64,000 bases of DNA from Bacillus sp. ISL-37 (GTDB lineage Bacteria > Bacillota > Bacilli > Bacillales > Cytobacillaceae). Where the stretch lies: contig NZ_JAGGQL010000011.1 of assembly GCF_018613315.1 (NCBI RefSeq), positions 27,852 to 91,851 on the forward strand. Direction: 5' to 3'. Below the pieces are notes generated by a model. The model did no database searches. It saw only the letters and a program-made list of their open reading frames with translations, and had not been told where the DNA came from. This document shows, in pieces, positions 1 to 64,000 of the stretch (positions are counted from its first letter, which is position 1; the number at the start of each line of letters is the position of its first letter). The position numbers were made by a program, and so were the translations under genes.

Positions 1-25
1 AAATGATTATATCTAGGAGGAGAAA

Positions 26-1453
26 ATGGAATTTAACAGTGTTCTGCTTGCATTCGTCTTTATTGCAGTCTTGCTGGCTGCGGGAATGCTCCTACGGATG
101 ACGATTCCTTTTTTCCAAAAGTATTTTATCCCTACCTCCCTTATTGCAGGTCTAATTGGATTGTTAATGAGTAAGGAAGCATTGGGAAAACTGGGGTCGA
201 TCATTCCGGGAGCAGACTTTCTGGAAAATGGCGTATATCCTGAAAAAGTGTACGACGTGATGCTTTCGATTCCTGAAGTCGCGATTACCATCATTTTTGC
301 GTCCCTTTTTTTAGGTAAAAAAATACCGGGAATCAAAAAGATATGGAAAATTGCCGGTCCTCAAGTGGCTTATGGCCAAATTGTATCATGGGGCCAGTAT
401 GTGGTCGGAATCCTCTTGGCGATTTTCATTTTGAAGCCAGTTTTTGGACTGCCTCCTATGGCAGGAGCATTGATTGAAATCGGATTTGAAGGCGGTCCAG
501 GTACGGCTGCCGGGATGAGAGGAACCTTTGATGCACTGGATTTTTCCGAAGGGGCCAGCATCGCGCTTGGCCTGGCAACAGTCGGAATCCTGACTGGTGT
601 GATCACCGGCATTATCATTGTCAATTGGGGAATCAGGAAAGGAATTGCCAAGGAAGCGAAAAAAGCTTCCGAGCTTTCTGACCGAGAGCAAAAAGGCCTG
701 TATCCTGAGGATGAAGAACAGTCGGCTGGAGAATTATCAACAAGATCGGAATCGATTGAATCGCTGACAGTCAATTTCATGTTCATCTTTGTGGCAGTCG
801 GCGCAGGAATGGTTTTATTAAAAGGGCTGTTGTTCCTGGAAAATACCACCTGGGGACCGGCTTACGATATAGAAATTATCAAGCATGTCCCATTGTTTCC
901 GATGGCCTTGCTTGGAGGTGTGGCAACACAGCTGCTATACGACCGGTTCAGCCCGTTCAAGCTTATTGATAAAAAGGTGCTCGGCAGGATTGAAGGCTTT
1001 TCCCTGGATGTTTTGATCGTTGCATCTATAACAACCCTATCCGTTACAGCGATCAGTGAGCATATTCTGCCATTCCTTATCCTAGCTGGAGCAGGGATCG
1101 CGCTGAATCTCGCTGCGTTTTTCTTGCTTGCGAAAAGAATAATGCCGGAGTTCTGGCTTGAAAGAGGGATTCTTCAATATGGGCAATCAATGGGCATGAC
1201 AACTACTGGTTTGCTTTTGCTCCAGATTGTCGATCCGGAAAATGAAACACCGGCGCTTGAAGGATTTGGCTATAAACAAATTCTGTTTGAGCCGATTGTT
1301 GGAGGCGGTTTGTTCACCGCTGCGTCCATGCCGCTCATCGCACAGTTTGGCCCGGTACCGGTTTTGATTGGGACAGGAATCCTGTTTGCGGTCTGGCTTT
1401 CAATCGGACTCTTTTATTTTGGAAAAAAGGACAATAAGGGTGCCCAATCGTGA
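26..1453 (+). CDS. gltS: Sodium/glutamate symporter, ESS (GltS) family
   Basis: This 475-residue polytopic membrane protein has the hydrophobic profile of the ESS family, which couples Na+ to glutamate uptake. The glycine-rich motif GFEGGPGTAAG at about residues 153-163 corresponds to the GGxGT signature of GltS. A charged cytoplasmic loop lies near residues 205-245. It is longer than E. coli GltS (about 400 residues), mainly through this loop. The ATG follows an AGGAGGAG ribosome site at 14-22. The exact substrate is inferred from family membership. It appears monocistronic and is followed by a nested inverted repeat. Confidence 0.82.
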   Translation: MEFNSVLLAFVFIAVLLAAGMLLRMTIPFFQKYFIPTSLIAGLIGLLMSKEALGKLGSIIPGADFLENGVYPEKVYDVMLSIPEVAITIIFASLFLGKKIPGIKKIWKIAGPQVAYGQIVSWGQYVVGILLAIFILKPVFGLPPMAGALIEIGFEGGPGTAAGMRGTFDALDFSEGASIALGLATVGILTGVITGIIIVNWGIRKGIAKEAKKASELSDREQKGLYPEDEEQSAGELSTRSESIESLTVNFMFIFVAVGAGMVLLKGLLFLENTTWGPAYDIEIIKHVPLFPMALLGGVATQLLYDRFSPFKLIDKKVLGRIEGFSLDVLIVASITTLSVTAISEHILPFLILAGAGIALNLAAFFLLAKRIMPEFWLERGILQYGQSMGMTTTGLLLLQIVDPENETPALEGFGYKQILFEPIVGGGLFTAASMPLIAQFGPVPVLIGTGILFAVWLSIGLFYFGKKDNKGAQS

Positions 1454-1501
1454 CAAAAAAACTTTTTTGAAAAGTTTACTTAAAATTTCACAATTGGGCA
1501 C
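1440..1501. other. Nested inverted repeat at the 3' end of gltS
   Basis: Outer arms at 1440-1453 and 1488-1501 pair at 13 of 14 positions. Inside them, 1459-1466 and 1470-1477 form a perfect 8-bp stem with a 3-nt loop. The left outer arm overlaps the last codons and stop of gltS. No clean T-tract follows the outer stem, so this may be a 3'-end stabiliser, a weak terminator or a protein-binding palindrome. Confidence 0.55.
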
Positions 1502-1583
1502 GCTTACATCTGAGAGTGTTTCTTGATTATTGGGATTCATTTCGATAAAGTGATAGAGAATATAAAATAATGGAGGATCAGAC

Positions 1584-2933
1584 ATGACACATGTTCGTTT
1601 TGATTACTCAAAGGCGCTAAGCTTTTTTGGTGAACACGAAGTTACATACTTAAGGGATTTTGTAAAAGTAGCCCATCATTCATTACATGAAAAGACTGGT
1701 GCAGGCAGCGACTTTTTAGGCTGGATTGATCTGCCTGTAGACTATGATAAAGAAGAATTCGCACGCATCCAGAAATCTGCGGAAAAGATTAAGAGTGATT
1801 CTGATGTTCTGCTTGTTGTAGGGATTGGCGGCTCTTATCTTGGTGCACGTGCTGCGCTTGAATTTTTACAGCACAGCTTCTATAATGCTCTTCCAAAAGA
1901 AAAGCGCAAGACACCGCAAATTATCTTTATCGGCAACAACATCAGCTCATCTTATATGACAGATGTTATGGATCTTTTAGAAGGAAAAGATTTCTCGATC
2001 AATGTCATCTCAAAATCTGGAACAACGACTGAGCCTGCAATCGCATTCCGTATTTTCCGCAAGCTTCTTGAAGAGAAGTATGGAGTGGAAGCAGCCCGCA
2101 AACGCATTTATGCAACAACGGATAAAGCACGCGGTGCATTGAAAACACTTGCGGACGAAGAAGGCTATGAATCATTCGTGATTCCTGATGATGTTGGCGG
2201 ACGTTACTCTGTATTGACGGCTGTAGGCTTGCTGCCAATCGCTGTCAGCGGTTCAGATATCGAAGCCATGATGAAAGGCGCGGCACAGGCAAGAGAGGAT
2301 TTCGGAAAGTCAGAGCTTGAAGAAAATCCTGCCTACCAATACGCAGCAGTCCGTAACGCGCTTTACAACAAAGGCAAGACAATTGAAATGCTGATCAACT
2401 ATGAGCCATCTCTTCAGTACTTCTCTGAGTGGTGGAAGCAGTTATTCGGCGAAAGCGAAGGAAAAGACCAGAAGGGGATTTATCCTTCTTCAGCAAACTT
2501 TTCGACTGACCTTCACTCACTTGGACAATATGTGCAGGAAGGCCGCCGTGACTTGTTCGAAACAATCATCAAGGTCGAGAGCCCTCGCCATGAAATGACA
2601 ATTGAAGAAGCTGCAAGCGATCTTGACGGCTTGAACTATCTAGCTGGCAAGACGGTTGATTTCGTCAACAACAAGGCGTTCGAAGGAACAATGCTTGCTC
2701 ATACTGATGGCGGCGTGCCGAATCTTGTTTTGACAATCCCTCAGCTTGATGAGTATACTTTCGGATACCTTGTATACTTCTTCGAAAAAGCATGTGCAAT
2801 GAGCGGCTACCTGCTTGGAGTGAATCCATTCGACCAGCCAGGTGTTGAAGAGTACAAAGTGAACATGTTCGCACTGCTTGGCAAACCAGGCTTCGAAGAA
2901 AAGAAAGCAGAATTGGAAAAGAGACTTAAATAA
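1584..2933 (+). CDS. pgi: Glucose-6-phosphate isomerase
   Basis: The enzyme interconverts glucose 6-phosphate and fructose 6-phosphate in the cytoplasm. At 449 residues it matches the usual Bacillus length. Family landmarks are GIGGSYLGA near residue 82, the [11 protein letters not shown] segment with the catalytic glutamate near residue 289, and DLHSLGQ with the catalytic histidine near residue 311. A TGGAGG site lies just before the ATG and a strong terminator follows. The neighbouring YugN-like and YugO-like genes repeat the pgi-yugN-yugO association known from B. subtilis. Confidence 0.97.
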
Positions 2934-2940
2934 TAGTGAA

Positions 2941-2975
2941 AAGGAGCACCCAATACAAGCGGGTGCTCCTTTTGT
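2941..2975 (+). terminator. Rho-independent terminator of pgi
   Basis: A GC-rich stem (AAGGAGCACCC pairing with GGGTGCTCCTT) closes a 9-nt loop and runs into TTTTG directly after pgi. Confidence 0.9.
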
Positions 2976-3023
2976 GTAGATGATTTTTTGAAAACTGGAA
3001 AAAACCGCGTGAAATTTCCAGTT

Positions 3024-3140
3024 CGCCAATAAATTTTGATAATCGCCAATAAAGTTGTGAAAATCGCCAATAAAGTTGGATTATCGCCAATAAAGTTGTG
3101 AAAACCGCGAATAAAAATAAATTATCGCCAATAAACGTAA
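3024..3140. repeat. Short tandem array, about 20.5-bp period
   Basis: The motif CGCCAATAAA begins at 3024, 3044, 3065, 3085, 3106 (as GCGAATAAA) and 3126, which are steps of 20 or 21 bp. It is the main content of the gap between the pgi terminator and the YugN-like gene. The rest (3141-3322) shows no clear feature. Single CGCCAATATA copies recur near 37092 and 42624. Confidence 0.75.
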
Positions 3141-3322
3141 TGACAGTAGAAAAAATGTCCGTTATCCAGCCTATGACGGACAGAAATAGCAAAATTACCG
3201 AAGAAAGTGTCTGTCATCACCAACCTAAATCAGTTTCAGACCTGAGTCTAGCTTTCGCCACTCATTAAAATATCCCTTTTGGTTAAAACTAAGCGAAAAT
3301 GAATGGAAAGGCGGAACGACCA

Positions 3323-3727
3323 TTGATTGAGATACAATCTGAGCTTGAGGGCAAACATTTTGATCTATTTAAACTGGAGCAACTGCTTAAACCTTTAGGA
3401 TATTCCATCGGGGGAAACTGGGATTATGACCATGGTGCTTTTGATTATAAAATTGATGATGAAGTGGGTTATCAATTTTTGCGTCTGCCATTTAAGGCAA
3501 TTGACGGCCAGCTTGATTCCAAAGGCTGCACTGTAAAATTACAGCGCCCATTCCTTCTCTCGCATAAATATCAGCGAGGAATCGATGACCATGCAGAGAT
3601 CGGGAATGCCAGCGCCTCATTCAATCAATTTCAGGAACCTGTGGACAAGGATGCGAGCTTTCCGGAAAAATACATCGAAGTCGGAAAGTCGCTTGTCCGC
3701 GAAGTAGAATCTGCTTTGCTTCATTGA
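3323..3727 (+). CDS. YugN-like family protein
   Basis: This is a soluble protein of about 134 residues resembling the YugN-like family, whose role is not established. It has no signal peptide or membrane segment. An ATG at 3299 is in frame but has no ribosome site. The TTG at 3323 lies 8 nt behind AAAGGCGG, so I prefer the TTG start. The position between pgi and a YugO-type K+ channel matches B. subtilis synteny, which is the best support for the name. It ends just before the oppositely oriented channel gene. Confidence 0.8.
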   Translation: MIEIQSELEGKHFDLFKLEQLLKPLGYSIGGNWDYDHGAFDYKIDDEVGYQFLRLPFKAIDGQLDSKGCTVKLQRPFLLSHKYQRGIDDHAEIGNASASFNQFQEPVDKDASFPEKYIEVGKSLVREVESALLH

Positions 3728-4723
3728 TCATTGATCATTGGAAATCGCAAGCAACTGATCATCGTACTTAATTTTGATATTGTTTTTGGGGTTGACGATT
3801 ATGTCATCCCCTCTTTTGCGTCCAATCAATATAATATTGCGCTCGTTCAGCAGAAAGCTGCTTGCCTCCTGGAAATTTTTATCAATAAGAGAAGCTTCCG
3901 GTTCAATATAAGACAAGCGCTTTCCGTTTAATTCCCCAAGTAAATCCAGCAAAGGGTTCACAACTTCCGCAGAAGCGATACTGTTTAATAGTACGGCGCT
4001 AGTCAAAGAATTAGCAGGAATCAGTTCATCTGCTCCCGCTCTCCTAGCATTATTGATCTGTTCGCTGGTTTGGATTTCTGCAATGCAGCGGATATCCGGA
4101 TTCAATCCTTTGATGGCTAGCAGCGTGAGGATGGTGTTCATGTCAGCTTGCAGTTCATCAAGGTTTTGGTCGGATGTAATAATTACTTTTCTGGCTGTTG
4201 AGATACCGGCATTCAATAAAGTTTCATCTTTGTTCGCCCTTCCCCTGATGAAATGAACATTGTCATCCTTAATGGGATTAGACCCCAATGAATCGTCCAC
4301 CAATATGATTAGTTCATCAGATTCAATGAGAGACCTGATAACAGAACGAGACCTTTCGTTCCACCCGATGATGATAATCTGATCATTACCCTTAAAGCCT
4401 ACTTTCCCCTCTGCATAGGCATTTTGTTTGGTAACAGTTGCTGCTGAAAGGTGGATAAAATAGGACGATAAAAATCCTGTACCAATCAGCAGGAGAAGTA
4501 TTGCTGTTATTCGTCCCCATGTAGATACGGGATAGTAATCTCCGAACCCTACTGTTGATGCAGTAATGATAGCCCACCAGACCCCATCAAAGATTGTTGG
4601 AAAGCTTTTCGGTTCAACAAAATGAATGACGACTCCAAACAGAGTAATCATCATAGAGGCAATCATTAGGATCCTTGCTAATATCGGCAGCTTGATAAAA
4701 CGCATATATAAGTGACTGGTCAT
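3728..4723 (-). CDS. YugO-type potassium channel with RCK domain
   Basis: The 331-residue protein has two membrane helices around a pore loop with the K+ selectivity filter TVGFGD at residues 57-62. A cytoplasmic TrkA-N/RCK Rossmann domain begins near residue 112. This is the MthK/YugO layout. B. subtilis YugO exports K+ during biofilm electrical signalling and is cotranscribed with the small gene mstX. I see no mstX upstream here, only a structured repeat. It converges with the YugN-like gene with essentially no gap. Confidence 0.88.
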   Translation of the reverse strand: MTSHLYMRFIKLPILARILMIASMMITLFGVVIHFVEPKSFPTIFDGVWWAIITASTVGFGDYYPVSTWGRITAILLLLIGTGFLSSYFIHLSAATVTKQNAYAEGKVGFKGNDQIIIIGWNERSRSVIRSLIESDELIILVDDSLGSNPIKDDNVHFIRGRANKDETLLNAGISTARKVIITSDQNLDELQADMNTILTLLAIKGLNPDIRCIAEIQTSEQINNARRAGADELIPANSLTSAVLLNSIASAEVVNPLLDLLGELNGKRLSYIEPEASLIDKNFQEASSFLLNERNIILIGRKRGDDIIVNPKNNIKIKYDDQLLAISNDQ

Positions 4724-4804
4724 TCTAATCCTCCTCTTTTTCTCTCGTTTAATAGGAATTTATAAAACAATTTAGTTCTGGATCATTACATTTAGTCATC
4801 TTAA

Positions 4805-4976
4805 TCCAGCTCCAGCGCCTAGCCCCTCGAGTCGCTTCGGACCGCCCAAGGAAGTCAAAGAACGACTTCATCGGTCGGCCCTCCGTGGCACACGATGTGC
4901 TAGCCCCGCCAGCCACAGGACGTGGCGTTATAGGCGGGCAGCGCTTGTCGGGGCTGAACGAGGCGCTTGCGCTTTT
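4805..4976. repeat. GC-rich structured intergenic repeat, about 172 nt
   Basis: This block is much richer in GC than its flanks. Its ends pair: CAGCGCCTAGCCCC at 4813-4826 with GGGGCTGAACGAGGCGCTTG at 4950-4969. Internal complementary stretches allow further stems. Similar elements are dispersed in many Bacillus chromosomes. Only this full copy is in the window. It has no long ORF. The remaining parts of the gap (4724-4804 and 4977-5159) show nothing else distinct. Confidence 0.65.
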
Positions 4977-5159
4977 TGTTCCTATATGTATGAAAACAAT
5001 ATTTACTTTTCCCCTGTTTCTCTAATCAAAAACTGAAATATGTAATTCTATTCTTGTCGAGCAAAATCTTTTTTACACAGAAAATAAGTAATTGTTCATT
5101 AGCCCGTACCAAAAATACTGTACATACATATGTTGGGTAGTAAAGGAGGGGATTATGAT

Positions 5160-5366
5160 ATGTCATTCAACTGGGGATCTAATGTATTGCTTTTTCTTGC
5201 TTGCATGCTCGCGGGATGGGCGCTGATTGAATTTGGTCCGTTGCTGCTGACCCTTGCAGGGCTGGGCATTTTCGGTATTATTGGAGTAATTGTCATTGTG
5301 CTTTTTGCTTTCGTCATTATCTTTATTGGCTTAAGGGTATTATTCAGAGGCGGTTGGCGCGGCTGA
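5160..5366 (+). CDS. Small two-helix membrane protein
   Basis: I do not recognise this 68-residue protein. It has two hydrophobic segments (about residues 8-25 and 28-57) and ends in a basic RVLFRGGWRG tail. The chosen ATG lies 10 nt behind AAAGGAGG (5142-5149). An upstream in-frame ATG at 5130 would put the ribosome site inside the gene. A terminator follows, so it is probably monocistronic. Confidence 0.75.
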   Translation: MSFNWGSNVLLFLACMLAGWALIEFGPLLLTLAGLGIFGIIGVIVIVLFAFVIIFIGLRVLFRGGWRG

Positions 5367-5375
5367 CTTTCCTTG

Positions 5376-5406
5376 TAAAGAACCTGTCTAATCGGCAGGT
5401 TCTTTT
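5376..5406 (+). terminator. Rho-independent terminator
   Basis: AAAGAACCTG and CAGGTTCTTT pair and run into a T-tract, 10 bp after the small membrane gene. Confidence 0.9.
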
Positions 5407-5488
5407 TCGTGTTGTTTCGAAAAATAGAGATAAACTTGGACATCCATAAATATATTTTTTAAGAGTGCAAGGAATAGGAGTGGTATAC

Positions 5489-6073
5489 ATGCATGAATTT
5501 ATTATGACTGTTTTGGACTGGCTGGCCAGTCTTGGGTACATAGGGATAGCCCTCGGATTAATGCTTGAGGTCATCCCAAGCGAGATCGTCCTTGGTTACG
5601 GAGGATATATGGTTTCTGAAGGGGCAATTGGTTTTATCGGTGCGGTCGTTGCTGGTACAATTGGCGGGACCATCGCGCAGTTATTCTTATATTGGCTCGG
5701 ATATTATGGCGGCAGGCCGATGCTGGAGAAATACGGGAAGTATTTATTGATCAAACAGCATCATCTGGATGTTTCTGAAAGATGGTTCAAGCAATATGGA
5801 CCTGGTGTGATTTTCTCGGCAAGGTTCATCCCGGTGGTCAGGCATGCCATATCTATTCCTGCGGGCATCGCCGGGATGTCAGCGCTCAAATTCACACTGT
5901 ATACAATAGCAGCAATGGTTCCATGGACAATTTTTTTCCTCTATCTCGGCATAGTTCTCGGCGAAAATTGGTCAGGCATCAAGGAAGTGGCCCAACCTTT
6001 CATAATACCTGTAAGTATTATTGCATTAGGTGCAGGAGCTGTTTATTTACTGGCGGCACGTAAACGAATATAA
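5489..6073 (+). CDS. DedA family membrane protein
   Basis: The 194-residue protein belongs to the DedA/SNARE-associated (VTT) family of undecaprenyl-phosphate or phospholipid translocase-type proteins. The early ExxPSE segment (MLEVIPSEIVLGYGG), the FSARFIPVVRH basic motif and the helical C-terminus are typical. The ATG at 5489 lies behind AGGAG (5476-5480). An in-frame GTG at 5465 has no good site. Its specific lipid substrate cannot be told from sequence. Confidence 0.87.
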   Translation: MHEFIMTVLDWLASLGYIGIALGLMLEVIPSEIVLGYGGYMVSEGAIGFIGAVVAGTIGGTIAQLFLYWLGYYGGRPMLEKYGKYLLIKQHHLDVSERWFKQYGPGVIFSARFIPVVRHAISIPAGIAGMSALKFTLYTIAAMVPWTIFFLYLGIVLGENWSGIKEVAQPFIIPVSIIALGAGAVYLLAARKRI

Positions 6074-6082
6074 GGAATAATG

Positions 6083-6110
6083 AACTCAGGAACTTTCCTG
6101 AGTTTTTTTC
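6083..6110 (+). terminator. Rho-independent terminator
   Basis: ACTCAGGA and TCCTGAGT form a short stem followed by seven T residues after the DedA gene. Confidence 0.9.
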
Positions 6111-6194
6111 ATGCTCAAAACTCATAAAACATAGCAGATTAGTAAAAGTTAAGAAAAGGAAGAAATATTCCGTGCGGCAGGGAGAAGGTTCACG

Positions 6195-7739
6195 ATGTTA
6201 AAGGAAATGCTCAGGCTGATTACGAAACAGCAGAGGAATACAGCTCCCGCAGTGGATAAGCTGGAGGGAGAGCAGACATCCCTTAAGGAAAAGGGATTCA
6301 GCAGAAATCTCCAGGAAAATCTATCGATATTAAAGCAGCTTTACAGCATTCCTGATAATAAGGATGTTAAATTGCGACAATTGTACCTTGAAGGCTTTAA
6401 TAAGCAGGCAGCATTATTGTTTATTAGCACGATTACAGATGTTAAGAGTATCGAAGAAAATATCCTAAAGCCTCTAACGGAAAATACAGCTTCCAATAAA
6501 AAGGTGAAGGATATAGTTGCAATCCAAATGGTAAAAGAAATCACCTTATTTAAGGATGCAGTCAAGGATATTAACAAAGGAAATGCGCTCCTCATCCTGG
6601 ATGGAGAACCTAAGGCGTACATTATGGATTGTCCTGATTTTCAAAGCAGGGCGATTGAAAAGCCGGAAAGTGAGATTCTCATCAAGGGACCTAAGGAAGC
6701 GTTCAATGAAAAGGCTGTAGCGAATATATCATTACTCAGAAAAAAAATCAGGAACGAAAACCTTATTGTTGAAGCAGTGGAAGTCTCGCAACGGTCCCAT
6801 AATGATGTTTTTGTCCTATATATTCGCGGGCTCGCTAATGAGAAATTGATCGACAATATCAAGGAAAGATTGGGCAGTCTTGATGTGAATTCGATCCAAA
6901 ATCTTTCGCTGCTGGAGGAATACATTGAGGAACGGAATTATTCATTGTTTCCTAGCATTCTTTCGACAGAGAGGCCTGACAGGGCAGCCTCTTTTTTAGA
7001 AGATGGCTATATCGTCTTGCTAATGGATAATTCACCTGATAGTCTCGTTCTCCCTGCGACATTTTGGGCTTTTTTTCATAGTCCTGAGGATCACTATCTT
7101 AGGTTTTTTTATGGGAACTTTACGAGAGCGTTAAGAATGACTGCCCTTTTCATCACGATTTTCACATCAGCTATTTACGTGGCTATCACCACTTATCATG
7201 CTGAAATGATTCCGCCAGACTTGCTGCTGGCAATTGCTGCATCTCGCGAAAAAGTTCCTTTTCCCGCGGTGATTGAAATATTGATCATGGAGCTGGCATT
7301 CGAGCTGATCAGGGAAGCTGGGTTACGTGTTCCCAGTCCGATAGGACCGACCATCGGGATTGTTGGAGCCTTAATCCTTGGACAGGCAGCCGTCGAAGCA
7401 AATATTATCAGTCCGATTGTTATTATTGTTGTCGCACTTGGAGGACTTAGTTCGTTTGCAGTCAGTGATCTAAGTTTGAATTTCGCAGTAAGGCTAACTC
7501 GCTTTCTATTTATCCTGAGTGCAGCGATGATGGGAATTTACGGTATGACTGCAGTGTTTGTGGGAGGCTTATTCTACATGGTTTCTATTAAGTCATTTGG
7601 CGTACCGTATTTAGCGCCTATGTCACCAAATTACAAGTCCTCGAAGGATACGATTTTCCGCAGGTTAACCAAAAATGAAACGTTAAGGCCTGGTTTTTTA
7701 AAAACGACGGATTTACAAAAAAAGACTACTGGAGAATAG
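6195..7739 (+). CDS. Spore germinant receptor A subunit (GerA/GerKA family)
   Basis: The 514-residue A subunit of a nutrient germinant receptor sits in the spore inner membrane. Its N-terminal soluble part (to about residue 290) carries the conserved GerA-type sequence. The C-terminal half holds several membrane helices, including the ADLSLNFA-type segment written here as VSDLSLNFAVRL. GGGAGAAGG precedes the ATG. It starts a four-gene operon with B, C and D-like genes. Such operons are read in the forespore by sigma G. I see CATAGCA-like sequence upstream but no convincing full promoter. The germinant is unknown. Confidence 0.95.
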   Translation: MLKEMLRLITKQQRNTAPAVDKLEGEQTSLKEKGFSRNLQENLSILKQLYSIPDNKDVKLRQLYLEGFNKQAALLFISTITDVKSIEENILKPLTENTASNKKVKDIVAIQMVKEITLFKDAVKDINKGNALLILDGEPKAYIMDCPDFQSRAIEKPESEILIKGPKEAFNEKAVANISLLRKKIRNENLIVEAVEVSQRSHNDVFVLYIRGLANEKLIDNIKERLGSLDVNSIQNLSLLEEYIEERNYSLFPSILSTERPDRAASFLEDGYIVLLMDNSPDSLVLPATFWAFFHSPEDHYLRFFYGNFTRALRMTALFITIFTSAIYVAITTYHAEMIPPDLLLAIAASREKVPFPAVIEILIMELAFELIREAGLRVPSPIGPTIGIVGALILGQAAVEANIISPIVIIVVALGGLSSFAVSDLSLNFAVRLTRFLFILSAAMMGIYGMTAVFVGGLFYMVSIKSFGVPYLAPMSPNYKSSKDTIFRRLTKNETLRPGFLKTTDLQKKTTGE

Positions 7740-7742
7740 GCG

Positions 7743-8843
7743 ATGAAACAGGATAAGGGGAAAATTGGCATAAAAGAATATTTCGCGCTTATCTCGTTGA
7801 CTGTTGGGGCCAAATTAAGTGACGACACTCCTGCAATCATTTATGAACACGCAAAAAATGCCGGCTGGTTGGCAGCGTTGCTAATCGGATTTATGTCATT
7901 ACTTCCTATCATTTTGTTAATAAAAGTTTATTCAGCCCATAAAGGAAAAAACCTGCATGAAATTCTGCTGCATCTTTTTGGCAGGTTTTTTGGAACTCTC
8001 CTATCTATTTGCCTGTTAATCGGTGGAACAACGGCAGTCATAGCTGACTCAGGTACCTACGTGGACATTATTGGCTCGATGTATTTTACGAAAACGCCGG
8101 CTATCATCCTTTACATCATCTTGTTGGTTATTTGCGCTTACGGAGCAAAGAGGGGAATAGAACAGATTGGGACCGTTTCCTGGCTTTTGCTTCCATATAT
8201 TAAAATCACTTTGTTCGTTGCCCTGATTTTTACTTTTAAAAAAGGTACACTAGGCTACCTTTTCCCGTTCTGGGGTGAAGGACCTATTGAAGTGGCAAAA
8301 GCCTCTGTAAAAAATGTTTCGATATTTGTCGATTTTTTCTACCTTGCATTGATCATGCCACTCATCTCATCATATAAGGATATGAAAAAAGGAACGCTCT
8401 TAGGTCTGGGATTTATTACAGTGGAACTGAGCCTTGCACTTGTGGCGTATGTTGTTTTATTTGACTACACCACAGCTGAAATGCTGAACTATCCTTTTCA
8501 TGAAACAATCCGATTTATTCAGATTGGCTTTTTAGCAAATGTTGAAACATTATTTTTTCCTTTTTGGCTGGTCGCAACTCTCATCCGTTTTTCGTTTTAT
8601 CTATATCTAATCGCAACATTGCTGGGAGGGATTCTGAAGATTAAGGAGTTTGAATATCTCATTCCTTTGATCGCGACAATCATCTTGCTAATCGGATTAT
8701 CACCTGATGCTCCATCCATCACTCTCTATAATGTAAGGGAAAAAATACTTGTATTATTGAGTCCTGCCTTCATGATTCTTCCGCCATTTATGTGGATCGT
8801 GGCAAAAATTCGGGGGGATTTTAAGAATGAAACTTCACTCTAA
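7743..8843 (+). CDS. Spore germinant receptor B subunit (GerAB/GerKB permease)
   Basis: The 366-residue protein has about ten membrane helices and belongs to the spore germination branch of the amino acid permease (APC) superfamily. In GerA-type receptors the B subunit is thought to bind the nutrient. It starts 3 bp after the A gene stop, with the ribosome site in the end of the A gene (CTGGAGAATAGG), and overlaps the C gene by 17 bp, consistent with translational coupling. Confidence 0.95.
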   Translation: MKQDKGKIGIKEYFALISLTVGAKLSDDTPAIIYEHAKNAGWLAALLIGFMSLLPIILLIKVYSAHKGKNLHEILLHLFGRFFGTLLSICLLIGGTTAVIADSGTYVDIIGSMYFTKTPAIILYIILLVICAYGAKRGIEQIGTVSWLLLPYIKITLFVALIFTFKKGTLGYLFPFWGEGPIEVAKASVKNVSIFVDFFYLALIMPLISSYKDMKKGTLLGLGFITVELSLALVAYVVLFDYTTAEMLNYPFHETIRFIQIGFLANVETLFFPFWLVATLIRFSFYLYLIATLLGGILKIKEFEYLIPLIATIILLIGLSPDAPSITLYNVREKILVLLSPAFMILPPFMWIVAKIRGDFKNETSL

Positions 8844-10083
8844 GATAATTAAAGTGATCTTCCTGTCGGCAGTTACATTGAGCCTGTCAGGTTGCTGGGA
8901 CCATAAGGAACTGGACGAGAAAGCATATGTCATTGGTATAGGACTTGATAAACATAATGTAGAGGGAAAGGTTAAAGTAACATATCTGATTGCAAACCCG
9001 GAGGTGGGTTCACAGCAGACTGCAGGCGGAGCGAATGAACCGTCACAGGAAATCGTGACTTTGGTCGCGGATGATTTTATCTCATCGCGTAATACAGCTA
9101 ATACTATAGTGGCGAAGGAAATATCCTACGATCTTCTCCAAGTTCTTATCGTCTCAGAAGAATTAGCCAGGGATCCTGATTTTATCAGGATGATATACAG
9201 TGCAACTAAGGACCGGGAAATTAAGCGAAGTGCGCAATTTATTGTCTCTCGGGAAAATGCAGGTGATTTTATAAAAAATAATAAGCCGAAAATTGAAACG
9301 AGACCCCATAAGTTTTTGGAACTAATGATCGAAAGGGGGCAGGAAACAGGCATGATTCCCGAAGCTGACCTGAATGGATTTTTCCGTGTCACGGAAAGCG
9401 ATGCAGATTTATATCTGGCGATTTACGCAACCACAGAAAAAATAGAGAAAGATGAAGCGCAAACAACAGATGATGACTTGCTGGCTGGGGAAATTCAAGT
9501 GGAGGGTACGACGAACAATGCCCAGTTTATTGGTTCGGCAGTATTTAAGGAAGGAAAAATGATTGGCAGAATAACAGGAGAAGAGACAAGGATATCGAGT
9601 CTGTTGGACAATACATGGAATACCGAGGATATCCTGACTGCCATTAAAGATCCGTTTGATGAAAGATATAAGCTGTCCATAAGGATATCTCAAAAAAGAG
9701 AAAATAAGTATAAGCTAATACCTGAAAAGGGCAGGCCGACCATTGAAATAGATGTTCCGTTATTTATTGAAGTATACAGCGACCCAAGCATGATCAATTA
9801 CGCAAAGAATAGAGAAAAGGTTAAAGAGCTTAAAAAGTCTCTTACTGCTGCGTTAGAAAAGAATTTCACGGAATTTATTCTGTATACCCAGCAAGAGTTA
9901 AAAGGAGATACATTTGATTTATCGATCCCCATGAGAAAAGAGTTTGCAACTCTAGGGGCATTCAGAGAATTTGACTGGATGAAGACATATCCTGATGCAA
10001 AAGTGAAGGTAAATGTCTCCATTCGATTTGGTGAATTTGGACGCCAGACGAAACTGCCTAAGCTTGAAGAAGTGAGGGATTAG
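8827..10083 (+). CDS. Spore germinant receptor C subunit, lipoprotein (GerAC/GerKC)
   Basis: The 418-residue protein begins with a lipoprotein signal ending LSLSGC, so Cys23 is the predicted lipid anchor. It continues with the GerAC-type CWDHKELDEKAYVIGIGLDK segment split across the lipobox. The C subunit sits on the outer face of the spore inner membrane. Length and order (A-B-C) are typical. It overlaps the B gene, and the D-like gene starts immediately after its stop. Confidence 0.95.
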   Translation: MKLHSKIIKVIFLSAVTLSLSGCWDHKELDEKAYVIGIGLDKHNVEGKVKVTYLIANPEVGSQQTAGGANEPSQEIVTLVADDFISSRNTANTIVAKEISYDLLQVLIVSEELARDPDFIRMIYSATKDREIKRSAQFIVSRENAGDFIKNNKPKIETRPHKFLELMIERGQETGMIPEADLNGFFRVTESDADLYLAIYATTEKIEKDEAQTTDDDLLAGEIQVEGTTNNAQFIGSAVFKEGKMIGRITGEETRISSLLDNTWNTEDILTAIKDPFDERYKLSIRISQKRENKYKLIPEKGRPTIEIDVPLFIEVYSDPSMINYAKNREKVKELKKSLTAALEKNFTEFILYTQQELKGDTFDLSIPMRKEFATLGAFREFDWMKTYPDAKVKVNVSIRFGEFGRQTKLPKLEEVRD

Positions 10084-10239
10084 ATGATAGTAATTATGTG
10101 GATTGCCATTGCTTTCATCATTATGTATTATTTATTATTTGGAATAACGCTCTGGCGGCAAAAAAATAAAATAGGATCTATTGTTGTCATTTTTTTAGCA
10201 TTAGCGTGTATCGCATTGCATTACATTTCTTATCAATGA
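10084..10239 (+). CDS. Small two-helix protein, candidate germinant receptor D subunit
   Basis: This 51-codon gene begins at the base after the C gene stop. It encodes two hydrophobic segments (about residues 3-19 and 32-48) around a short basic linker RQKNKIG. Small two-helix D proteins that modulate germinant receptor activity are known in or beside ger operons of Bacillus. Position and topology fit that role. No motif proves it. The ribosome site is a weak GTGAGG inside the end of the C gene, implying coupling. Confidence 0.72.
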   Translation: MIVIMWIAIAFIIMYYLLFGITLWRQKNKIGSIVVIFLALACIALHYISYQ

Positions 10240-10302
10240 ATGATGGCTCAATTGTCATTCTGGTCTCTTCCTCTTCTACAAATTTTTAAATTTTACAAAC
10301 AC

Positions 10303-10320
10303 TATGATAATATATACATA
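10303..10320. promoter_or_regulatory. PlcR-box-like palindrome upstream of the PlcR-like gene
   Basis: TATGATAATATATACATA matches the 18-bp PlcR box (TATGNAANNNNTTNCATA) at 10 of 12 defined positions. It lies 25 bp before the regulator start and just after a TTTACA hexamer at 10292. Autoregulation is the natural inference. The AT-rich context makes chance similarity possible. Confidence 0.5.
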
Positions 10321-10344
10321 ATTACGTTTAAATGGGGTGTAGGG

Positions 10345-11229
10345 ATGAGCCTGGTTGGATATAACTTCGGGGAAATTCTTCAGTCTTCAAGAAATTTTAA
10401 AGGATTGAATCCGGCAGAGTTGGCCGAAGGAATTTGTTCAGAAGCGGAAATAATTCAATTTGAGAAAGAAGAGAAATATCCAACGATCGACCAATTATAT
10501 AAAATGGCATTGAAGTTGGATGTTGAGCTTAATCACTTCTTTGACTTTGCATCTACTGATACCTATAATTATGCAATCGCCGTTACGGAATTAATTAAGA
10601 AATATAAGCGTGAACGGGATTATGCTGCGATCAATGAAATCATTCAAAAAGAGCAGGGTAATCCTCTGTTCAAGCATACTTCCTTCAGCCAATTTTTGCT
10701 GTGGCATGAGGGGATCAGTACATACTATCTTGAGGAAGATAAGGAGAAGTCCGTTGGTTTGCTATTTAAAGCTTTGTCTATGACCAATAAGGCGGATACT
10801 TTGACAGAACGTGAGATCGAGATTCTGACCAGTATCGCCATTGTTGAGAAAGATAGTGGAAACCTGGACAAGGCTGTTGAAGTTTTCCTTAGTGCCTTGA
10901 ATAATCTTGCAAGTCTCCCTCAGGTACAAGACTCAAGCATCTGGCTAAGGATTTTATATGGACTGGCCCAGGCATTATCGAAGCTGGAGAAATATGAAGA
11001 ATCACTTATATATTGCAGTAAAGGGATCGATAACTGTATATATGAAGAAAATATGTATTTATTTGGTGAACTTCATTACCAAACAGGCATGAATTTTATA
11101 AAATTGGGTAAATTAGAAAAAGGTAAAGGCTATCTGGAAAAAGCAATCACTATTTTTGGCCTACAGAAAAATGAGAAGTTTGCTAGTTTAGTAGAGACTG
11201 AAATGGAAAAATTATTGAAGTATTGTTAA
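10345..11229 (+). CDS. PlcR-like quorum-sensing regulator (HTH-TPR, RRNPP family)
   Basis: The 294-residue protein has an N-terminal XRE-type helix-turn-helix (about residues 8-66: an AELAEGICSEAEI recognition region followed by YPTIDQLYKMALKL). A helical tetratricopeptide-like domain follows (about 75-290). This is the layout of PlcR, NprR and Rgg-type receptors that bind an imported peptide. Length is close to PlcR (about 285 residues). The start at 10345 follows a weak GGGGTGTAGGG site. The longer frame from 10240 runs through the promoter region. A peptide precursor gene follows 42 bp downstream on the same strand, as papR follows plcR. No terminator separates it from the ger operon. Confidence 0.88.
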   Translation: MSLVGYNFGEILQSSRNFKGLNPAELAEGICSEAEIIQFEKEEKYPTIDQLYKMALKLDVELNHFFDFASTDTYNYAIAVTELIKKYKRERDYAAINEIIQKEQGNPLFKHTSFSQFLLWHEGISTYYLEEDKEKSVGLLFKALSMTNKADTLTEREIEILTSIAIVEKDSGNLDKAVEVFLSALNNLASLPQVQDSSIWLRILYGLAQALSKLEKYEESLIYCSKGIDNCIYEENMYLFGELHYQTGMNFIKLGKLEKGKGYLEKAITIFGLQKNEKFASLVETEMEKLLKYC

Positions 11230-11271
11230 TCCCATAATACTGAACAACCAGTGTAAGAGGAGGATTATAAA

Positions 11272-11859
11272 ATGAAAAAAGCTCTGTTATTGACTGCGAT
11301 TGCGACTGTACTTTTTGCTGCCATTGGGTTGGGCGCAACATCCTACAATGTTGCAGACCTTCCATCACAGCATTCACTGAAGGATTCGACAGTAGCGGAC
11401 CTGCCGTCCAAGCATTCACAGGAAGGCCAGACAGTAGCGGACTTGCCGTCCCAGCACTCGCAGGAAGGCCAGACAGTAGCAGACCTGCCGTCCCAGCATT
11501 CCCAGGAAGAGATAATAACAGTAGCGGACCTGCCGTCCCAGCATTCACAGGAAGGCCAGACAGTAGCGGACCTGCCGTCCCAGCATTCGCAGGAAGGCCA
11601 GACAGTAGCGGACCTGCCGTCCCAGCACTCGCAGGAAGGGCTAACAGTAGCAGACCTGCCGTCCCAGCACTCGCAAGAAGGCCAGACAGTAGCGGACTTG
11701 CCGTCGCAGCACTCGCAGGAAGGCCAGACAGTAGCGGACTTGCCGTCGCAGCACTCGCAGGAAGGCCAGACAGTAGCGGACTTGCCGTCGCAGCATTCAC
11801 AGGGTGATACAGCAGAGGATCTTCCTTCTCAACATAGTTATAGTAATACAATGTCGTAA
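11272..11859 (+). CDS. Multi-copy PapR-like pheromone precursor (12 tandem repeats)
   Basis: The 195-residue protein starts with a Sec signal peptide (about residues 1-24; basic MKK, then a hydrophobic core). From residue 27 it is almost wholly tandem repeat: 12 copies of VADLPSQHS, most followed by the linker QEGQT. Copy 2 has K for Q and the last copy begins AEDLPS. Unit length is 14 residues, with one unit of 15, one of 13 and a divergent C-terminal tail. The ADLPxxx core resembles the B. cereus PapR heptapeptides ADLPFEF and SDLPFEH. AGAGGAGG precedes the ATG, and the PlcR-like gene is directly upstream. I infer export, proteolytic release of many identical short peptides, re-import and binding to the regulator. 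The exact mature peptide is unknown. Confidence 0.85.
   Translation: MKKALLLTAIATVLFAAIGLGATSYNVADLPSQHSLKDSTVADLPSKHSQEGQTVADLPSQHSQEGQTVADLPSQHSQEEIITVADLPSQHSQEGQTVADLPSQHSQEGQTVADLPSQHSQEGLTVADLPSQHSQEGQTVADLPSQHSQEGQTVADLPSQHSQEGQTVADLPSQHSQGDTAEDLPSQHSYSNTMS
11350..11838 (+). repeat. 42-bp coding tandem repeat of the pheromone precursor
   Basis: Twelve units encode the repeated peptide. Neighbouring units are nearly identical in DNA as well as protein (units 5-10 differ at a few third positions), which indicates recent expansion or gene conversion. The first and last units are the most diverged. One unit has a 3-bp insertion and the eleventh a 3-bp deletion, so the frame is always kept. 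Confidence 0.97.
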
Positions 11860-11868
11860 ATTTTTACG

Positions 11869-11901
11869 CACAGCCTGAACCTGTTGGTCAGGTTGTTTTT
11901 T
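11869..11901 (+). terminator. Rho-independent terminator of the pheromone gene
   Basis: ACAGCCTGA pairs with TCAGGTTGT (one G-U pair) and runs into a T-tract, closing the regulator-pheromone unit. Confidence 0.85.
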
Positions 11902-11962
11902 ATGTTTTAAAACAATTTTGTTATACTCTTTAAAACTTTAACGTATATTTTTTCGGATTAGG

Positions 11963-11990
11963 AAAAGGCTCTGGGAACTTCCAGAACCTA
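11963..11990 (-). terminator. Rho-independent terminator, minus strand
   Basis: On the minus strand GGTTCTGG and CCAGAGCC pair and are followed by TTTTCC, downstream of the small secreted protein gene. Confidence 0.75.
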
Positions 11991-12035
11991 TAATATTTAT
12001 TATTAAATTGCTGATGGCCACATCGGCTACAAATT

Positions 12036-12293
12036 TTAGTCGACGATATCCATATGACTAGGGTCCATCATATTGAAGTTCTTGCTCGGCATGGCACCGT
12101 TTGTACCGTGGCAGTCATTGTACATTTGCTTGACTTCTTCATCGGACAAGCCTGGGTGCATCTTTTCGATTAACGGCTTCATTTGACCAAAATTAAAAGT
12201 ACCTTTACCTTCTGTCCCTTCTTCTGCAAAGGCAGCAGTGCTTGCTCCAATTATCAATGCTGCGCCAAAAAAACTTAACGTTAGTTTTTTCAT
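12036..12293 (-). CDS. Small secreted protein of unknown function
   Basis: This 85-residue protein has a Sec signal peptide ending near AFA|EEG (residue 23). The mature 62 residues contain GTFNFGQMKPLIEKMHPGLS and a single NDCHGTNG segment. Related short Bacillus proteins share the FNFGQM and CHG patterns, but I know of no function. The single Cys-His pair is too little for a c-type haem (CxxCH absent). The ATG at 12293 lies 11 nt behind AAAGGAG. Confidence 0.72.
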   Translation of the reverse strand: MKKLTLSFFGAALIIGASTAAFAEEGTEGKGTFNFGQMKPLIEKMHPGLSDEEVKQMYNDCHGTNGAMPSKNFNMMDPSHMDIVD

Positions 12294-12398
12294 GTCCTGG
12301 TCAGCTCCTTTCAGGTATACATAAATCTTACCGGGACAATTTGCAAAAACTAAGCAGAAGCAGTGACAAAGTTTTGAAATTTCACTGGAGGCTGGCAT

Positions 12399-12962
12399 AT
12401 GTCATTATTAGAAACTTTATCTGGCCAGCCGGTTTGGCTTGCCATTATCATTAGCCTTGCAGTCAGTATAGTGATCGCGATAGCAGGTATTGTTCCGAGT
12501 GCTTTTGTGACAGCTGCGAACATTGTTTATTTCGGATTTGTCTGGGGACTTCTTCTCTCCATTCTCGGCGAAGCATTAGGGGCAGTCATAAGTTTTATTT
12601 TGTATCGGAAAGGGCTTAAAAAGCTGAGTAGCAATATCGATTCATCAAAGTCGATTAACATATTGCAAAGGCTTAAGCAAACACATGGCATAGAGGCGTT
12701 CGTGCTTGTCATTTTACTAAGGCTTTTTCCGTTCGCACCATCCGGACTCGTCACCCTGTCCGCATCATACAGTAGGATGGGGACATGGGCCTTTGCGATT
12801 TCAAGTACTATTGGCAAAATACCGGCTCTTTTTATTGAGGCGTATTCAGTTCATACAGTACTTGGCTGGGAAACCGAATACCAGCTTGCTGCAGCAATTT
12901 TTGCGGTGGTAGCTGGGATTTGCTACTATTATTGGGCAGCAAAGAGAAAACGGAGGAAGTAG
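12399..12962 (+). CDS. TVP38/TMEM64 family membrane protein
   Basis: The 187-residue protein with about five hydrophobic segments matches the TVP38/TMEM64 (VTT domain) family, relatives of DedA proteins. The RLFPFAPSGLVTLSASYSRM region corresponds to the conserved central motif. A CTGGAGG site precedes the ATG. The lipoprotein gene starts 3 bp after its stop, so the two probably form an operon. Function is unknown. Confidence 0.85.
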   Translation: MSLLETLSGQPVWLAIIISLAVSIVIAIAGIVPSAFVTAANIVYFGFVWGLLLSILGEALGAVISFILYRKGLKKLSSNIDSSKSINILQRLKQTHGIEAFVLVILLRLFPFAPSGLVTLSASYSRMGTWAFAISSTIGKIPALFIEAYSVHTVLGWETEYQLAAAIFAVVAGICYYYWAAKRKRRK

Positions 12963-12965
12963 AAA

Positions 12966-13970
12966 ATGTTTAAATTTAGATTAGTGTTGATCACTATCCT
13001 TACAGCAGTCATGCTCGTGTTTACCGGATGTTCAGGTCAAGTAGATCAGGAACAGGGTAATGCTGCTTCTGAAGAAAATAAAGCGGAAAACGAGGAGCAA
13101 AAGGAACCTCAGGCGGAATCAGATACTGATTTTATTATTAAGGCAGAGCAACAAAAAATTGAACATATACATGGAATTGGTTACCCGGGAAATGATGAGG
13201 GATTATATGTGGCTTCCCACCATGGTTTGAAGATATTCAAAAATGATGAATGGCTGGAAACGACGGGTGAAAACCATGACTACATGGGGTTTCAGGCTGT
13301 TGAAGATGGCTTTTTTGCAAGTGGCCATCCAGCAGAGGGCTCAGACCTGAAAAATCCGCTTGGCCTTGTAAAAAGTACGGACAAGGGAAAAACACTTGAT
13401 AAAATAGCTTTTTACGGAGAGAGCGATTTTCATTTCCTCTCTGCGAGCTATCATGATAAAGTCTTATATTTGATTAATGAAGAACCCAATTCTGAGCTGG
13501 AGCGAGGCGTATATGTCTCCAAAGATAGAAGTGGAGCATGGGAGCCTGTAGAACTTAATGGACTGGATGCAAATTCCTTTGGTATGATCGCGGTTCATCC
13601 TGAAAACGGCGGAACCTTGGCGATGTCTACAAGGGAAGGCGTTTTTGTATCGGGCGATTTTGGGAAAACGATGACGAGAGCTGGAGATTATCAAATGGTA
13701 ACCGCTGCAGCCTATTCCAGGCAGTCCTTGTATATCGCACCAGTAATCCATGAAAAGATTAAGCTTGTCAGACTTTCACTAGAACAGCAAAATGCAGGGG
13801 AGGAGCTTCCAATCCCCATTCTTAATTATGACAATCCGATTACCTATATAGCAGCTGACCCAGAGCAGGAAGGGCGGATTGCATTCATCACCATCCTGAA
13901 CGATCTATACGAATCCGAGGATGGAGGCAAGACATGGAATCAGCTTCTGGAGAACGGAAGAATAGAATAG
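12966..13970 (+). CDS. BNR/sortilin-like repeat lipoprotein
   Basis: The 334-residue protein has a lipoprotein signal with lipobox VFTGC (Cys22), then a Glu- and Gln-rich linker to about residue 55. A beta-propeller-like domain follows, with Asp-box-type turns such as STDKGKT, SGDFGKT and SEDGGKTW. HIHGIGYPG near residue 62 is typical of the family often named F510_1955 glycosylhydrolase. Enzymatic activity is not demonstrated. It probably sits on the outer membrane face and is cotranscribed with the TVP38 gene. Confidence 0.78.
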   Translation: MFKFRLVLITILTAVMLVFTGCSGQVDQEQGNAASEENKAENEEQKEPQAESDTDFIIKAEQQKIEHIHGIGYPGNDEGLYVASHHGLKIFKNDEWLETTGENHDYMGFQAVEDGFFASGHPAEGSDLKNPLGLVKSTDKGKTLDKIAFYGESDFHFLSASYHDKVLYLINEEPNSELERGVYVSKDRSGAWEPVELNGLDANSFGMIAVHPENGGTLAMSTREGVFVSGDFGKTMTRAGDYQMVTAAAYSRQSLYIAPVIHEKIKLVRLSLEQQNAGEELPIPILNYDNPITYIAADPEQEGRIAFITILNDLYESEDGGKTWNQLLENGRIE

Positions 13971-13975
13971 GTGGA

Positions 13976-14003
13976 GCCACAGCATCGTTTGCCGTGGTTT
14001 TTT
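13976..14003 (+). terminator. Rho-independent terminator
   Basis: CCACAGC and GCCGTGG pair with one mismatch and run into six T residues after the lipoprotein gene. Confidence 0.75.
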
Positions 14004-14105
14004 GGCCTTTTCGCTATTGCAGCGACATCCAATTAGTCAGACACTACTCTCCCTGGGATACTTACTGACAAATGGTACTAAATTATTGCAAGGAATAAGC
14101 AGGCA

Positions 14106-14140
14106 CAGCAGCCAAGGCAAAATGGTTGCTGTTTTTTTTT
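14106..14140 (+). terminator. Second hairpin with long T-tract
   Basis: CAGCAGCCA and TGGTTGCTG pair (one G-U) before nine or ten T residues. It lies 100 bp after the first terminator, with no gene between, just upstream of sulfur operon 1. It could be a backup terminator or could end a short untranslated RNA. Confidence 0.7.
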
Positions 14141-14167
14141 ATCTTTTTTACAATATACGCATAGTTT

Positions 14168-14183
14168 TTACCGTAGAGGGTAT
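14168..14183. promoter_or_regulatory. CsoR/CstR-type operator candidate, sulfur operon 1
   Basis: TTACC-GTAGAG-GGTAT has the half-sites and 6-bp spacing of the other ATACC-N6-GGTAT palindromes here, with one mismatch. It lies 75 bp before the first gene of the operon. Regulator identity is inferred from similarity to CsoR-family operators. Confidence 0.55.
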
Positions 14184-14257
14184 ATAAACTAGGGGGGATT
14201 TTTGCAGTATGTATTCCGCGAATTCATAAATACTAATGTGTAGGAAGGGGGATTACT

Positions 14258-14836
14258 ATGTCAATTTCTGCGGATAAAGTACTGGACGCAAAAGGACTTG
14301 CGTGCCCGATGCCGATTGTCAAAACAAAGAAAACCATGAATGAGTTAGAGCCAGGGCAAGTCATCGAAGTGCAGGCTACTGACAAAGGATCTACGACAGA
14401 TCTAAAAGCATGGGCTCAAAGTACAGGCAATCAATACCTCGGTACAATAACTGAAGGAGATGTGCTTAAACACTATCTTCGTAAGGCTAGTGAAGAAGAA
14501 CTAAACAATGAGTCACCTCATCCACACACAGCTTCACTTGAGGACGTGCTGGCGAAGCTTGAGGGAAATGAAAAAATAACGATTCTGGATGTCAGGGAAT
14601 CAGCTGAATACGCTTTTGGACACATTCCGAATGCAAAATCAATTCCACTTGGGGAGTTGGAGCAGCGTTTCAATGAACTGGATCCTGAAGAAGATGTATA
14701 TATCATTTGCCGCTCCGGCTCAAGAAGTGACATGGCAGCCAAGAAGCTGTCTGAAAAAGGATTCAAAAAAACAATTAATGTCGTTTCGGGAATGAAGGAC
14801 TGGACAGGCCCTACCGAAACTTCAGTTGAAAAATAG
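14258..14836 (+). CDS. TusA-rhodanese fusion sulfurtransferase
   Basis: The 192-residue protein joins an N-terminal TusA domain (LACPMP, Cys16) to a C-terminal rhodanese domain (about residues 95-185) with active-site loop CRSGSR (Cys151). Both are persulfide-carrying cysteines, so the protein can relay sulfane sulfur. It resembles CstA-like multidomain sulfurtransferases. It leads an operon with DsrE and rhodanese-MBL genes behind an operator-like palindrome. A close paralogue lies at 30229. AAGGGGG precedes the ATG. Confidence 0.93.
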   Translation: MSISADKVLDAKGLACPMPIVKTKKTMNELEPGQVIEVQATDKGSTTDLKAWAQSTGNQYLGTITEGDVLKHYLRKASEEELNNESPHPHTASLEDVLAKLEGNEKITILDVRESAEYAFGHIPNAKSIPLGELEQRFNELDPEEDVYIICRSGSRSDMAAKKLSEKGFKKTINVVSGMKDWTGPTETSVEK

Positions 14837-14848
14837 GAGGAACCAAAA

Positions 14849-15238
14849 ATGAAAGTAGCTATCATCGCCTCTAACGGCGGAATGTTCGACGCATACAAAG
14901 TATTCAATATCGCGACTGCAGCAGCAGCAACAGACGCAGAAGTGGGAATCTTCTTCACGTTTGAAGGGTTGAACCTGATCCATAAGGAAGCGCACAAGCA
15001 ACTTCCTATGCCTGCAGGAACTGAACACTTCCAGGAAGGTTTCGCAAGAGAAAACGTTCCTCCAGTAGAACAGCTTGTTGAAATGGCAGCTGAAATGGGC
15101 GTGAAAATGATCGCTTGCCAGATGACAATGGATGTAATGTCTCTTCAGAAAGATCAGTTTGTTGATGAAATCGATGTAGGTGGAGCCGCTTCATTCCTTC
15201 ACTTCGCAAGCGACGCTGACATTACATTGACATTTTAA
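14849..15238 (+). CDS. DsrE/DsrF-like sulfur carrier protein
   Basis: The 129-residue cytoplasmic protein has a DsrE-type fold: [11 protein letters not shown] at the start and the conserved segment [12 protein letters not shown], whose cysteine is the likely persulfide carrier. It starts 12 bp after the fusion gene, behind TAGGAGG. Context implies sulfane sulfur transfer with its neighbours. Confidence 0.9.
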
Positions 15239-15266
15239 GAAATCAAAGCATAACAGGAGGAATCAA

Positions 15267-16388
15267 ATGGTACAGACAATCTCAGCGAAAGAAATAGCGC
15301 AAAAAGTCATTAACCATGAAGACCTGTTTATCCTTGATGCAAGAAATACAGATGACTTCGATGATTGGAAAATCGAAGGCCGAAATGTGAAAGTCCACAA
15401 TACTCCGTACTTTGACCTGCTTGAAGGAATCGATCCAATAAAGGATGTTTTGCCTAAAGATCAGGAGATTTATGTCGTATGTGCAAAAGGTGGATCGTCC
15501 GAGTTTGTTGCCGAGCAAATTGAAGAGGCAGGTTACTCAAATGTTTATTCTATTGAAGGCGGCATGAAAGCCTGGAGTGAATATTTGGAGCCTGTGAAAA
15601 TCGGCGGCTTTAAGGACGGCGGTTCCCTTTACCAGTTTGTCCGTATCGGAAAAGGATGCCTTTCCTACCTCGTTGAATCAAATGGCGAGGCTGCAATTAT
15701 CGATACAAACCGGATGATTGAACAGTATGAAGAGTTCATGTCAGGCAAGGACTACAAGTTAGTTGCCCTGCTCGATACACACCTTCATGCTGACCATATT
15801 TCTGGTGGAAGAAAGCTAGCTGAAAAAGTGGGAGCTAAATACTACCTCCCGCCTAAAGACGCTGAAGAAGTAACGTTCCAATATGAGCCTCTTCAAGATG
15901 GCGATGAAATCAAGGTTGGAAACGCCGTAATCCGTTCAGTGTACTCTCCGGGTCATACAATCGGAAGTACTTCGTTCATCATTGATGACCAATATTTATT
16001 GACTGGTGACATTCTGTTCATTGACTCAATTGGACGCCCTGACCTGGCCGGATTGGCTCAGGACTGGGTAGGAGATTTGAGGAACACTTTATACAAACGA
16101 TATAAAGAACTTGCGGATGAACTACTTGTTCTGCCAGCTCACTATATGGGAATCAATGAAATGAATGATGACGGCAGCGTTTCAGAAAAACTTGGCGTCC
16201 TGTATGCCGAGAACCACGGTTTGCAAATCGACAATGAAGATACGTTCAGGAAGACAGTTACCGAGAACCTTCCGCCACAGCCTAATTCCTACCAGGAAAT
16301 CAGGCAGATGAATATGGGTAAAATCAACCCGGATATCGAAGAACAGCAAGAAATGGAGATTGGCCCGAACCGATGTGCAGTTAGATAA
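15267..16388 (+). CDS. Rhodanese-MBL fusion, persulfide dioxygenase-like
   Basis: The 373-residue protein has an N-terminal rhodanese domain (active loop CAKGGSS, Cys72) and a metallo-beta-lactamase domain with [11 protein letters not shown] (His172, His174, Asp176, His177), GHTIGSTSF and the [12 protein letters not shown] motif. ETHE1-type persulfide dioxygenases share these MBL motifs. Glutathione, bacillithiol or coenzyme A persulfide could be the substrate. AGGAGG precedes the ATG. A paralogue of the same length is at 30851. Confidence 0.92.
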
Positions 16389-16391
16389 ATA

Positions 16392-16423
16392 GAAAGGGGT
16401 ACCTAATGCAGGGTACTCCTTTT
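16392..16423 (+). terminator. Rho-independent terminator of sulfur operon 1
   Basis: AAAGGGGTACC and GGGTACTCCTTT pair around a short loop and end in T residues. Confidence 0.85.
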
Positions 16424-16514
16424 GTATATAAGGTAAAAAGGCTTTTTCCATAAGCTTCATGCCAATCAGGACGTTTATGGAAATAGCTTTAAAAGAGGTG
16501 GAGGAGAGGATACT

Positions 16515-17945
16515 ATGACCAAGTTGACGATTATACAGCAAAACGATACACATGGGAGCCTGGAACTCCATCCTGAACTTTTTTGGAAAGACAACAAACC
16601 TGAACTACGTAATACAGGAGGCTTTCCGAGGCTTGCGAGATATATCAAAGATCTTAAATCACAAGCAGAAAATGTTTTATTCCTAGATGGAGGAGACCTG
16701 TTTCATGGGACACTCCCTTAAGTGGCGTCGAAAGGCGAAGCGATTTTACCAGCATTGGAAAAAATGGGGCTGGATGGCTGGGTCCCTGGAAACTGGGATT
16801 TCGCCTACGGAAAAGAGCAGCTGTCTTCTCTGTTAAAAGCATTGCCTTTTCCTTCGGTCGCTTGCAACGTAAAGGATCAAGAAACAAATGAATCGTTTAT
16901 GAAGCCATTTATCATCAAGGAGCTTGAGGAAGTTAAGGTGGGTGTCATTGGACTGACCTATCCACATGTCGATGAGACCATGCCTGAAAACTTCTCAAAA
17001 GGCCTTGCGTTCTCAAGAGGCGTGGAAGAAACGCGTAATTGTGTGGAAGAGTTAAAGGGCCAGGTGGATCTTATTGTGTTATTAAGCCATATGGGACTCC
17101 CACTTGATGTCGAGCTGGCAACCCTTGTAGATGGTATTGATATCGTCTTGTCGGGACACAGCCATGACAGGGTAGAAGAGCCGATCACCGTCAATGATAC
17201 GCTCGTCGTTCAGGCTGGTTCAAGTGCATCCTTCCTTGGAAAACTGGATATTACCTTTGAAGGCGGAAGGATGGAGGACTATCGATACGAACTAGTGGCG
17301 ATTGGCGAAAGCTTCCCTGAGGATGAGGAAATGGCGGGAATCATTTCTGAAATATTAGAGCCATACGGTAAGGAACGGGGCAATATCGTCGGCAAGACGG
17401 AAACAATTTTACACAGAATGACCTTGAATGAAGCACAGATGGACCAATTGATTACAGATGCCTATCTTCATGTCTACAATAGTGATCTGGCTTTTTCACA
17501 CGGGTGGAGGTACGGTACGCCGGTTCCTGCCGGAGATATAACCGAATATGACCTGCATACCATCATCCCGACGAATCCGGAAATGTTCACGCTTGAAATG
17601 ACGGGAGAACGGCTGATGAATGCCCTAGAGAAGAATTTGGAGATGGTGTTCTCAAGAGACCCGTTTAAGCAAAAAGGCGGATATATATTAAGGTCCTCTG
17701 GGTTATTCATGTCCTTCAAGCCATACAATCCGGAAGGCAACAGGATCCAGAAGCTGCTCGTAGGCGGACAAGAGATTGATTTGAAGAAGAAATACAAGGT
17801 TGCCGGGGCCGGCAAGCAGCTGTTTAAAGGTGCTGAAGCAGATAAAACCTATCATGGTGTCCATGCTGTTGAAGTTATTAAGCAATTCTTGAAGGAAAAC
17901 GGAACATTCAAAGCTGATGGGGAACCAAGGATCCTGAGTACGTAG
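16515..17945 (+). pseudogene. YunD-like metallophosphoesterase/5'-nucleotidase split by one in-frame stop
   Basis: The frame encodes a metallophosphatase of the UshA/YunD type: QQNDTHGSLE metal site at the start, GGDLFHGT, GNWDFAYG, LSGHSHD and a C-terminal 5'-nucleotidase domain ending near 17945. A single TAA at 16719-16721 interrupts it after residue 68, right after HGTLP. Both sides remain in the same frame. No other damage is visible, and the downstream part begins with a GTG codon but no ribosome site. It is a recent nonsense mutation, a sequencing error or a readthrough case. GGAGGAGAGG precedes the ATG. Confidence 0.8.
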
Positions 17946-17969
17946 TAATATTTGTTTCCAGGATGTTTT

Positions 17970-18281
17970 AATAGACATTTCGGGGTCGAAGCAAAGTCAA
18001 AATGTCTAATAAAGAAGGATTAATGGACATTTCGAAGACGAAGCAAAGTCAAAATGTCTAATAAAGTTGGTTTAATGGACATTTCGAAGGCGAAGCAAAG
18101 TCAAAATGTCCAAGAAAGAGGGTTTAATGGACATTTCGGGATCGAAGCAAAGTCAAAATGTCTAATAAAGAAGGGTTAATGGACATTTCGAAGGCGAGGC
18201 AAAGTCAAAATGTCCAAGAAAGAGGGGTTAATGGACATTTTAAAAGAGAAGCAGCGCAAAAATGTCCATTAAGACACAAAA
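17970..18281. repeat. Tandem hairpin array, 52-bp period, six copies
   Basis: Units begin at 17970, 18022, 18074, 18126, 18178 and 18230, exactly 52 bp apart. Each holds arms GGACATTT and AAATGTCC (or TCT) about 20 bp apart, so each can form a hairpin. The array fills the gap between the convergent YunD-like and TlpA genes. It has no coding potential. Confidence 0.93.
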
Positions 18282-18310
18282 AAAGTCGCGGCCAAAGCCG
18301 CGACTTTTTT
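18278..18310. terminator. Bidirectional terminator
   Basis: AAAAAGTCGCGGC and GCCGCGACTTTTTT pair perfectly with A and T tracts on either side, between convergent units. It ends the minus-strand thiol operon. Confidence 0.9.
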
Positions 18311-18899
18311 ACTTAACCCCAGTAAGGTCCTTCATCATTTTCTCATCCATAGGGCCAACGATTTTCTTGGTAATTACGCCGTTTTCATCAAGGATGTAGC
18401 TGGTTGGGATGGTAAACGCCTGGTAGGTCGTTCCGGCATTCCCCTCTTCATCCATAGGAATCGTAAAGGTCAAACCATATTCTTCAACGAATTTTTTGAC
18501 TTCATCCTCGCCTTTGTCCATATTTGTTAGGTTGACAGCGAGAATTTCAACGCCCTGGTCATTATATTCTTCGTAAAAATTTTGCATATGTGGCATTTCG
18601 GCCTTACATGGAGGGCACCATGTAGCCCAGAAATTGAGAATCACTTTTTTGCCACGGTAATCAGAAAGCTTGATTGTATTGCCATCAAGGGTGTTCAATT
18701 CAAAATCAGGTGCCTCAGCGCCTTCACGCAACGAAGAAAGCTTCGCGCCTGGAATGTCTTCTGTTGTTTCTACAGTTTCGCCTGCTGGAGCTGTTGTGGT
18801 GTTCTTCTCGCTTTCTGTTGATCCTGGTTTCCAGATGTTCACGACAAGAATGACAACAGCCAGTGCTAAAATCGCCAAAGATAAAAGATTTTTATTCAA
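18309..18899 (-). CDS. TlpA/ResA-family thiol-disulfide oxidoreductase
   Basis: The 196-residue protein has an N-terminal membrane anchor (about residues 5-22), an acidic Thr-rich linker, and a thioredoxin-like domain with the redox motif WCPPC (Cys95 and Cys98) and the cis-proline segment TIPTSYILD. It acts outside the membrane, reducing apocytochromes or other disulfides with electrons from CcdA. It is the last gene of a minus-strand operon with CcdA, two-component, OsmC and membrane protein genes, and overlaps the previous gene by 4 bp. Confidence 0.92.
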   Translation of the reverse strand: MNKNLLSLAILALAVVILVVNIWKPGSTESEKNTTTAPAGETVETTEDIPGAKLSSLREGAEAPDFELNTLDGNTIKLSDYRGKKVILNFWATWCPPCKAEMPHMQNFYEEYNDQGVEILAVNLTNMDKGEDEVKKFVEEYGLTFTIPMDEEGNAGTTYQAFTIPTSYILDENGVITKKIVGPMDEKMMKDLTGVK

Positions 18900-19507
18900 T
18901 GCTGAATTTCCTCCTTATTAAAACGCTGAAAAATGATTAAGTGAATTCCGAGTGCGAAGATCAAAATGTTTTCCAATGAGAGCATATCCGAAAAAAGGCT
19001 AAGTATTAGTGCTTCAAGCATGAGAAACAATATTGCATACTCAGCAATGAGCTTAATGTTTTTGAAGAAAAACAAAATGAAGCCTAATAAAAGGCCGGCC
19101 TGTATAGCAGTTGCGAGATAATCCTGTGAGAATGCAAATAACCCTGTCCAATACAGTAAAAAGAATATAAGGTACACAGGGAGATACTCCTCTGGTTTGA
19201 TGGTGCTGCCCTTTTTCCTTGTTAGCCAATATAAATAGATTGCGATTCCGATATATGCAAGAATCTGGCCCTCTGTACCGCCATTAAAGTAGACAAGGGA
19301 GAAGGGAGTATCAATGAACAGCTTGAAATTGAAAATTGCATAGCTGAGCTTATAAATCGCAATGTAAAGGAAGAAGCTGTTCCAATACCAATCATCGATA
19401 CTCTTTTTCTCTCTGGCCCGGTAAATCAGGGCTCCGATAAAAATGGCAGCAAACGCTGCAAGCAAATCTGCTGGCAGTGTGAATCTGCCAAAAGTTATAT
19501 AGTTCAA
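18896..19507 (-). CDS. Polytopic membrane protein of unknown function in thiol operon
   Basis: This 203-residue protein has about seven hydrophobic segments. One stretch (YFNGGTEGQILAYIGIAIYL) loosely recalls the Lgt diacylglyceryl transferase signature, but the catalytic arginine context of Lgt is not evident. It has no cysteines. It overlaps its neighbours by 4 bp on both sides, so it is tightly coupled to OsmC and TlpA genes and probably shares their role. Confidence 0.8.
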   Translation of the reverse strand: MNYITFGRFTLPADLLAAFAAIFIGALIYRAREKKSIDDWYWNSFFLYIAIYKLSYAIFNFKLFIDTPFSLVYFNGGTEGQILAYIGIAIYLYWLTRKKGSTIKPEEYLPVYLIFFLLYWTGLFAFSQDYLATAIQAGLLLGFILFFFKNIKLIAEYAILFLMLEALILSLFSDMLSLENILIFALGIHLIIFQRFNKEEIQH

Positions 19508-19917
19508 GCAACATCACCTTTTTTTGGCTGGTCTGGCGTGAACTCAATCTGATAACCGATGTCGATACTTCCGATTACAGATTGGATCATGCCGCAATTT
19601 TTCAGGACAAGTCCGGCAAGCTTTTCAGCTTGATCAGCCTTATCAATAGTATCAGTCTGAACACTTACATTGAAAATCAGCTGTTCAATCCGGTTTCCTT
19701 CTTCCGGATTCCGCGTTGCTGACACTTGTACGTCGATTCTTTTATAGTCTATTCTCATTTTGGTGAGAATATTTGCGAGCACCGAGGTGCTGCATCCAGT
19801 TAAAGAGGATACGAACAGCTCCATAGGCCTATAGCCCATCTCCGTATTTGGAGATATTGGCAAGAATCCATATTCAAGCTGGCCAATTAGTTTCTCATTA
19901 TAATACGTAAATTCCAT
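19504..19917 (-). CDS. OsmC family protein
   Basis: The 137-residue protein has the OsmC fold with the two conserved cysteines: Cys42 in SLTGCSTSVL and Cys108 in LKNCGMIQSV. OsmC/Ohr-type proteins are thiol-dependent peroxidases or handle persulfides. The ATG at 19917 lies 8 nt behind AAAGGAG. The preceding GTG is too close. Context with CcdA and TlpA favours a thiol or persulfide role. Confidence 0.88.
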   Translation of the reverse strand: MEFTYYNEKLIGQLEYGFLPISPNTEMGYRPMELFVSSLTGCSTSVLANILTKMRIDYKRIDVQVSATRNPEEGNRIEQLIFNVSVQTDTIDKADQAEKLAGLVLKNCGMIQSVIGSIDIGYQIEFTPDQPKKGDVA

Positions 19918-19985
19918 CACAATCGCTCCTTTTGTACGAAAACATCATTTACCGTCCAGTATGTGATCGTATTGTTAAGGAATGA

Positions 19986-21053
19986 TTAAGAATTCCGGTG
20001 GATTGGAATCGTTATCCAAAATGTATGATTATGCCCATCTGTATCAACTCCAATATTCCCTTGATGGGCGTCAATGATGCTTTTTGCGATGGCAAGCCCG
20101 AGTCCTGCACCATCAGCTTTTGTGCTGCGTGATTCTTCAAGCCTGAAAAATCGTTCGAAAATGAGTTCTTTCATCTCCGGATCAATGTACTTTCCTTGGT
20201 GGGAAAAAGTAATTTTGTACACCTTACCGTCAGATTGTGCAGCGATTGAAAGGTTCCCGCCAGTATCATAATCTATGATATTCTGCAGCAGATTGGATAG
20301 GACTTGCTTTAAGCCGTCTTCATGACCAAAAATGGGGGCATGTTCTATATGCTGATTGACTGTTTCAAATTTGTTCGATAACTTCAGCTGGAAGGCTGCC
20401 AGTGATTCTGCCATGACTTGTTTAATATCGGTTACTTCAAACTGTTTCTCAAGAAAGTAAACCTCTTTATTCCACGCGTCAAGCTCAGCAATCAGGTCGA
20501 CAATCCTGGTAATCCGCTTGGATTCCTCCAAAAGAGAGCCGAACAGCTCACGGTTGCCTGGCAATACACCGTTATGAAGGGCTTCAAGATAGCCGTTGAT
20601 ATTCGTTAACGGAGTCCTCAACTCATGGGCGATGTCTCTTAACATTTCTTCCCGTCTAGTCTGCACAGCAGAAAGAGTTTCTGACATTGCGTTAAAATTC
20701 GTTACAAGTTCGCCTAATTCACCGCTTGCAGTGACATCTATTTTCGAAGGGATCTTGCCTTCTTTAATTTGGTCTGCGGCAAACGCCATTGTCCTCACCG
20801 GTTTCACGATCCGCTTTACTGAAAAATAATGCAAAAGCCCGGCAATGACAAATGCAATGATGCTAACTTTGATAAGGAATGAATTCAATGTGTCAACCAG
20901 CTGCGTCCCAGTCACCTGTTGGTTATTGACAAGGAAGCAGGCATAATCTTTCACGGATATACCTGCAAGCATGATGACAAGCAGGATGACGACGCTGTTG
21001 ACTGCCACAAGTTTAGATAGTAACAAATCCGCCATGCTTTTAATTCGCCGCAA
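19986..21053 (-). CDS. Sensor histidine kinase
   Basis: The 355-residue kinase has two membrane helices (about residues 18-32 and 60-76) around a short external loop of some 27 residues that contains one cysteine (Cys39). A HAMP linker follows, then an HisKA domain with phospho-accepting His143 in IAHELRTPLT, and an ATPase domain with GAGLGLAIA. The start is a TTG overlapping the response regulator end by 14 bp. An ATG at 21035 is an alternative. The small loop suggests sensing within or at the membrane. Confidence 0.92.
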   Translation of the reverse strand: MRRIKSMADLLLSKLVAVNSVVILLVIMLAGISVKDYACFLVNNQQVTGTQLVDTLNSFLIKVSIIAFVIAGLLHYFSVKRIVKPVRTMAFAADQIKEGKIPSKIDVTASGELGELVTNFNAMSETLSAVQTRREEMLRDIAHELRTPLTNINGYLEALHNGVLPGNRELFGSLLEESKRITRIVDLIAELDAWNKEVYFLEKQFEVTDIKQVMAESLAAFQLKLSNKFETVNQHIEHAPIFGHEDGLKQVLSNLLQNIIDYDTGGNLSIAAQSDGKVYKITFSHQGKYIDPEMKELIFERFFRLEESRSTKADGAGLGLAIAKSIIDAHQGNIGVDTDGHNHTFWITIPIHRNS

Positions 21054-21735
21054 ATTTATACCCCATTCCTCTTACTGTTTGGATATAATCTTTAGGCGTT
21101 TTTTCTTTAATTTTTTCCCGGAGATTCTTAATATGGACGTCAATCGTCCGCTCAGTAACAGCTTTTTCGTTGTTTTCATAGATCGTGTCGAGTATTTGGG
21201 TCCTCGAAAGGATTTGACCTGGATGCTGCATGAACATATGAAGGAGCCTGAATTCAAAATTGGTCAAATCGAGTGGCTCGCCATCAACCAGTGCCTCCCC
21301 TTTTGCAGGCTTGATTGTAAGACCTGTAAAAGTCAGTTTTCCGCATCTGCTTGCCGTCCTTCTTAACACCGCTTCAATCCTGACCATCAGCTCAGCAGGG
21401 CTGAAAGGTTTTACGACATAATCATCTGCTCCAAGCTTGAAGCCATCGATCCTGCTTTTCTCAGAAGCCTTTGCAGTAAGCATAATGACAGGCATCATGC
21501 TTTCCAAGTCATTGCGAACCCAGCGGCAGACCTCCTCACCGCTTTTGCCGGGGAGCATCAGGTCAAGAATAAGGATGCATGGATCATATTTTTCAATCAT
21601 TTCCTGAGCGACAATGCCGTTGTCAGCCTCTAGCACCTCATAGCCTTCATTCGTCAAATAAATCTTAACAAGTGTGCGGATTTTAGGGTCATCTTCAACG
21701 ACGAGTACACTTTTGCCAATCAATTCTTTCTTCAC
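21040..21735 (-). CDS. OmpR/PhoB-family response regulator
   Basis: The 231-residue regulator has a receiver domain with phospho-acceptor Asp58 (LILDLMLPG) and a winged-helix DNA-binding domain ending VRGMGYKFA. It lies between ccdA and its kinase gene in one operon. Its likely targets include this thiol-redox operon, but that is inference. Confidence 0.94.
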   Translation of the reverse strand: MKKELIGKSVLVVEDDPKIRTLVKIYLTNEGYEVLEADNGIVAQEMIEKYDPCILILDLMLPGKSGEEVCRWVRNDLESMMPVIMLTAKASEKSRIDGFKLGADDYVVKPFSPAELMVRIEAVLRRTASRCGKLTFTGLTIKPAKGEALVDGEPLDLTNFEFRLLHMFMQHPGQILSRTQILDTIYENNEKAVTERTIDVHIKNLREKIKEKTPKDYIQTVRGMGYKFAAN

Positions 21736-21790
21736 TTGTTAGGTCACTCCTTACACAGCCTGGCATCAATTTTAAGCTATACAGCTCGCT

Positions 21791-22504
21791 TTATACTCCG
21801 AATAAGCTGTAAGCAGACAGCCATGCACTGATTTTCTGCATTTGCCCTGAAAGGACAAGGAAGCCCATTCCTACCATAATCATACCATTCACGAGTGCAA
21901 GCTTAGAAAGATACTTGTTGATCTTCTTAATCGCTTTCAAGGAATAAGAAATGACAAACGATATGATTAGGAAAGGAACTGCCATTCCAAGTGAGTAGGA
22001 AGTCAGCAGATACATACCCTGATACAGAGTATCGGATGAACTCGCCAAAAGCAGAATAGAGGAGAGTGCAAGTCCGACACAAGGAGACCATCCGCTCGCA
22101 AACGCCATTCCTAGAAACACTGAACTGAATGCACCTTTTGGTTTAGTTTCAGATTGGACCTTTTTCTCCATCATCAGGAACTTGTTATTCAACAAGCCAG
22201 CCATCTGCAGGCCGAAAATGATGATCAGCAATCCAGCAATTTGCATCACAATTGTCCGGTAACTTGCGAAAACCTGTCCAAGGAATGATGCAGAGGCACC
22301 CATGACGATAAAAATTAAGCTAAAACCGATAATGAATCCAAATGAACGGGTAAAAAGTGTTGCACGATCTACAGCTACTTTAGATCCCTCAATCTTCCCG
22401 CCAGTCAAATGTGTTATGTAAGCAGGGAGAAGCGGGAACACACATGGTGAAAAAAAAGATAAGATTCCAGCAGTAAAAGCAAAGAATAATCCAATTTCAG
22501 TCAT
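21791..22504 (-). CDS. ccdA: CcdA-type thiol-disulfide transporter
   Basis: The 237-residue protein has six membrane helices and the two conserved motifs FFSPCVFPLLP (Cys21) and GWSPCVGLAL (Cys142). CcdA/DsbD-type proteins carry reducing equivalents from cytoplasmic thioredoxin to extracytoplasmic proteins such as TlpA/ResA. It is the first gene of the minus-strand operon and follows AAAGGAG. A promoter and operator-like palindrome lie 75-130 bp upstream. Confidence 0.93.
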   Translation of the reverse strand: MTEIGLFFAFTAGILSFFSPCVFPLLPAYITHLTGGKIEGSKVAVDRATLFTRSFGFIIGFSLIFIVMGASASFLGQVFASYRTIVMQIAGLLIIIFGLQMAGLLNNKFLMMEKKVQSETKPKGAFSSVFLGMAFASGWSPCVGLALSSILLLASSSDTLYQGMYLLTSYSLGMAVPFLIISFVISYSLKAIKKINKYLSKLALVNGMIMVGMGFLVLSGQMQKISAWLSAYSLFGV

Positions 22505-22578
22505 AATAAAATATTCACTCCTTTTCTGTTATTATAATCTGATGTCTTTGTTAAGGATTAATTAAGAGTTTTAAAAAT

Positions 22579-22632
22579 ATACCCATGTCGGTATTATGTA
22601 TATATTTTATAATTACTGTAGAAAACTTTCAA
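22579..22632 (-). promoter_or_regulatory. Promoter and CsoR/CstR-type operator of the ccdA operon
   Basis: On the minus strand TTGAAA (22627-22632) and TAAAAT (22604-22609) are separated by 17 bp. The palindrome ATACC-N6-GGTAT at 22579-22594 starts 9 bp past the -10, where it would block initiation. The same geometry is seen at 29618. Confidence 0.65.
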
Positions 22633-22702
22633 ATTTATACCTCACATCACTGCTCAAGATAATTACATTTGATTGCTAGTATACTGTTTTCGGGAAAAAA
22701 AA

Positions 22703-22731
22703 TAAAACCCAGGATAGTCTCCTAGGTTTTA
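22703..22731 (-). terminator. Rho-independent terminator, minus strand
   Basis: AAAACCCAGGA and TCCTAGGTTTT pair, and on the minus strand a T-rich run follows. It ends the 61-residue membrane protein unit. Confidence 0.85.
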
Positions 22732-22779
22732 CATCTTTATTTCCCCTCACAATTTAAACCCTGTGTGGTATAATGCAAA

Positions 22780-22965
22780 TTAATGCTCTAAATTTCTTCT
22801 GATACCGAAATAAGTGAACAGGGAAACAGTGGTTAAAATGGCCAATGAGGCAATTTCGAATTTAACGTCGCGGTATGTGACGGAATCATCCTTTGTAAAG
22901 TACATCAAGCCGAAAATAAATACAGATAATACTACAACAGTAATGATGATATCTAACTTTTTCAT
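22780..22965 (-). CDS. Small two-helix membrane protein
   Basis: I do not recognise this 61-residue protein. It has two hydrophobic segments (about residues 5-22 and 38-54) and a basic C-terminus. GGAGGG lies 7 nt before the ATG at 22965. The longer frame upstream overlaps the divergent LysR gene and is not credible. It is divergent from the LysR-family gene by 42 bp and may be its target. Confidence 0.75.
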   Translation of the reverse strand: MKKLDIIITVVVLSVFIFGLMYFTKDDSVTYRDVKFEIASLAILTTVSLFTYFGIRRNLEH

Positions 22966-23007
22966 TTTATTCCCTCCAATAATATAGTATAAAGGGGTGC
23001 AATCATA

Positions 23008-23910
23008 TTGAATCTGGAACATCTCAAGACATTCATTGCTGCGGCTAAATATGAGAGCTTCTCCCAGGCAGGGAAGATGCTGAATCTCTCCCAACCAGCC
23101 GTAAGCCATCAAATCAGCCAGTTAGAAACCTACTATAATAAACAGTTGTTCATCAGGGCCAATCGCAAAATCAAATTATCAGAGGCTGGAAAAACATTGT
23201 ATGAACATGGCCAGCAGTTGATAGCATTGAATGAGAAAATGGAAAATCTTCTGGCAGAAGGGGACTCAAGTCAATCAATCAAGATTGGCTGCAGCAACAC
23301 AATCGGCGAATGCCTGATCTCGAAAATGGTTCAGGATTTTATAAGGTTGAATCCTGATATAACCAGCAATCAAATCCAAATCACCATCGGCACATCTGTG
23401 CATATTACGGATTTGCTTTATGCTTCTGATATTGACCTTGCCCTTGTCGAGGGACAAGCCGGCCGATATGACTTTATTTCTCATGAGTTCTATGATGACT
23501 TGCTCGTACTTGGTGTTTCTCCACAGCTTAGGGTAGACCCGGGAAACCAGGAACCTGCGAAGCTTGAAGAAATGACCTGGCTGATCCGTGAGCCGGGTTG
23601 TGCGATGAGGCAGGCAACGCTGGATTTATGGAAAGGCTTGAATATCCAGCCGAAATCCGTCCTTGTTTACAATAGCAACACGCTCATTAAAGAAGGTGTG
23701 AAAAATGGACTTGGTGTCGCTGTCTTTTCCAAGCTGGCAATCTGTCCTGAGATTCACTCAAGGCAGCTTATTGTCAGTCCTTTTAAAGACAGGGACCGAT
23801 TCCGCCCATTCTTCCTGTTAAGAAAAGATAAACAGTTCAAGTCCAATCTACATGAAAGATTGTGGAACTTCATAAGAGAATTAGATGAAAATCCTAATGC
23901 TTCCTGTTAA
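23008..23910 (+). CDS. LysR-family transcriptional regulator
   Basis: The 300-residue protein has the LysR helix-turn-helix (FSQAGKMLNLSQPAVSHQISQLE, residues 17-39, split here as FSQAGKMLNLSQ and PAVSHQISQLE) and a C-terminal periplasmic-binding-type effector domain. It starts with TTG behind AAAGGGG. Effector and targets are unknown. Divergence from the small membrane gene and closeness to sulfur and respiratory genes hint at sulfur metabolism. Confidence 0.93.
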   Translation: MNLEHLKTFIAAAKYESFSQAGKMLNLSQPAVSHQISQLETYYNKQLFIRANRKIKLSEAGKTLYEHGQQLIALNEKMENLLAEGDSSQSIKIGCSNTIGECLISKMVQDFIRLNPDITSNQIQITIGTSVHITDLLYASDIDLALVEGQAGRYDFISHEFYDDLLVLGVSPQLRVDPGNQEPAKLEEMTWLIREPGCAMRQATLDLWKGLNIQPKSVLVYNSNTLIKEGVKNGLGVAVFSKLAICPEIHSRQLIVSPFKDRDRFRPFFLLRKDKQFKSNLHERLWNFIRELDENPNASC

Positions 23911-23932
23911 GAAGCATTAGGATTTTTCTTTT
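23889..23932 (+). terminator. Rho-independent terminator of the LysR gene
   Basis: AAATCCTAATGCTTC and GAAGCATTAGGATTT form a 15-bp stem overlapping the gene end, followed by T-rich sequence. Confidence 0.9.
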
Positions 23933-23961
23933 GTCCTGCTCCAGCGCCGGAACTCTTCTTG

Positions 23962-25548
23962 TTATTCTTTATCCTTCTTTTGTTCAGCCAATTCCATTTC
24001 AAGCTCAGTTTGAATTGAAAGGGACTTATGCTCGTCTGTAGCAAGGTAGTCGATGATTTGTTGTCTTTGTTCATCGGACATTTTTGCTCCGTTCCCAGCC
24101 ATACGGTCTACAACAGAAGTCCATGCCTCAGCACCTTTACTGTTGTTTCTCATGATTCGGCCGATATCGTGGCATGTCAGGCAAGTGCCGAGGAAGGCTT
24201 CTTCATTGACATTCCTCGCATCCGGGAACACAAGAGTAGAAGCTTTCTTGATTTTGTTCGCTTCTTCCTCATTGCCTTTTTGGTTAGCTAAAATTTGATC
24301 TTTTGGTACATTTGTTTTGATGGCAATTCCATTTGGATTCAAACCAACAGGTATTGTCTGTCTGAAGTCCTTTTTCTTTGTAAGGTCGATTTTTGTAAGG
24401 GTTTTGTCACCCCAGTTTGAACCGAACATCATGCTGCCATCAGGACTCCAGCTTAGCCAGTGGATATTTTGCACGCCCCAGATTTTCCTTACGATTTTAT
24501 AGTTGTCTTCAGGATCGAGGACAGTCAAGAAGCCTGCACCATTCTGGGAAGTATACCAGTATCCGTCTGGACCAAGATAAGGGATGTTTGTTCCGGGACC
24601 TGTTTTAATTGTCTTGATGAACTTTAATTTTTTTGCATCTATGATGGAGATTGACCCATCATTACGATTTCCGGTAACCAAATCGTAAGTATCACCCATG
24701 AAGCTTACGTTAACAGGTTTCGGTATATCTCCAATTTTCTTAAGAAGCTCTTCAGTTTCTGCGTCATAGATAGCAACTTCATTGTCAGCTGTATTGGATA
24801 CAGCGACAAGCTTTCCATCGTTTGACATGTCCAGTCCTGAACCAGTTCCTTTTCCGTAATCAGTCTCTGTTCTTTCCAGGTATCTCATGTCACCAGTTTC
24901 AATGTCGATGACTGTGATGAACGATTCTGCCTGTAAGCTGACGAATAGCTTTTTGCCATCAGGAGTGACATTCAAATCCCTTGGCTTTTTACCAACATCT
25001 TTGAAGACTTTTACAAGTTCAGCCTTCTCAGCATCAATCATTCCAACCGCGCCAACGCCGTTCAAAGAGGTGAAGGCATATTTGCCATCCCTTGAAAACG
25101 TCATATGCTGAGGGGCAGGGTCGCTGTCAAAGCCGGGAAAATCGATATCATGTGACTCAAGTGTCTCCATGTTGATGGCTAACACACTTGTTCCATAACG
25201 CTGAGTAGCAAAAGCCCAACTTTGGTCTTTATTTAAATGAACATGGTGGGGAGTACCCGCGCTCTGGATGTATTTTACCGGATTGCCGGTTTTGATATCA
25301 GCGATGGCAATGCCGTTACTAACTTCGTTCGCAGAAAGGATCCAGCCCTCCCCGTCCCAATCCATATTGGTATCCGCGTTGCCGTTCGGCTGGTCTTTCC
25401 ACCAGTTAGAAGAATAGTCCTCATGGATTGGAGGAAGTTCTTTTTCGTTTTTATTATCAAGTGATGCATCTTTTACTGCGGCTTCAGAACAGGCAGTAAG
25501 TGAAATTGAAAGTAGTGCGAATGCTGACAGTTTCAAGATTTTATTCAT
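23962..25548 (-). CDS. Lipoprotein beta-propeller with C-terminal cytochrome c domain
   Basis: The 528-residue protein has a lipobox SLTAC (Cys20), a YVTN/D1-like beta-propeller (about residues 65-410), and one C-terminal c-type haem site CLTCH at residues 456-460. The cytochrome cd1 nitrite reductases place their cytochrome domain before the propeller, so the order here is reversed. It is the last gene of the ccoN operon. I infer an extracytoplasmic electron-transfer protein that feeds or senses the oxidase. Substrate is unknown. Confidence 0.8.
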   Translation of the reverse strand: MNKILKLSAFALLSISLTACSEAAVKDASLDNKNEKELPPIHEDYSSNWWKDQPNGNADTNMDWDGEGWILSANEVSNGIAIADIKTGNPVKYIQSAGTPHHVHLNKDQSWAFATQRYGTSVLAINMETLESHDIDFPGFDSDPAPQHMTFSRDGKYAFTSLNGVGAVGMIDAEKAELVKVFKDVGKKPRDLNVTPDGKKLFVSLQAESFITVIDIETGDMRYLERTETDYGKGTGSGLDMSNDGKLVAVSNTADNEVAIYDAETEELLKKIGDIPKPVNVSFMGDTYDLVTGNRNDGSISIIDAKKLKFIKTIKTGPGTNIPYLGPDGYWYTSQNGAGFLTVLDPEDNYKIVRKIWGVQNIHWLSWSPDGSMMFGSNWGDKTLTKIDLTKKKDFRQTIPVGLNPNGIAIKTNVPKDQILANQKGNEEEANKIKKASTLVFPDARNVNEEAFLGTCLTCHDIGRIMRNNSKGAEAWTSVVDRMAGNGAKMSDEQRQQIIDYLATDEHKSLSIQTELEMELAEQKKDKE

Positions 25549-25576
25549 TTATGTTCTCACCTCGCTTTGGTTTTCT

Positions 25577-26188
25577 TTAGAACCATCCAACAAGCAGGAC
25601 TAGTACAAGGGCAGTTGTTGTACCCCATGTAATCCAGACTCCTGGATGTGTAAGCCATTGTGTTTTATCATCCACACGTGAAATGCCCTGGGCAAGTCCG
25701 TATGGGCAAACCTTACAGAATGAGTTTCTTGCCTTGTAAGATAAAGCTGTATATAAGGCAGCAGTTGAAGTTACAAGGAAGAAGTATTTGTTCATTTCAA
25801 AGTTAACGAGTGATTCCCAGATCGTGATAGGGTTGTAAAAGTAACTTACTGTCGCGTAAGCCATGAAGATGCTTACGAACAGGGCAAGCAAAAATGTTAC
25901 TGCTTTGCCTTTCTCACCTAATTTTGATTCAATCTTGTTCAAAAGCATGCTGAACGTATTGTGCGGGCATGCATACTGGCAAAACGCCCTGTACACGATC
26001 ATTGAAAGTGCAAGGAAAGCCATCAGGAACAAGAATAAGAAAACGAAAAATAGATAGCCAGCTTCATAGGATAATTCGAAGCCGAATAGGAACAGCTTTG
26101 AATTGTCGATATCCATTCTGAAGCCGTTCCAGAACGGCAGAGTGAAAATAATGATGAAAAATGCCCATCTTGTTATAGTTTTACCCAC
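25577..26188 (-). CDS. CcoG/NapH-like membrane protein with paired cysteines
   Basis: The 203-residue protein has about five membrane helices and two cysteine pairs at helix ends: FCQYACP (Cys70, Cys74) and FCKVCPYG (Cys158, Cys161). This pattern matches the membrane part of CcoG, NapH and NosR-type proteins. It lacks the soluble ferredoxin domain of full CcoG. In this operon it could help copper insertion into the oxidase or carry electrons from quinol. Confidence 0.78.
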   Translation of the reverse strand: MGKTITRWAFFIIIFTLPFWNGFRMDIDNSKLFLFGFELSYEAGYLFFVFLFLFLMAFLALSMIVYRAFCQYACPHNTFSMLLNKIESKLGEKGKAVTFLLALFVSIFMAYATVSYFYNPITIWESLVNFEMNKYFFLVTSTAALYTALSYKARNSFCKVCPYGLAQGISRVDDKTQWLTHPGVWITWGTTTALVLVLLVGWF

Positions 26189-26204
26189 GAGAATCCTCCT
26201 TTCC

Positions 26205-26600
26205 TTATCTATAGTCCTTTAAGTATTCGTAGACCATGTCAATTTCTTTTTCGGTATAAAGATGACCGATAGCCGGCATCGTGTTACGGCCCTTTTTGAT
26301 GACATTTTTAATGTCTTCCTCAGGCATCCTGTCAGTTACCCCGCTTAGGTCAGGTGCTGCACCAGTGGCGTGGCAGCTTAGGCAAGTGCCTTCAAAAATA
26401 AGTTCTCCTTTATTATCCTGTGGAGCAGCAGCAGGTTCGACTGCGAGCTTACCAGGCATGAAGATCGCATATCCGATGGCCCAGATCGCGACAACATAAA
26501 ATACAGCTACCAGGAGCTTTGGCACTCTATTGTGTTCAATTTTAATATCAGAGACAATATCCGCCTCTTTGCTATCATGTTGCTGATATTCTTTTTTCAT
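26205..26600 (-). CDS. Membrane-anchored monohaem cytochrome c (CcoP-like)
   Basis: The 131-residue protein has one membrane helix (about residues 28-48), a linker, and a cytochrome c domain with CLSCH (residues 73-77) and the axial methionine in NTMPAIGHL. CcoP of cbb3 oxidases is usually dihaem and larger. This single-haem form would fill the same place in the operon. SD and position support cotranscription. Confidence 0.85.
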   Translation of the reverse strand: MKKEYQQHDSKEADIVSDIKIEHNRVPKLLVAVFYVVAIWAIGYAIFMPGKLAVEPAAAPQDNKGELIFEGTCLSCHATGAAPDLSGVTDRMPEEDIKNVIKKGRNTMPAIGHLYTEKEIDMVYEYLKDYR

Positions 26601-26637
26601 TTTTTACACCTGCCTTTAAAATGCTGTTTTAGAAAAT

Positions 26638-26670
26638 CATTACCTTAAACCGCGGGGGTTTAAGGTAATG
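26638..26670 (-). other. Perfect 14-bp hairpin inside the cbb3 operon
   Basis: CATTACCTTAAACC pairs without mismatch with its complement 5 nt away. It lies between the ccoO and cytochrome c genes. Only a weak T-run (ATTTTCT) follows on the minus strand. It may be an attenuator or an mRNA processing or stability element that sets subunit ratios. Confidence 0.75.
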
Positions 26671-26686
26671 GTTATGAAAATGAGGC

Positions 26687-27226
26687 TTAGTTAGAGTTTG
26701 ATTTTGCGTCGTTCAATTCTTTCTTGTATTCTTCCAATCTTTCTTCTGTTGGCTTGAGGCTCATCAAGTATGCGACAAGATCATCAAGCTCCTGGTTGGA
26801 TAGATAATCGAAAGAAGGCATGATTGTTCCAGGGCTTGTTGATTGAGGATCAATCAAGTGCTGGCGCTGCCAGTCTTCGTTATATTTCAAGCCGACCCAC
26901 ATCAAGTCAGGGCCTGTACGGTTAGAGCCCAAGAGATGGGGTAAATCATATTTGTAGTCGCCGCCCTTAGTTACAGGACCAAGGTTTTGGTTCGTATCAG
27001 CAGGCAATGCTCTTACAAATTGTGTGTGGCAAGTCTGGCAGCCATTTTGGACATAAATTTCTCTTCCTCTTGCTTCAGCAGAATCCTCTGGATAGTTGCG
27101 GAGCTCACCGCTCGCAGTCGCAGAGTTGATTTCCTGATCGAAGAGGGGAAGGATGACCGTTCCGGCTACACCGAAAGTCCATAGAATTAAAGCAACGATT
27201 AATACAGCTGATGGTTTACGTTCCAA
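26687..27226 (-). CDS. ccoO: cbb3-type oxidase subunit II, cytochrome c (CcoO)
   Basis: The 179-residue protein has an N-terminal membrane helix (about residues 8-26), the haem c site CQTCH (residues 63-67), the CcoO-type segment GSNRTGPDLMWVGLKY, and an axial methionine in GTIMPSF. CcoO passes electrons to CcoN. It follows ccoN by 15 bp, with GGAGG before the ATG. Confidence 0.92.
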   Translation of the reverse strand: MERKPSAVLIVALILWTFGVAGTVILPLFDQEINSATASGELRNYPEDSAEARGREIYVQNGCQTCHTQFVRALPADTNQNLGPVTKGGDYKYDLPHLLGSNRTGPDLMWVGLKYNEDWQRQHLIDPQSTSPGTIMPSFDYLSNQELDDLVAYLMSLKPTEERLEEYKKELNDAKSNSN

Positions 27227-27241
27227 CGTGTTCCCTCCTCA

Positions 27242-28615
27242 TTAAGCAGTAGCAGCTTGGTGCTGTGCTTGCTGTTTTTTCTCAAGTTTTGCAAGTTTAA
27301 TAGTTTTATACATGTTCCATGCCAGGAAGAATTGAGCTACATACATCATTGTTCCACCGATTGCGCGGCCTTGTACGTATGGTTCCATCATCAATACAGT
27401 CTGCAGGAATGGAACGCCTTCAATCCATGCGAATCCTTGGACAACACCAGCGATCCACAATGAGAATGCGAATACTAAGAAACCGACAGTAGAGAACCAG
27501 AAGTGTGCTTCCATTGCTCTCTTGCTGAACATTTCGCGTCCAACGATTTTAGGCAGGATGTAGTAGATTGCTGCGAAAGATGTGAAAGAGAACGCACCGA
27601 ATGGTCCCATATGTGCATGCCCGACAGTCCAGTGAGTGAACTTTATGACTGAACTTACAGATGGAAGGGCTTGCAAAGGTCCCTGGAGACATGCGAACAG
27701 GTAAAAAATCGTACCCGCAACTGTGAAACGTAGCGGTACACTCGTTCTTGTTTGTGACCAAGAACCTTTCATCGTTCCCCAGAAATTGGCTAGAACTGCC
27801 CAAACTGGGATCAAAAGAACAATTGAAGGAATAACTCCAGCTTTAGAAATCCATCCTGGAATCGGTCCATTCATCAAGTGGTGAGGACCATTCCATACAT
27901 AGAAAGTAGCGATTGCCCAGAAACCAATCATGGATAACTGGTGGCTGTATAGCGGACGGCCAGTCAATTTAGGCAGCAGGTAATAAATTTGTCCAACACC
28001 GACTGTTGTCATCCAAAGGCCGATTGCATTATGGCCTAGGAACCAGCCCATCAGACCTTGCTGTACCCCGCTTGGAATCCATTGTGCCGGGAAGTTACCG
28101 ACAATCCAAGTCAATGGCAGCCATAGCAATGATCCAAGGAAATACCAAAGACTGACATAAAGCATTTTTTCCTGGCGGCGTCCAACTGTCTTGAAAAGGT
28201 TATAAGCAACGAGTCCAATTGCGACAAGAAGCTGAACGTCTACCCATAATGGGAATTCTCCGTATTCGATGACCTCGGTTTGGCCAAGCAACAATGCGAA
28301 GAACCCTTCCAAAATAACAATGTTATAAAATACTAGAGCGAAATTCCCCATCTTCTCGCTATAAACCTTCGTTTTAGCAAGCTTTGGAATCATATAGAAC
28401 ATTGAGCCTACATATGCCATCGATAACCATGCGTAGATGACGAGCATTACGTGTGCCGAGCGAACATGCCCGTAAGTGAACCAGCGATTGTTCAACAATT
28501 CTGGCCAGATTTGTTTTGTTGCAGTAAGAAGTCCCATGCTCATGCCGATGATGATCCAGAAGACAGCAGCGATGAACCAGTTCTTGGAAGAACTCCATTT
28601 TTCGTCTGTAAACAT
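27242..28615 (-). CDS. ccoN: cbb3-type cytochrome oxidase catalytic subunit I (CcoN)
   Basis: The 457-residue haem-copper oxidase subunit has about 12 helices. Haem and copper ligands are visible: His55 in VRSAHV, His195 in GHNAIGLW, the CuB pair His245-His246 in NGPHHLMNG, and His333 and His335 in VGHAHMG. It reduces O2 at high affinity. The start at 28615 lies behind AAGGGAG; the longer frame lacks a site. It leads a five-gene minus-strand operon. Confidence 0.93.
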   Translation of the reverse strand: MFTDEKWSSSKNWFIAAVFWIIIGMSMGLLTATKQIWPELLNNRWFTYGHVRSAHVMLVIYAWLSMAYVGSMFYMIPKLAKTKVYSEKMGNFALVFYNIVILEGFFALLLGQTEVIEYGEFPLWVDVQLLVAIGLVAYNLFKTVGRRQEKMLYVSLWYFLGSLLWLPLTWIVGNFPAQWIPSGVQQGLMGWFLGHNAIGLWMTTVGVGQIYYLLPKLTGRPLYSHQLSMIGFWAIATFYVWNGPHHLMNGPIPGWISKAGVIPSIVLLIPVWAVLANFWGTMKGSWSQTRTSVPLRFTVAGTIFYLFACLQGPLQALPSVSSVIKFTHWTVGHAHMGPFGAFSFTSFAAIYYILPKIVGREMFSKRAMEAHFWFSTVGFLVFAFSLWIAGVVQGFAWIEGVPFLQTVLMMEPYVQGRAIGGTMMYVAQFFLAWNMYKTIKLAKLEKKQQAQHQAATA

Positions 28616-28643
28616 TTTGACACTCCCTTGTTCATAAAATAAA

Positions 28644-28672
28644 CACAAATATTTCACAATTTCTTCACAATC
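28644..28672 (-). promoter_or_regulatory. Tandem ResD-box-like repeats upstream of ccoN
   Basis: On the minus strand TTGTGAA occurs twice and TTTGTG once with 11-bp spacing. B. subtilis ResD binds TTTGTGAAT-like sites before respiration genes. Closeness to the start codon (about 30 bp) makes function uncertain. Confidence 0.35.
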
Positions 28673-28743
28673 TGCTATGTTACATGATACATCCCATACA
28701 GAAATAAAGTTATTCAAGTTTTTTATAGTGTTATCCAATTGTT

Positions 28744-28760
28744 TTATACTTGCTGTATAA
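28744..28760. promoter_or_regulatory. Perfect palindrome upstream of ccoN
   Basis: TTATAC-TTGCT-GTATAA is a 6-5-6 perfect inverted repeat, 129 bp before the ccoN start and outside any gene. It is a candidate operator for the oxidase operon. I do not recognise the binding family. Confidence 0.4.
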
Positions 28761-28794
28761 CTGGAAAAAAACCGCGTTAATTTACAACTTTTCC

Positions 28795-28828
28795 AAAAAA
28801 AAACAGAGCGAAAAGATTTCGCTCTGTC
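28795..28828 (-). terminator. Rho-independent terminator, minus strand
   Basis: CAGAGCGAAA and TTTCGCTCTG form a perfect stem. On the minus strand nine T residues follow. It separates the 40-residue gene from ccoN. Confidence 0.92.
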
Positions 28829-28837
28829 AGGGGATTA

Positions 28838-28960
28838 TTAATTTTGTTCTTCTTTTTTATTATTCTTTTTGCGAAGTGTATCTAGGACGAAGATAATCAG
28901 GATAGGGACTCCGATATAATAAAGGAAATCGAAGTAAAAACCCAGGGATTCATGTTCCAT
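28838..28960 (-). CDS. Small single-helix membrane protein, CcoQ-like candidate
   Basis: The 40-residue protein has one hydrophobic helix (about residues 8-27) and a strongly charged tail LRKKNNKKEEQN. GGGAGGTAA lies 7 nt before the ATG. Its size, topology and place next to ccoN resemble CcoQ, but no diagnostic motif exists. It has its own terminator, so it is a separate transcript. Confidence 0.6.
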   Translation of the reverse strand: MEHESLGFYFDFLYYIGVPILIIFVLDTLRKKNNKKEEQN

Positions 28961-29106
28961 TTGCTTACCTCCCAAATTAATTTGAACACATTGTAATCCC
29001 AAAGTTTTTTTTTTACAACCCCTAAAATATACTCTGGACGGTTTCCGGGATTTCTGTTAGAGTAATTCGATAGTATAGGATTTTTAACGATAGGGAGGTG
29101 TAAAAA

Positions 29107-29241
29107 ATGGCACCAGGAGCTTGGATCTTACTATTGGTTATGATCGCATTCACTGCCTCGGCGGGGATCATCTGGGCTTGGAGCAAGAAAAACGGGCTTT
29201 ACGATGAAAGTGTAAAATATAGGATGCTTGATGAAGATTAA
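29107..29241 (+). CDS. ccoS: CcoS-like cbb3 oxidase assembly protein
   Basis: The 44-residue protein has one helix (about residues 6-25). Its WAWSKKNGLYDE then YRMLDED pattern matches the CcoS signature (FxWAxxxGQFDD ... ILxDD). CcoS is needed for haem or copper insertion in cbb3 oxidases. GGGAGGTG precedes the ATG. It is divergent from the oxidase operon. Confidence 0.75.
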   Translation: MAPGAWILLLVMIAFTASAGIIWAWSKKNGLYDESVKYRMLDED

Positions 29242-29588
29242 TCAAGCCTGGATCACAATCTTTACAATCTGCTAATTATAAAGATATATGAACCCGGGCT
29301 TTTATTTCTTTTTATTATTCCACTATTACTTCCACTAGTTTATTCTGCGTTATTTCTTATTATATTCACTGCACATTTCTACTTATCTTTATTTCACAAA
29401 ACTTTTTTCTTCTATATAATATGTCATCAGTTCCATTTTCTTCTTTTAAAATCCCCTGCTATTCAAACTCAAATTCAAATCCACATTAAAAGCAACTATT
29501 CAGTCAAAGGAACATATCATAATCAGAAGGCGTTTTTTACGATATGAAAATCACAAAATAAAAAGTCATAAAAAATTCATAATTACGG
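29242..29588. other. AT-rich intergenic region without a gene
   Basis: This stretch between ccoS and the promoter of sulfur operon 2 is very AT-rich. A weak long-loop hairpin (AAGCCTGG at 29244 with CCGGGCTT near 29293) might end ccoS transcription. I see no ORF with a ribosome site and no repeat array. Confidence 0.5.
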
Positions 29589-29633
29589 TTGACAAAGGTA
29601 ATAATCTTTCGTAATATATACCCTGTAAGGTAT
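29589..29633 (+). promoter_or_regulatory. Promoter and CsoR/CstR-type operator of sulfur operon 2
   Basis: TTGACA (29589-29594), a 17-bp spacer and TAATAT (29612-29617) form a strong sigma-A promoter. The palindrome ATACC-CTGTAA-GGTAT (29618-29633) follows immediately and would cover the start point, as expected for repression. Confidence 0.75.
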
Positions 29634-29721
29634 TTAACAACGTAATCACGTTAGAAAAGATATAATATTTTTTTACAGTTATAAATACCCGTTACCGTAA
29701 TTAACGAGGGGGAGAGAGAAA

Positions 29722-30201
29722 ATGGGAGAACAGAAGAAAACAACAATTATTTTATTCAGTGGGGATTATGACAAAGTCATGGCTGCTTATATCATTGCTA
29801 ATGGTGCTGCTGCCTATGATCATGAAGTGACAATCTTTCACACATTTTGGGGCTTGAACGCTCTAAGAAAAGATGAGCCAATCCAGGCTGACAAAGGCTT
29901 TATTGAGAAGATGTTTGCTAAGATGATGCCAAGAGGCGCGAACAAATTGGGGTTATCAAAAATGAACTATGCAGGTTTTGGACCAAAAATGATCAAGGAT
30001 GTAATGAAGAAGCACAATGCAATGCCGCTTCCAGACTTGATTGACATGGCAAAAGAACAGGATGTTAAGCTTGTTGCATGCCAAATGACAGTAGACTTAT
30101 TTGGTCTTACGCAAGAAGAAATCATGGAAGGCGTAGAGTTTGCTGGAGTAGCAGCTTACCTTGCTGATGCAGAAGACGGTAACGTCAATCTGTTCATCTA
30201 A
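29722..30201 (+). CDS. DsrE/DsrF/DrsH-like family protein
   Basis: The 159-residue protein belongs to the DsrE-like family, longer than the copy at 14849. Its N-terminal KTTIILFSGDYDKVMAAYI and the VACQMTVDLFGL segment with a conserved cysteine are typical sulfur-carrier features. It leads sulfur operon 2. GAGGGGGAGAG precedes the ATG. Confidence 0.9.
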   Translation: MGEQKKTTIILFSGDYDKVMAAYIIANGAAAYDHEVTIFHTFWGLNALRKDEPIQADKGFIEKMFAKMMPRGANKLGLSKMNYAGFGPKMIKDVMKKHNAMPLPDLIDMAKEQDVKLVACQMTVDLFGLTQEEIMEGVEFAGVAAYLADAEDGNVNLFI

Positions 30202-30228
30202 TAGAAACTTTTAATTGGAGGTCTACAA

Positions 30229-30807
30229 ATGGAATCTGTAAAAACAAATTTCACAGTCGACGCAAAAGGGCTTGCATGCCCAATGCCGATTGTCAGAACG
30301 AAGAAAGCAATCAACAATTTAAATCCAGGCGAGGTTTTAGAAGTGCTCGCAACGGATAAAGGTTCTAGGGCAGATATCCAGGCTTGGTCTAAAAGCTCTG
30401 GCAACCAATACCTTGGAACAATTGAAGAAGGCGATGTCCTTAAGCACTATATCCGCAAAGGCGGTTCAGGTGAAGAACAGGAAGAAACAAAATATCCAAA
30501 CATTGTTTCAAACGACGATGTTGTAAAAAAGCTTGAAGCAAATGAGGATGTTGTTGTCCTTGACGTAAGGGAACCGGCTGAATATGCTTTCGGACATATT
30601 CCAAATGCTGTATCTATTCCTTTTGGGGACCTTGAAAATCGTATCGCTGAACTAGATAAGTCCAAAACAATTCTGGTTGTTTGCCGTACAGGCAATAGAA
30701 GTGACATGGCATCCCAGGCACTTTCAAGCAAAGGCTTCGAAAACGTTTGGAATGTGGTTCCAGGTATGTCTGAATGGAATGGCCCAACTGAATCAAAATT
30801 AAACTAA
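30229..30807 (+). CDS. TusA-rhodanese fusion sulfurtransferase
   Basis: The 192-residue paralogue of the protein at 14258 has the same layout: TusA (LACPMP, Cys17), linker, rhodanese (CRTGNR, Cys152). The two share most of both domains and equal length. TTGGAGG precedes the ATG. It would pass sulfane sulfur between DsrE, TusA and the rhodanese-MBL enzyme of its operon. Confidence 0.93.
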
Positions 30808-30826
30808 TTTTTTTTTTGATAAAAAT

Positions 30827-30842
30827 ATACCTATGGAGGTAA
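30827..30842 (+). promoter_or_regulatory. Internal operator-like site overlapping a ribosome site
   Basis: ATACC-TATGGA-GGTAA is one mismatch from the regulon palindrome and lies inside sulfur operon 2, over the GGAGGT ribosome site of the rhodanese-MBL gene. The right half is partly explained by the ribosome site, so it may be coincidence. Confidence 0.3.
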
Positions 30843-30850
30843 ATCCGAAT

Positions 30851-31972
30851 ATGAAAGCAATGACGTCTAAAGAAGTGACTAAAAAAGTATTCAATAAAGA
30901 ACCATTTTTCATCCTTGATGTCCGCAACGAGAGCGACTTCAACGACTGGAAAATCGAAGGCGAAAACTTCGAATACCTTAACATTCCTTACTTCGATCTT
31001 CTTGATGGAGTAGAAGAAATCCTTGATAAAGTACCAACTGATAAAGAAGTTCTTGTTGTATGTGCAAAAGAAGGTTCATCAGTAATGGTTGCTGAAATGC
31101 TTGAGGAAGCAGGCCGTGAAGTATCTTATCTTCAAGGCGGAATGAAAGCATGGAGCGAACACCTTGAGCCAGTCAAGGTTGGCGATCTTAAGGATGGCGG
31201 AGCAATGTACCAGTTCGTCCGAATTGGTAAAGGCTGCCTATCTTACGCAGTTGTTTCAAATGGTGAGGCTGCTTTGATCGACGCGACAAGAATGACTGAT
31301 GTGTATCTTGATTTCGCTAAAGAGCTTGACGTTGAAATCAAGCATGTATTCGATACACACCTGCACGCAGACCACATTTCCGGCGGCAGAAAAATTGCTG
31401 AAGCAACAGGTGCAACTTACTGGCTGCCTCCGAAAGACGCTGATGAAGTAACATTCAGCTATCAATCTCTAGAAGATGGCAACAATGTAAAAATCGGTGA
31501 AACAAACATCGACATCAATGCACTATACACTCCAGGCCACACAATCGGTTCTACTTCATTTGTAGTAGATGAAAAATATCTTCTTTCTGGGGATATACTA
31601 TTCATTGACTCAATTGGACGCCCTGACCTGGCTGGTAAAGCAGAAGACTGGGTAGCAGACCTGAGAAACTCTCTTTACACTCGTTACAAGCAGCTTTCTG
31701 ATGAGCTTGTTGTTCTGCCTGCACACTTCATGATCATTGAAGAGTTGAATGAAGATGGCAGCGTATCTGAAAAATTAGGTACACTTTTCGCGAAAAATCA
31801 CGGATTGAACATCGAAGACGAAGCAGAGTTCCGCAGACTTGTAACTGAGAATCTGCCACCGCAGCCAAATGCATACCAGGAAATTCGTGAAACAAACATG
31901 GGTAAAATCAACCCAGACGATGAAAAGCAAAGAGAAATGGAAATCGGACCAAACCGCTGTGCGGTAAGATAA
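30851..31972 (+). CDS. Rhodanese-MBL fusion, persulfide dioxygenase-like
   Basis: The 373-residue paralogue of the protein at 15267 has a rhodanese domain (CAKEGSS, Cys71) and MBL domain ([30 protein letters not shown]). I chose the ATG at 30851, 10 nt behind GGAGGT. An ATG at 30833 would overlap that site. The resulting length equals that of its paralogue. It likely oxidises thiol persulfides to sulfite, which the nearby exporter could remove. Confidence 0.92.
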
Positions 31973-32048
31973 ATTGATCCAGGGGACTTAGCTCCCGGGA
32001 TGGTAATCAAAAAATACTATTTTTCATACAACCAAGGAGGATTTTTAC

Positions 32049-32276
32049 ATGAACGTAGCAAAAGTATTAGACGCAAAAGGACTAGCTTGTCCAATGCCAA
32101 TCGTAAAAACAAAGAAGGCAATCACTGACCTTCAATCTGGAGAAGTACTAGAAATCCACACAACTGATAAAGGCGCTGTAAAAGATCTAGCAGCTTGGGC
32201 TCAATCCACTGGTAATGAACTTCTGAAGCATGAAGAAGAAAACGGTGTGTTCAAGTTCTGGATGAAGAAGGCGTAA
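32049..32276 (+). CDS. TusA-family sulfur carrier
   Basis: The 75-residue stand-alone TusA domain has the LACPMP motif with the carrier cysteine near residue 14 and the typical GEVLEIHTTDKGAVKDLAAWA second half. CAAGGAGG precedes the ATG. It is nearly the same as the TusA halves of the fusion proteins and probably shares partners with them. Confidence 0.92.
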   Translation: MNVAKVLDAKGLACPMPIVKTKKAITDLQSGEVLEIHTTDKGAVKDLAAWAQSTGNELLKHEEENGVFKFWMKKA

Positions 32277-32278
32277 TT

Positions 32279-32311
32279 GAAAAAGGGGGAGCTCGTCTCC
32301 CTTTTCTTTTA
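32279..32311 (+). terminator. Terminator between tusA and the exporter gene
   Basis: AAAAGGGGGA and TCTCCCTTTT pair and run into TCTTTT. A second small hairpin (CCTG-ATAA-CAGG with a later T-run) lies at 32345-32366. The exporter may therefore be read only partly from the operon promoter. Confidence 0.7.
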
Positions 32312-32393
32312 CATTTTCATAGGATTTTTGTGGATAGGAATGTGCCTGATAACAGGCCTGTTTTTTAAGTTTGTTAAATAAGGAGGAAGCCTG

Positions 32394-33170
32394 ATGGATT
32401 TAACTTTTCTTATCGTCATATTTTTAATTGGTTTTATCGGGTCTTATATTTCCGGGATGGTTGGCATCGGCGGTTCAATCATTAAATACCCAATGTTATT
32501 ATATATACCGCCATTGTTCGGCATCGCAGCATTCAGTGCCCATGAGGTTTCAGGAATCAGTGCGGTCCAGGTATTCTTCGCCACAATTGGTGGTGTCTGG
32601 GCTTATCGTAAGGGCGGATATCTTAACAAGACCTTGATCATTTATATGGGTTCCGCGATCCTGGTTGGTTCCCTGATCGGAAGCTACGGTTCCAGATTCA
32701 TGACTGAAGGCGGAATCAACCTGGTATACGGAATCCTGGCTTTGATTGCGGCAATCATGATGTTTGTTCCGAAAAAGGGCGTGGATGATATCCCGCTAGA
32801 CCAGGTAACTTTCAATAAATGGCTGGCAGCATTTTTCGCATTTATCGTTGGGATTGGAGCAGGTATCGTAGGTGCGGCTGGTGCATTCTTGCTAGTGCCG
32901 ATCATGCTAGTCGTGCTGAAGATTCCTACTCGAATGACAATCGCAACATCACTTGCCATCACTTTCATTTCTTCAATTGGATCCACAGTTGGTAAGCTTG
33001 CCACTGGCCAGGTAGAATTTTGGCCAGCATTGATCATGGTTGTAGCGAGTCTGATCGCTTCACCACTCGGTGCAAACGCAGGTAAGAAAGTAAATACGAA
33101 GATCCTTCAGTACATCCTTGCAGTATTGATTTTGGGAACTGCGATTAAGATTTGGATGGATATTCTGTAA
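32394..33170 (+). CDS. TauE/SafE-family sulfite exporter-like protein
   Basis: The 258-residue protein has about eight membrane helices and the TSUP family repeats, with [13 protein letters not shown] early and [13 protein letters not shown] in the second half. TSUP proteins export sulfite, sulfoacetate or other small anions. Its place after persulfide-handling genes suggests removal of sulfite or thiosulfate. AAGGAGG precedes the ATG. Confidence 0.9.
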
Positions 33171-33173
33171 TTT

Positions 33174-33210
33174 AAACAAGACTTCGCTTCCGCGGAGTCT
33201 TGTTTTTTTG
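33174..33210 (+). terminator. Rho-independent terminator
   Basis: AACAAGACTTCGC and GCGGAGTCTTGTT pair and are followed by seven T residues after the exporter gene. Confidence 0.92.
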
Positions 33211-33258
33211 GAGATAAAAGGTGGGAAGTCTATAGCCGTCAAGAAAACATCGTTATTG

Positions 33259-33945
33259 TGACAGGTTTCAGGTGCAGAGCCTCAAAGCTGTCAAGAATCC
33301 GTTGTTATTGTGACAGGTTTCAAGCGCTTAGCCCCAAAGCTGTCAAGAAAGCGACGTTATTGTGACAGGTTTCAAGTGGAGAGCCGCAAAGCTGTCAAGA
33401 AAACATTGTTATTATGACAGCTTTGAAGCGCTTAGCCCCAAAGCTGTCAAGAATCCGACGTTATTATGACAGGTTTCAAGCGCTTAGCCCCAAAGCTGTC
33501 AAGAAAGCGACGTTATTAAGACAGGTTTCAGGTGCAGAGTTCCAAAGCTGTCAAGAAAGCGAGGTTATTTTGACAGGTTTCAAGTGCTGAGACTCAAAGC
33601 TGTCAAGAATCCGGCGTTATTGTGACAGGTTTCAAGTGCAGAGCTCCAAAGCTGTCAAGAAAGCGACGTTATTAAGACAGGTTTCAAGTGGAGAGCCCCA
33701 AAGCTGTCAAGAAAGCGACGTTATTTTGACAGGTTTCAAGTGGAGAGCCGCAAAGTTGTCAAGAAAACATCGTTATTATGACAGCTTTGAAGCGCTTAGC
33801 CCCAAAGCTGTCAAGAAAGCGACGTTATTATGACAGGTTTCAAGTGGAGAGCCGCAAAGCTGTCAAGAAAACATCGTTATTATGACAGCTTTGAAGCGCT
33901 TAGCCCCAAAGCTGTCAAGAATCCGACGTTATTATGACAGGTTTG
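33259..33945. repeat. Tandem hairpin array, 14 copies at exact 52-bp register
   Basis: TGACAG-type units begin at 33259 and every 52 bp to 33935, without an indel over 676 bp. Each unit has arms TGACAGSTTTS and CAAAGCTGTC with an inner variable part (for example AAGCGCTTAGCCC), then AAGAA and CGACGTTATT-like spacer. Some copies have perfect 11-bp arms. A partial copy precedes at 33236. Copies differ by scattered substitutions. Most of the gap between the exporter and M6 protease genes is this array. The rest, 33946-34224, holds a PlcR-box-like site only. Confidence 0.95.
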
Positions 33946-34069
33946 GAGGAAAAGCTGGAGAATTTGTCCGAGCTTGGGGTGACTTCCGACAGAATCATGA
34001 GGCTGAACTAGGGTATGACCTGAACCATTCATGAAGAGTTAACCAGTTTAAAACTATTATTTGGTTTAT

Positions 34070-34087
34070 TATGGTAATATACCTATT
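34070..34087 (+). promoter_or_regulatory. Weak PlcR-box-like site before the M6 protease gene
   Basis: TATGGTAATATACCTATT shares 13 of 18 positions with the palindrome at 10303, including TATG and TAATATA, but its right half is a poor match to CATA. It is a low-confidence candidate site for the PlcR-like regulator. Confidence 0.25.
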
Positions 34088-34224
34088 TTTATAGTGAATC
34101 TTAAAAAGTTAAGCCTTTCGACTTACGTAAAAAACTATCAAACAATACTTTATCCCTATTTAGAATATACTGAATTTTTTATATTATTTAGGAAATAGAA
34201 ATATTCTAATAGGGAGTGAACGAT

Positions 34225-36051
34225 GTGTTAAAAGTCCTTTCAACTTCAGCGCTTTCTCTTGCATTGGCAGGAAGCGCGGTGTTTGCAGGAGTCAGCCAAA
34301 CTGATTCCGCAGTAAAGCCACAAAGTAAATATGAATTAAGCCTTGCGCACCATGTAGGTGCCGCACCAGAGTTAGTAGATAGAGCAAAGGAATTAGGAAT
34401 TGATATTTCTAAGGTCGATCCTGCTGAAAAGGCCGCACAAAATGGAGCGAAATTCCAGCAGCCAGGCGATAACCATGTGGCATACAAAGAAGCAACAGGT
34501 GATATTCCGGTACTTGTTATTCTTGCTAAGTACAAAGATGGAGATGAGCCGATCGGTGACATGCCTGGTCAGGTTCCAGCGAAATATTATGAAGACCTGA
34601 TTTTCGGAACTGAGTACAATCCTTATGAGTTGGATCAATTCAAGCAATTTGATGGTCCAGACGTACCGAAGGATCGTACGATGCAAAATGCTTATAAAGA
34701 ATCAAGTTACGGAAAAACCAACTTGGTTCGCAACGAGGATACTGAATTTGTATGGGTAGAACTTCCTCATGGTGCATCTTACTATCTTGACCAGGAAGGA
34801 AAATACGCAGAAAACGGTAAATACGTTCTTGGAAACGAAAACGGGGATGCACATACAGGCGAATTCATTCGTGATTTGTTAAAGGCTGCAGACGAGCAGG
34901 TTGATTTCTCACAGTATGCAGAAGATGGTGAAGTACCAAATATTTTCGTAGTCCATGAAGGAACTGGGGCTGAATTCAGCCGTGACCCAGCTCAATTCTG
35001 GTCACACAAGTGGAGCTTGCTAAGCGCGCTTTACTATGGAAAATACTATGAAACAGGTAAGCCAGCGGATGTTCATGCGGGTATGACCCAAGGTGAATGG
35101 ATTGATAAAACAATTGCTGAAGACATGACCTATGATGGCGTAGTCGTAAACAACTACAACATCCAGCCTGGTATCGGCGGAAACGTAGCTGGTTTCGATG
35201 CAGCAACTAACTCATACAAAGAAGAAGCAAAAACGGGTCCTTTCCCTGCTCAAACTGGGGTTTATGCACATGAATTTGGACATGCTCTAGGTCTTCCGGA
35301 TTTCTATGACACTGTTTATTCATCTGAAGGTGTTGGTAACTACTCCATGATGGCAGGCGGTTCTTGGATGCGCTATCCAGATGCAGCTGTGTATGGCGGA
35401 AACTCTCCAACACACTTTGATCCATTCTCAAAGATTTTCCTTGGTTGGGTTAATCCTGTCGAAGTTAAGCAAGAGGATGGAGTTCAAACAATCACATTGC
35501 CTCCGGTTAACAAAGCAAACGCAGACAACGCGATTGTGAAAATGGAAGTTCCAGGCTCGAATGGAACAGAATACTTCCTGTTTGAGAACGTCCAGCAGGA
35601 TGGATTTAATCAGGGCTTAATCCGCCAGGGCAAAGACTCTAAAGGGTTACTTGCTTGGCATGTTGATGAAAATGTCATCAACCTTTACCAGACAGCGGGC
35701 TTCCGTCCGAACAACGTTGAAAACTGGATGAACAAGCGCTTCCAGTTCAATCAGTCACAGACTGCAAGCAGCGGTGATGTAGTAACACACTATGGTCTAT
35801 CTGTCCTTCAGGCAGACGGCAAGTATGATCTTGAAAAGAACCTTAACCGCGGTGACGCAGCTGACTTCTTCAAGACTGGAAGCAAGCTGACTCCAGTAAG
35901 CGGCAATGTCCATACAGGTTCTTACTACTTCTGGAAGGGCTATGGTGCTACACCGGCTGATTCCGGAATTCACGTAACAGATATCAAGGAAAACGCAGAT
36001 GGATCAATTACAGCTAAATTCTTCTACAACTTTAATTCAAGTGTAAAATAA
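34225..36051 (+). CDS. Secreted M6-family metalloprotease (immune inhibitor A-like)
   Basis: The 608-residue protein has a signal peptide (to about residue 23) and a catalytic domain with the zinc motif HEFGHALGLPD (residues 349-359) and the downstream SMMAGGSW turn, as in immune inhibitor A (InhA) proteases. It is shorter than B. cereus InhA (about 800 residues), lacking much of the C-terminal region. I prefer the GTG at 34225, 8 nt behind AGGGAG, over the GTG at 34216. In B. cereus such proteases lie in the PlcR regulon. Confidence 0.9.
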   Translation: MLKVLSTSALSLALAGSAVFAGVSQTDSAVKPQSKYELSLAHHVGAAPELVDRAKELGIDISKVDPAEKAAQNGAKFQQPGDNHVAYKEATGDIPVLVILAKYKDGDEPIGDMPGQVPAKYYEDLIFGTEYNPYELDQFKQFDGPDVPKDRTMQNAYKESSYGKTNLVRNEDTEFVWVELPHGASYYLDQEGKYAENGKYVLGNENGDAHTGEFIRDLLKAADEQVDFSQYAEDGEVPNIFVVHEGTGAEFSRDPAQFWSHKWSLLSALYYGKYYETGKPADVHAGMTQGEWIDKTIAEDMTYDGVVVNNYNIQPGIGGNVAGFDAATNSYKEEAKTGPFPAQTGVYAHEFGHALGLPDFYDTVYSSEGVGNYSMMAGGSWMRYPDAAVYGGNSPTHFDPFSKIFLGWVNPVEVKQEDGVQTITLPPVNKANADNAIVKMEVPGSNGTEYFLFENVQQDGFNQGLIRQGKDSKGLLAWHVDENVINLYQTAGFRPNNVENWMNKRFQFNQSQTASSGDVVTHYGLSVLQADGKYDLEKNLNRGDAADFFKTGSKLTPVSGNVHTGSYYFWKGYGATPADSGIHVTDIKENADGSITAKFFYNFNSSVK

Positions 36052-36058
36052 ACACCCA

Positions 36059-36094
36059 AAAAACCTGAGCAGGGATTCCTTGCTCAGGTTTTTG
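36059..36094. terminator. Rho-independent terminator between convergent genes
   Basis: AAAACCTGAGCA and TGCTCAGGTTTT pair with A- and T-tracts on both sides, so it can serve both the protease and lipid kinase genes. Confidence 0.9.
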
Positions 36095-36096
36095 GT

Positions 36097-36987
36097 TCAT
36101 TCATTTTTTCCTGGTACAAAAACATCCAAATGTCCAGGAAGAACCTTAGCGTTAAAAGGTAAAGGCTCGCCTTCCTCACCATCGATATTCACCATATGCG
36201 CTTTGTCGGAAGCTATATTAAGAAAAGAGGTCCGTATATATTCTACATCTTCGCTTTCCTCCAATTCACCCTTCAGTAGCGAAGGGATGAGTGAAGCGAT
36301 TTTCGGAACGGACATCTTCTTGATAATAAAAGCGTGGAATTTTCCGTCATTCACGCTAGCTTCGGGGGCAAGGTGCTCGAACCCACCGACAGAATTCGTG
36401 AGCGCTGCAATCAATAGAAACGTATTGCCTTCCCATTTACCGTTTTCATGTTCGACACGTAAATTGATTGCGTCGCCACTTAAGAACGATTTTGCTCCCT
36501 CCATAAAATAGGCCAGTGAACCTAGTCTTGTTTTTAGTTCAGGGCTTACACTGTAGGAAGCTTCTGCGATCGCCCCTATAGCGATAACATTGGCGAAATA
36601 ATCCTCATTGATTTTACCTATATCAACAGGCTGGAGGTTTTGCTCATCGAGAATTGAAATTGCTTCATAGGGATCCAGAGGAATATTTAGTGCCCTGGCA
36701 AAATCATTGACCGTTCCGAGTGGGATGATGCCGAGAGCAGGTCTATGGGCTTGTTCAGCTACACCATTTATGGCCTCGTTGATTGTCCCGTCACCGCCCA
36801 TGGCAATGACCGCATCGTATAAAGCAATGCAGGCTTCGGTAGCAAATGCAGCAGCATCGCCTTCTTTCTCGGTTCTTCGAATTTCTATATCATCGTATTT
36901 CTCCCGTAAGGTTTCCTCCATTTTTTCAGCATAGTCAGTCGCTTTTTCTTTTCCTGACGATGGATTCAATATAATCATGGCTTTCAT
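36097..36987 (-). CDS. YegS/DagK-family lipid kinase
   Basis: The 296-residue protein has the diacylglycerol kinase catalytic domain: IILNPSSGK at the start, the glycine-rich GGDGTINEAINGV motif near residue 66, and LGIIPLGTVNDFARAL. Members phosphorylate diacylglycerol or related lipids at the inner membrane face. The ATG at 36987 lies behind GGGAGG. Exact substrate is unknown. Confidence 0.9.
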   Translation of the reverse strand: MKAMIILNPSSGKEKATDYAEKMEETLREKYDDIEIRRTEKEGDAAAFATEACIALYDAVIAMGGDGTINEAINGVAEQAHRPALGIIPLGTVNDFARALNIPLDPYEAISILDEQNLQPVDIGKINEDYFANVIAIGAIAEASYSVSPELKTRLGSLAYFMEGAKSFLSGDAINLRVEHENGKWEGNTFLLIAALTNSVGGFEHLAPEASVNDGKFHAFIIKKMSVPKIASLIPSLLKGELEESEDVEYIRTSFLNIASDKAHMVNIDGEEGEPLPFNAKVLPGHLDVFVPGKNE

Positions 36988-37211
36988 CCACGATAACCTC
37001 CCAAAAAATCTAATCTCAAAAACAAACATATAACAACCCTATTATTTACCTTTAAATGAATGACTATAAACCGCGTTCACTGGAGTGGAAATCGCCAATA
37101 TACCAAAATGAAAAACCAAGAAAAACGGTGATTCAGTAAGAAATACTGTGATTTGGCATCAATATTGGATTAAATTGAATAAAATGAGTCATTTTTGGCT
37201 TCCTTTTCATG

Positions 37212-37241
37212 TTTACAATTAGAATGTCGGAGGAGTATGAT
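37212..37241 (+). promoter_or_regulatory. Promoter of the ktrB-ktrA unit
   Basis: TTTACA (37212-37217) and TATGAT (37236-37241) are spaced by 18 bp, 45-70 bp before the riboswitch. The region 36988-37211 shows only a lone CGCCAATATA motif near 37092. Confidence 0.6.
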
Positions 37242-37284
37242 TACAACAGTTTCAGGTTTCTGAACAAAAATTAAATGAGTTTCA

Positions 37285-37435
37285 TATTTCTAAATCGCTG
37301 AATCCGTTTGGAACGGGGGAACCAACTTTGTGGAGGCAATCCACTTGGGGTGAGGCCTGAATGATAGGCGGGGCTATTCTGAGCCCTAATCCGACAGCTA
37401 ACTCCGTAAGCGTTGCAGAAGAGGAAGATGAAGCT
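37285..37435 (+). ncRNA. c-di-AMP riboswitch (ydaO/yuaA type)
   Basis: Conserved ydaO-type blocks occur in order: ATCGCTGAATCC, GGGGGAACCAAC, TTGGGGTGAGG, AGGCGGGGCT, GAGCCCTAATCCGACAGCTA and ACTCCGTAAGC. This RNA binds c-di-AMP and turns off K+ uptake and osmolyte genes. The downstream ktrB-ktrA genes fit exactly. Confidence 0.93.
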
Positions 37436-37460
37436 TGTGTGACGAGAATATTCAAAAGTC

Positions 37461-37500
37461 CACAAGGCTGCTATCTTTTAGCCTCTGGGGGCTTTTTTGT
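37461..37500 (+). terminator. Intrinsic terminator of the c-di-AMP riboswitch
   Basis: Complementary AGCC and GGCT segments around 37479-37493 end in a T-tract after the aptamer, giving the expression platform. Confidence 0.7.
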
Positions 37501-37609
37501 TTTGCTGTATTTTAGATATGTCGACTATTTTAAAATTCCAGTAATCATAAGTCCCTGCAAAGAAATATTAGACGCATAATTCCTCATACTAGGGAAAGAA
37601 GGAAGGATC

Positions 37610-38950
37610 ATGCGCAGGAAAATACTTTTAAGGCTGGACCCACCGAAAGTTCTTGTCTATGGGTTTGGAGTAATTATTTTGTTAGGGACACTGTTGCTGT
37701 CATTGCCATCTTCTACAGTTGATGGGAAGGGACTTCCGTTTTTGGATGCATTGTTTACTGCAACATCCGCAACCTGTGTAACAGGGCTTGTAGTAGTTGA
37801 CACCGGTGATACCTTCACCCGCTTCGGGGAAATGGTCATCCTGTCGATGATCCAGATTGGCGGATTGGGTTTTATGAGTTTCGCCACTTTGTTCGCATTT
37901 ATTTTAGGAAAGAGAATTTCATTTAAAGAACGGCTGATCATCCAGGAATCATTGAACAACGCGACTGTAGAAGGGATTGTCAAGCTTGTCAAACGAATCT
38001 TCCTTTTTACAGCGGTAGTGGAGATCACTGGCGGAATCATTCTATCTATGAGATTTTCACAGGAAATGGCTGCAGGTAAAGCGATTTATTTTGGTTTTTT
38101 CCATGCTGTTTCAAATTTTAATAATGCCGGATTTGATTTGATGGGTGGATTCAGCGGGCTTACCGCATATGCCGAAGACCCAATTGTCAATATCACGATG
38201 ATCTTTCTTATTAGTTTTGGAGGGATTGGGTTCATCGTCATGAATGAGCTTTTTGAGTATCGAAGCATTAAGAGAATTTCCCTGCATTCAAAAATTGTCT
38301 TGGCAATATCAGGTATTTTGGTATTCGGAGGAGCTCTCCTGATTTTCATCCTGGAATATAACAATCCGTCGACCTTGAAGCCGTTAACAATGACTGGTAA
38401 AATATTCGGTGCGATTTATCAAGCTGTCACTCCTAGGACAGCAGGTTCGAATACTTTAAATATCCCGGACTTGCAGCAGTCAACCTTGTTTTTGATCATC
38501 TGCCTGATGTTCGTTGGAGCATCTCCAGGATCGACAGGCGGCGGAATTAAAACAACTACCTTTGCCGTCTTGATCGGTGCAGTCAAGTCACAAATACGCG
38601 GGCAGGAGGATGTCACATTCTTTGGCAGAAGAATGGATCAAAGCATAATTTCCAAATCTTTGACGGTCACACTGATTGCGCTTTTCCTAGTGTTTACTAT
38701 TACAATGATATTGACGATCACCGAATCAGGAAAAGATTTTCTGATGATATTCTTTGAGACAGTCTCAGCCTTTTCAACTGTCGGGCTTTCAATGGGTTTA
38801 ACGCCTGAGCTGTCATCATACGGAAAAATATTGATAACCATTACAATGTTCACGGGCCGGGTTGGTCCGTTAACACTGGCATTTGCAGTTACGAAAAAGA
38901 GAAAAGAAGATCATTATCGATATCCAGCTGGAAAAGTGATGATTGGGTAG
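37610..38950 (+). CDS. ktrB: K+ uptake channel-like subunit KtrB (TrkH family)
   Basis: The 446-residue membrane protein has the four-fold TrkH/KtrB layout with selectivity segments such as ATCVTGLVV, NAGFDL, TPRTAGSN and STVGLSMG. It forms the K+ (Na+-coupled) pore. GAAGGAAGG precedes the ATG. It is cotranscribed with ktrA 12 bp downstream and lies behind a c-di-AMP riboswitch. B. subtilis ktrAB has the opposite order, like ktrCD units in some genomes. Confidence 0.94.
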   Translation: MRRKILLRLDPPKVLVYGFGVIILLGTLLLSLPSSTVDGKGLPFLDALFTATSATCVTGLVVVDTGDTFTRFGEMVILSMIQIGGLGFMSFATLFAFILGKRISFKERLIIQESLNNATVEGIVKLVKRIFLFTAVVEITGGIILSMRFSQEMAAGKAIYFGFFHAVSNFNNAGFDLMGGFSGLTAYAEDPIVNITMIFLISFGGIGFIVMNELFEYRSIKRISLHSKIVLAISGILVFGGALLIFILEYNNPSTLKPLTMTGKIFGAIYQAVTPRTAGSNTLNIPDLQQSTLFLIICLMFVGASPGSTGGGIKTTTFAVLIGAVKSQIRGQEDVTFFGRRMDQSIISKSLTVTLIALFLVFTITMILTITESGKDFLMIFFETVSAFSTVGLSMGLTPELSSYGKILITITMFTGRVGPLTLAFAVTKKRKEDHYRYPAGKVMIG

Positions 38951-38962
38951 GAGGATGTTTTT

Positions 38963-39619
38963 ATGGCAAAACAATACGCAGTAATCGGCATGGGCCGTTT
39001 CGGTTCAAGTGTAGCGACGACTTTATACAATGAAGGAGTCGAAGTGCTGGCGATTGATAAGAGTGAACAACATATCGAGGACTATAAGGAGTTTGTAACC
39101 CATGCGGTAATCGGTGACTCAACGGACGAGCAAACATTGAAGGCAGTAGGGATCAGGAACTTTGATACTGTCATTGTGGCGATTGGAGACGACATCCAAG
39201 CGAGTATTCTCACCGTTCTGATTTTGAAAGAAATGGGAGTTTCAAATGTCGTTGCCAAGGCTCTTAACAAACACCATGCACAAGTATTGTTCAAGGTTGG
39301 CGCTGATAAAGTCATTTTCCCGGAAAGGGATATGGGGGAAAGAGTCGCCCACCAGCTGATGGCTTCACCCAATGTATTGAACTTTATTGAGCTTTCCGAT
39401 GATTACAGTATTGAGGAAATCAAGCTTCCTATAAGCATGGCTGGAAAAAACTTGATTGAAATCAACCTGCGTGCCAAATACAATATCACGGTAATCGGCG
39501 TGAAAACTGCCAACAAGGTCGACATCTCTCCAGATCCAGAGAAAACGCTGAGAGCAGAGGATATCCTGATTGTCCTTGGCGAAAATGGCGACTTGAACAG
39601 GTTCACGAAAATTAAATAA
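38963..39619 (+). CDS. ktrA: K+ uptake regulatory subunit KtrA (RCK)
   Basis: The 218-residue cytoplasmic protein has a Rossmann RCK-N domain (YAVIGMGRFGSSVA nucleotide-binding loop) and an RCK-C domain from about residue 135. KtrA rings bind ATP or ADP and c-di-AMP to gate KtrB. GTAGGAGG precedes the ATG. Confidence 0.95.
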   Translation: MAKQYAVIGMGRFGSSVATTLYNEGVEVLAIDKSEQHIEDYKEFVTHAVIGDSTDEQTLKAVGIRNFDTVIVAIGDDIQASILTVLILKEMGVSNVVAKALNKHHAQVLFKVGADKVIFPERDMGERVAHQLMASPNVLNFIELSDDYSIEEIKLPISMAGKNLIEINLRAKYNITVIGVKTANKVDISPDPEKTLRAEDILIVLGENGDLNRFTKIK

Positions 39620-39628
39620 TGTTAATTG

Positions 39629-39659
39629 AAGCAGGCTGTATTGCACAGTCTGCTTTTTC
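39629..39659 (+). terminator. Rho-independent terminator
   Basis: AGCAGGCTGT and ACAGTCTGCT pair and end in TTTTTC after ktrA. Confidence 0.88.
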
Positions 39660-39775
39660 TATTCATTAGAAGTTAGAAAATTAACAAAAGATAGACTTTC
39701 TGCATATTCGTAAACAAAAAATCGCTATGGTCGATGAAATACATATAAATTTTTAAAAGGGAGCAGGACATCTAG

Positions 39776-40756
39776 ATGAAACGAATTATGAATATGCTTG
39801 TAATCTTATTTTTACTGACAGGCACCCTTGCTGGGTGTGCAAACTCGGAGCTCAAGGCGAAAGAAAGGGTCAAAATCGGCATTATGTTGTCTGACGTCGG
39901 ACTTGGAGACCAATCTTTCAGTGATGCGGCTTTTGCCGGTCTGGTAAAAGCGAGAGACGAGCTTGATATTCTTTTTGATTACAGAGAGCTTCAGTCTGTA
40001 GGCACCTATGAAAAAGGGTTCACCGAGCTTGTAGAAGAAGGAAATGATATCGTTATTGGTTTGGGTTTTATGGTCCTTGAGGATCTTGAGAAGGTGGCAA
40101 AAAAGTATCCGGAACAGCAATTTATCCTGGTTGATTCAGTATCACAATTGGATAATATTACTTCCATTACTTTTAAAGAAGAACAGGGCAGCTTCTTGGC
40201 GGGTGCTGTAGCCGGAATGGCTTCAAAGTCAAATATCGTTGGATTTGTTGGCGGAGCCGATGTGCCACTGATTCACAAGTTTAAAGCTGGGTTTGAACAG
40301 GGAGTAAAGGCTGTGAATCCGGAAGCAGAGGTAAAAGTTGCGTACGCGAATGATTTTGGCAATGCAGAGCTTGGAGGAAAGATTGCTTCAGGAATGATTG
40401 ATGAAGGCGCGGATGTTCTCTATGCTGCGGCAGGTTTTACAGGTGTCGGTGTATTGAAGGAAGCGCAATCCAAGAAAAAGTTTGCTATTGGTGTGGATAG
40501 TGATCAGTACTTTTTTGCTGAAAAAGCCATCATTACCTCGATGCTGAAAAATGTCGATGTCGCGCTTTATGAAACAGTCAAGGAGTTCCAGGCGGAAAAT
40601 AAGCTTAAAGCAAAGCAGATTGAGCTTGGAATAAACGAAAAAGGTGTCGGGCTTGCTCCAATCAGGGTAATCAAGCTGACTTCGGAACAAGAAAAAAGCC
40701 TAGAAGACCTGAAAGCCAAATTATCAACTAATGAGCTTTCAATACAGCTAGATTAA
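39776..40756 (+). CDS. BMP-family substrate-binding lipoprotein
   Basis: The 326-residue protein has lipobox TLAGC (Cys21) and a BMP/PnrA-type periplasmic-binding domain (KIGIMLSDVGLGDQSFSD, then GFVGGADVPLIHKFKAGFEQG). BMP proteins usually bind nucleosides for ABC importers, or act as Med-like lipoproteins. No ABC permease or ATPase gene is adjacent. A chemoreceptor gene starts 24 bp downstream, which suggests a sensory role. Confidence 0.88.
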   Translation: MKRIMNMLVILFLLTGTLAGCANSELKAKERVKIGIMLSDVGLGDQSFSDAAFAGLVKARDELDILFDYRELQSVGTYEKGFTELVEEGNDIVIGLGFMVLEDLEKVAKKYPEQQFILVDSVSQLDNITSITFKEEQGSFLAGAVAGMASKSNIVGFVGGADVPLIHKFKAGFEQGVKAVNPEAEVKVAYANDFGNAELGGKIASGMIDEGADVLYAAAGFTGVGVLKEAQSKKKFAIGVDSDQYFFAEKAIITSMLKNVDVALYETVKEFQAENKLKAKQIELGINEKGVGLAPIRVIKLTSEQEKSLEDLKAKLSTNELSIQLD

Positions 40757-40780
40757 CAAGTTGCAACTGGGGGAGCCAAC

Positions 40781-42436
40781 ATGACAATAAAAAAGAAATT
40801 ACTGCTTAACTTATTACTCGCGATTGGATTATCGATCGTGATGATTTCATTTATTATTTACAGAATGCTGATGGTCCAGGCATCGAACCAAGATTACGTA
40901 CAGGTATTGTTGACGGTGCAGAATCTTCAGTCTGAGACATCTGCAACGAAGCAATCGCTTAGCAATTTTTCGTTCAACCCAACCGAGGGGAACAGGCAGG
41001 ATGCACTGACGAAAATGGAGAAGACCTCTCAGATTTTTACGGAGGCAAAAGGCTTGATTCAACAGGAAGATAGCAAAAAAGTTTTGGACAAGTCTTTTGA
41101 AAAGTTCACTGCCCTGGAGGGTGAAGCGAAAACAGCGCTTGATGAGAAAAATAGTGCGGAAGTGAAGCGCCAGTCACTGCGCAGTGAAGGTGTCCTGAAT
41201 GACCTTCACCTGCTGAATATACAGGTCAATGAATATTACGATTTTCTGCAAGAGGAATTGAAAAATCAGATTCAATTCATAATATTCTCGGCGATCATAG
41301 GCAGCATCCTGCTTGTGGTGGTTGCCGGCGGAATCGGGATCAGGCTGACGAGTACAATCACCAAACCATTGAAGCAGATTGCTATCAATGCACAAGAAAT
41401 CGCCAAAGGGAACTTGATGATCGAAAAAGTTCCTTATAAACATAAAGATGAGCTAGGAACCTTGAATGAGTCGTTTGATTTGATGGCGGCACAATTGACA
41501 GCCTTGCTGCAAAAGGTGAATATGGCGAGCAGGGAAGTAGAGGATTTCGCAGCGGAAATTGAGCAGGAAAATATCGCGCTGACGGAAATCTCCAATCAAG
41601 TAGCAGTATCAACGGATGAGCTTTCTGCAGGAGCACAAACCGTTTCAGAAGATTTACAGCAATCAGTTGAGTTAATTGATGATATGGATAAAGAAATTAT
41701 GCTTAACCTGGATCACACCCAGGAATCGTCTTCTTACAGCAAGGAAGCTGTGGAAGCAATTGGCGAAGGAAGAAAAGCAATCGAAGGACAAAAAGCCTTA
41801 ATTTCGGAAAACAAAATGGCTTCACAGTCCATCCAGACAGCAACTGACCATTTCGTAGGCTATGCAGCAAAAATTGAAGATATGGCCGCATCCGTTTCAG
41901 CAATAGCAGCCCAAACGAATTTGCTCGCTTTAAACGCTGCCATCGAAGCAGCAAGGGCAGGCGAGGCAGGAAAAGGTTTCGCGGTTGTCGCCGCAGAGGT
42001 CAGAAAGCTAGCGGAAGAATCAAATACTGCCACTACGCAAATCTTTGATATGGTTAACTTGCTGAAAAAGGGTCTTGATGAGATAGGAGAAGCAGTGAAC
42101 AAAGGCGGTGCCATCGCGGACTGGCAGATGGAGTCAATGAATGTAACAATGAGTGCATTTGGGAATATCGAGTTGAAAGTTACCGGCATTTCGGAAAAAG
42201 TTTCTCAACTTGTTAAAGGGATGGAGGCTTCAAAAGAACTGGGAGCCAAGGTCCTCCATAATGTCGAATCCATCAGTGCAGTCGTCGAGGAGACAGCAGC
42301 AGGCAGCGAGGAAATCTCAGCTTCCACCACTGAACAATTATCGGCATTCGGCAACCTATCGAAAAAGGTTACTGACTTGAGAAAGCTGACGAGTGAGTTG
42401 AATGATTCAGTTTCGATTTTTAAGTTTAATAGATAA
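40781..42436 (+). CDS. Methyl-accepting chemotaxis protein
   Basis: The 551-residue chemoreceptor has a membrane helix at about residues 7-27, a helical external domain (about 30-160), a second helix (about 165-188), a HAMP domain, and the cytoplasmic signalling hairpin with the strongly conserved [20 protein letters not shown] tip region. GGGGGAGCC precedes the ATG. It is cotranscribed with the BMP lipoprotein, its probable ligand-binding partner. Confidence 0.93.
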
Positions 42437-42442
42437 TTTGAC

Positions 42443-42477
42443 GAGTATCATAGCCTTTGGGCTGTGGTACTTTTTTT
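42443..42477 (+). terminator. Rho-independent terminator
   Basis: GTATCATAGCC and GGCTGTGGTAC pair with two mismatches and end in seven T residues after the chemoreceptor gene. Confidence 0.88.
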
Positions 42478-42516
42478 ATACGAATAGTTATTCAGATTGC
42501 TGCAGAATTGCGATTT

Positions 42517-42632
42517 GGTCGAAATATTCGTGAATGTGGTCGGATTTATTGAAAAAGTGGTCGAAATAATTGTGAATGTGGTCGAAATAATTCAAAAAGT
42601 GGTCGAAAAAATTTCAAATTCGCCAATATATT
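42517..42632. repeat. Short tandem array, 21-bp period
   Basis: GGTCG begins at 42517, 42538, 42559, 42580 and 42601, exactly 21 bp apart, within units like GTGGTCGAAATAATTGTGAAT. It ends beside a lone CGCCAATATA motif (42623), the core of the array at 3024. The rest of the gap to 42814 shows no further feature. Confidence 0.8.
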
Positions 42633-42814
42633 GCCTCGCGATGGGAGCAGGAACATTTACATAGCGAGAATTACGATAAAAGATGCCACCGTCGGTAAAT
42701 TAACTTGAATTTGACATGCAGGATCGAATATATGAGTCTATAATAAAATAAAAGCAATAAGATTTATAGAAAGAGACCGCTTTAGGCACTAATAACAGAA
42801 GAGAAGGTGAAGTT

Positions 42815-43390
42815 TTGAAACAAAGAGATTTATTCTTAGCGTTTTTTCGCGTCGGAATCCTCGGCTATGGTGGCGGCCCATCTTCGATTCCGCTTGTACA
42901 TAAGGAAGTGGTAGAAAAATATAAATGGATGGATTCAGATGAGTTCGGGGATGTCCTTGCCTTAGGAAATGCACTGCCAGGACCAATTGCCACAAAAATG
43001 GCTGGCTACATTGGCTATCGTGTAGGAGGTTACCTGGGTATGATCAATGCTCTTGCAGCGACGATGATCCCGGCGATCATCCTGATGATCCTGCTGCTGA
43101 CCGGCCTGAACTCATACAAAGATGAGCCATGGGTGAAAGGAATGGCGGAGGCTGTTGTTCCAGTTGTTGCAGTCATGCTCGCTGTCCTGACATGGGATTT
43201 TATCAAGAAGTCAGGTAAATCAAAGCTTGGATGGGCCTGGACAGCTGTAGCGCTTATCGGCAGCCTGGTACTTCTTCAATTCTTGAATCTGCATCCCGCT
43301 ATTTTAATTTTTGTTTTGCTGCTGAGTGCCTTGCTGAAAAAAGACTCTGCTCCTGCTGAAAATAAACAAAGAGGAGGGGAGCAGCAATGA
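42815..43390 (+). CDS. Chromate transporter, short-chain subunit 1 (ChrA half)
   Basis: The 191-residue membrane protein carries the CHR family motifs GYGGGPSSIPLV and ALGNALPGPIATKMAGYIGY. Short-chain ChrA proteins work as pairs and export chromate. The start is TTG behind GAGAAGGTGA. It overlaps its partner gene by 4 bp. Confidence 0.9.
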   Translation: MKQRDLFLAFFRVGILGYGGGPSSIPLVHKEVVEKYKWMDSDEFGDVLALGNALPGPIATKMAGYIGYRVGGYLGMINALAATMIPAIILMILLLTGLNSYKDEPWVKGMAEAVVPVVAVMLAVLTWDFIKKSGKSKLGWAWTAVALIGSLVLLQFLNLHPAILIFVLLLSALLKKDSAPAENKQRGGEQQ

Positions 43391-43917
43391 TTTATTTCCA
43401 TATATTTTTGGCCTTTTTCATTCCGGGGATTTTAGGATATGGCGGTGGCCCTGCCTCCATCCCGTTAATCGAAAATGAAGTTGTTGACCGTTATGAATGG
43501 ATGTCAGTCAACGAATTCAGTGAAGTGCTGGCGATGGGGAACGCCCTGCCAGGACCGATTGCAACCAAGATGGCAGGCTATATTGGATATGCAGAAGGCG
43601 GAATTCTAGGTGCGATAGTTGGAGTATTTGCCACGGTGGCACCATCCTTAATCCTAATGATCAGCTTGCTCGGATTACTGATGAAATACAAAGATTCCCC
43701 GCGTGTCAAAAGGCTGACCATTGTCGTCCGCCCTGTCATTGCCGTCCTTTTAGGAGTCATGACCTATGATTTCTTTTTCTCTTCCTATGAGGGGGTCGGT
43801 ATGATGCAGACGATTTTGATTGGCGGAATCAGCTTCATCCTGATGGAAAAATTAAAAGTCCACCCTGCCTATGTTATTGCAGGATCCCTTGTTTACGGTG
43901 CCCTTGTTTTATCGTAA
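43387..43917 (+). CDS. Chromate transporter, short-chain subunit 2 (ChrA half)
   Basis: The 176-residue paralogue of the preceding protein repeats GYGGGPASIPLI and AMGNALPGPIATKMAGYIGY. The overlapping start implies coupled translation of a heteromeric ChrA pair. A terminator overlaps the gene end. Confidence 0.9.
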   Translation: MIYFHIFLAFFIPGILGYGGGPASIPLIENEVVDRYEWMSVNEFSEVLAMGNALPGPIATKMAGYIGYAEGGILGAIVGVFATVAPSLILMISLLGLLMKYKDSPRVKRLTIVVRPVIAVLLGVMTYDFFFSSYEGVGMMQTILIGGISFILMEKLKVHPAYVIAGSLVYGALVLS

Positions 43918-43936
43918 ACAAGGGTTTTTCTTTTTT
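43901..43936 (+). terminator. Rho-independent terminator of the chrA pair
   Basis: CCCTTGTTT and AAACAAGGG pair across the stop codon and are followed by TTTTTCTTTTTT. Confidence 0.9.
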
Positions 43937-44009
43937 AAAATAAAAAAATATTTCCTTACTCCCTCAATCATGTAAGCGGTATCACTATAGAATCTCTGAA
44001 AAAACTTTA

Positions 44010-44038
44010 TTGACAAATAAATCAGATAGTCTTAATAT
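44010..44038 (+). promoter_or_regulatory. Promoter of the metNPQ unit
   Basis: TTGACA (44010-44015) and TAATAT (44033-44038) are separated by 17 bp, 31 bp before the SAM aptamer. Confidence 0.75.
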
Positions 44039-44068
44039 TTCAATTATCGAAATTAATTTAATAAGAAA

Positions 44069-44170
44069 CTTATCAAGAGAGACTGAGGGATTAGGCCCTG
44101 TGACGTCCGGCAACCTCCTTTTTGGGAAAGGTGCCACTTCCTGCAGAATGTTTTCATTCTGAAAGATAAG
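44069..44170 (+). ncRNA. SAM-I riboswitch (S-box)
   Basis: The S-box landmarks occur in order: CTTATCAAGAGAGACTGAGG, GGCCCTGTGACGTCCGGCAA, GGTGCCA, and a closing P1 strand GATAAG. SAM binding favours termination, so metNPQ is expressed when methionine/SAM is low. Confidence 0.96.
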
Positions 44171-44188
44171 TCGTATAGATATTTACGA

Positions 44189-44223
44189 TGCCTCTTTCTT
44201 TGAATGAAAGAGGCATTTTTATT
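44189..44223 (+). terminator. SAM riboswitch terminator
   Basis: TGCCTCTTTC and GAAAGAGGCA pair and end in TTTTTATTTT just before metN. Confidence 0.93.
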
Positions 44224-44245
44224 TTGAAAAATCGGGGGTGCAATC

Positions 44246-45259
44246 ATGATTGAAGTGAAAAACCTGTTCAAGATATACGAAACGAAAAAAGGGACGGTTA
44301 CAGGCGTTGACGATGTTTCACTAAAAGTGGAAAAGGGAGAGATCTACGGAATTGTCGGTTACAGCGGTGCGGGGAAAAGTTCTTTGATCCGATGCTTGAA
44401 CCTCCTCGAAAAACCGACATCTGGAGAGATACAAATTGACGGGGTAGAGCTTACTTCTTTGAGCAAGACTGAACTGAGAAAAGCACGCTTGAAAATCGGG
44501 ATGATCTTTCAGCATTTCCATCTTGTCAGCGCAAAGACAGTCAGTGAAAATATCGCCTTTGCGTTGAAAGCTGCTGGCCTTCCAAAAGCGGAAATCAGTG
44601 CTAGAGTGACGGAGCTTTTAGAAATGGTTGGGCTTTCAGATAAAAAGGATGTCTATCCGGCACAATTGTCAGGCGGACAGAAACAGCGGGTCGGCATTGC
44701 CAGGGCGCTGGCGAACAATCCATCAGTGCTCTTGTGCGATGAAGCAACTTCTGCTCTTGACCCGAGCACTACAAAGTCGATTCTGTCTTTACTTAAAAAG
44801 ATTAATAGTGAATTGGGTATCACCATTGTCCTTATCACCCATGAGATGGAAGTCGTCAAGACGATTTGCGACAGGATGGCTGTTATGCAGGATGGAAAAA
44901 TCATCGAAGAAGGGAATGTATACGAAGTCTTCGCGAACCCGCAACAACAGCTCACAAAGGACTTCGTCAACTCGATCCTTCAATTTGAACTCCCGGAAAG
45001 ATTGCTGGAGGAGCGTCAAGGAAAGCTGATCAAAATCTATTTTCAGGGTGAGATCGCCGAGCAAGGCGTCATTTCAGATGTTTTCCAAACGTTTAAGGTT
45101 CGTGGCAATATCCTGCATGGAAAAATCGAATATATTCAGGACATTCCACTGGGGATTTTCATCATGGAGGTCACGGGAGAACAAGTTGAGATTGACCGGG
45201 CGATTGCCTACATAGCTGCAAGGACGAAAAACCTGGAGGTGATGGATGATGCTGCTTGA
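44246..45259 (+). CDS. metN: Methionine ABC transporter ATPase MetN
   Basis: The 337-residue ABC ATPase has Walker A GYSGAGKSS (residues 38-46), signature LSGGQKQRVGIARAL, Walker B LLCDEATSALDP, and a C-terminal NIL regulatory domain (about 260-335) typical of MetN. It powers import of methionine. The SAM-I riboswitch upstream supports the substrate. It overlaps metP by 14 bp. Confidence 0.95.
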   Translation: MIEVKNLFKIYETKKGTVTGVDDVSLKVEKGEIYGIVGYSGAGKSSLIRCLNLLEKPTSGEIQIDGVELTSLSKTELRKARLKIGMIFQHFHLVSAKTVSENIAFALKAAGLPKAEISARVTELLEMVGLSDKKDVYPAQLSGGQKQRVGIARALANNPSVLLCDEATSALDPSTTKSILSLLKKINSELGITIVLITHEMEVVKTICDRMAVMQDGKIIEEGNVYEVFANPQQQLTKDFVNSILQFELPERLLEERQGKLIKIYFQGEIAEQGVISDVFQTFKVRGNILHGKIEYIQDIPLGIFIMEVTGEQVEIDRAIAYIAARTKNLEVMDDAA

Positions 45260-45914
45260 TAACCTGATTGCATTGCTGCCGGAATTGAACAAAGCTTTTT
45301 TTGAAACCATCTATATGGTTGGCATCTCCATCCTTGTTGCCATTATTGTTGGATTGCCGACAGGAGTGCTGCTTTTTGTCACCGACAAAGGTCTGTTCCT
45401 GGAAAACCAGCTTTTTAAAAATATTGCCGGCTTCATCGTCAATATGATCCGCTCGGTTCCATTTATTATCCTGCTGATTGCCCTGCTGCCACTGGCGAAT
45501 CTAATCGCAGGCACGACAATCGGTCCGACAGCAGCCTCTGTTTCGTTATCGGTAGCGGCGATTCCGTTTTTTGCTAGAATCGTAGAGCAAAGCTTTCGGG
45601 AAATCGATAAAGGAGTCATTGAAGCTGCCGTTGCGACAGGCGCGACTCCATGGATGATCATCAAAGATGTCCTTATTCCTGAGGCTAAGCCTGGCATTGT
45701 CCAGGGTGTGACCATCACGATCATCAGCCTTGTAGCCTACTCGGCAATGGCCGGCATTGTCGGCGGAGGGGGAGTTGGCGACCTGGCAATCCGCTTCGGC
45801 TATTACCGATATGACAATACAATCATGATCACGACAGTCATTATCCTGATTTGCCTTGTCCAGCTGATCCAGTTTGGCGGGGACAGAATTGCAAGAGTAG
45901 TAGATAAAAGATAA
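45246..45914 (+). CDS. metP: Methionine ABC transporter permease MetP/MetI
   Basis: The 222-residue permease has five helices and the EAA loop (EAAVATGATPWMIIKDVLIPEA) that docks to MetN, shown here as EAAVATGATPWM. GGAGGTG near the end of metN serves as ribosome site. A start at the next ATG (45249) is equally possible. Confidence 0.95.
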   Translation: MMLLDNLIALLPELNKAFFETIYMVGISILVAIIVGLPTGVLLFVTDKGLFLENQLFKNIAGFIVNMIRSVPFIILLIALLPLANLIAGTTIGPTAASVSLSVAAIPFFARIVEQSFREIDKGVIEAAVATGATPWMIIKDVLIPEAKPGIVQGVTITIISLVAYSAMAGIVGGGGVGDLAIRFGYYRYDNTIMITTVIILICLVQLIQFGGDRIARVVDKR

Positions 45915-45935
45915 AAATTAGGGGGTTCTTTTAAA

Positions 45936-46763
45936 ATGAAAAACTTATTCTTCTCATTAGTATTGTTATTATCAATCGGTCTGCTGGCTGCATGCGGCAG
46001 CGACTCAGCATCCAGCGGCGATGCGAAAGCAGACGAAAAACAAGTGACATTTGGCGCAACATCCGGTCCATACAGTGATATGGTCTCAAAAGCTATCAAG
46101 CCACTTCTTGAGAAAAAGGGCTATGAAGTAAAAGTAGTCGAATTCAGCGATTACATCCAGCCGAACCTGGCTTTGTCAAAAGGTGATCTTGACGCTAACC
46201 TGTTCCAGCACAAGGTCTATATGGAAAACTTCGCGAAAGAACATAAACTTGAGCTATCAGAAGTAATCGTCGTGCCAACCGCGCCAATGGGAATCTATTC
46301 TAAGAAATTCAACTCACTGGATGAAGTTGCAGAGGGTTCTGCCATCGCGATTCCAAATGACCCAACAAATGCAGCGCGTGCCTTCCTGATTCTTGAAGAT
46401 GCTGGACTAATCAAGCTTGACCCTAATGCTGACCCACTAACAGTTTCCGAAAAAGATGTAAAAGACAATGTGAAGAACCTGCAGTTCAAGCCAATTGAAG
46501 CAGCACAGCTTCCAAGAGCAGTCGAAAGTGTTGACCTTTCAGCTGTACCAGGCAACTTTGCACTAGCTGCAAAAATGGACCTGCTTGATGCGCTTCAGCT
46601 GGAGAACATGCCAGACCAATACCGCAACCGCGTCGTCATCAATACAAAAGACCAAGATGCCCAATTTGCAAAAGACATCAAAGAAGTCGTAGAATCACCT
46701 GAGTTTGAAGAAATCATCGATGAAGAGTTCAAAGGCTTCGGAAAGCCAGAGTGGATGGAGTAG
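45936..46763 (+). CDS. metQ: Methionine-binding lipoprotein MetQ
   Basis: The 275-residue lipoprotein has lipobox LLAAC (Cys20) and an NlpA/MetQ-type binding domain (FGATSGPYSDMV at the start, AIPNDPTNAARAFLILE in the middle). It captures methionine outside the membrane for MetNP. TAGGGGG precedes the ATG. A strong terminator closes the operon. Confidence 0.95.
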   Translation: MKNLFFSLVLLLSIGLLAACGSDSASSGDAKADEKQVTFGATSGPYSDMVSKAIKPLLEKKGYEVKVVEFSDYIQPNLALSKGDLDANLFQHKVYMENFAKEHKLELSEVIVVPTAPMGIYSKKFNSLDEVAEGSAIAIPNDPTNAARAFLILEDAGLIKLDPNADPLTVSEKDVKDNVKNLQFKPIEAAQLPRAVESVDLSAVPGNFALAAKMDLLDALQLENMPDQYRNRVVINTKDQDAQFAKDIKEVVESPEFEEIIDEEFKGFGKPEWME

Positions 46764-46779
46764 AATAGTTATCATAATG

Positions 46780-46818
46780 AAGTCCCGGCAGCCAAAGCAC
46801 CCGGGACTTTTCCTTTTT
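46780..46818 (+). terminator. Rho-independent terminator of metNPQ
   Basis: AAGTCCCGG and CCGGGACTT pair across a 12-nt loop and run into TTCCTTTTTT. Confidence 0.9.
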
Positions 46819-46930
46819 TATAGCTTTCTCCCCTATAAATTGGTTAAAATATTGAAGAGACTCTTTTTAGGAAGGCTCTTTTGTTCTTTTATAGTAGAAT
46901 CTGCACTAACTAGGCGGAAAGGTAACAACT

Positions 46931-47135
46931 ATAAGCCCAAATGAGGCCTCCAACCCAAAAAAGGTCACATAGAAAAATTCTATAAGCCCAAACGAGGCTA
47001 CCGAGCCAGAAAAGGTCCTATAGAAAAATTCTATAAGCCCAAATGAGGCCACCAAGCTAAAAAAGGTCCTATAGAACAAATCTATAAGCCCAAATGAGGC
47101 CGCCGAGCCAGAAAAGGTCACATAGAAAAATATTC
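46931..47135. repeat. Tandem hairpin array, 51-bp period, four copies
   Basis: ATAAGCCC begins at 46931, 46982, 47033 and 47084, exactly 51 bp apart. Each junction can form a hairpin from TATAGAA and TTCTATA. Between are AATGAGGCC and AAAAGGTC segments. It fills most of the gap between metQ and the DUF445 gene. The remainder shows nothing clear. Confidence 0.92.
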
Positions 47136-47230
47136 TACAGGCGGGACGAGGACTTAAAAAGACACTGCGAGCCTTTCACAAGTAATAGAATGTCACTTGG
47201 AATCAATCTAACAGTAACAGAGGGAGATAT

Positions 47231-48490
47231 ATGGAAAAACGAGATAAGAGATCTAGACATTTGGCGGCTATTTCGCTGGCGATTATGGGTGCGGGGTTCC
47301 TCGCTATGATGCCGTTCCAGGATTCGTTGATCGGCAAATTGCTGATGGGCGGGTTTGAAGCCGGTCTAGTTGGCGGTCTTGCGGACTGGTTTGCTGTAAC
47401 AGCACTATTCAGGCATCCGATGGGCATACCGATTCCTCACACCGCGCTTCTGCCGAAAAATCGTGATAAAGTAACGCGCGCGTTAATCAATATGCTTGAA
47501 AATGACTGGCTCACGAAAGAGAGCATCATGGATAAGTTCAAGCAGATTCATATTCTGGATAAAATTTTCGAAACGGTTGAGAAGGAACTGCATTCTGAGT
47601 CTGTTAAGCAGAGCATCCAGTCATTCAGCCTGGATGTCGTGAAAAAGATAGATGTAGAAAGGTTTTCGCCAACAATAGAACAGGAAATCAAAGGTTTCCT
47701 GCTATCAGCTGATACTTCCGATCTTCTGCAAAAAGCCTCCAGCCACGTATTGTCGAAAGAATATGAGGCAGCAGCATTCAATTATGTGCTGATAGAGACA
47801 GAGAAATGGGCGTCGCAGGATGAAGCGAAAATGGTTCTTGGGAAACTTGGAAAACAGGCAATTGATACAACGGAAGCGGATGGTCTGTTAAAATTTGCGA
47901 TCCAATCGTTCAGCAATATGATCACTGAAGAAAAAGTCGGCAACATCTTGCAGTCCTTTATTTTAAAAAGAATGAAAAATCTGCAGCAGGAAGATAATCG
48001 CTACCGCCATATGATTCTTGAGAAAATCCGCAAAGAACTTGCCAACATAAATGAGCGCGAAGCATTAATGTCCGAAATCCAGGCATGGAAAAACAAGATG
48101 GTCGAGGATATGGATTTAACCGGACAAATCAGGGGTGTACTGGCAAAGTCAAAGGATCGTGTCATTGCTTTTATCGAAGCAGACAGCTTTGTTGACGATA
48201 CCGTTACTCCAGTGGTGAAAAGGTTCATACAGGAGATCAAAGAAGATGAGGGTAAGGTAGCGGCAATCGAAAGCTGGCTCCACGCTAAAATAGCAGGCCT
48301 GATTGAAAGAAATCATTCCAAAATCGGCAAGCTTGTCCGTGAGAATCTTGACAAGCTTGATACAGAAACCCTGATTGATATGATGGAAAACAACGTCGGA
48401 AAAGATTTGCAATGGATCAGGGTGAATGGTGCCGTATGCGGTTTCCTTATTGGTATCGGTTTGACGATTTTTAAGCTTATTGTTTTGTAA
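47231..48490 (+). CDS. DUF445 family membrane-anchored protein
   Basis: The 419-residue protein has membrane helices near the N-terminus (about residues 10-60) and a C-terminal helix (about 397-417) around a long helical domain, the layout of DUF445 proteins. GGLADWFAVTALFRHPMG is a family landmark. Function is unknown. GAGGGAG precedes the ATG and a terminator follows. Confidence 0.88.
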   Translation: MEKRDKRSRHLAAISLAIMGAGFLAMMPFQDSLIGKLLMGGFEAGLVGGLADWFAVTALFRHPMGIPIPHTALLPKNRDKVTRALINMLENDWLTKESIMDKFKQIHILDKIFETVEKELHSESVKQSIQSFSLDVVKKIDVERFSPTIEQEIKGFLLSADTSDLLQKASSHVLSKEYEAAAFNYVLIETEKWASQDEAKMVLGKLGKQAIDTTEADGLLKFAIQSFSNMITEEKVGNILQSFILKRMKNLQQEDNRYRHMILEKIRKELANINEREALMSEIQAWKNKMVEDMDLTGQIRGVLAKSKDRVIAFIEADSFVDDTVTPVVKRFIQEIKEDEGKVAAIESWLHAKIAGLIERNHSKIGKLVRENLDKLDTETLIDMMENNVGKDLQWIRVNGAVCGFLIGIGLTIFKLIVL

Positions 48491-48499
48491 AATGAATGA

Positions 48500-48531
48500 A
48501 AGGCCAATCTAATTCCGGATTGGTCTTTTTC
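48500..48531 (+). terminator. Rho-independent terminator
   Basis: AAGGCCAATC and GATTGGTCTT pair and end in TTTTT after the DUF445 gene. Confidence 0.88.
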
Positions 48532-48582
48532 TGTATTCATGAATATGAAATAAATGGTAATATGATGATGGGAGGGGAATGC

Positions 48583-48951
48583 ATGGCTAAAAGGAAATTA
48601 CTTGTATCATTAATTTTCGTTTTGGTGAGTGCCGTCCTATTAACATCATATTGGGCGTACCATCACAAGATACTGTCCGGTAATTTTGACAAATTGACCA
48701 TCAGTGGCATGGAAGGCACAACAATCCAGGTTATAAAAGACAGGGACGAGATTGCAAGGATCATATTAGACATTAATGAAAGCCCACGGAATTTCAAGTA
48801 TGATAGCGGCTTAACATACGATTATTTACCGCACGGCATCATGACCTTTGAAAATAGTACAGAAAAAGTGCAAATTGGCTTGCTTAAAAAAAACGGAAAG
48901 ACGATTACAAAGTATTGGGAAATTGATACGGAGTTTCCTTTCGGAAATTAG
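48583..48951 (+). CDS. Membrane-anchored protein of unknown function
   Basis: I do not recognise this 122-residue protein. A signal anchor spans about residues 6-27, and the rest is a small external domain of mixed beta character with no cysteines. The ATG at 48583 lies behind GGAGGGG; the upstream frame overlaps a terminator. The cupin gene starts 13 bp after it, so the two may be cotranscribed. Confidence 0.72.
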   Translation: MAKRKLLVSLIFVLVSAVLLTSYWAYHHKILSGNFDKLTISGMEGTTIQVIKDRDEIARIILDINESPRNFKYDSGLTYDYLPHGIMTFENSTEKVQIGLLKKNGKTITKYWEIDTEFPFGN

Positions 48952-48964
48952 AGGAGTGGCGAAG

Positions 48965-49324
48965 ATGGAGAAGGTAAATATCAGCGAAAAGTTCTCGCTT
49001 TTTAGTGACTATTGGAGTCCGAAAATCGCCGGAGAGATAAATGATATGCATGTTAAATTCGCCAAGCTGAAAGGTGAGTTCATCTGGCATAAACATGAAC
49101 ATGAGGATGAGATGTTCCTCGTCATGAAAGGAAATCTGCTGCTAAAGTTCAGGGATAAGGACGTGCACCTGGGGGAAGGGGAATTCATGATTGTACCTAA
49201 AGGAGTGGAGCACCTTCCCATTGCGGAGGAAGAAGCGCATGTCATCTTCTTTGAACCCAAATCAACCCTTAATACGGGGGATGAAGTGAATGACAGAACA
49301 GTTTCTAAACTTCCATCGATATAA
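48965..49324 (+). CDS. Cupin-domain protein
   Basis: The 119-residue protein is a single cupin barrel with the metal-binding motif HKHEHEDEMFLV (His and Glu ligands near residues 42-49) and the second motif PKGVEHLP. Such proteins may be sugar isomerases, dioxygenases or binding proteins. The ATG at 48965 lies 7 nt behind GAGGAG. Confidence 0.85.
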   Translation: MEKVNISEKFSLFSDYWSPKIAGEINDMHVKFAKLKGEFIWHKHEHEDEMFLVMKGNLLLKFRDKDVHLGEGEFMIVPKGVEHLPIAEEEAHVIFFEPKSTLNTGDEVNDRTVSKLPSI

Positions 49325-49327
49325 AAT

Positions 49328-49357
49328 AAAAGGCTCGGTCCAATGACCAAGCTCTTC
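49328..49357. terminator. Terminator between convergent genes
   Basis: AAAGGCTCGGTC and GACCAAGCTCTT pair imperfectly around CAAT between the cupin and RsbR-like genes. Confidence 0.65.
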
Positions 49358-49358
49358 T

Positions 49359-50135
49359 TCATTCACTAATTTTTACAAGTTGGAATCCAGTTTCTTTCCA
49401 CACATAGCGGATTCCATGGACAAATGTATTGAAGGTCGGAACATCAACAAGCAACCCATTCAGTACGATTGATTTGGCCATTTCAGGCCGGATTCCTACA
49501 TAAATCGATTGCACCCCCATAAGCTTAAGGGCATTGATGACCTGCTGCAGACGGAATGCGATAGGCGCATCCAGTTCATCCGAAACACCGGTAAAATCAA
49601 AGATAACATATTGATTTCCTTGCTGGGCGCTGTGTGAGAGGATTTTTTCCTCAAGCAGTTCCAGTCGATCTTCAGTCAATTTTCCCATAACCGGAACAAG
49701 CACAGCAGTGTCAACTGACAGAGGTATGACAGGCATATCAAGTACTTGAAGCTGTTTCCTGTTTTCCTCCAGAGTTTCTTCGAATTCGGTTACATCTTTC
49801 CACGTAAGGATAAATCCGCTTTCCTTGCCTTCATTGTTGGTTAGTCGATCAACCATAATCTCAGCCGAGAATTTGTTGAACAAAGAAATGCTAGCAGAGT
49901 GAGGGAAATTTCCTCCGGCCAGGATATTCTGTTGACGGCTGCCATGGAACTCTCCCAAATTTCTGCCGATAAATTCCACTGGATCATTGATTCCTACATA
50001 AGGGCCAATTTGCGCCAATAATTGCATCGCCGAATCATTGATAAAAACGATTTTGTAATCTTCATTAGCGATTAAGATATTTTCATTGATTTTATTTAAA
50101 AGTTGGTGAGTTTCTATCGCATCGAAATTGAACAA
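49359..50135 (-). CDS. PAS-STAS protein, RsbR-like
   Basis: The 258-residue protein has an N-terminal PAS-type sensor domain (about residues 8-110) and a C-terminal STAS domain (about 145-255) with VIFDFTGVS and YVGIRPEMAKSIV, as in RsbR stressosome proteins. Residues at positions usually holding the phosphorylated threonines of RsbR appear to be ELDA and a serine. I chose TTG at 50135, 7 nt behind AAAGGAG. Longer starts cross the doxX terminator. Confidence 0.85.
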   Translation of the reverse strand: MFNFDAIETHQLLNKINENILIANEDYKIVFINDSAMQLLAQIGPYVGINDPVEFIGRNLGEFHGSRQQNILAGGNFPHSASISLFNKFSAEIMVDRLTNNEGKESGFILTWKDVTEFEETLEENRKQLQVLDMPVIPLSVDTAVLVPVMGKLTEDRLELLEEKILSHSAQQGNQYVIFDFTGVSDELDAPIAFRLQQVINALKLMGVQSIYVGIRPEMAKSIVLNGLLVDVPTFNTFVHGIRYVWKETGFQLVKISE

Positions 50136-50208
50136 AGGAATCGCTCCTTTTCTAGTAGGCATACTATGTAAAATTATAGCTAAGTTTTCCAATTGGGACA
50201 AGGAATAG

Positions 50209-50238
50209 AAAAAGCCTCCTGCAAAAGCACAGGAGGCT
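50209..50238 (-). terminator. Rho-independent terminator, minus strand
   Basis: AGCCTCCTG and CAGGAGGCT pair, with TTTTTC following on the minus strand after the first doxX-like gene. Confidence 0.9.
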
Positions 50239-50244
50239 GACAAT

Positions 50245-50748
50245 TCAATTAGTGGCTGTTTTCTTTTTGAAGAAAGTTTTTCGAATAAATGGTATTACCC
50301 AGTGGTCCAATCCATATCTGCCTGCGTTATAACCAGCGAAGAGGATCATGAATCCGAAGAAAATATCTGTTGGATTGTGGGATACGGTTCCGGCAAGGAA
50401 GAAACTGAAGTTCATCAGTAAACCGAAGAACATGGCGGCAGTTGTCAGACAGCCGAGGATGAGTCCCAAACCGACAAGGAATTCACCGACCGGTACTATG
50501 AAGTTGAAAAGCTCAATGTTCGGCAGCGCGAAGTTTTCCAGAAAAGAGACATACCAGCCATAAACCATGTTTCCATCAGGACCTTTTACCGGATTGGCGA
50601 CGGCATTTTTCAAATATCCAGTTGCGTCAAAGCCATCCCCGGTCATTTTATGCCAACCAGCAACCATCCAGTTGTAACCTAGCCATATACGTATAAAAGT
50701 CAAAATTCCGGCGGCAACATTATTTTCTCTCAACCAATTTGCGAACAT
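50245..50748 (-). CDS. DoxX family membrane protein, copy 1
   Basis: The 167-residue protein has four membrane helices and the DoxX family pattern (IRIWLGYNWMVAGWHK; VGEFLVGLGLILG; AGYNAGRYGLD). DoxX/DoxD relatives take part in thiosulfate:quinone oxidoreductases or thiol oxidative stress complexes. GAAGGGAAGCG precedes the ATG, the same leader as the other two copies. It is the most diverged of the three. Confidence 0.88.
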   Translation of the reverse strand: MFANWLRENNVAAGILTFIRIWLGYNWMVAGWHKMTGDGFDATGYLKNAVANPVKGPDGNMVYGWYVSFLENFALPNIELFNFIVPVGEFLVGLGLILGCLTTAAMFFGLLMNFSFFLAGTVSHNPTDIFFGFMILFAGYNAGRYGLDHWVIPFIRKTFFKKKTATN

Positions 50749-50961
50749 ATCAATCGCTTCCCTTCAAGGATGAATTATTATTTGATTACACTACAATATA
50801 TTGACTTGCAAATTTTAAATGCGGGCTGGAAGTCTTTGTTCACAAATTAGCAAAAACATATTGTCAGGATTTTGAACACTTGGCGAAGATGATAACGGTA
50901 GAAAGACGAGAGGAACAAATGCGGAGGGGTAACGGAAGGGAACACATGCGGTGAAGATAAC

Positions 50962-50990
50962 AAAAAAGAGCCAGACAAATGCCAGGCTCT
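50962..50990 (-). terminator. Rho-independent terminator, minus strand
   Basis: AGAGCC and GGCTCT with an inner short stem pair, and six T residues follow on the minus strand after doxX copy 2. Confidence 0.85.
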
Positions 50991-51006
50991 CTGTTAATGA
51001 TTTAAG

Positions 51007-51522
51007 TTAAACTGCTTTATGCGCAGTTTCAGCTTCTCTTTTGAATACAGTTTTACGGATGAAAGGAACTACCCAGCGGTCCAGACCGTATTTGCCAGCG
51101 TTGTAGCCGGCAAACAGGATGATGAAGCCGAAGAAGATGTCAGTTGGGTTGTGAGATACTGTTCCGGCAAGGAAGAAGCTGAAGTTCATCACTAGACCGA
51201 AGAACATTGCAGCAGTTGTCAGAGTTCCAAGGATCAAACCAAGACCAACAAGAAATTCGCCTAGCGGTACGATAAAGTTGAATAATTCAATGTTCGGGAT
51301 TGCAAAGCTTTCAAGGAAGTTCACATACCATCCATATACCGCATTTCCGTCTGGACCCTTTACTGGATTCGCTACCGCGTTTTTCAAATATCCAGTTGCG
51401 TCAAAGCCTTCACCAGTCAATTTTCCCCATCCAGCAGTCATCCAGTTATATCCGAGCCAAACCCTAATGACAGTCAACAGGCCAGCAGCAATATTGTTTT
51501 CTCTTAACCATTTAGCGAACAT
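51007..51522 (-). CDS. DoxX family membrane protein, copy 2
   Basis: The 171-residue four-helix protein is identical to the copy at 62150 over the first 161 residues; only the last ten differ. The DNA differs at many silent positions, so identity is maintained by selection or the duplication is not very recent. Role as for copy 1: probable quinone-linked sulfur or thiol oxidation, inferred from family and neighbours. Confidence 0.9.
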   Translation of the reverse strand: MFAKWLRENNIAAGLLTVIRVWLGYNWMTAGWGKLTGEGFDATGYLKNAVANPVKGPDGNAVYGWYVNFLESFAIPNIELFNFIVPLGEFLVGLGLILGTLTTAAMFFGLVMNFSFFLAGTVSHNPTDIFFGFIILFAGYNAGKYGLDRWVVPFIRKTVFKREAETAHKAV

Positions 51523-51722
51523 ATAAATCGCTTCCCTTCAAAAATAAGTAATTATTGATTACACTTACAATATATCAGAATCCGAAATAAAAATGATTGG
51601 TTTGTGAATCTGTTCACAAAAACGCTACAACAAATTGACGGATTGTTGAACACGAACCCTGAAAAGAGGAAATGTCGGCTACAGTGCCTAAGCAAAGCGC
51701 CTAACAGAAAGGATGAAAACAG

Positions 51723-52910
51723 ATGGATCAACAATCAGGAGCAACTCAACAAAACCCGGGCACTGAGAAAATCTGGAGCAAGGACTTTTTATTCATTTTC
51801 CTTGCTAACTTTTTTATTTTCCTTGGATTTCAAATGACATTGCCGACGATACCATTGTTTGTGGAACAGCTAGGTGGAAATGACCAGTTGATTGGTTTCG
51901 TCGTAGGAATCTTCACTTTTTCCGCATTGCTTGTCCGTCCTTTCGCAGGTAGAATGCTTGAAACAAAGGGGAGAGGCTTTGTTTACTTGATAGGCCTGGC
52001 AATATTCGTGATATCGGTGGGCTCATTTGGGTTTGCAGTCAGCATCGCCTTCTTGTTTTTAATGAGGGTAGTGCAGGGAGTTGGCTGGGGTTTTTCTACT
52101 ACTGCTTCTGGCACAATTGCTACTGATTTAATCCCACCCCGGCGCCGAGGGGAAGGGATGGGCTATTTTGGGCTCTCCGGAAACGTTGCGCTTGCGATGG
52201 GCCCGACTCTCGGACTGGCACTAGCTGAAGTCATTACATTTAAACAGCTGTTTTTAGGTAGTGCCTTTCTCGGCCTGACAGCTTTCGTACTAGCATCAAG
52301 GATCACGTATAAAACAGTTGAAAAAAGCGAGAGGGAAGTTGACCGGCGCAAATGGGATGTATATGAGAAATCTGCTTTGCAGCCATCTTTATTACTCTTG
52401 TTCATCACGGTGACTTTTGGAGGAATCGCATCCTTTCTACCACTCTATTCCGCCCAGAAAGGTATTGAAGGAATCCAGTGGTACTTTTTTATTTTTGCGA
52501 TGGCTCTAATGCTGTCACGGTCCTTTGCCGGCAAGCTCTATGATAAAAAAGGCCACGGCGCGGTTTTCCTGCCAGGGACTTTATTAATCATGATCGCAAT
52601 GATCCTGCTGGCATGGCTGCCGAATAGCCTAGTTATGTTCATCGCCGCGGGGTTATATGGATTCGGCTTTGGATCCGTCCAGCCGGCACTGCAGGCATGG
52701 GCCGTCCAGGATGCGCCAATGAATCGCAAGGGAATGGCGAACGCAACCTTCTTCTCCTTTTTCGACTTAGGCGTTGGCGTCGGGGCAATGGCTTTTGGAC
52801 AAATCGGTCATTGGCTTGGATATGGGAGCATCTACATTGCCTCAGCCATTTCCGTTTCAATCTCGATTATCTTGTATATTTTTATGGGAAGAAGAACTGT
52901 GAGAAATTAG
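51723..52910 (+). CDS. MFS transporter
   Basis: The 395-residue protein has 12 predicted helices and the MFS motif in the 2-3 loop (GRMLETKGRG region) and a RVVQGVGWGFSTTASG helix resembling drug efflux members. Substrate is unknown. AAAGGATG precedes the ATG; a terminator follows. No regulator is adjacent. Confidence 0.88.
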   Translation: MDQQSGATQQNPGTEKIWSKDFLFIFLANFFIFLGFQMTLPTIPLFVEQLGGNDQLIGFVVGIFTFSALLVRPFAGRMLETKGRGFVYLIGLAIFVISVGSFGFAVSIAFLFLMRVVQGVGWGFSTTASGTIATDLIPPRRRGEGMGYFGLSGNVALAMGPTLGLALAEVITFKQLFLGSAFLGLTAFVLASRITYKTVEKSEREVDRRKWDVYEKSALQPSLLLLFITVTFGGIASFLPLYSAQKGIEGIQWYFFIFAMALMLSRSFAGKLYDKKGHGAVFLPGTLLIMIAMILLAWLPNSLVMFIAAGLYGFGFGSVQPALQAWAVQDAPMNRKGMANATFFSFFDLGVGVGAMAFGQIGHWLGYGSIYIASAISVSISIILYIFMGRRTVRN

Positions 52911-52938
52911 ACCTGTTCCATACCGGAGCAGGTTTTTT
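52911..52938 (+). terminator. Rho-independent terminator
   Basis: ACCTGTTCC and GGAGCAGGT pair and end in six T residues after the MFS gene. Confidence 0.9.
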
Positions 52939-52967
52939 ATTTGAAGCAAAGGGCGATACAAAGTAAA

Positions 52968-52983
52968 ATACAGTTATAGGTAT
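52968..52983 (+). promoter_or_regulatory. CsoR/CstR-type operator candidate before the CstB-like gene
   Basis: ATACA-GTTATA-GGTAT is one mismatch from the ATACC-N6-GGTAT palindrome and lies 122 bp before the CstB-like start. Confidence 0.5.
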
Positions 52984-53104
52984 ATATTGGAATTAAGGCA
53001 GCGCCTACTGGCATATTTTAATGCTTTTAAAAAATATGGTGCAGGGTATAAAGAAGTATAGTCTTCATGAACCTATGAAAACAAAAAATGTAGGAGGAAT
53101 CGCT

Positions 53105-54490
53105 ATGTATTTCAAATCTTTTTTTGATGATCAGTTAGCACATATGTCTTATTTAATAGGCTGCCAGAGGACGGGTGAGGCCATTGTCATTGATCCGGCA
53201 AGAAATATCCAGCCTTACCTTGATATCGTGAAAAAAGAAGGCTTCAATATTTCAGCCGCAACAGAAACTCATATTCACGCAGACTATCTCTCTGGTGCAA
53301 GGGAGCTTGCCCACCATCATGGCGCTAAGCTTTATGTATCAGACGAAGGTGATAAAGACTGGAAGTATCAATATGTCGATCAGTATGAGCATGAATTGCT
53401 GACTGAGGGTTCGACGTTTAACATTGGCAATATTTATTTTGAGGTTATACACACGCCGGGCCATACACCGGAAAGCATCTCATTCCTATTGACTGACAAG
53501 GGCGGCGGTGCTAATGAACCGATGGGCATTTTCACCGGTGACTTCCTGTTTGTTGGCGATGTTGGCCGTCCGGACCTTTTGGAAAAAGCGGCAGGCATTA
53601 AGGATACTTCTGAATCAGGGGCGCGCCAGATGTTCGAATCGCTCCGCAAAGTGGAAAAGCTGTCGGACTTCCTGCAGGTATGGCCAGCTCACGGCGCAGG
53701 CAGTGCATGCGGAAAATCCCTCGGCGCTGTGCCAATGTCCACTTTAGGCTATGAGAAAAAATTCAATTGGGCTTTCCAAATCAATGAGGAGGGAAAGTTC
53801 GTAGAAGAGCTGCTTGCAGGCCAGCCAGAACCTCCTAAGTACTTTGCCGAGATGAAAAAGCTCAATAAAGCTGGCCCAGAATTGTTGCGTCGTGAAGAAA
53901 CCCCTAAGGTGTCATTATCTGACGCTGGCAATGCAGCAGTTGTCGACACCCGTCCAGCAGATGAGTTCGCGGAGGGACATGCAGAAGGAACGATCAACAT
54001 TCCGTACAATAAATCCTTCACAAACTGGACTGGATGGCTATTAAGCTATGATCAGGACATCGTGCTGATTGCTGATCCTGAAAAATTGCCTGATGTGGAA
54101 AAATCCCTACAGTCAATCGGACTTGACCAGGTCACAGGATATGTTGATCCGAAAGAGCTCGGGGGAAGCCCGGAAGAATACAAGACCGTATCGGCCAGCG
54201 AGGCAAAAGAACTGATGGATGATGAAAACTACTTGGTCATCGATGTCCGCAACCAGAGTGAGTGGGACAGCGGCCATATTCCAGGTGCCCACCACTTGAT
54301 GCTCGGAAACCTGACTGACAACCTGGATAAGGTTCCTAAAGACAAAAAGATCATCGCACACTGCCAGTCAGGCGCGCGCTCCGCAATCGGCACAAGCCTA
54401 TTGCTGAAAAACGGCTACAAAGACGTAGTCAATCTCGAAGGCGGCTACTCCGCCTGGGAACAAGAAGGACTCCCTGTTAAAAAAGATTAA
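53105..54490 (+). CDS. CstB-like persulfide dioxygenase-rhodanese fusion
   Basis: The 461-residue protein has an MBL domain (THIHADYLSG with His56, His58 and Asp60; HTPGHTPES; GDFLFVGDVGRPDLL), a central rhodanese-like domain lacking a catalytic cysteine (VLIADPEK), and a C-terminal rhodanese with CQSGAR (Cys420). This is the layout of S. aureus CstB, which oxidises thiol persulfides and releases thiosulfate. The ATG at 53105 lies behind AGGAGG; the upstream frame has no site. Confidence 0.92.
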   Translation: MYFKSFFDDQLAHMSYLIGCQRTGEAIVIDPARNIQPYLDIVKKEGFNISAATETHIHADYLSGARELAHHHGAKLYVSDEGDKDWKYQYVDQYEHELLTEGSTFNIGNIYFEVIHTPGHTPESISFLLTDKGGGANEPMGIFTGDFLFVGDVGRPDLLEKAAGIKDTSESGARQMFESLRKVEKLSDFLQVWPAHGAGSACGKSLGAVPMSTLGYEKKFNWAFQINEEGKFVEELLAGQPEPPKYFAEMKKLNKAGPELLRREETPKVSLSDAGNAAVVDTRPADEFAEGHAEGTINIPYNKSFTNWTGWLLSYDQDIVLIADPEKLPDVEKSLQSIGLDQVTGYVDPKELGGSPEEYKTVSASEAKELMDDENYLVIDVRNQSEWDSGHIPGAHHLMLGNLTDNLDKVPKDKKIIAHCQSGARSAIGTSLLLKNGYKDVVNLEGGYSAWEQEGLPVKKD

Positions 54491-54499
54491 TGAACCTAG

Positions 54500-54529
54500 A
54501 GCCAGCTCATGTGATGAGCTGGTTTTTTT
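54500..54529 (+). terminator. Rho-independent terminator
   Basis: CCAGCTCAT and ATGAGCTGG pair perfectly and end in a T-tract after the CstB-like gene. Confidence 0.92.
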
Positions 54530-54575
54530 ACATTTACTAAGTGTGAGCTTTGGATTGCAAGGATTAATAGAATCG

Positions 54576-54780
54576 TATTAGCGCCCTGTTTTGTGAGAAT
54601 ATGAGAAAAGAGGTCACCAATGAGGGGTATTGGCGCCCGGTCTTGTGAGAATATGAGAAAAGAGGTCACCAATGAGGCGTATTGGCGCCCGGTTTTGTGA
54701 GAATATGAGAAAAGAGGTCACCAATAGAGACTATTGGCGCCCGAAAATTTGAGATTTGAGAAAAACAGGTCACCAATAAA
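54576..54780. repeat. Tandem hairpin array, 52-bp period
   Basis: AGGTCACC begins at 54611, 54663, 54715 and, as AGGTCACC, at 54767, exactly 52 bp apart, after a partial copy at 54576. Each unit has CCAAT and ATTGG arms with a GAGGSGT loop. Beyond the array (54781-55032) I see only degenerate remnants with GTTCCAATGA and the promoter region of the next gene. Confidence 0.92.
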
Positions 54781-55032
54781 AAGCGTTCTGGAACATGATT
54801 TTGCAATAGCCAGTAAAAAAAGTGTTCCAATGAAGGGTATGGGAGAACATGATTTGTAACAATGTAAAAGCGGCGCCAATGATACCAATCATCCTAAATC
54901 CAGCCCCCCTTAAATCATGAACAAACTATGACCAACCTATTAAATAATCTGTAACAACGGGCTTAACAGTTGATTCTGCTAGCGTTGCGCGATAATTTAG
55001 ATATAACAGATATCCGATAAGAGGGGATTACC

Positions 55033-55731
55033 GTGAAAATACTAGTCATAGAGGATAATGAGAGTGTCTGCGCCATGATTGAGATGTTCTTTTCAAAAGA
55101 GAGCATCCAGGGCGTGTTTGTGAATGATGGCCTGAAAGGTTACAAGGCTTTTAAGAATGAAGATTGGGATTTGCTGATTGTTGACTGGATGCTCCCGGGC
55201 ATGGATGGTGTCACCTTGTGCAGGAAGATCAGGCAGGAGGGCAGAGATGTGCCGATCATCATGCTGACGGCGAAGGACAGTGAGTCGGATCAGGTGCTCG
55301 GACTGGAAATGGGTGCGGATGATTATGTGACAAAGCCCTTCAGTCCGCTGGCTTTGTTGGCAAGGATCAAGGCGGTGGCCCGCCGCTATCAAAAGCAAAA
55401 ACCAGAAGAGAACAGTGAAGTTGGGACAAGCCTGCTTAAAGTCAATAAGGAAACGCGTGAAGTGACCCTGGACGGCAAACCAGTGACGAACTTAACGCCG
55501 AAGGAATTCGACCTGCTTCTCTTTTTCGCCCAGCATCCCCGCCAGGTTTTCACAAGGGAGCAGCTTCTCGAACGCGTATGGGGATATCAGTTTTACGGAG
55601 ACGAGCGTACTGTAGATGTCCATATCAAGCGTCTGAGAAAAAAGGTGGGTACGCCCGAACAGCCATTGTTCCATACTGTTTGGGGCGTCGGTTATAAATT
55701 CGATGAGTCGGTTGATGGGAATGAAAGTTAA
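55033..55731 (+). CDS. OmpR/PhoB-family response regulator
   Basis: The 232-residue regulator has a receiver domain with Asp51 (LIVDWMLPGMDG) and a winged-helix domain ending GVGYKF. AAGAGGGG precedes the GTG/ATG region; the start GTGAAA at 55033 is well placed. It overlaps the kinase gene, so the pair is coupled. Target genes are unknown. Confidence 0.93.
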   Translation: MKILVIEDNESVCAMIEMFFSKESIQGVFVNDGLKGYKAFKNEDWDLLIVDWMLPGMDGVTLCRKIRQEGRDVPIIMLTAKDSESDQVLGLEMGADDYVTKPFSPLALLARIKAVARRYQKQKPEENSEVGTSLLKVNKETREVTLDGKPVTNLTPKEFDLLLFFAQHPRQVFTREQLLERVWGYQFYGDERTVDVHIKRLRKKVGTPEQPLFHTVWGVGYKFDESVDGNES

Positions 55732-57127
55732 GTATATTTACCAGCAGTTCATCAGCCATATCAGTATCATCATCGTTGCTTTCCTCATTCTGAGCCTGGT
55801 CTTCACACAGTATGTGGAAACCCTCGTTTATAAAAACAAGACCGAGGAGCTGATTTCCTACGGAGAAAACATCCTCCGTGATCTCGATCGTGGCAGTGAG
55901 CGCCCTGACCAGGTGATCAATCAATATGCCCGCGTTCTTTTTGGCCGGGATATCCAGTTCAGTGTATTTGATGAGAATATCCAGCTCCTCAATCCAATTA
56001 GATGGAGAGGACCGGCGATTGAATTAACGGAGAGTGAATGGAGCCAGCTTACGAAGGGAACACCGATTGTTAAAAACTATGATCTCGAACGTTATGACAG
56101 GGCCGTGACCCTGGTTGTTTTGCCATATGTGGATCGTGGAAATTTCGTTGGCGGCATTCTACTCACCTCTCCAATCAGCGGGACACGGGAAATGATCACG
56201 GAAATCAATAAGAACTTATTTTATACAATGCTGATTGCGCTCGCCGTATCGTTCCTGCTGAGCTGGGTGCTGGCGCGCATCCATGTCAATCGGATCAAAA
56301 AACTTCAGGAAGCAACATCGGTCGTTTCAGCAGGGGATTATACGATAAAAGTTCCGTCCTCTGACTTCGACGAAATCGGGGAATTGGCGAATGATTTTAA
56401 CAGTATGGTAAGCAAGCTTAATGAATCAAAATCTGAGATCGAAAATCTGGAAAACAGGCGTCGCCAGTTCATGTCGGATGTTTCCCATGAATTGAGGACA
56501 CCGCTCACGACAATCAGCGGAATCATCGAAGGGTTGAGGAATAATATGATTCCAGAAGCTGAAAAGGGGCGCGGCATCAATTTGGTCAGCCAGGAAACGA
56601 AACGACTGATCAGACTGGTGAATGAAAATCTCGACTATGATAAAATCCGTTCAAATCAGGTACAGCTTTTTAAAGAAGATATTGAATTGATTGAGGTTCT
56701 GGAAATCATCCAGGATCAGCTCGGATTGCAGGCGGAGGAGCGCAATAACACCATTGAAATTGAAGCGGAGGAATCCGCAATGGTATATGCCGATTATGAC
56801 CGTCTTGTCCAGATTCTCATCAATATTACGAAGAACAGCATCCAGTTCACTGAAAATGGGGCAATCTGGCTTCGCGGCAGGATGGATGGGACCAAAACCG
56901 TGATCGAAGTCGAGGATACAGGGATCGGCATTGAACCTGCTGAGATCGAAAAAATCTGGCATCGCTTTTACAAAGCAGACATCTCGAGGACTAGCAATCC
57001 GTTTGGTGAGTTTGGGCTTGGTTTGTCGATCGTCAAACAGCTGGTACAGATGCACGACGGAAAAATTACCGTTGAAAGCGAGCATGGAAAAGGGACAAAG
57101 TTTGTGATTGAGCTCCCTTTTCGATAA
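55721..57127 (+). CDS. Sensor histidine kinase
   Basis: The 468-residue kinase has two membrane helices (about residues 11-29 and 167-186) enclosing an external domain of some 135 residues, a HAMP linker, HisKA with His256 (VSHELRTPLTT), and an ATPase domain (DTGIGIEP, GLGLSIVKQL). I prefer the third in-frame ATG (55721); 55703 is possible. The large external domain and lone pair recall envelope-stress sensors, but no ligand can be named. Confidence 0.92.
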   Translation: MKVKYIYQQFISHISIIIVAFLILSLVFTQYVETLVYKNKTEELISYGENILRDLDRGSERPDQVINQYARVLFGRDIQFSVFDENIQLLNPIRWRGPAIELTESEWSQLTKGTPIVKNYDLERYDRAVTLVVLPYVDRGNFVGGILLTSPISGTREMITEINKNLFYTMLIALAVSFLLSWVLARIHVNRIKKLQEATSVVSAGDYTIKVPSSDFDEIGELANDFNSMVSKLNESKSEIENLENRRRQFMSDVSHELRTPLTTISGIIEGLRNNMIPEAEKGRGINLVSQETKRLIRLVNENLDYDKIRSNQVQLFKEDIELIEVLEIIQDQLGLQAEERNNTIEIEAEESAMVYADYDRLVQILINITKNSIQFTENGAIWLRGRMDGTKTVIEVEDTGIGIEPAEIEKIWHRFYKADISRTSNPFGEFGLGLSIVKQLVQMHDGKITVESEHGKGTKFVIELPFR

Positions 57128-57188
57128 GATGAAAAAAGAAGCTGCGGGCATTGCCTCCAGCTTTTGCTATTTGGAAAGGATGAGTTTT

Positions 57189-58172
57189 ATGGTTCGTTTT
57201 GGAGTGGTAGGTACGAATTGGATTACAGAAGCTTTTATAAAAGGAGCTAGTCATCATGAGGATTTTCAGCTAGTTGCAGTTTATTCGCGTACAGGGGAAC
57301 GCGCTGAGGAGTTTGCGGGAAAACTCGGAGTGAATACCATTTTTACTGATTTAGAAGAGATGGCGAAAAGCGATGTGATTGATGCAGTCTATATCGCGAG
57401 CCCGAATTCTATGCATGCAAGCCAGGCAATCACGTTCATGGAAAATGGCAAGCATGTGCTGTGTGAAAAAGCTATCGCGTCCAATAGCGATGAGCTTGCA
57501 GTAATGATAAAGACTGCAAGAGAAAATCAGGTAGTTTTGATGGAGGCATTAAAATCAACCCTTATGCCAAACTTCAAAGCTGTCCAGAATCATATTGATA
57601 AAATCGGCAAGGTCAGAAGGTACTTCGCAAGTTATTGCCAGTATTCTTCCCGTTATGACAAATATAAAGAGGGCACAGTGCTGAATGCCTTTAACCCCGA
57701 ATATTCGGCAGGTTCCTTAATGGACATTGGCATTTATTGCATCTATCCGCTAGTAGTCTTGTTTGGAGAGCCAAGGTCGGTCCAGGCGAATGGCTATGTG
57801 CTTGAGTCGGGGGTAGATGGGGAAGGCAGCCTGATATTGAAATACGATGAAATGGATGCTGTCATCATGTTCTCAAAAATCACCGATTCGACCCTTCCAT
57901 CTGAAATTCACGGTGAAGATGGCAACATTAGAATCGATAAAATCAGTAGCCCTGAAAAAGTGGAAATCATCTATCGAAACGGGAAAAAGGAAGATATATC
58001 AAGAGAGAAGCTTGCTGATAATATGTTTTATGAAGCTGAGGAGTTCATCACTTTGATTCAGCAAGGGAAAACAGAATCAGTGAACAACTCGCTTGAAAAC
58101 TCAAGAGTCACCATGGCAATTCTGGATGAAGCAAGAAAGCAAATTGGAGTCAGATTCCCGAGTGACAAATAA
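57189..58172 (+). CDS. Gfo/Idh/MocA-family oxidoreductase
   Basis: The 327-residue protein has an N-terminal NAD(P)-binding Rossmann domain (RFGVVGTNWITEAFI) and the ASPNSMHASQA and CEKAIASN segments; the second lysine-containing motif (EKA) replaces the usual EKP. Members oxidise sugars or sugar-like compounds. The ATG at 57189 lies behind GGAAAGGA. Substrate is unknown. Confidence 0.9.
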   Translation: MVRFGVVGTNWITEAFIKGASHHEDFQLVAVYSRTGERAEEFAGKLGVNTIFTDLEEMAKSDVIDAVYIASPNSMHASQAITFMENGKHVLCEKAIASNSDELAVMIKTARENQVVLMEALKSTLMPNFKAVQNHIDKIGKVRRYFASYCQYSSRYDKYKEGTVLNAFNPEYSAGSLMDIGIYCIYPLVVLFGEPRSVQANGYVLESGVDGEGSLILKYDEMDAVIMFSKITDSTLPSEIHGEDGNIRIDKISSPEKVEIIYRNGKKEDISREKLADNMFYEAEEFITLIQQGKTESVNNSLENSRVTMAILDEARKQIGVRFPSDK

Positions 58173-58206
58173 AAGGGAAGGTGCACAGGAGGCACCTTCC
58201 CTTCTT
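58173..58206. terminator. Terminator between convergent genes
   Basis: AAGGGAAGGTGC and GCACCTTCCCTT pair perfectly around a short loop between the oxidoreductase and lactonase genes. Confidence 0.92.
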
Positions 58207-58209
58207 CTT

Positions 58210-59265
58210 TTAGTAATTTAAAAACTTCACACAAACTGGGTCTGGAACTTTCACATCAGCCTGCAATAATGTCAATTTGCCTGTTGCTTCGTCGCGTGAG
58301 TAGAGAGCGACATTGCTAGAATTCTGGTTTGTCGCAATCAAGAACTTCTCGCTAGGATCCAGTACAAAATCCCTTGGCCAATTTCCTTCTGTTGAAGTGT
58401 GTTCAACAAAGGTAAGCTCATAGCTTTCAGGAGCCACGCTAAAAACCGCTATGCTGTCATGGCCGCGGTTGGCAGCGTAGACGAATTTCCCGTCAGAGGA
58501 AATATGGATGGCGCTTCCCTGGTTGTTTTCAGTGAAATCAGCTGGCAGAGTGGTTATTGCTTGAAGCTGTTCAAAACGTCCCTCTTCAGAGTGATAGCTC
58601 AGGACAAGAACCTCTGAACTGAATTCTGTCATCAAAAAGGCAATTTTATTGTTCGGATGAAAAACAAGGTGTCTTGGACCGCTGCCAGGAGCTACATCCA
58701 ATACACTTTTCTCAATCAACTGACCGTTATCCAGGGAGTAAGTGATCAACTGGTCGATGCCAAGGTCAATGACTGCTGCGTACTTCCCATCCGGAGTGAA
58801 ACCTGCATAATGGGTATGCGCTTTTTCCTGACGCTCATCAGGGCCTGAACCTTCATGGACGGCGCTTGATAAAGCGGCCTCGATACTGCCATTTTCAGGA
58901 TTTAGCAGATACGAATCTGCAGATCCTTTATGATAATTCGCAGATAAAAGCAGGTTGTTTTCTCTGTTCACGCTCACATGGCATGGAGATGCTCCTGCGG
59001 AAAGCTGGGTATTAATGAACGATAATTGTCCTGAATCATTAATGCTGAATCCAGCCACGCCACCACTTCCTCCTTCCTTTGCCACTGCATATAGGAAGCG
59101 GTTATCTTCACTGATTGTCAGGTAGGTTGGATTTTCAAGCGCTGCTGCCGCCTTCACATCAATGATTTTTCCATTGGTTGCATCCAGTGTAAAAGAATAG
59201 ATGCCCTCACTATCACCTTTTGTATATGTACCGAAATACCCTGTAAATTTTTCATTAGCTGCCAT
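58210..59265 (-). CDS. Lactonase-family beta-propeller (6-phosphogluconolactonase type)
   Basis: The 351-residue protein is a seven-bladed propeller of the PF10282-type lactonase family (GYFGTYTKGDSEGIY start; GSGPRHLVFHP; YAANRGHDSIAVF). It probably hydrolyses 6-phosphogluconolactone in the pentose phosphate pathway. GGAGG lies 8 nt before the ATG at 59265. Confidence 0.88.
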   Translation of the reverse strand: MAANEKFTGYFGTYTKGDSEGIYSFTLDATNGKIIDVKAAAALENPTYLTISEDNRFLYAVAKEGGSGGVAGFSINDSGQLSFINTQLSAGASPCHVSVNRENNLLLSANYHKGSADSYLLNPENGSIEAALSSAVHEGSGPDERQEKAHTHYAGFTPDGKYAAVIDLGIDQLITYSLDNGQLIEKSVLDVAPGSGPRHLVFHPNNKIAFLMTEFSSEVLVLSYHSEEGRFEQLQAITTLPADFTENNQGSAIHISSDGKFVYAANRGHDSIAVFSVAPESYELTFVEHTSTEGNWPRDFVLDPSEKFLIATNQNSSNVALYSRDEATGKLTLLQADVKVPDPVCVKFLNY

Positions 59266-59521
59266 TGTGAATGCCTCCAATTTAATTAAGCATTTATAGT
59301 CTAAGTTATAGTCTAGCAAAAAAATCTTGTCGGACAAAATGTTACGAACAACAAGCTAATGGGTAAAATAAAGCGTGAACCTATTATTCGTGATGTTAGA
59401 TTTCCTGACCAACATCTGGACTTTAAACTTTTTAAGGGATATGCTCTTTTTATAATGGTGTTCTAACCTAAATTAGCGAAAGAGCATGATGAATAGTTAA
59501 TAGTGATTTAGGAGGTTTATT

Positions 59522-60343
59522 ATGAGCTTGCAAAAACAGATTATAGAAGCGTTGAATGTCCGTCCGGAAATTGATCCTCAGGAGGAAATCAGGAACAGAA
59601 TTGATTTTCTGAAGGAGTACTTACAAGCTTCAAAAGCAAAAGGGTTCGTTCTTGGAATCAGTGGCGGCCAAGATTCCACCCTTGCCGGAAGATTGGCACA
59701 GCTCGCAGTGGAGGAACTGCGTTCAGAAGGTACAGAGGCTGCATTTGTGGCTGTTAGACTTCCATATTCAGTGCAAAAAGATGAAGATGATGCACAGAAA
59801 GCGTTGAAGTTCATCCAGGCTGATAAAACGATCACTTTTAACATCCAGCCGGCGGTAGACACTTTCAACACGCAGTTTGAAGATGCAATCGGCGGTAAAA
59901 TGACCGATTTTAACAAAGGGAATGCGAAGGCACGCATGAGGATGATTACGCAATATGCAATTGCCGGTCAAGAAGGATTGCTTGTGATTGGTACCGACCA
60001 TGCAGCGGAGGCGGTTACAGGTTTCTTTACAAAATATGGTGATGGCGGAGCCGACTTGCTGCCACTATCTGGCCTGAACAAGAGACAGGGAAGGGAGCTG
60101 CTCAAAGCATTGAATGCAGAACCAAGATTGTATCTCAAAGAGCCGACGGCCGACCTTCTAGACAACAAGCCGCTCCAGGCAGATGAAACCGAGCTTGGTG
60201 TGAGTTATGAAGCAATCGATGATTATCTAGAAGGAAAGCAGATTGACGAAGCTGATGCAGCTAAGATTGAAAGAAGATATCTTACTTCACAGCATAAACG
60301 TCATATGCCTGCATCCATGTTTGATTCCTGGTGGAAGAAATAA
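59522..60343 (+). CDS. nadE: NH3-dependent NAD+ synthetase
   Basis: The 273-residue enzyme makes NAD+ from nicotinate adenine dinucleotide, ATP and ammonia. The P-loop SGGQDST (residues 47-53), the [20 protein letters not shown] segment and C-terminal [15 protein letters not shown] are diagnostic. It lacks the glutaminase domain of larger forms. TAGGAGG precedes the ATG. Confidence 0.97.
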
Positions 60344-60351
60344 GATAAAAG

Positions 60352-60385
60352 AAGCCTGGCTGATATTTTTCATCAGCCAGGCTTT
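60352..60385. terminator. Terminator between convergent genes
   Basis: AAGCCTGGCTGAT and ATCAGCCAGGCTT pair perfectly around TTTTTC after nadE. Confidence 0.92.
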
Positions 60386-60389
60386 CATT

Positions 60390-60734
60390 TTACTCCGATT
60401 GAGCAACTGCAAATTGTGGTGTTTCTTCTTTTTCAGTGACTTTTTCAATTTTATCGGTGAACATTTGGAAGACTCTTTTCTTCTCTTCCAGCTCCTTGAT
60501 ATATTCCTTCAAATCATTGAACTTTTCCTCAAATGGCTGATGGTACAATTCGCGAATCTTTCTGTTCAAATCAGGATTGACGGTTGACTGAACAACCTGC
60601 TTTGTAATGTTGAATTTATATGTATACACCTTTAGCTCATTCTTCACTTCTTCATATTCCGTATCAATCTCTTTAAGAATCTCTTCAATTTCTGCTTTCC
60701 ATTCATCTAGCGACATCTTAACATGCTGTTCCAT
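60390..60734 (-). CDS. Coiled-coil protein of unknown function
   Basis: I do not recognise this 114-residue protein. It is very rich in Glu and Lys with heptad-like stretches (EEWKAEIEEILKEID-type, and LKEYIKELEEKKRVF). It has no cysteines or membrane segment. AGGAGG precedes the ATG. It is monocistronic and convergent with nadE. Confidence 0.75.
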   Translation of the reverse strand: MEQHVKMSLDEWKAEIEEILKEIDTEYEEVKNELKVYTYKFNITKQVVQSTVNPDLNRKIRELYHQPFEEKFNDLKEYIKELEEKKRVFQMFTDKIEKVTEKEETPQFAVAQSE

Positions 60735-61040
60735 ACGGATCCTCCTGCCATTCGCCTGTAATAAAGCTTCTTCTCTCTATTCTAGCAATTGAATTTTACA
60801 TGGAGATTGCTGGTATATTACATTGTTAAAACAATCTAGCCAGAAAGTGGAGCTGCCTTCGGACAAAATCACGTGAAAGAGCAGGAGTAATGTCCCGACA
60901 AGTCCTTCCCTTAAAATAATTTAAGTCTCGCAAAAAAATTTCCTAATAATTTTTATAGGAAAATAGACTTATATTTGTAATTATTTGGCGAATTTTGTTG
61001 AAAAAATGGTTCTTAAGATTTATATTTTAATTAGAACTGA

Positions 61041-61118
61041 AAAAGGCAAACTTATCGAAAGGTAAGGACGCAAAGCCACGAGTCTAAGGCGTTTTAGCTA
61101 TGATCGTCGGGTTGCCAA
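61041..61118 (+). ncRNA. c-di-GMP-I riboswitch (GEMM-I)
   Basis: The GEMM-I core is clear: GGCAAAC, a GAAA tetraloop hairpin (CTTATCGAAAGGTAAG), GGACGCAAAGCCACGAGTCT, AAGG, then a second hairpin and TATGATCGTCGGGTTGCC. It binds c-di-GMP. The upstream part of the gap (60735-61040) shows no gene or repeat. Confidence 0.95.
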
Positions 61119-61174
61119 AAAAGATCGGATGCAAATAAGAAGATAGGTAAAAGGTTTTGTTTTACCGCTTGTAG

Positions 61175-61207
61175 AAAAAATCCGCCATCTTTTTGGGGAT
61201 TTTTTTA
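61175..61207 (+). terminator. Riboswitch expression-platform terminator
   Basis: AAAAAATCC and GGGATTTTTT pair and end in a T-tract downstream of the c-di-GMP aptamer. A GGTAAAA/TTTTACC stem at 61145-61166 may be the competing element. Confidence 0.75.
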
Positions 61208-61382
61208 TTTGGAATGTCCCTTTCTACTCAATATTGCAAAAAGAACTAAATTTCACGTTTGCCGATTGCGAGAGAGGATAAATAATCCTTAAGTAACTTG
61301 ACAGGACGAAATAAAATAATCCTTTTGGCAGGTTTGGTTTTATCACATAGGATTTAAAATTTAACGGAAGGTGGAGGAATCG

Positions 61383-61607
61383 TTGACAGTATTATTTGGA
61401 ACGGTAGAGTACTTCGAACGTGAAATTGAGTTTCATTTATCAGAGGTTGAAAAAAGAGAGCGGCTGAAAGAAGAAATCAATCAAATTCAAATGAAGCTTG
61501 AAGAAGAGCTGCTGAATGATTTTATCTGCGACGAGAAGCTAAGAATGGAATGCCTGCAGAATCTATCAAATGCCTGCAGTAAATTAACTGAAGATTATGT
61601 AGTTTAA
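61383..61607 (+). CDS. Small acidic helical protein under a c-di-GMP riboswitch
   Basis: I do not recognise this 74-residue protein. It is acidic, predicted all-helical, and has two cysteines (CDEK and MECL). I prefer the TTG at 61383, 5 nt behind GGAGG, to the GTG at 61371, which overlaps that site. It is the only gene between the riboswitch and the next terminator, so it is the riboswitch target. Confidence 0.75.
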   Translation: MTVLFGTVEYFEREIEFHLSEVEKRERLKEEINQIQMKLEEELLNDFICDEKLRMECLQNLSNACSKLTEDYVV

Positions 61608-61617
61608 AACAAGATTG

Positions 61618-61647
61618 AAGCCTGTGGACCGATCCACAGGCTTTTTC
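61618..61647 (+). terminator. Rho-independent terminator
   Basis: AGCCTGTGGA and TCCACAGGCT pair perfectly and end in TTTTTC. Confidence 0.93.
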
Positions 61648-61771
61648 TATTATTCTATTACTCTATTAATTTTGTAAGAAGGCTGAACCTGTTTTCTATA
61701 TTTTAAAAAAGTGTTTGAACATCTCGGATAAAGGTTATGTTTATCAATAGGACAGCTAAAGGGGAATCGAC

Positions 61772-62107
61772 ATGGAGAAAAAGGAATATAACAAGCTTGT
61801 TAGAGACTATTTTCCCGAATTAATGAAGGAAAAAGGCAAGAATGTGGAATTTGAGATTTTGGGTGGAAGTCAATATAGTGAAAAACTTATGGAGAAGTTC
61901 AATGAGGAAGTCGAGAAGTTCCGTAATGCTGGAACGGACAGGCTGTTGAGTGAGATCGTCGACTTGCTTGAAGTGGTATATGCGATTGCCGAACATCGCG
62001 GCATCACCGAATCTGAAGTGGAGTTCATGCGCCAGCTTAAGAAGACTCGCAGCGGCGGCTTCAGGAAAAAGATCATGCTCAAAACAATTGAGGGAAAATC
62101 TATGTAA
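61772..62107 (+). CDS. MazG-like nucleotide pyrophosphohydrolase
   Basis: The 111-residue protein starts YNKLVRDYFPELMKEKG and has acidic helices EEVEKF and EIVDLLEVVYAI that supply Mg2+ ligands in the MazG/phosphoribosyl-ATP pyrophosphohydrolase-like all-alpha fold. It likely removes non-canonical NTPs. TAAAGGGGA precedes the ATG. Confidence 0.83.
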   Translation: MEKKEYNKLVRDYFPELMKEKGKNVEFEILGGSQYSEKLMEKFNEEVEKFRNAGTDRLLSEIVDLLEVVYAIAEHRGITESEVEFMRQLKKTRSGGFRKKIMLKTIEGKSM

Positions 62108-62140
62108 AAAATGCCTTCTGCCTAATGGCAGAGGGCATTA
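62106..62140. terminator. Terminator between convergent genes
   Basis: AATGCCTTCTGCC and GGCAGAGGGCATT pair around TAAT. On the minus strand TTTTTT follows, serving doxX copy 3. Confidence 0.9.
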
Positions 62141-62149
62141 TCTATATTG

Positions 62150-62665
62150 TTAAGCAGATTTATGTGTAGCTTCTGGTGTTTGTTTGAAAACAGTCTTGCG
62201 GATGAAAGGAACTACCCAGCGGTCTAAACCGTATTTACCAGCGTTGTAGCCGGCGAACAGGATGATGAAGCCGAAGAAGATGTCAGTTGGGTTGTGAGAT
62301 ACTGTTCCGGCAAGGAAGAAACTGAAGTTCATCACCAGGCCGAAGAACATTGCAGCAGTTGTCAGTGTTCCAAGGATCAAACCAAGACCAACAAGGAATT
62401 CGCCTAGAGGTACGATAAAGTTGAATAATTCAATATTCGGGATTGCAAAGCTTTCAAGGAAGTTTACATACCAACCATATACCGCATTTCCGTCTGGACC
62501 TTTTACTGGATTGGCAACTGCATTTTTCAAATATCCAGTTGCGTCAAATCCTTCACCAGTTAATTTGCCCCATCCAGCAGTCATCCAGTTGTAACCTAGC
62601 CAAACACGAATCACAGTCAACAGACCAGCAGCAATATTGTTTTCTCTTAACCATTTAGCGAACAT
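62150..62665 (-). CDS. DoxX family membrane protein, copy 3
   Basis: The 171-residue four-helix protein equals copy 2 in its first 161 residues. The tail is QTPEATHKSA rather than REAETAHKAV. It has the same GAAGGGAAGCG leader. On the minus strand a TTGACA hexamer lies upstream near 62789. An ATACC-N6-GGTAT palindrome lies 150 bp upstream, between it and the DinB gene. Confidence 0.9.
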   Translation of the reverse strand: MFAKWLRENNIAAGLLTVIRVWLGYNWMTAGWGKLTGEGFDATGYLKNAVANPVKGPDGNAVYGWYVNFLESFAIPNIELFNFIVPLGEFLVGLGLILGTLTTAAMFFGLVMNFSFFLAGTVSHNPTDIFFGFIILFAGYNAGKYGLDRWVVPFIRKTVFKQTPEATHKSA

Positions 62666-62814
62666 CTAAATCGCTTCCCTTCAAAAGTTAATAATTAGTA
62701 CACTTATAAGATATCAAAGCAATTTATGGAAATCTGTGAAAAAAGTGTGAAGACACATATCAGCCATAATGTTATGAACAAATTTTGTCAAAGGATTCCC
62801 TTTAATGGGATAGA

Positions 62815-62830
62815 ATACCTAAAGGGGTAT
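62815..62830. promoter_or_regulatory. CsoR/CstR-type operator between doxX copy 3 and the DinB gene
   Basis: ATACC-TAAAGG-GGTAT is a perfect copy of the regulon palindrome. It overlaps a TAGAAT hexamer reading towards the DinB gene 93 bp away, the same -10/operator overlap as at 29618. Control of doxX copy 3 from 150 bp is possible too. Confidence 0.6.
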
Positions 62831-62922
62831 TAATAGGATTATTCCTTTTTCCTTGCTGCATATATTGGAAATATATAGAATAAATATATGACGAAGTACA
62901 AGCTGGAAAGGGGAAGGGAAAT

Positions 62923-63375
62923 ATGAGCGAGCTCTTATTTAAGCAGTTTGAATTAACAAGAGGTTCTTTTTTGAAAAACATTGAGGTCATCACTGCGGAA
63001 CAGGCAATTGTGCAGCCAGAAGGATTCAATAATAACATCCACTGGCACATCGGGCATGTGCTGACAGTTACAGAACAATTCATGATGGGGTTCCCGAAAA
63101 AATCAAATCATCTTCCTGCTAACTACATAGAATTATTCGGAAATGGTACCCGGCCTTCTGAGTGGACTGGTGATGTTCCTTCTGTCGATGTTTTGCGTGA
63201 CCAAATGAAAGCCCAATTGGGGAGGATCAAGGAAGTTCCAACTTCGATGCTGGATGAGAAGCTTAAGAAGCCTTTCCTGGGTCTGGAGACTTTTGGAGAG
63301 CTTGCGAACATGGCTTTATTTCATGAGGCTTATCATCTTGGCCAAATCCACGCGATGAGAAAATTAGTAAAGTAA
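62923..63375 (+). CDS. DinB superfamily metal-dependent protein
   Basis: The 150-residue four-helix protein has the DinB metal triad: HWHIGH (His40-His45 region) and HEAYHLGQ near residue 138. Several Bacillus DinB proteins are bacillithiol S-transferases (BstA type). With a sulfur-regulon operator upstream, a thiol-transferase role is a fair inference. GAAAGGGGAAGGG precedes the ATG. Confidence 0.88.
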   Translation: MSELLFKQFELTRGSFLKNIEVITAEQAIVQPEGFNNNIHWHIGHVLTVTEQFMMGFPKKSNHLPANYIELFGNGTRPSEWTGDVPSVDVLRDQMKAQLGRIKEVPTSMLDEKLKKPFLGLETFGELANMALFHEAYHLGQIHAMRKLVK

Positions 63376-63381
63376 TATAAT

Positions 63382-63411
63382 GGCAGGGTCCGATTTTGGG
63401 CCCTGTTTTTT
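63382..63411 (+). terminator. Rho-independent terminator
   Basis: CAGGGTCC and GGGCCCTG pair and end in six T residues after the DinB gene. Confidence 0.9.
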
Positions 63412-63466
63412 GAAACCTGTTATCACTTTTTACGTATTAGTAAATAAGGGAAGGCAGGTGTGAGAA

Positions 63467-63685
63467 ATGAGCAAGGATAAGGATTCAATGATTCTTAGAA
63501 GGTGGCTCATCATATTTATTTCTTTTGCGGTAGCTGGAGCGCTGTTCCTTTTCATTGACTTCACGTGGGTCAAAAAGACACTTTCAGTCATCATGCTGGT
63601 GATCGGTTTTGTCGCTGCTGGGTTTGTATATCAGTTTTATGAGACTTGGCTTGATAAATTAGGTAAAAAAAGTAATGGAAAATAA
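63467..63685 (+). CDS. Small two-helix membrane protein
   Basis: I do not recognise this 72-residue protein. It has two hydrophobic helices (about residues 12-30 and 37-58) and basic ends. A weak GGAAGGCAGGTG site precedes the ATG. A repeat array follows it; no strong terminator is seen. Confidence 0.7.
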   Translation: MSKDKDSMILRRWLIIFISFAVAGALFLFIDFTWVKKTLSVIMLVIGFVAAGFVYQFYETWLDKLGKKSNGK

Positions 63686-63807
63686 AGACTCACTTCGTTA
63701 ATCGAAGTTGGAGCATCAAATGATATAAGGGAAAAGTTGCTGAGGTTTGAAAAGCAACAGCCAATGAACTAGTTTTTTCACTCTAACTTGGAATTTCCGC
63801 GAATGAT

Positions 63808-64000
63808 TGACAGGTTTTAAGGTGTAGAAACGCTAAGTTGTCAAGAAAACGCATTTATTATGACAGGTTTCAGGCTGGAGAGCGTAAAGCTGTCAAGAAA
63901 ACGCATTTATTATGACAGGTTTCAGGCTGTAGAGCGCAAAGCTGTCAAGAAAACGCATTTATTATGACAGGTTTCAGGCTGGAGAGCGCAAAGCTGTCAA
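63808..64000. repeat. Tandem hairpin array, 52-bp period, runs off the window
   Basis: TGACAGG begins at 63808, 63861, 63913 and 63965, steps of 53, 52 and 52 bp. The unit is the same family as the 33.3-kb array (TGACAGGTTTCA ... AAAGCTGTCAAGAAAACG). The array continues past the window end. Between 63686 and 63807 I see no gene. Confidence 0.93.

Follow-up and report, generated by a model that had tools for sequence, protein, structure and literature searches.

The closest described counterparts of the locus reported here are found in the Bacillus cereus group. In plcR-papR, papR lies 70 bp downstream of plcR and the PapR precursor ends in the heptapeptide ADLPFEF; according to the accessible part of the same source, PapR probably leaves the cell through Sec, is processed by NprB and presumably by further proteases, re-enters through Opp and is bound by PlcR (PMC4147580). 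PlcRa of B. cereus is a PlcR paralogue with its own heptapeptide, PapRa7 (CSIPYEY), internal to its precursor (PMC3519770). Tandem copies within one propeptide are also known. Multi-copy RRNPPA propeptides are described for AimR, NprR, PlcR and Rap, with repeats in 3 of the 15 PlcR propeptides that are unusually large, and the copies are read as raising the ratio of pheromone to receptor (PMC9765709, accessible sections). The duplicated pheromones Phr105 and Phr3T of B. subtilis phages are active and owe their maturation to extracellular proteases, and up to eight copies of the same pheromone are mentioned in the available text of that work (PMC11343458).

The window, which is the whole analysed stretch of 64,000 nucleotides from Bacillus sp. 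ISL-37, contains a locus with the following features:

10303..10320, plus strand: TATG-N10-CATA palindrome, overlapping a GATAAT -10-like hexamer (10306-10311) of the likely promoter
10345..11229, plus strand: gene for a PlcR-like HTH-TPR (RRNPP) regulator of 294 aa, the predicted pheromone receptor
11257..11263, plus strand: GAGGAGG, resembling a ribosome-binding site in sequence, for the precursor gene
11272..11859, plus strand: putative multi-copy pheromone precursor gene, 195 aa
11272..11349, plus strand: N-terminal part of the precursor, signal-peptide-like, with a positively charged start and a hydrophobic stretch
11350..11835, plus strand: array of 12 units of the VADLPSQHS type with cores DLPS(Q/K)H, recurring mostly every 14 codons (42 bp)
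11878..11904, plus strand: terminator-like stem-loop with T run, 3' of the precursor gene

An earlier note on this DNA had described an HTH-TPR regulator followed 42 bp later by a secreted-type repeat protein, and the two ORFs at 10345-11229 (ATG at 10345, stop at 11227-11229) and 11272-11859 bear this out. The stem-loop is the only one of its kind in the region, which is not above the number in shuffled sequences (mean 1.8). The arrangement of an HTH-TPR regulator and a small secreted precursor gene behind it is shared with PlcR-PapR. The difference is that the 48-aa PapR carries one peptide, ending in PFEF, whereas the window precursor carries many cores with PSQH, and that the window locus has no conserved PlcR box. 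Compared to PlcRa-PapRa7, which likewise has an internal heptapeptide, the gene order differs, since papRa lies upstream of plcRa and a single heptapeptide is described in the accessible part of that report (PMC3519770).

The repetitive part of the precursor was detected by Tandem Repeats Finder at 11388-11803 as 9.8 copies of 42 bp (score 623), far beyond chance. Twelve cores, a count that rests on the draft assembly of a Mesobacillus-like genome (62 contigs, 4.74 Mb), can be read from the protein. Ten are exactly VADLPSQHS, one is VADLPSKHS and the final one is AEDLPSQHS, so that DLPSQH is exact in 11 of the 12, and the linkers are QEGQT in seven of eleven cases and otherwise LKDST, QEEIIT, QEGLT or QGDTA. 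The count of twelve in the earlier note therefore holds, the deviating units and linkers being a detail to add to its description. No match above the curated cut-off was found for the precursor in Pfam or NCBIfam, and in a search of 5.8 billion proteins with the precursor as query, none of the 7993 candidates scored reached E <= 0.001, perhaps because of its low complexity. Weak matches in Pfam, NCBIfam and PHROGs were discarded as repeat artefacts.

Multi-copy RRNPPA propeptides are defined by carrying the mature peptide at least twice in a propeptide encoded next to its receptor (PMC9765709, accessible sections), and the predicted copies of the window precursor exceed this number. The earlier note could name no described equivalent of an RRNPP signal in so many tandem copies; tandem RRNPPA propeptides with up to six or eight copies are known. 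What differs from the described cases, as far as the accessible sections of PMC9765709 go, is the number of twelve copies here, and 16 in a Cytobacillus, and that multi-copy precursors are the rule in a whole clade. Phr105 and Phr3T, in turn, belong to Rap-type receptors and have two copies, with a 4-aa spacer in Phr105 (PMC11343458, available text). A literature search, which mostly covered open papers without their supplements, yielded no recognised account of this lineage, of Mesobacillus PlcR-type systems, or of at least twelve copies. Since tandem propeptides are known and the lineage is not recognisably described in the literature covered, the locus appears, judged from its sequence, to be an extreme form of a known design that has become fixed throughout a clade.

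The regulator matches RNPP_C (1e-20) and TPR families in Pfam, as well as HTH_3 at 0.001, which is below the cut-off of that family. With HTH and TPR domains, it lies within the 250-500 aa expected of RRNPP(A) receptors, and the adjacent small secreted propeptide expected of such systems is found 42 bp downstream with a signal-like start. At 195 aa, the precursor exceeds the propeptide range of 10-100 aa used by RRNPP_detector (PMC10075063, accessible part). Using the family profile, PlcR in the PDB was matched at 7.4e-38. The AlphaFold2 model of the regulator (mean pLDDT 88) has the PlcR-PapR7-DNA complex 3u3w as its best PDB match, and the fold matches include PlcR, Rap, NprR, Rgg and PrgX. 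PlcR is thus the nearest relative of solved structure by both sequence and structure, as expected of the PlcR subfamily, at about 24-25% receptor identity. The assignment to a PlcR-PapR-type pair in the earlier note is in line with this, and the regulator is PlcR-like by sequence and modelled fold. In a model of PlcRa, an Asn-x-x-Lys pair in TPR3 holds the main chain of the peptide (PMC3519770, accessible part). By alignment-based equivalence, this anchor is absent here, with G at residue 206 in 75 of 80 rows and Q at residue 209 in 72, and therefore the mode of peptide binding may differ.

Among 21 genomes of the genus, 20 have an orthologue of the regulator with 75-100% identity, and regulators 81-98% identical to that of the window are found in M. 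selenatarsenatis, M. subterraneus and M. boroniphilus, among others. In the family, 65 orthologue loci were identified in 61 of 193 genomes (E <= 2.6e-70). The search for PlcR-like genes followed by repeat proteins that the earlier note had proposed gave the following outcome: a same-strand precursor with a core of the form xxPxxH lies 13-63 bp downstream in all 65 loci, and 64 of them have at least two cores, the exception being the least similar locus, L115, with one. From an order-wide sample of 397 genomes, 19 further loci (L142-L160), a selection of the matches, were read; they are multi-copy in families f30 and f42 and single-copy in f45. A precursor was recognised in 84 of 84 loci, and a signal-like start consisting of charge and a hydrophobic stretch is present in all 83 precursors tested. 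Multi-copy loci also occur in Robertmurraya and Neobacillus, and a two-copy version with GYPTQH, annotated as hypothetical, lies on a plasmid of Cytobacillus oceanisediminis. Four genomes (G060, G070, G072, G079) carry two pairs with different cores (L097 and L114, L098 and L112, L087 and L105, L100 and L048).

The copy number could be determined for the 81 closed precursors, a tally that includes near-identical loci. One copy was counted in 12 loci, two in 9, three in 11, four in 15, five in 6, six in 11, seven in 5, eight in 1, nine in 3 and ten in 5, while 11, 12 and 16 copies occur once each. The precursors of L002, L004 and L041 run off their contigs, that of L015 is closed by a masked run only, which makes its count of two a minimum, and the single copy of L151 is that of a 92-aa reading with an unsure start. 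Cores were counted with a required proline at position 3 and at most two mismatches, and the invariance of this proline is thus by construction. The regulators of L044, which has a three-copy precursor, L149, L156 and L120 end ordinarily at residues 284-298 and were included in the counts, the tree and the covariation analysis. The 16 copies belong to Cytobacillus purgationiresistens (L098), and within one genus the number ranges from 2 to 12. Since ten copies were also found in single-contig genomes (L012, L099), high counts are not merely artefacts of draft assemblies. In the near relative M. selenatarsenatis (L031), the array breaks the contig.

Outside the orthologues, no repeated core was found within 800 bp downstream of 25 more distant paralogue loci (L116-L140), and none of nine class-level loci (L171-L179) has a multi-copy precursor; L177 and L178 each have a single candidate ending in TLPFQH. 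Phages gave two weak matches. In L117 and L127 (genomes G030 and G029), whose regulators are 38% identical to that of the window, a signal-like two-copy ELPTVY candidate with a ELPTVYHELPTVY end is placed upstream and divergently, on the other strand; peptide duplication has thus also occurred outside the multi-copy clade, apparently independently. The Mesobacillus genome G011 (L030, L028) has a 44-aa precursor candidate of the classical PapR type, ending in PTVDLPFEH, beside a PlcR-like gene in two pieces; by eye, a transposase-like ORF adjoins one of the pieces.

In the maximum-likelihood receptor tree, all 71 multi-copy receptors form one clade with a support of 100/100, and no single-copy receptor falls inside it. 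The identical receptors of L086, L153, L154 and L155 were entered once. A first tree with 68 multi-copy receptors had given the same support, with L115 and the single-copy group of f45 just outside and the paralogues further out. Because the single-copy relatives lie outside the clade, the multi-copy state most simply arose once at its base. The single-copy homologues are mostly 39-47 aa long and end exactly at the core histidine (GLPSQH, GLPNQH, ILPEQH). From these sequences, the ancestral state would most simply be a precursor of about 40 aa with the core at its C-terminus.

The core histidine is the exact C-terminus in 45 of the 81 closed precursors, which suggests that histidine is the natural C-terminus and that the peptide is likely the heptapeptide ADLPSQH. 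Aligned with PapR7 (ADLPFEF), ADLPSQH is the likely ligand predicted from sequence. Compared to the C-terminal x-D-L-P-F-E-F/H of PapR, it keeps the proline at position 4 and has serine for phenylalanine at position 5 and glutamine for glutamate at position 6, and its copies are internal; a histidine at position 7 also occurs in PapR of the SDLPFEH type. The residue after internal cores is serine or glycine in 300 of 344 cases, and the residue before the core is alanine in 250 of 386. Among the closed Mesobacillus precursors, none of 18 ends at histidine; a tail follows the final copy as well, which makes every copy internal, and each would need a C-terminal cut.

Within the Mesobacillus arrays (94 units), the core is under strong purifying selection, with a pN/pS of 0.035 compared to 0.447 in the linkers; in the nine units of the window array, the values are 0.045 and 0.208. 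As synonymous change is plentiful in the core, it is the peptide and not the DNA that is kept by selection. Across loci, 374 of 389 core copies equal the majority core of their own precursor. The linkers are more alike within precursors than between them (0.71 versus 0.51 in Mesobacillus and 0.88 versus 0.43 elsewhere), which indicates that arrays are homogenised during turnover. In total, 30 core types were found, 24 of them in multi-copy precursors, including DLPSQH, DLPTQH, GIPSEH, GLPTQH, DYPVQH, WYPSQH and EMPTQH.

Core and receptor distances are correlated in a Mantel test (r 0.48, 48 receptors under 85% identity, 0 of 2000 shuffles; 0.51 over 46 receptors in an earlier run). This shows co-inheritance, which common descent alone could also produce. 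At the level of single residues, all 15 rows with glutamate at core position 5 have W91 and N or S at 242, compared to R91 in 64 of the 65 others, and L113 (GIPSQH with W91 and S242) breaks this rule. The covariation at 91 and 242 is one evolutionary event. Receptor residue 91 aligns with Lys89 of PlcR, and for Lys87 and Lys89 a contact with the PapR glutamate, which is the matching position, has been suggested (PMC6568020, accessible part). In rows with an acidic core position 1, receptor residue 213 is acidic in 0 of 40 and residue 249 in 3 of 40, versus 31 and 37 of 40 in the rest; these two residues are 36 residues apart, about one TPR. Since this trait changed three times on the tree, which puts significance out of reach, it was not used as proof.

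The palindrome in front of the regulator had been described as PlcR-box-like. It is present at 10303-10320, but its half-sites are spaced by 10 instead of the 8 of the PlcR box, and only 3 of the 20 Mesobacillus loci, and 4 of the 65 loci of the clade, have TATG-N6..12-CATA upstream. The -10-like element that it overlaps, TATGATAAT or TGTGATAAT, is kept upstream of 19 of the 20 Mesobacillus loci. Because of this rarity and the conserved element, the palindrome was rejected as a conserved PlcR-box operator and is more likely part of the promoter. Autoregulation through a PlcR box, expected of the PlcR subfamily and judged here by the generally known consensus, is thus not supported for the clade. 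No conserved operator was found upstream of the clade loci, although an operator different from the PlcR box may exist. A 31-base stretch common to the Mesobacillus promoters has the locus itself as its sole match in the window's genome (at most three mismatches), and therefore no regulon was found. Likewise, no conserved neighbouring target gene emerged from a comparison that covered six regions of 10-20 kb as well as the initial 30 kb of the window; the regulator alone is common to all six regions, and the closest pairs (L163 and the window, L164 and L166) have some flanking genes in common.

Taken as a whole, the locus is likely an RRNPP (PlcR-like) quorum-sensing pair in which each of the twelve cores is predicted to be released as ADLPSQH, the likely ligand of the adjacent regulator. 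The pair and its conservation, the selection on the core, the co-inheritance of core and receptor and the all-multi-copy clade are read from sequences, and the route of the signal can be proposed by comparison. The precursor would be exported by Sec, extracellular proteases would cut between the copies and trim them to the histidine, and an Opp-type permease would return the peptide into the cell, where it may bind in the TPR groove and alter the grip of the regulator on DNA. Parts of this machinery are to hand, as the window's genome has 8 SBP_bac_5 (Opp-type binding protein), 16 subtilase and 2 M4-peptidase matches, none of them tied to the pair. Synthetic immature pieces of the two-copy Phr105 reach maturity through extracellular proteases, and productive binding is confined to the mature form (PMC11343458, available text); by analogy with these pieces, internal copies would have to be cut at both ends. 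About a dozen signal molecules, rather than one, would then come from each transcript, and the copy number, which spans 2 to 16 in the clade, could set how early or how strongly a quorum is reached.

The wide variation in copy number within one genus, from 2 to 12, and linkers whose similarity is higher within than between precursors, as repeat turnover predicts, would also fit a reading in which the peptide is the ligand but productive maturation is limited to one or a few copies, while slippage and recombination resize the array with little effect on output. This is unlikely, since idle copies should decay unless they are quickly homogenised, whereas the copies are intact in nearly all cases and the core pN/pS stays at 0.035 while the linkers drift; in addition, the 71 multi-copy receptors form one clade without a single-copy member. 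Considerably less probable is that the repeat protein, intact or cut in part, has an extracellular role, for example by competing for the importers or receptors of other strains, with the regulator merely controlling its expression. Cross-talk is possible in the four genomes with two pairs of different cores, and a PlcR-like paralogue without a downstream repeat precursor lies near the pair in L161. Yet most single-copy homologues, with 39-47 aa and an end at the core, offer no long polymer for such a role, and the type of core follows that of the receptor. That the repeat protein has nothing to do with signalling, being for instance a His-rich metal-binding or wall protein next to the regulator by chance, could be suspected from its low complexity and the lack of significant database matches. 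This can hardly be reconciled with same-strand adjacency in 65 of 65 orthologue loci from several genera, with a regulator that is common to all six regions compared while the surroundings are not, and with a core that resembles the PapR heptapeptides. The preferred reading therefore remains the quorum-sensing pair, and the earlier note is partly supported overall, in its PlcR-like pair but not in the PlcR box or the lack of precedent.

The yeast alpha-factor is made from one secreted precursor that holds several identical pheromone copies parted by spacers. It has no homology to the system described here, other processing enzymes and a surface receptor. A bolder version of the preferred reading, for which we see slightly less than an even chance, is that a whole Bacillaceae PlcR-like lineage has fixed such an alpha-factor-like design, with 2 to 16 near-identical pheromones whose number changes fast between sister species and serves as an evolvable dial of the quorum threshold, and with about two dozen pherotypes co-diversifying with their receptors. 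If true, the amount of signal per gene would be an evolving setting. Multi-copy precursors are the rule in a clade of at least four Bacillaceae genera with single-copy relatives outside, and this natural range of 2 to 16 copies makes the maturation of internal copies and the role of copy number in setting the quorum threshold testable. The 24 multi-copy core types, for all of which the receptor sequence is available, form a natural collection in which receptor-peptide specificity can be mapped. Limits on propeptide length such as that of RRNPP_detector (10-100 aa), together with contig breaks within arrays, would hide such systems from surveys.

Several minor observations were made along the way. 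In L161, of the genus g11 (Cytobacillus), a second PlcR-like regulator at 11530-12414, with about 35% identity to that of the window, starts about 0.75 kb after the first and has no repeat precursor downstream; similar close pairs occur in other g11 genomes, and the second regulator is possibly an eavesdropping receptor. On the minus strand of the window, a small signal-peptide-like ORF without Pfam match lies at 12036-12398, and ORF traces at the matching place 3' of the pair in several Mesobacillus loci suggest that it is kept there. Tandem Repeats Finder also detected five tandem arrays with a period of 51-52 bp in the window, at 17968-18272, 33234-33944, 46929-47131, 54575-54777 and 63808-64000. 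The units of the arrays at 33234 and 63808 are alike, both having AGCTGTCAAGAAA and TGACAGGTTTCA, while the others look unrelated. Short tandem arrays with periods of about 20-21 and 41-42 bp are located at 3023-3135 and 42516-42618 of the window.
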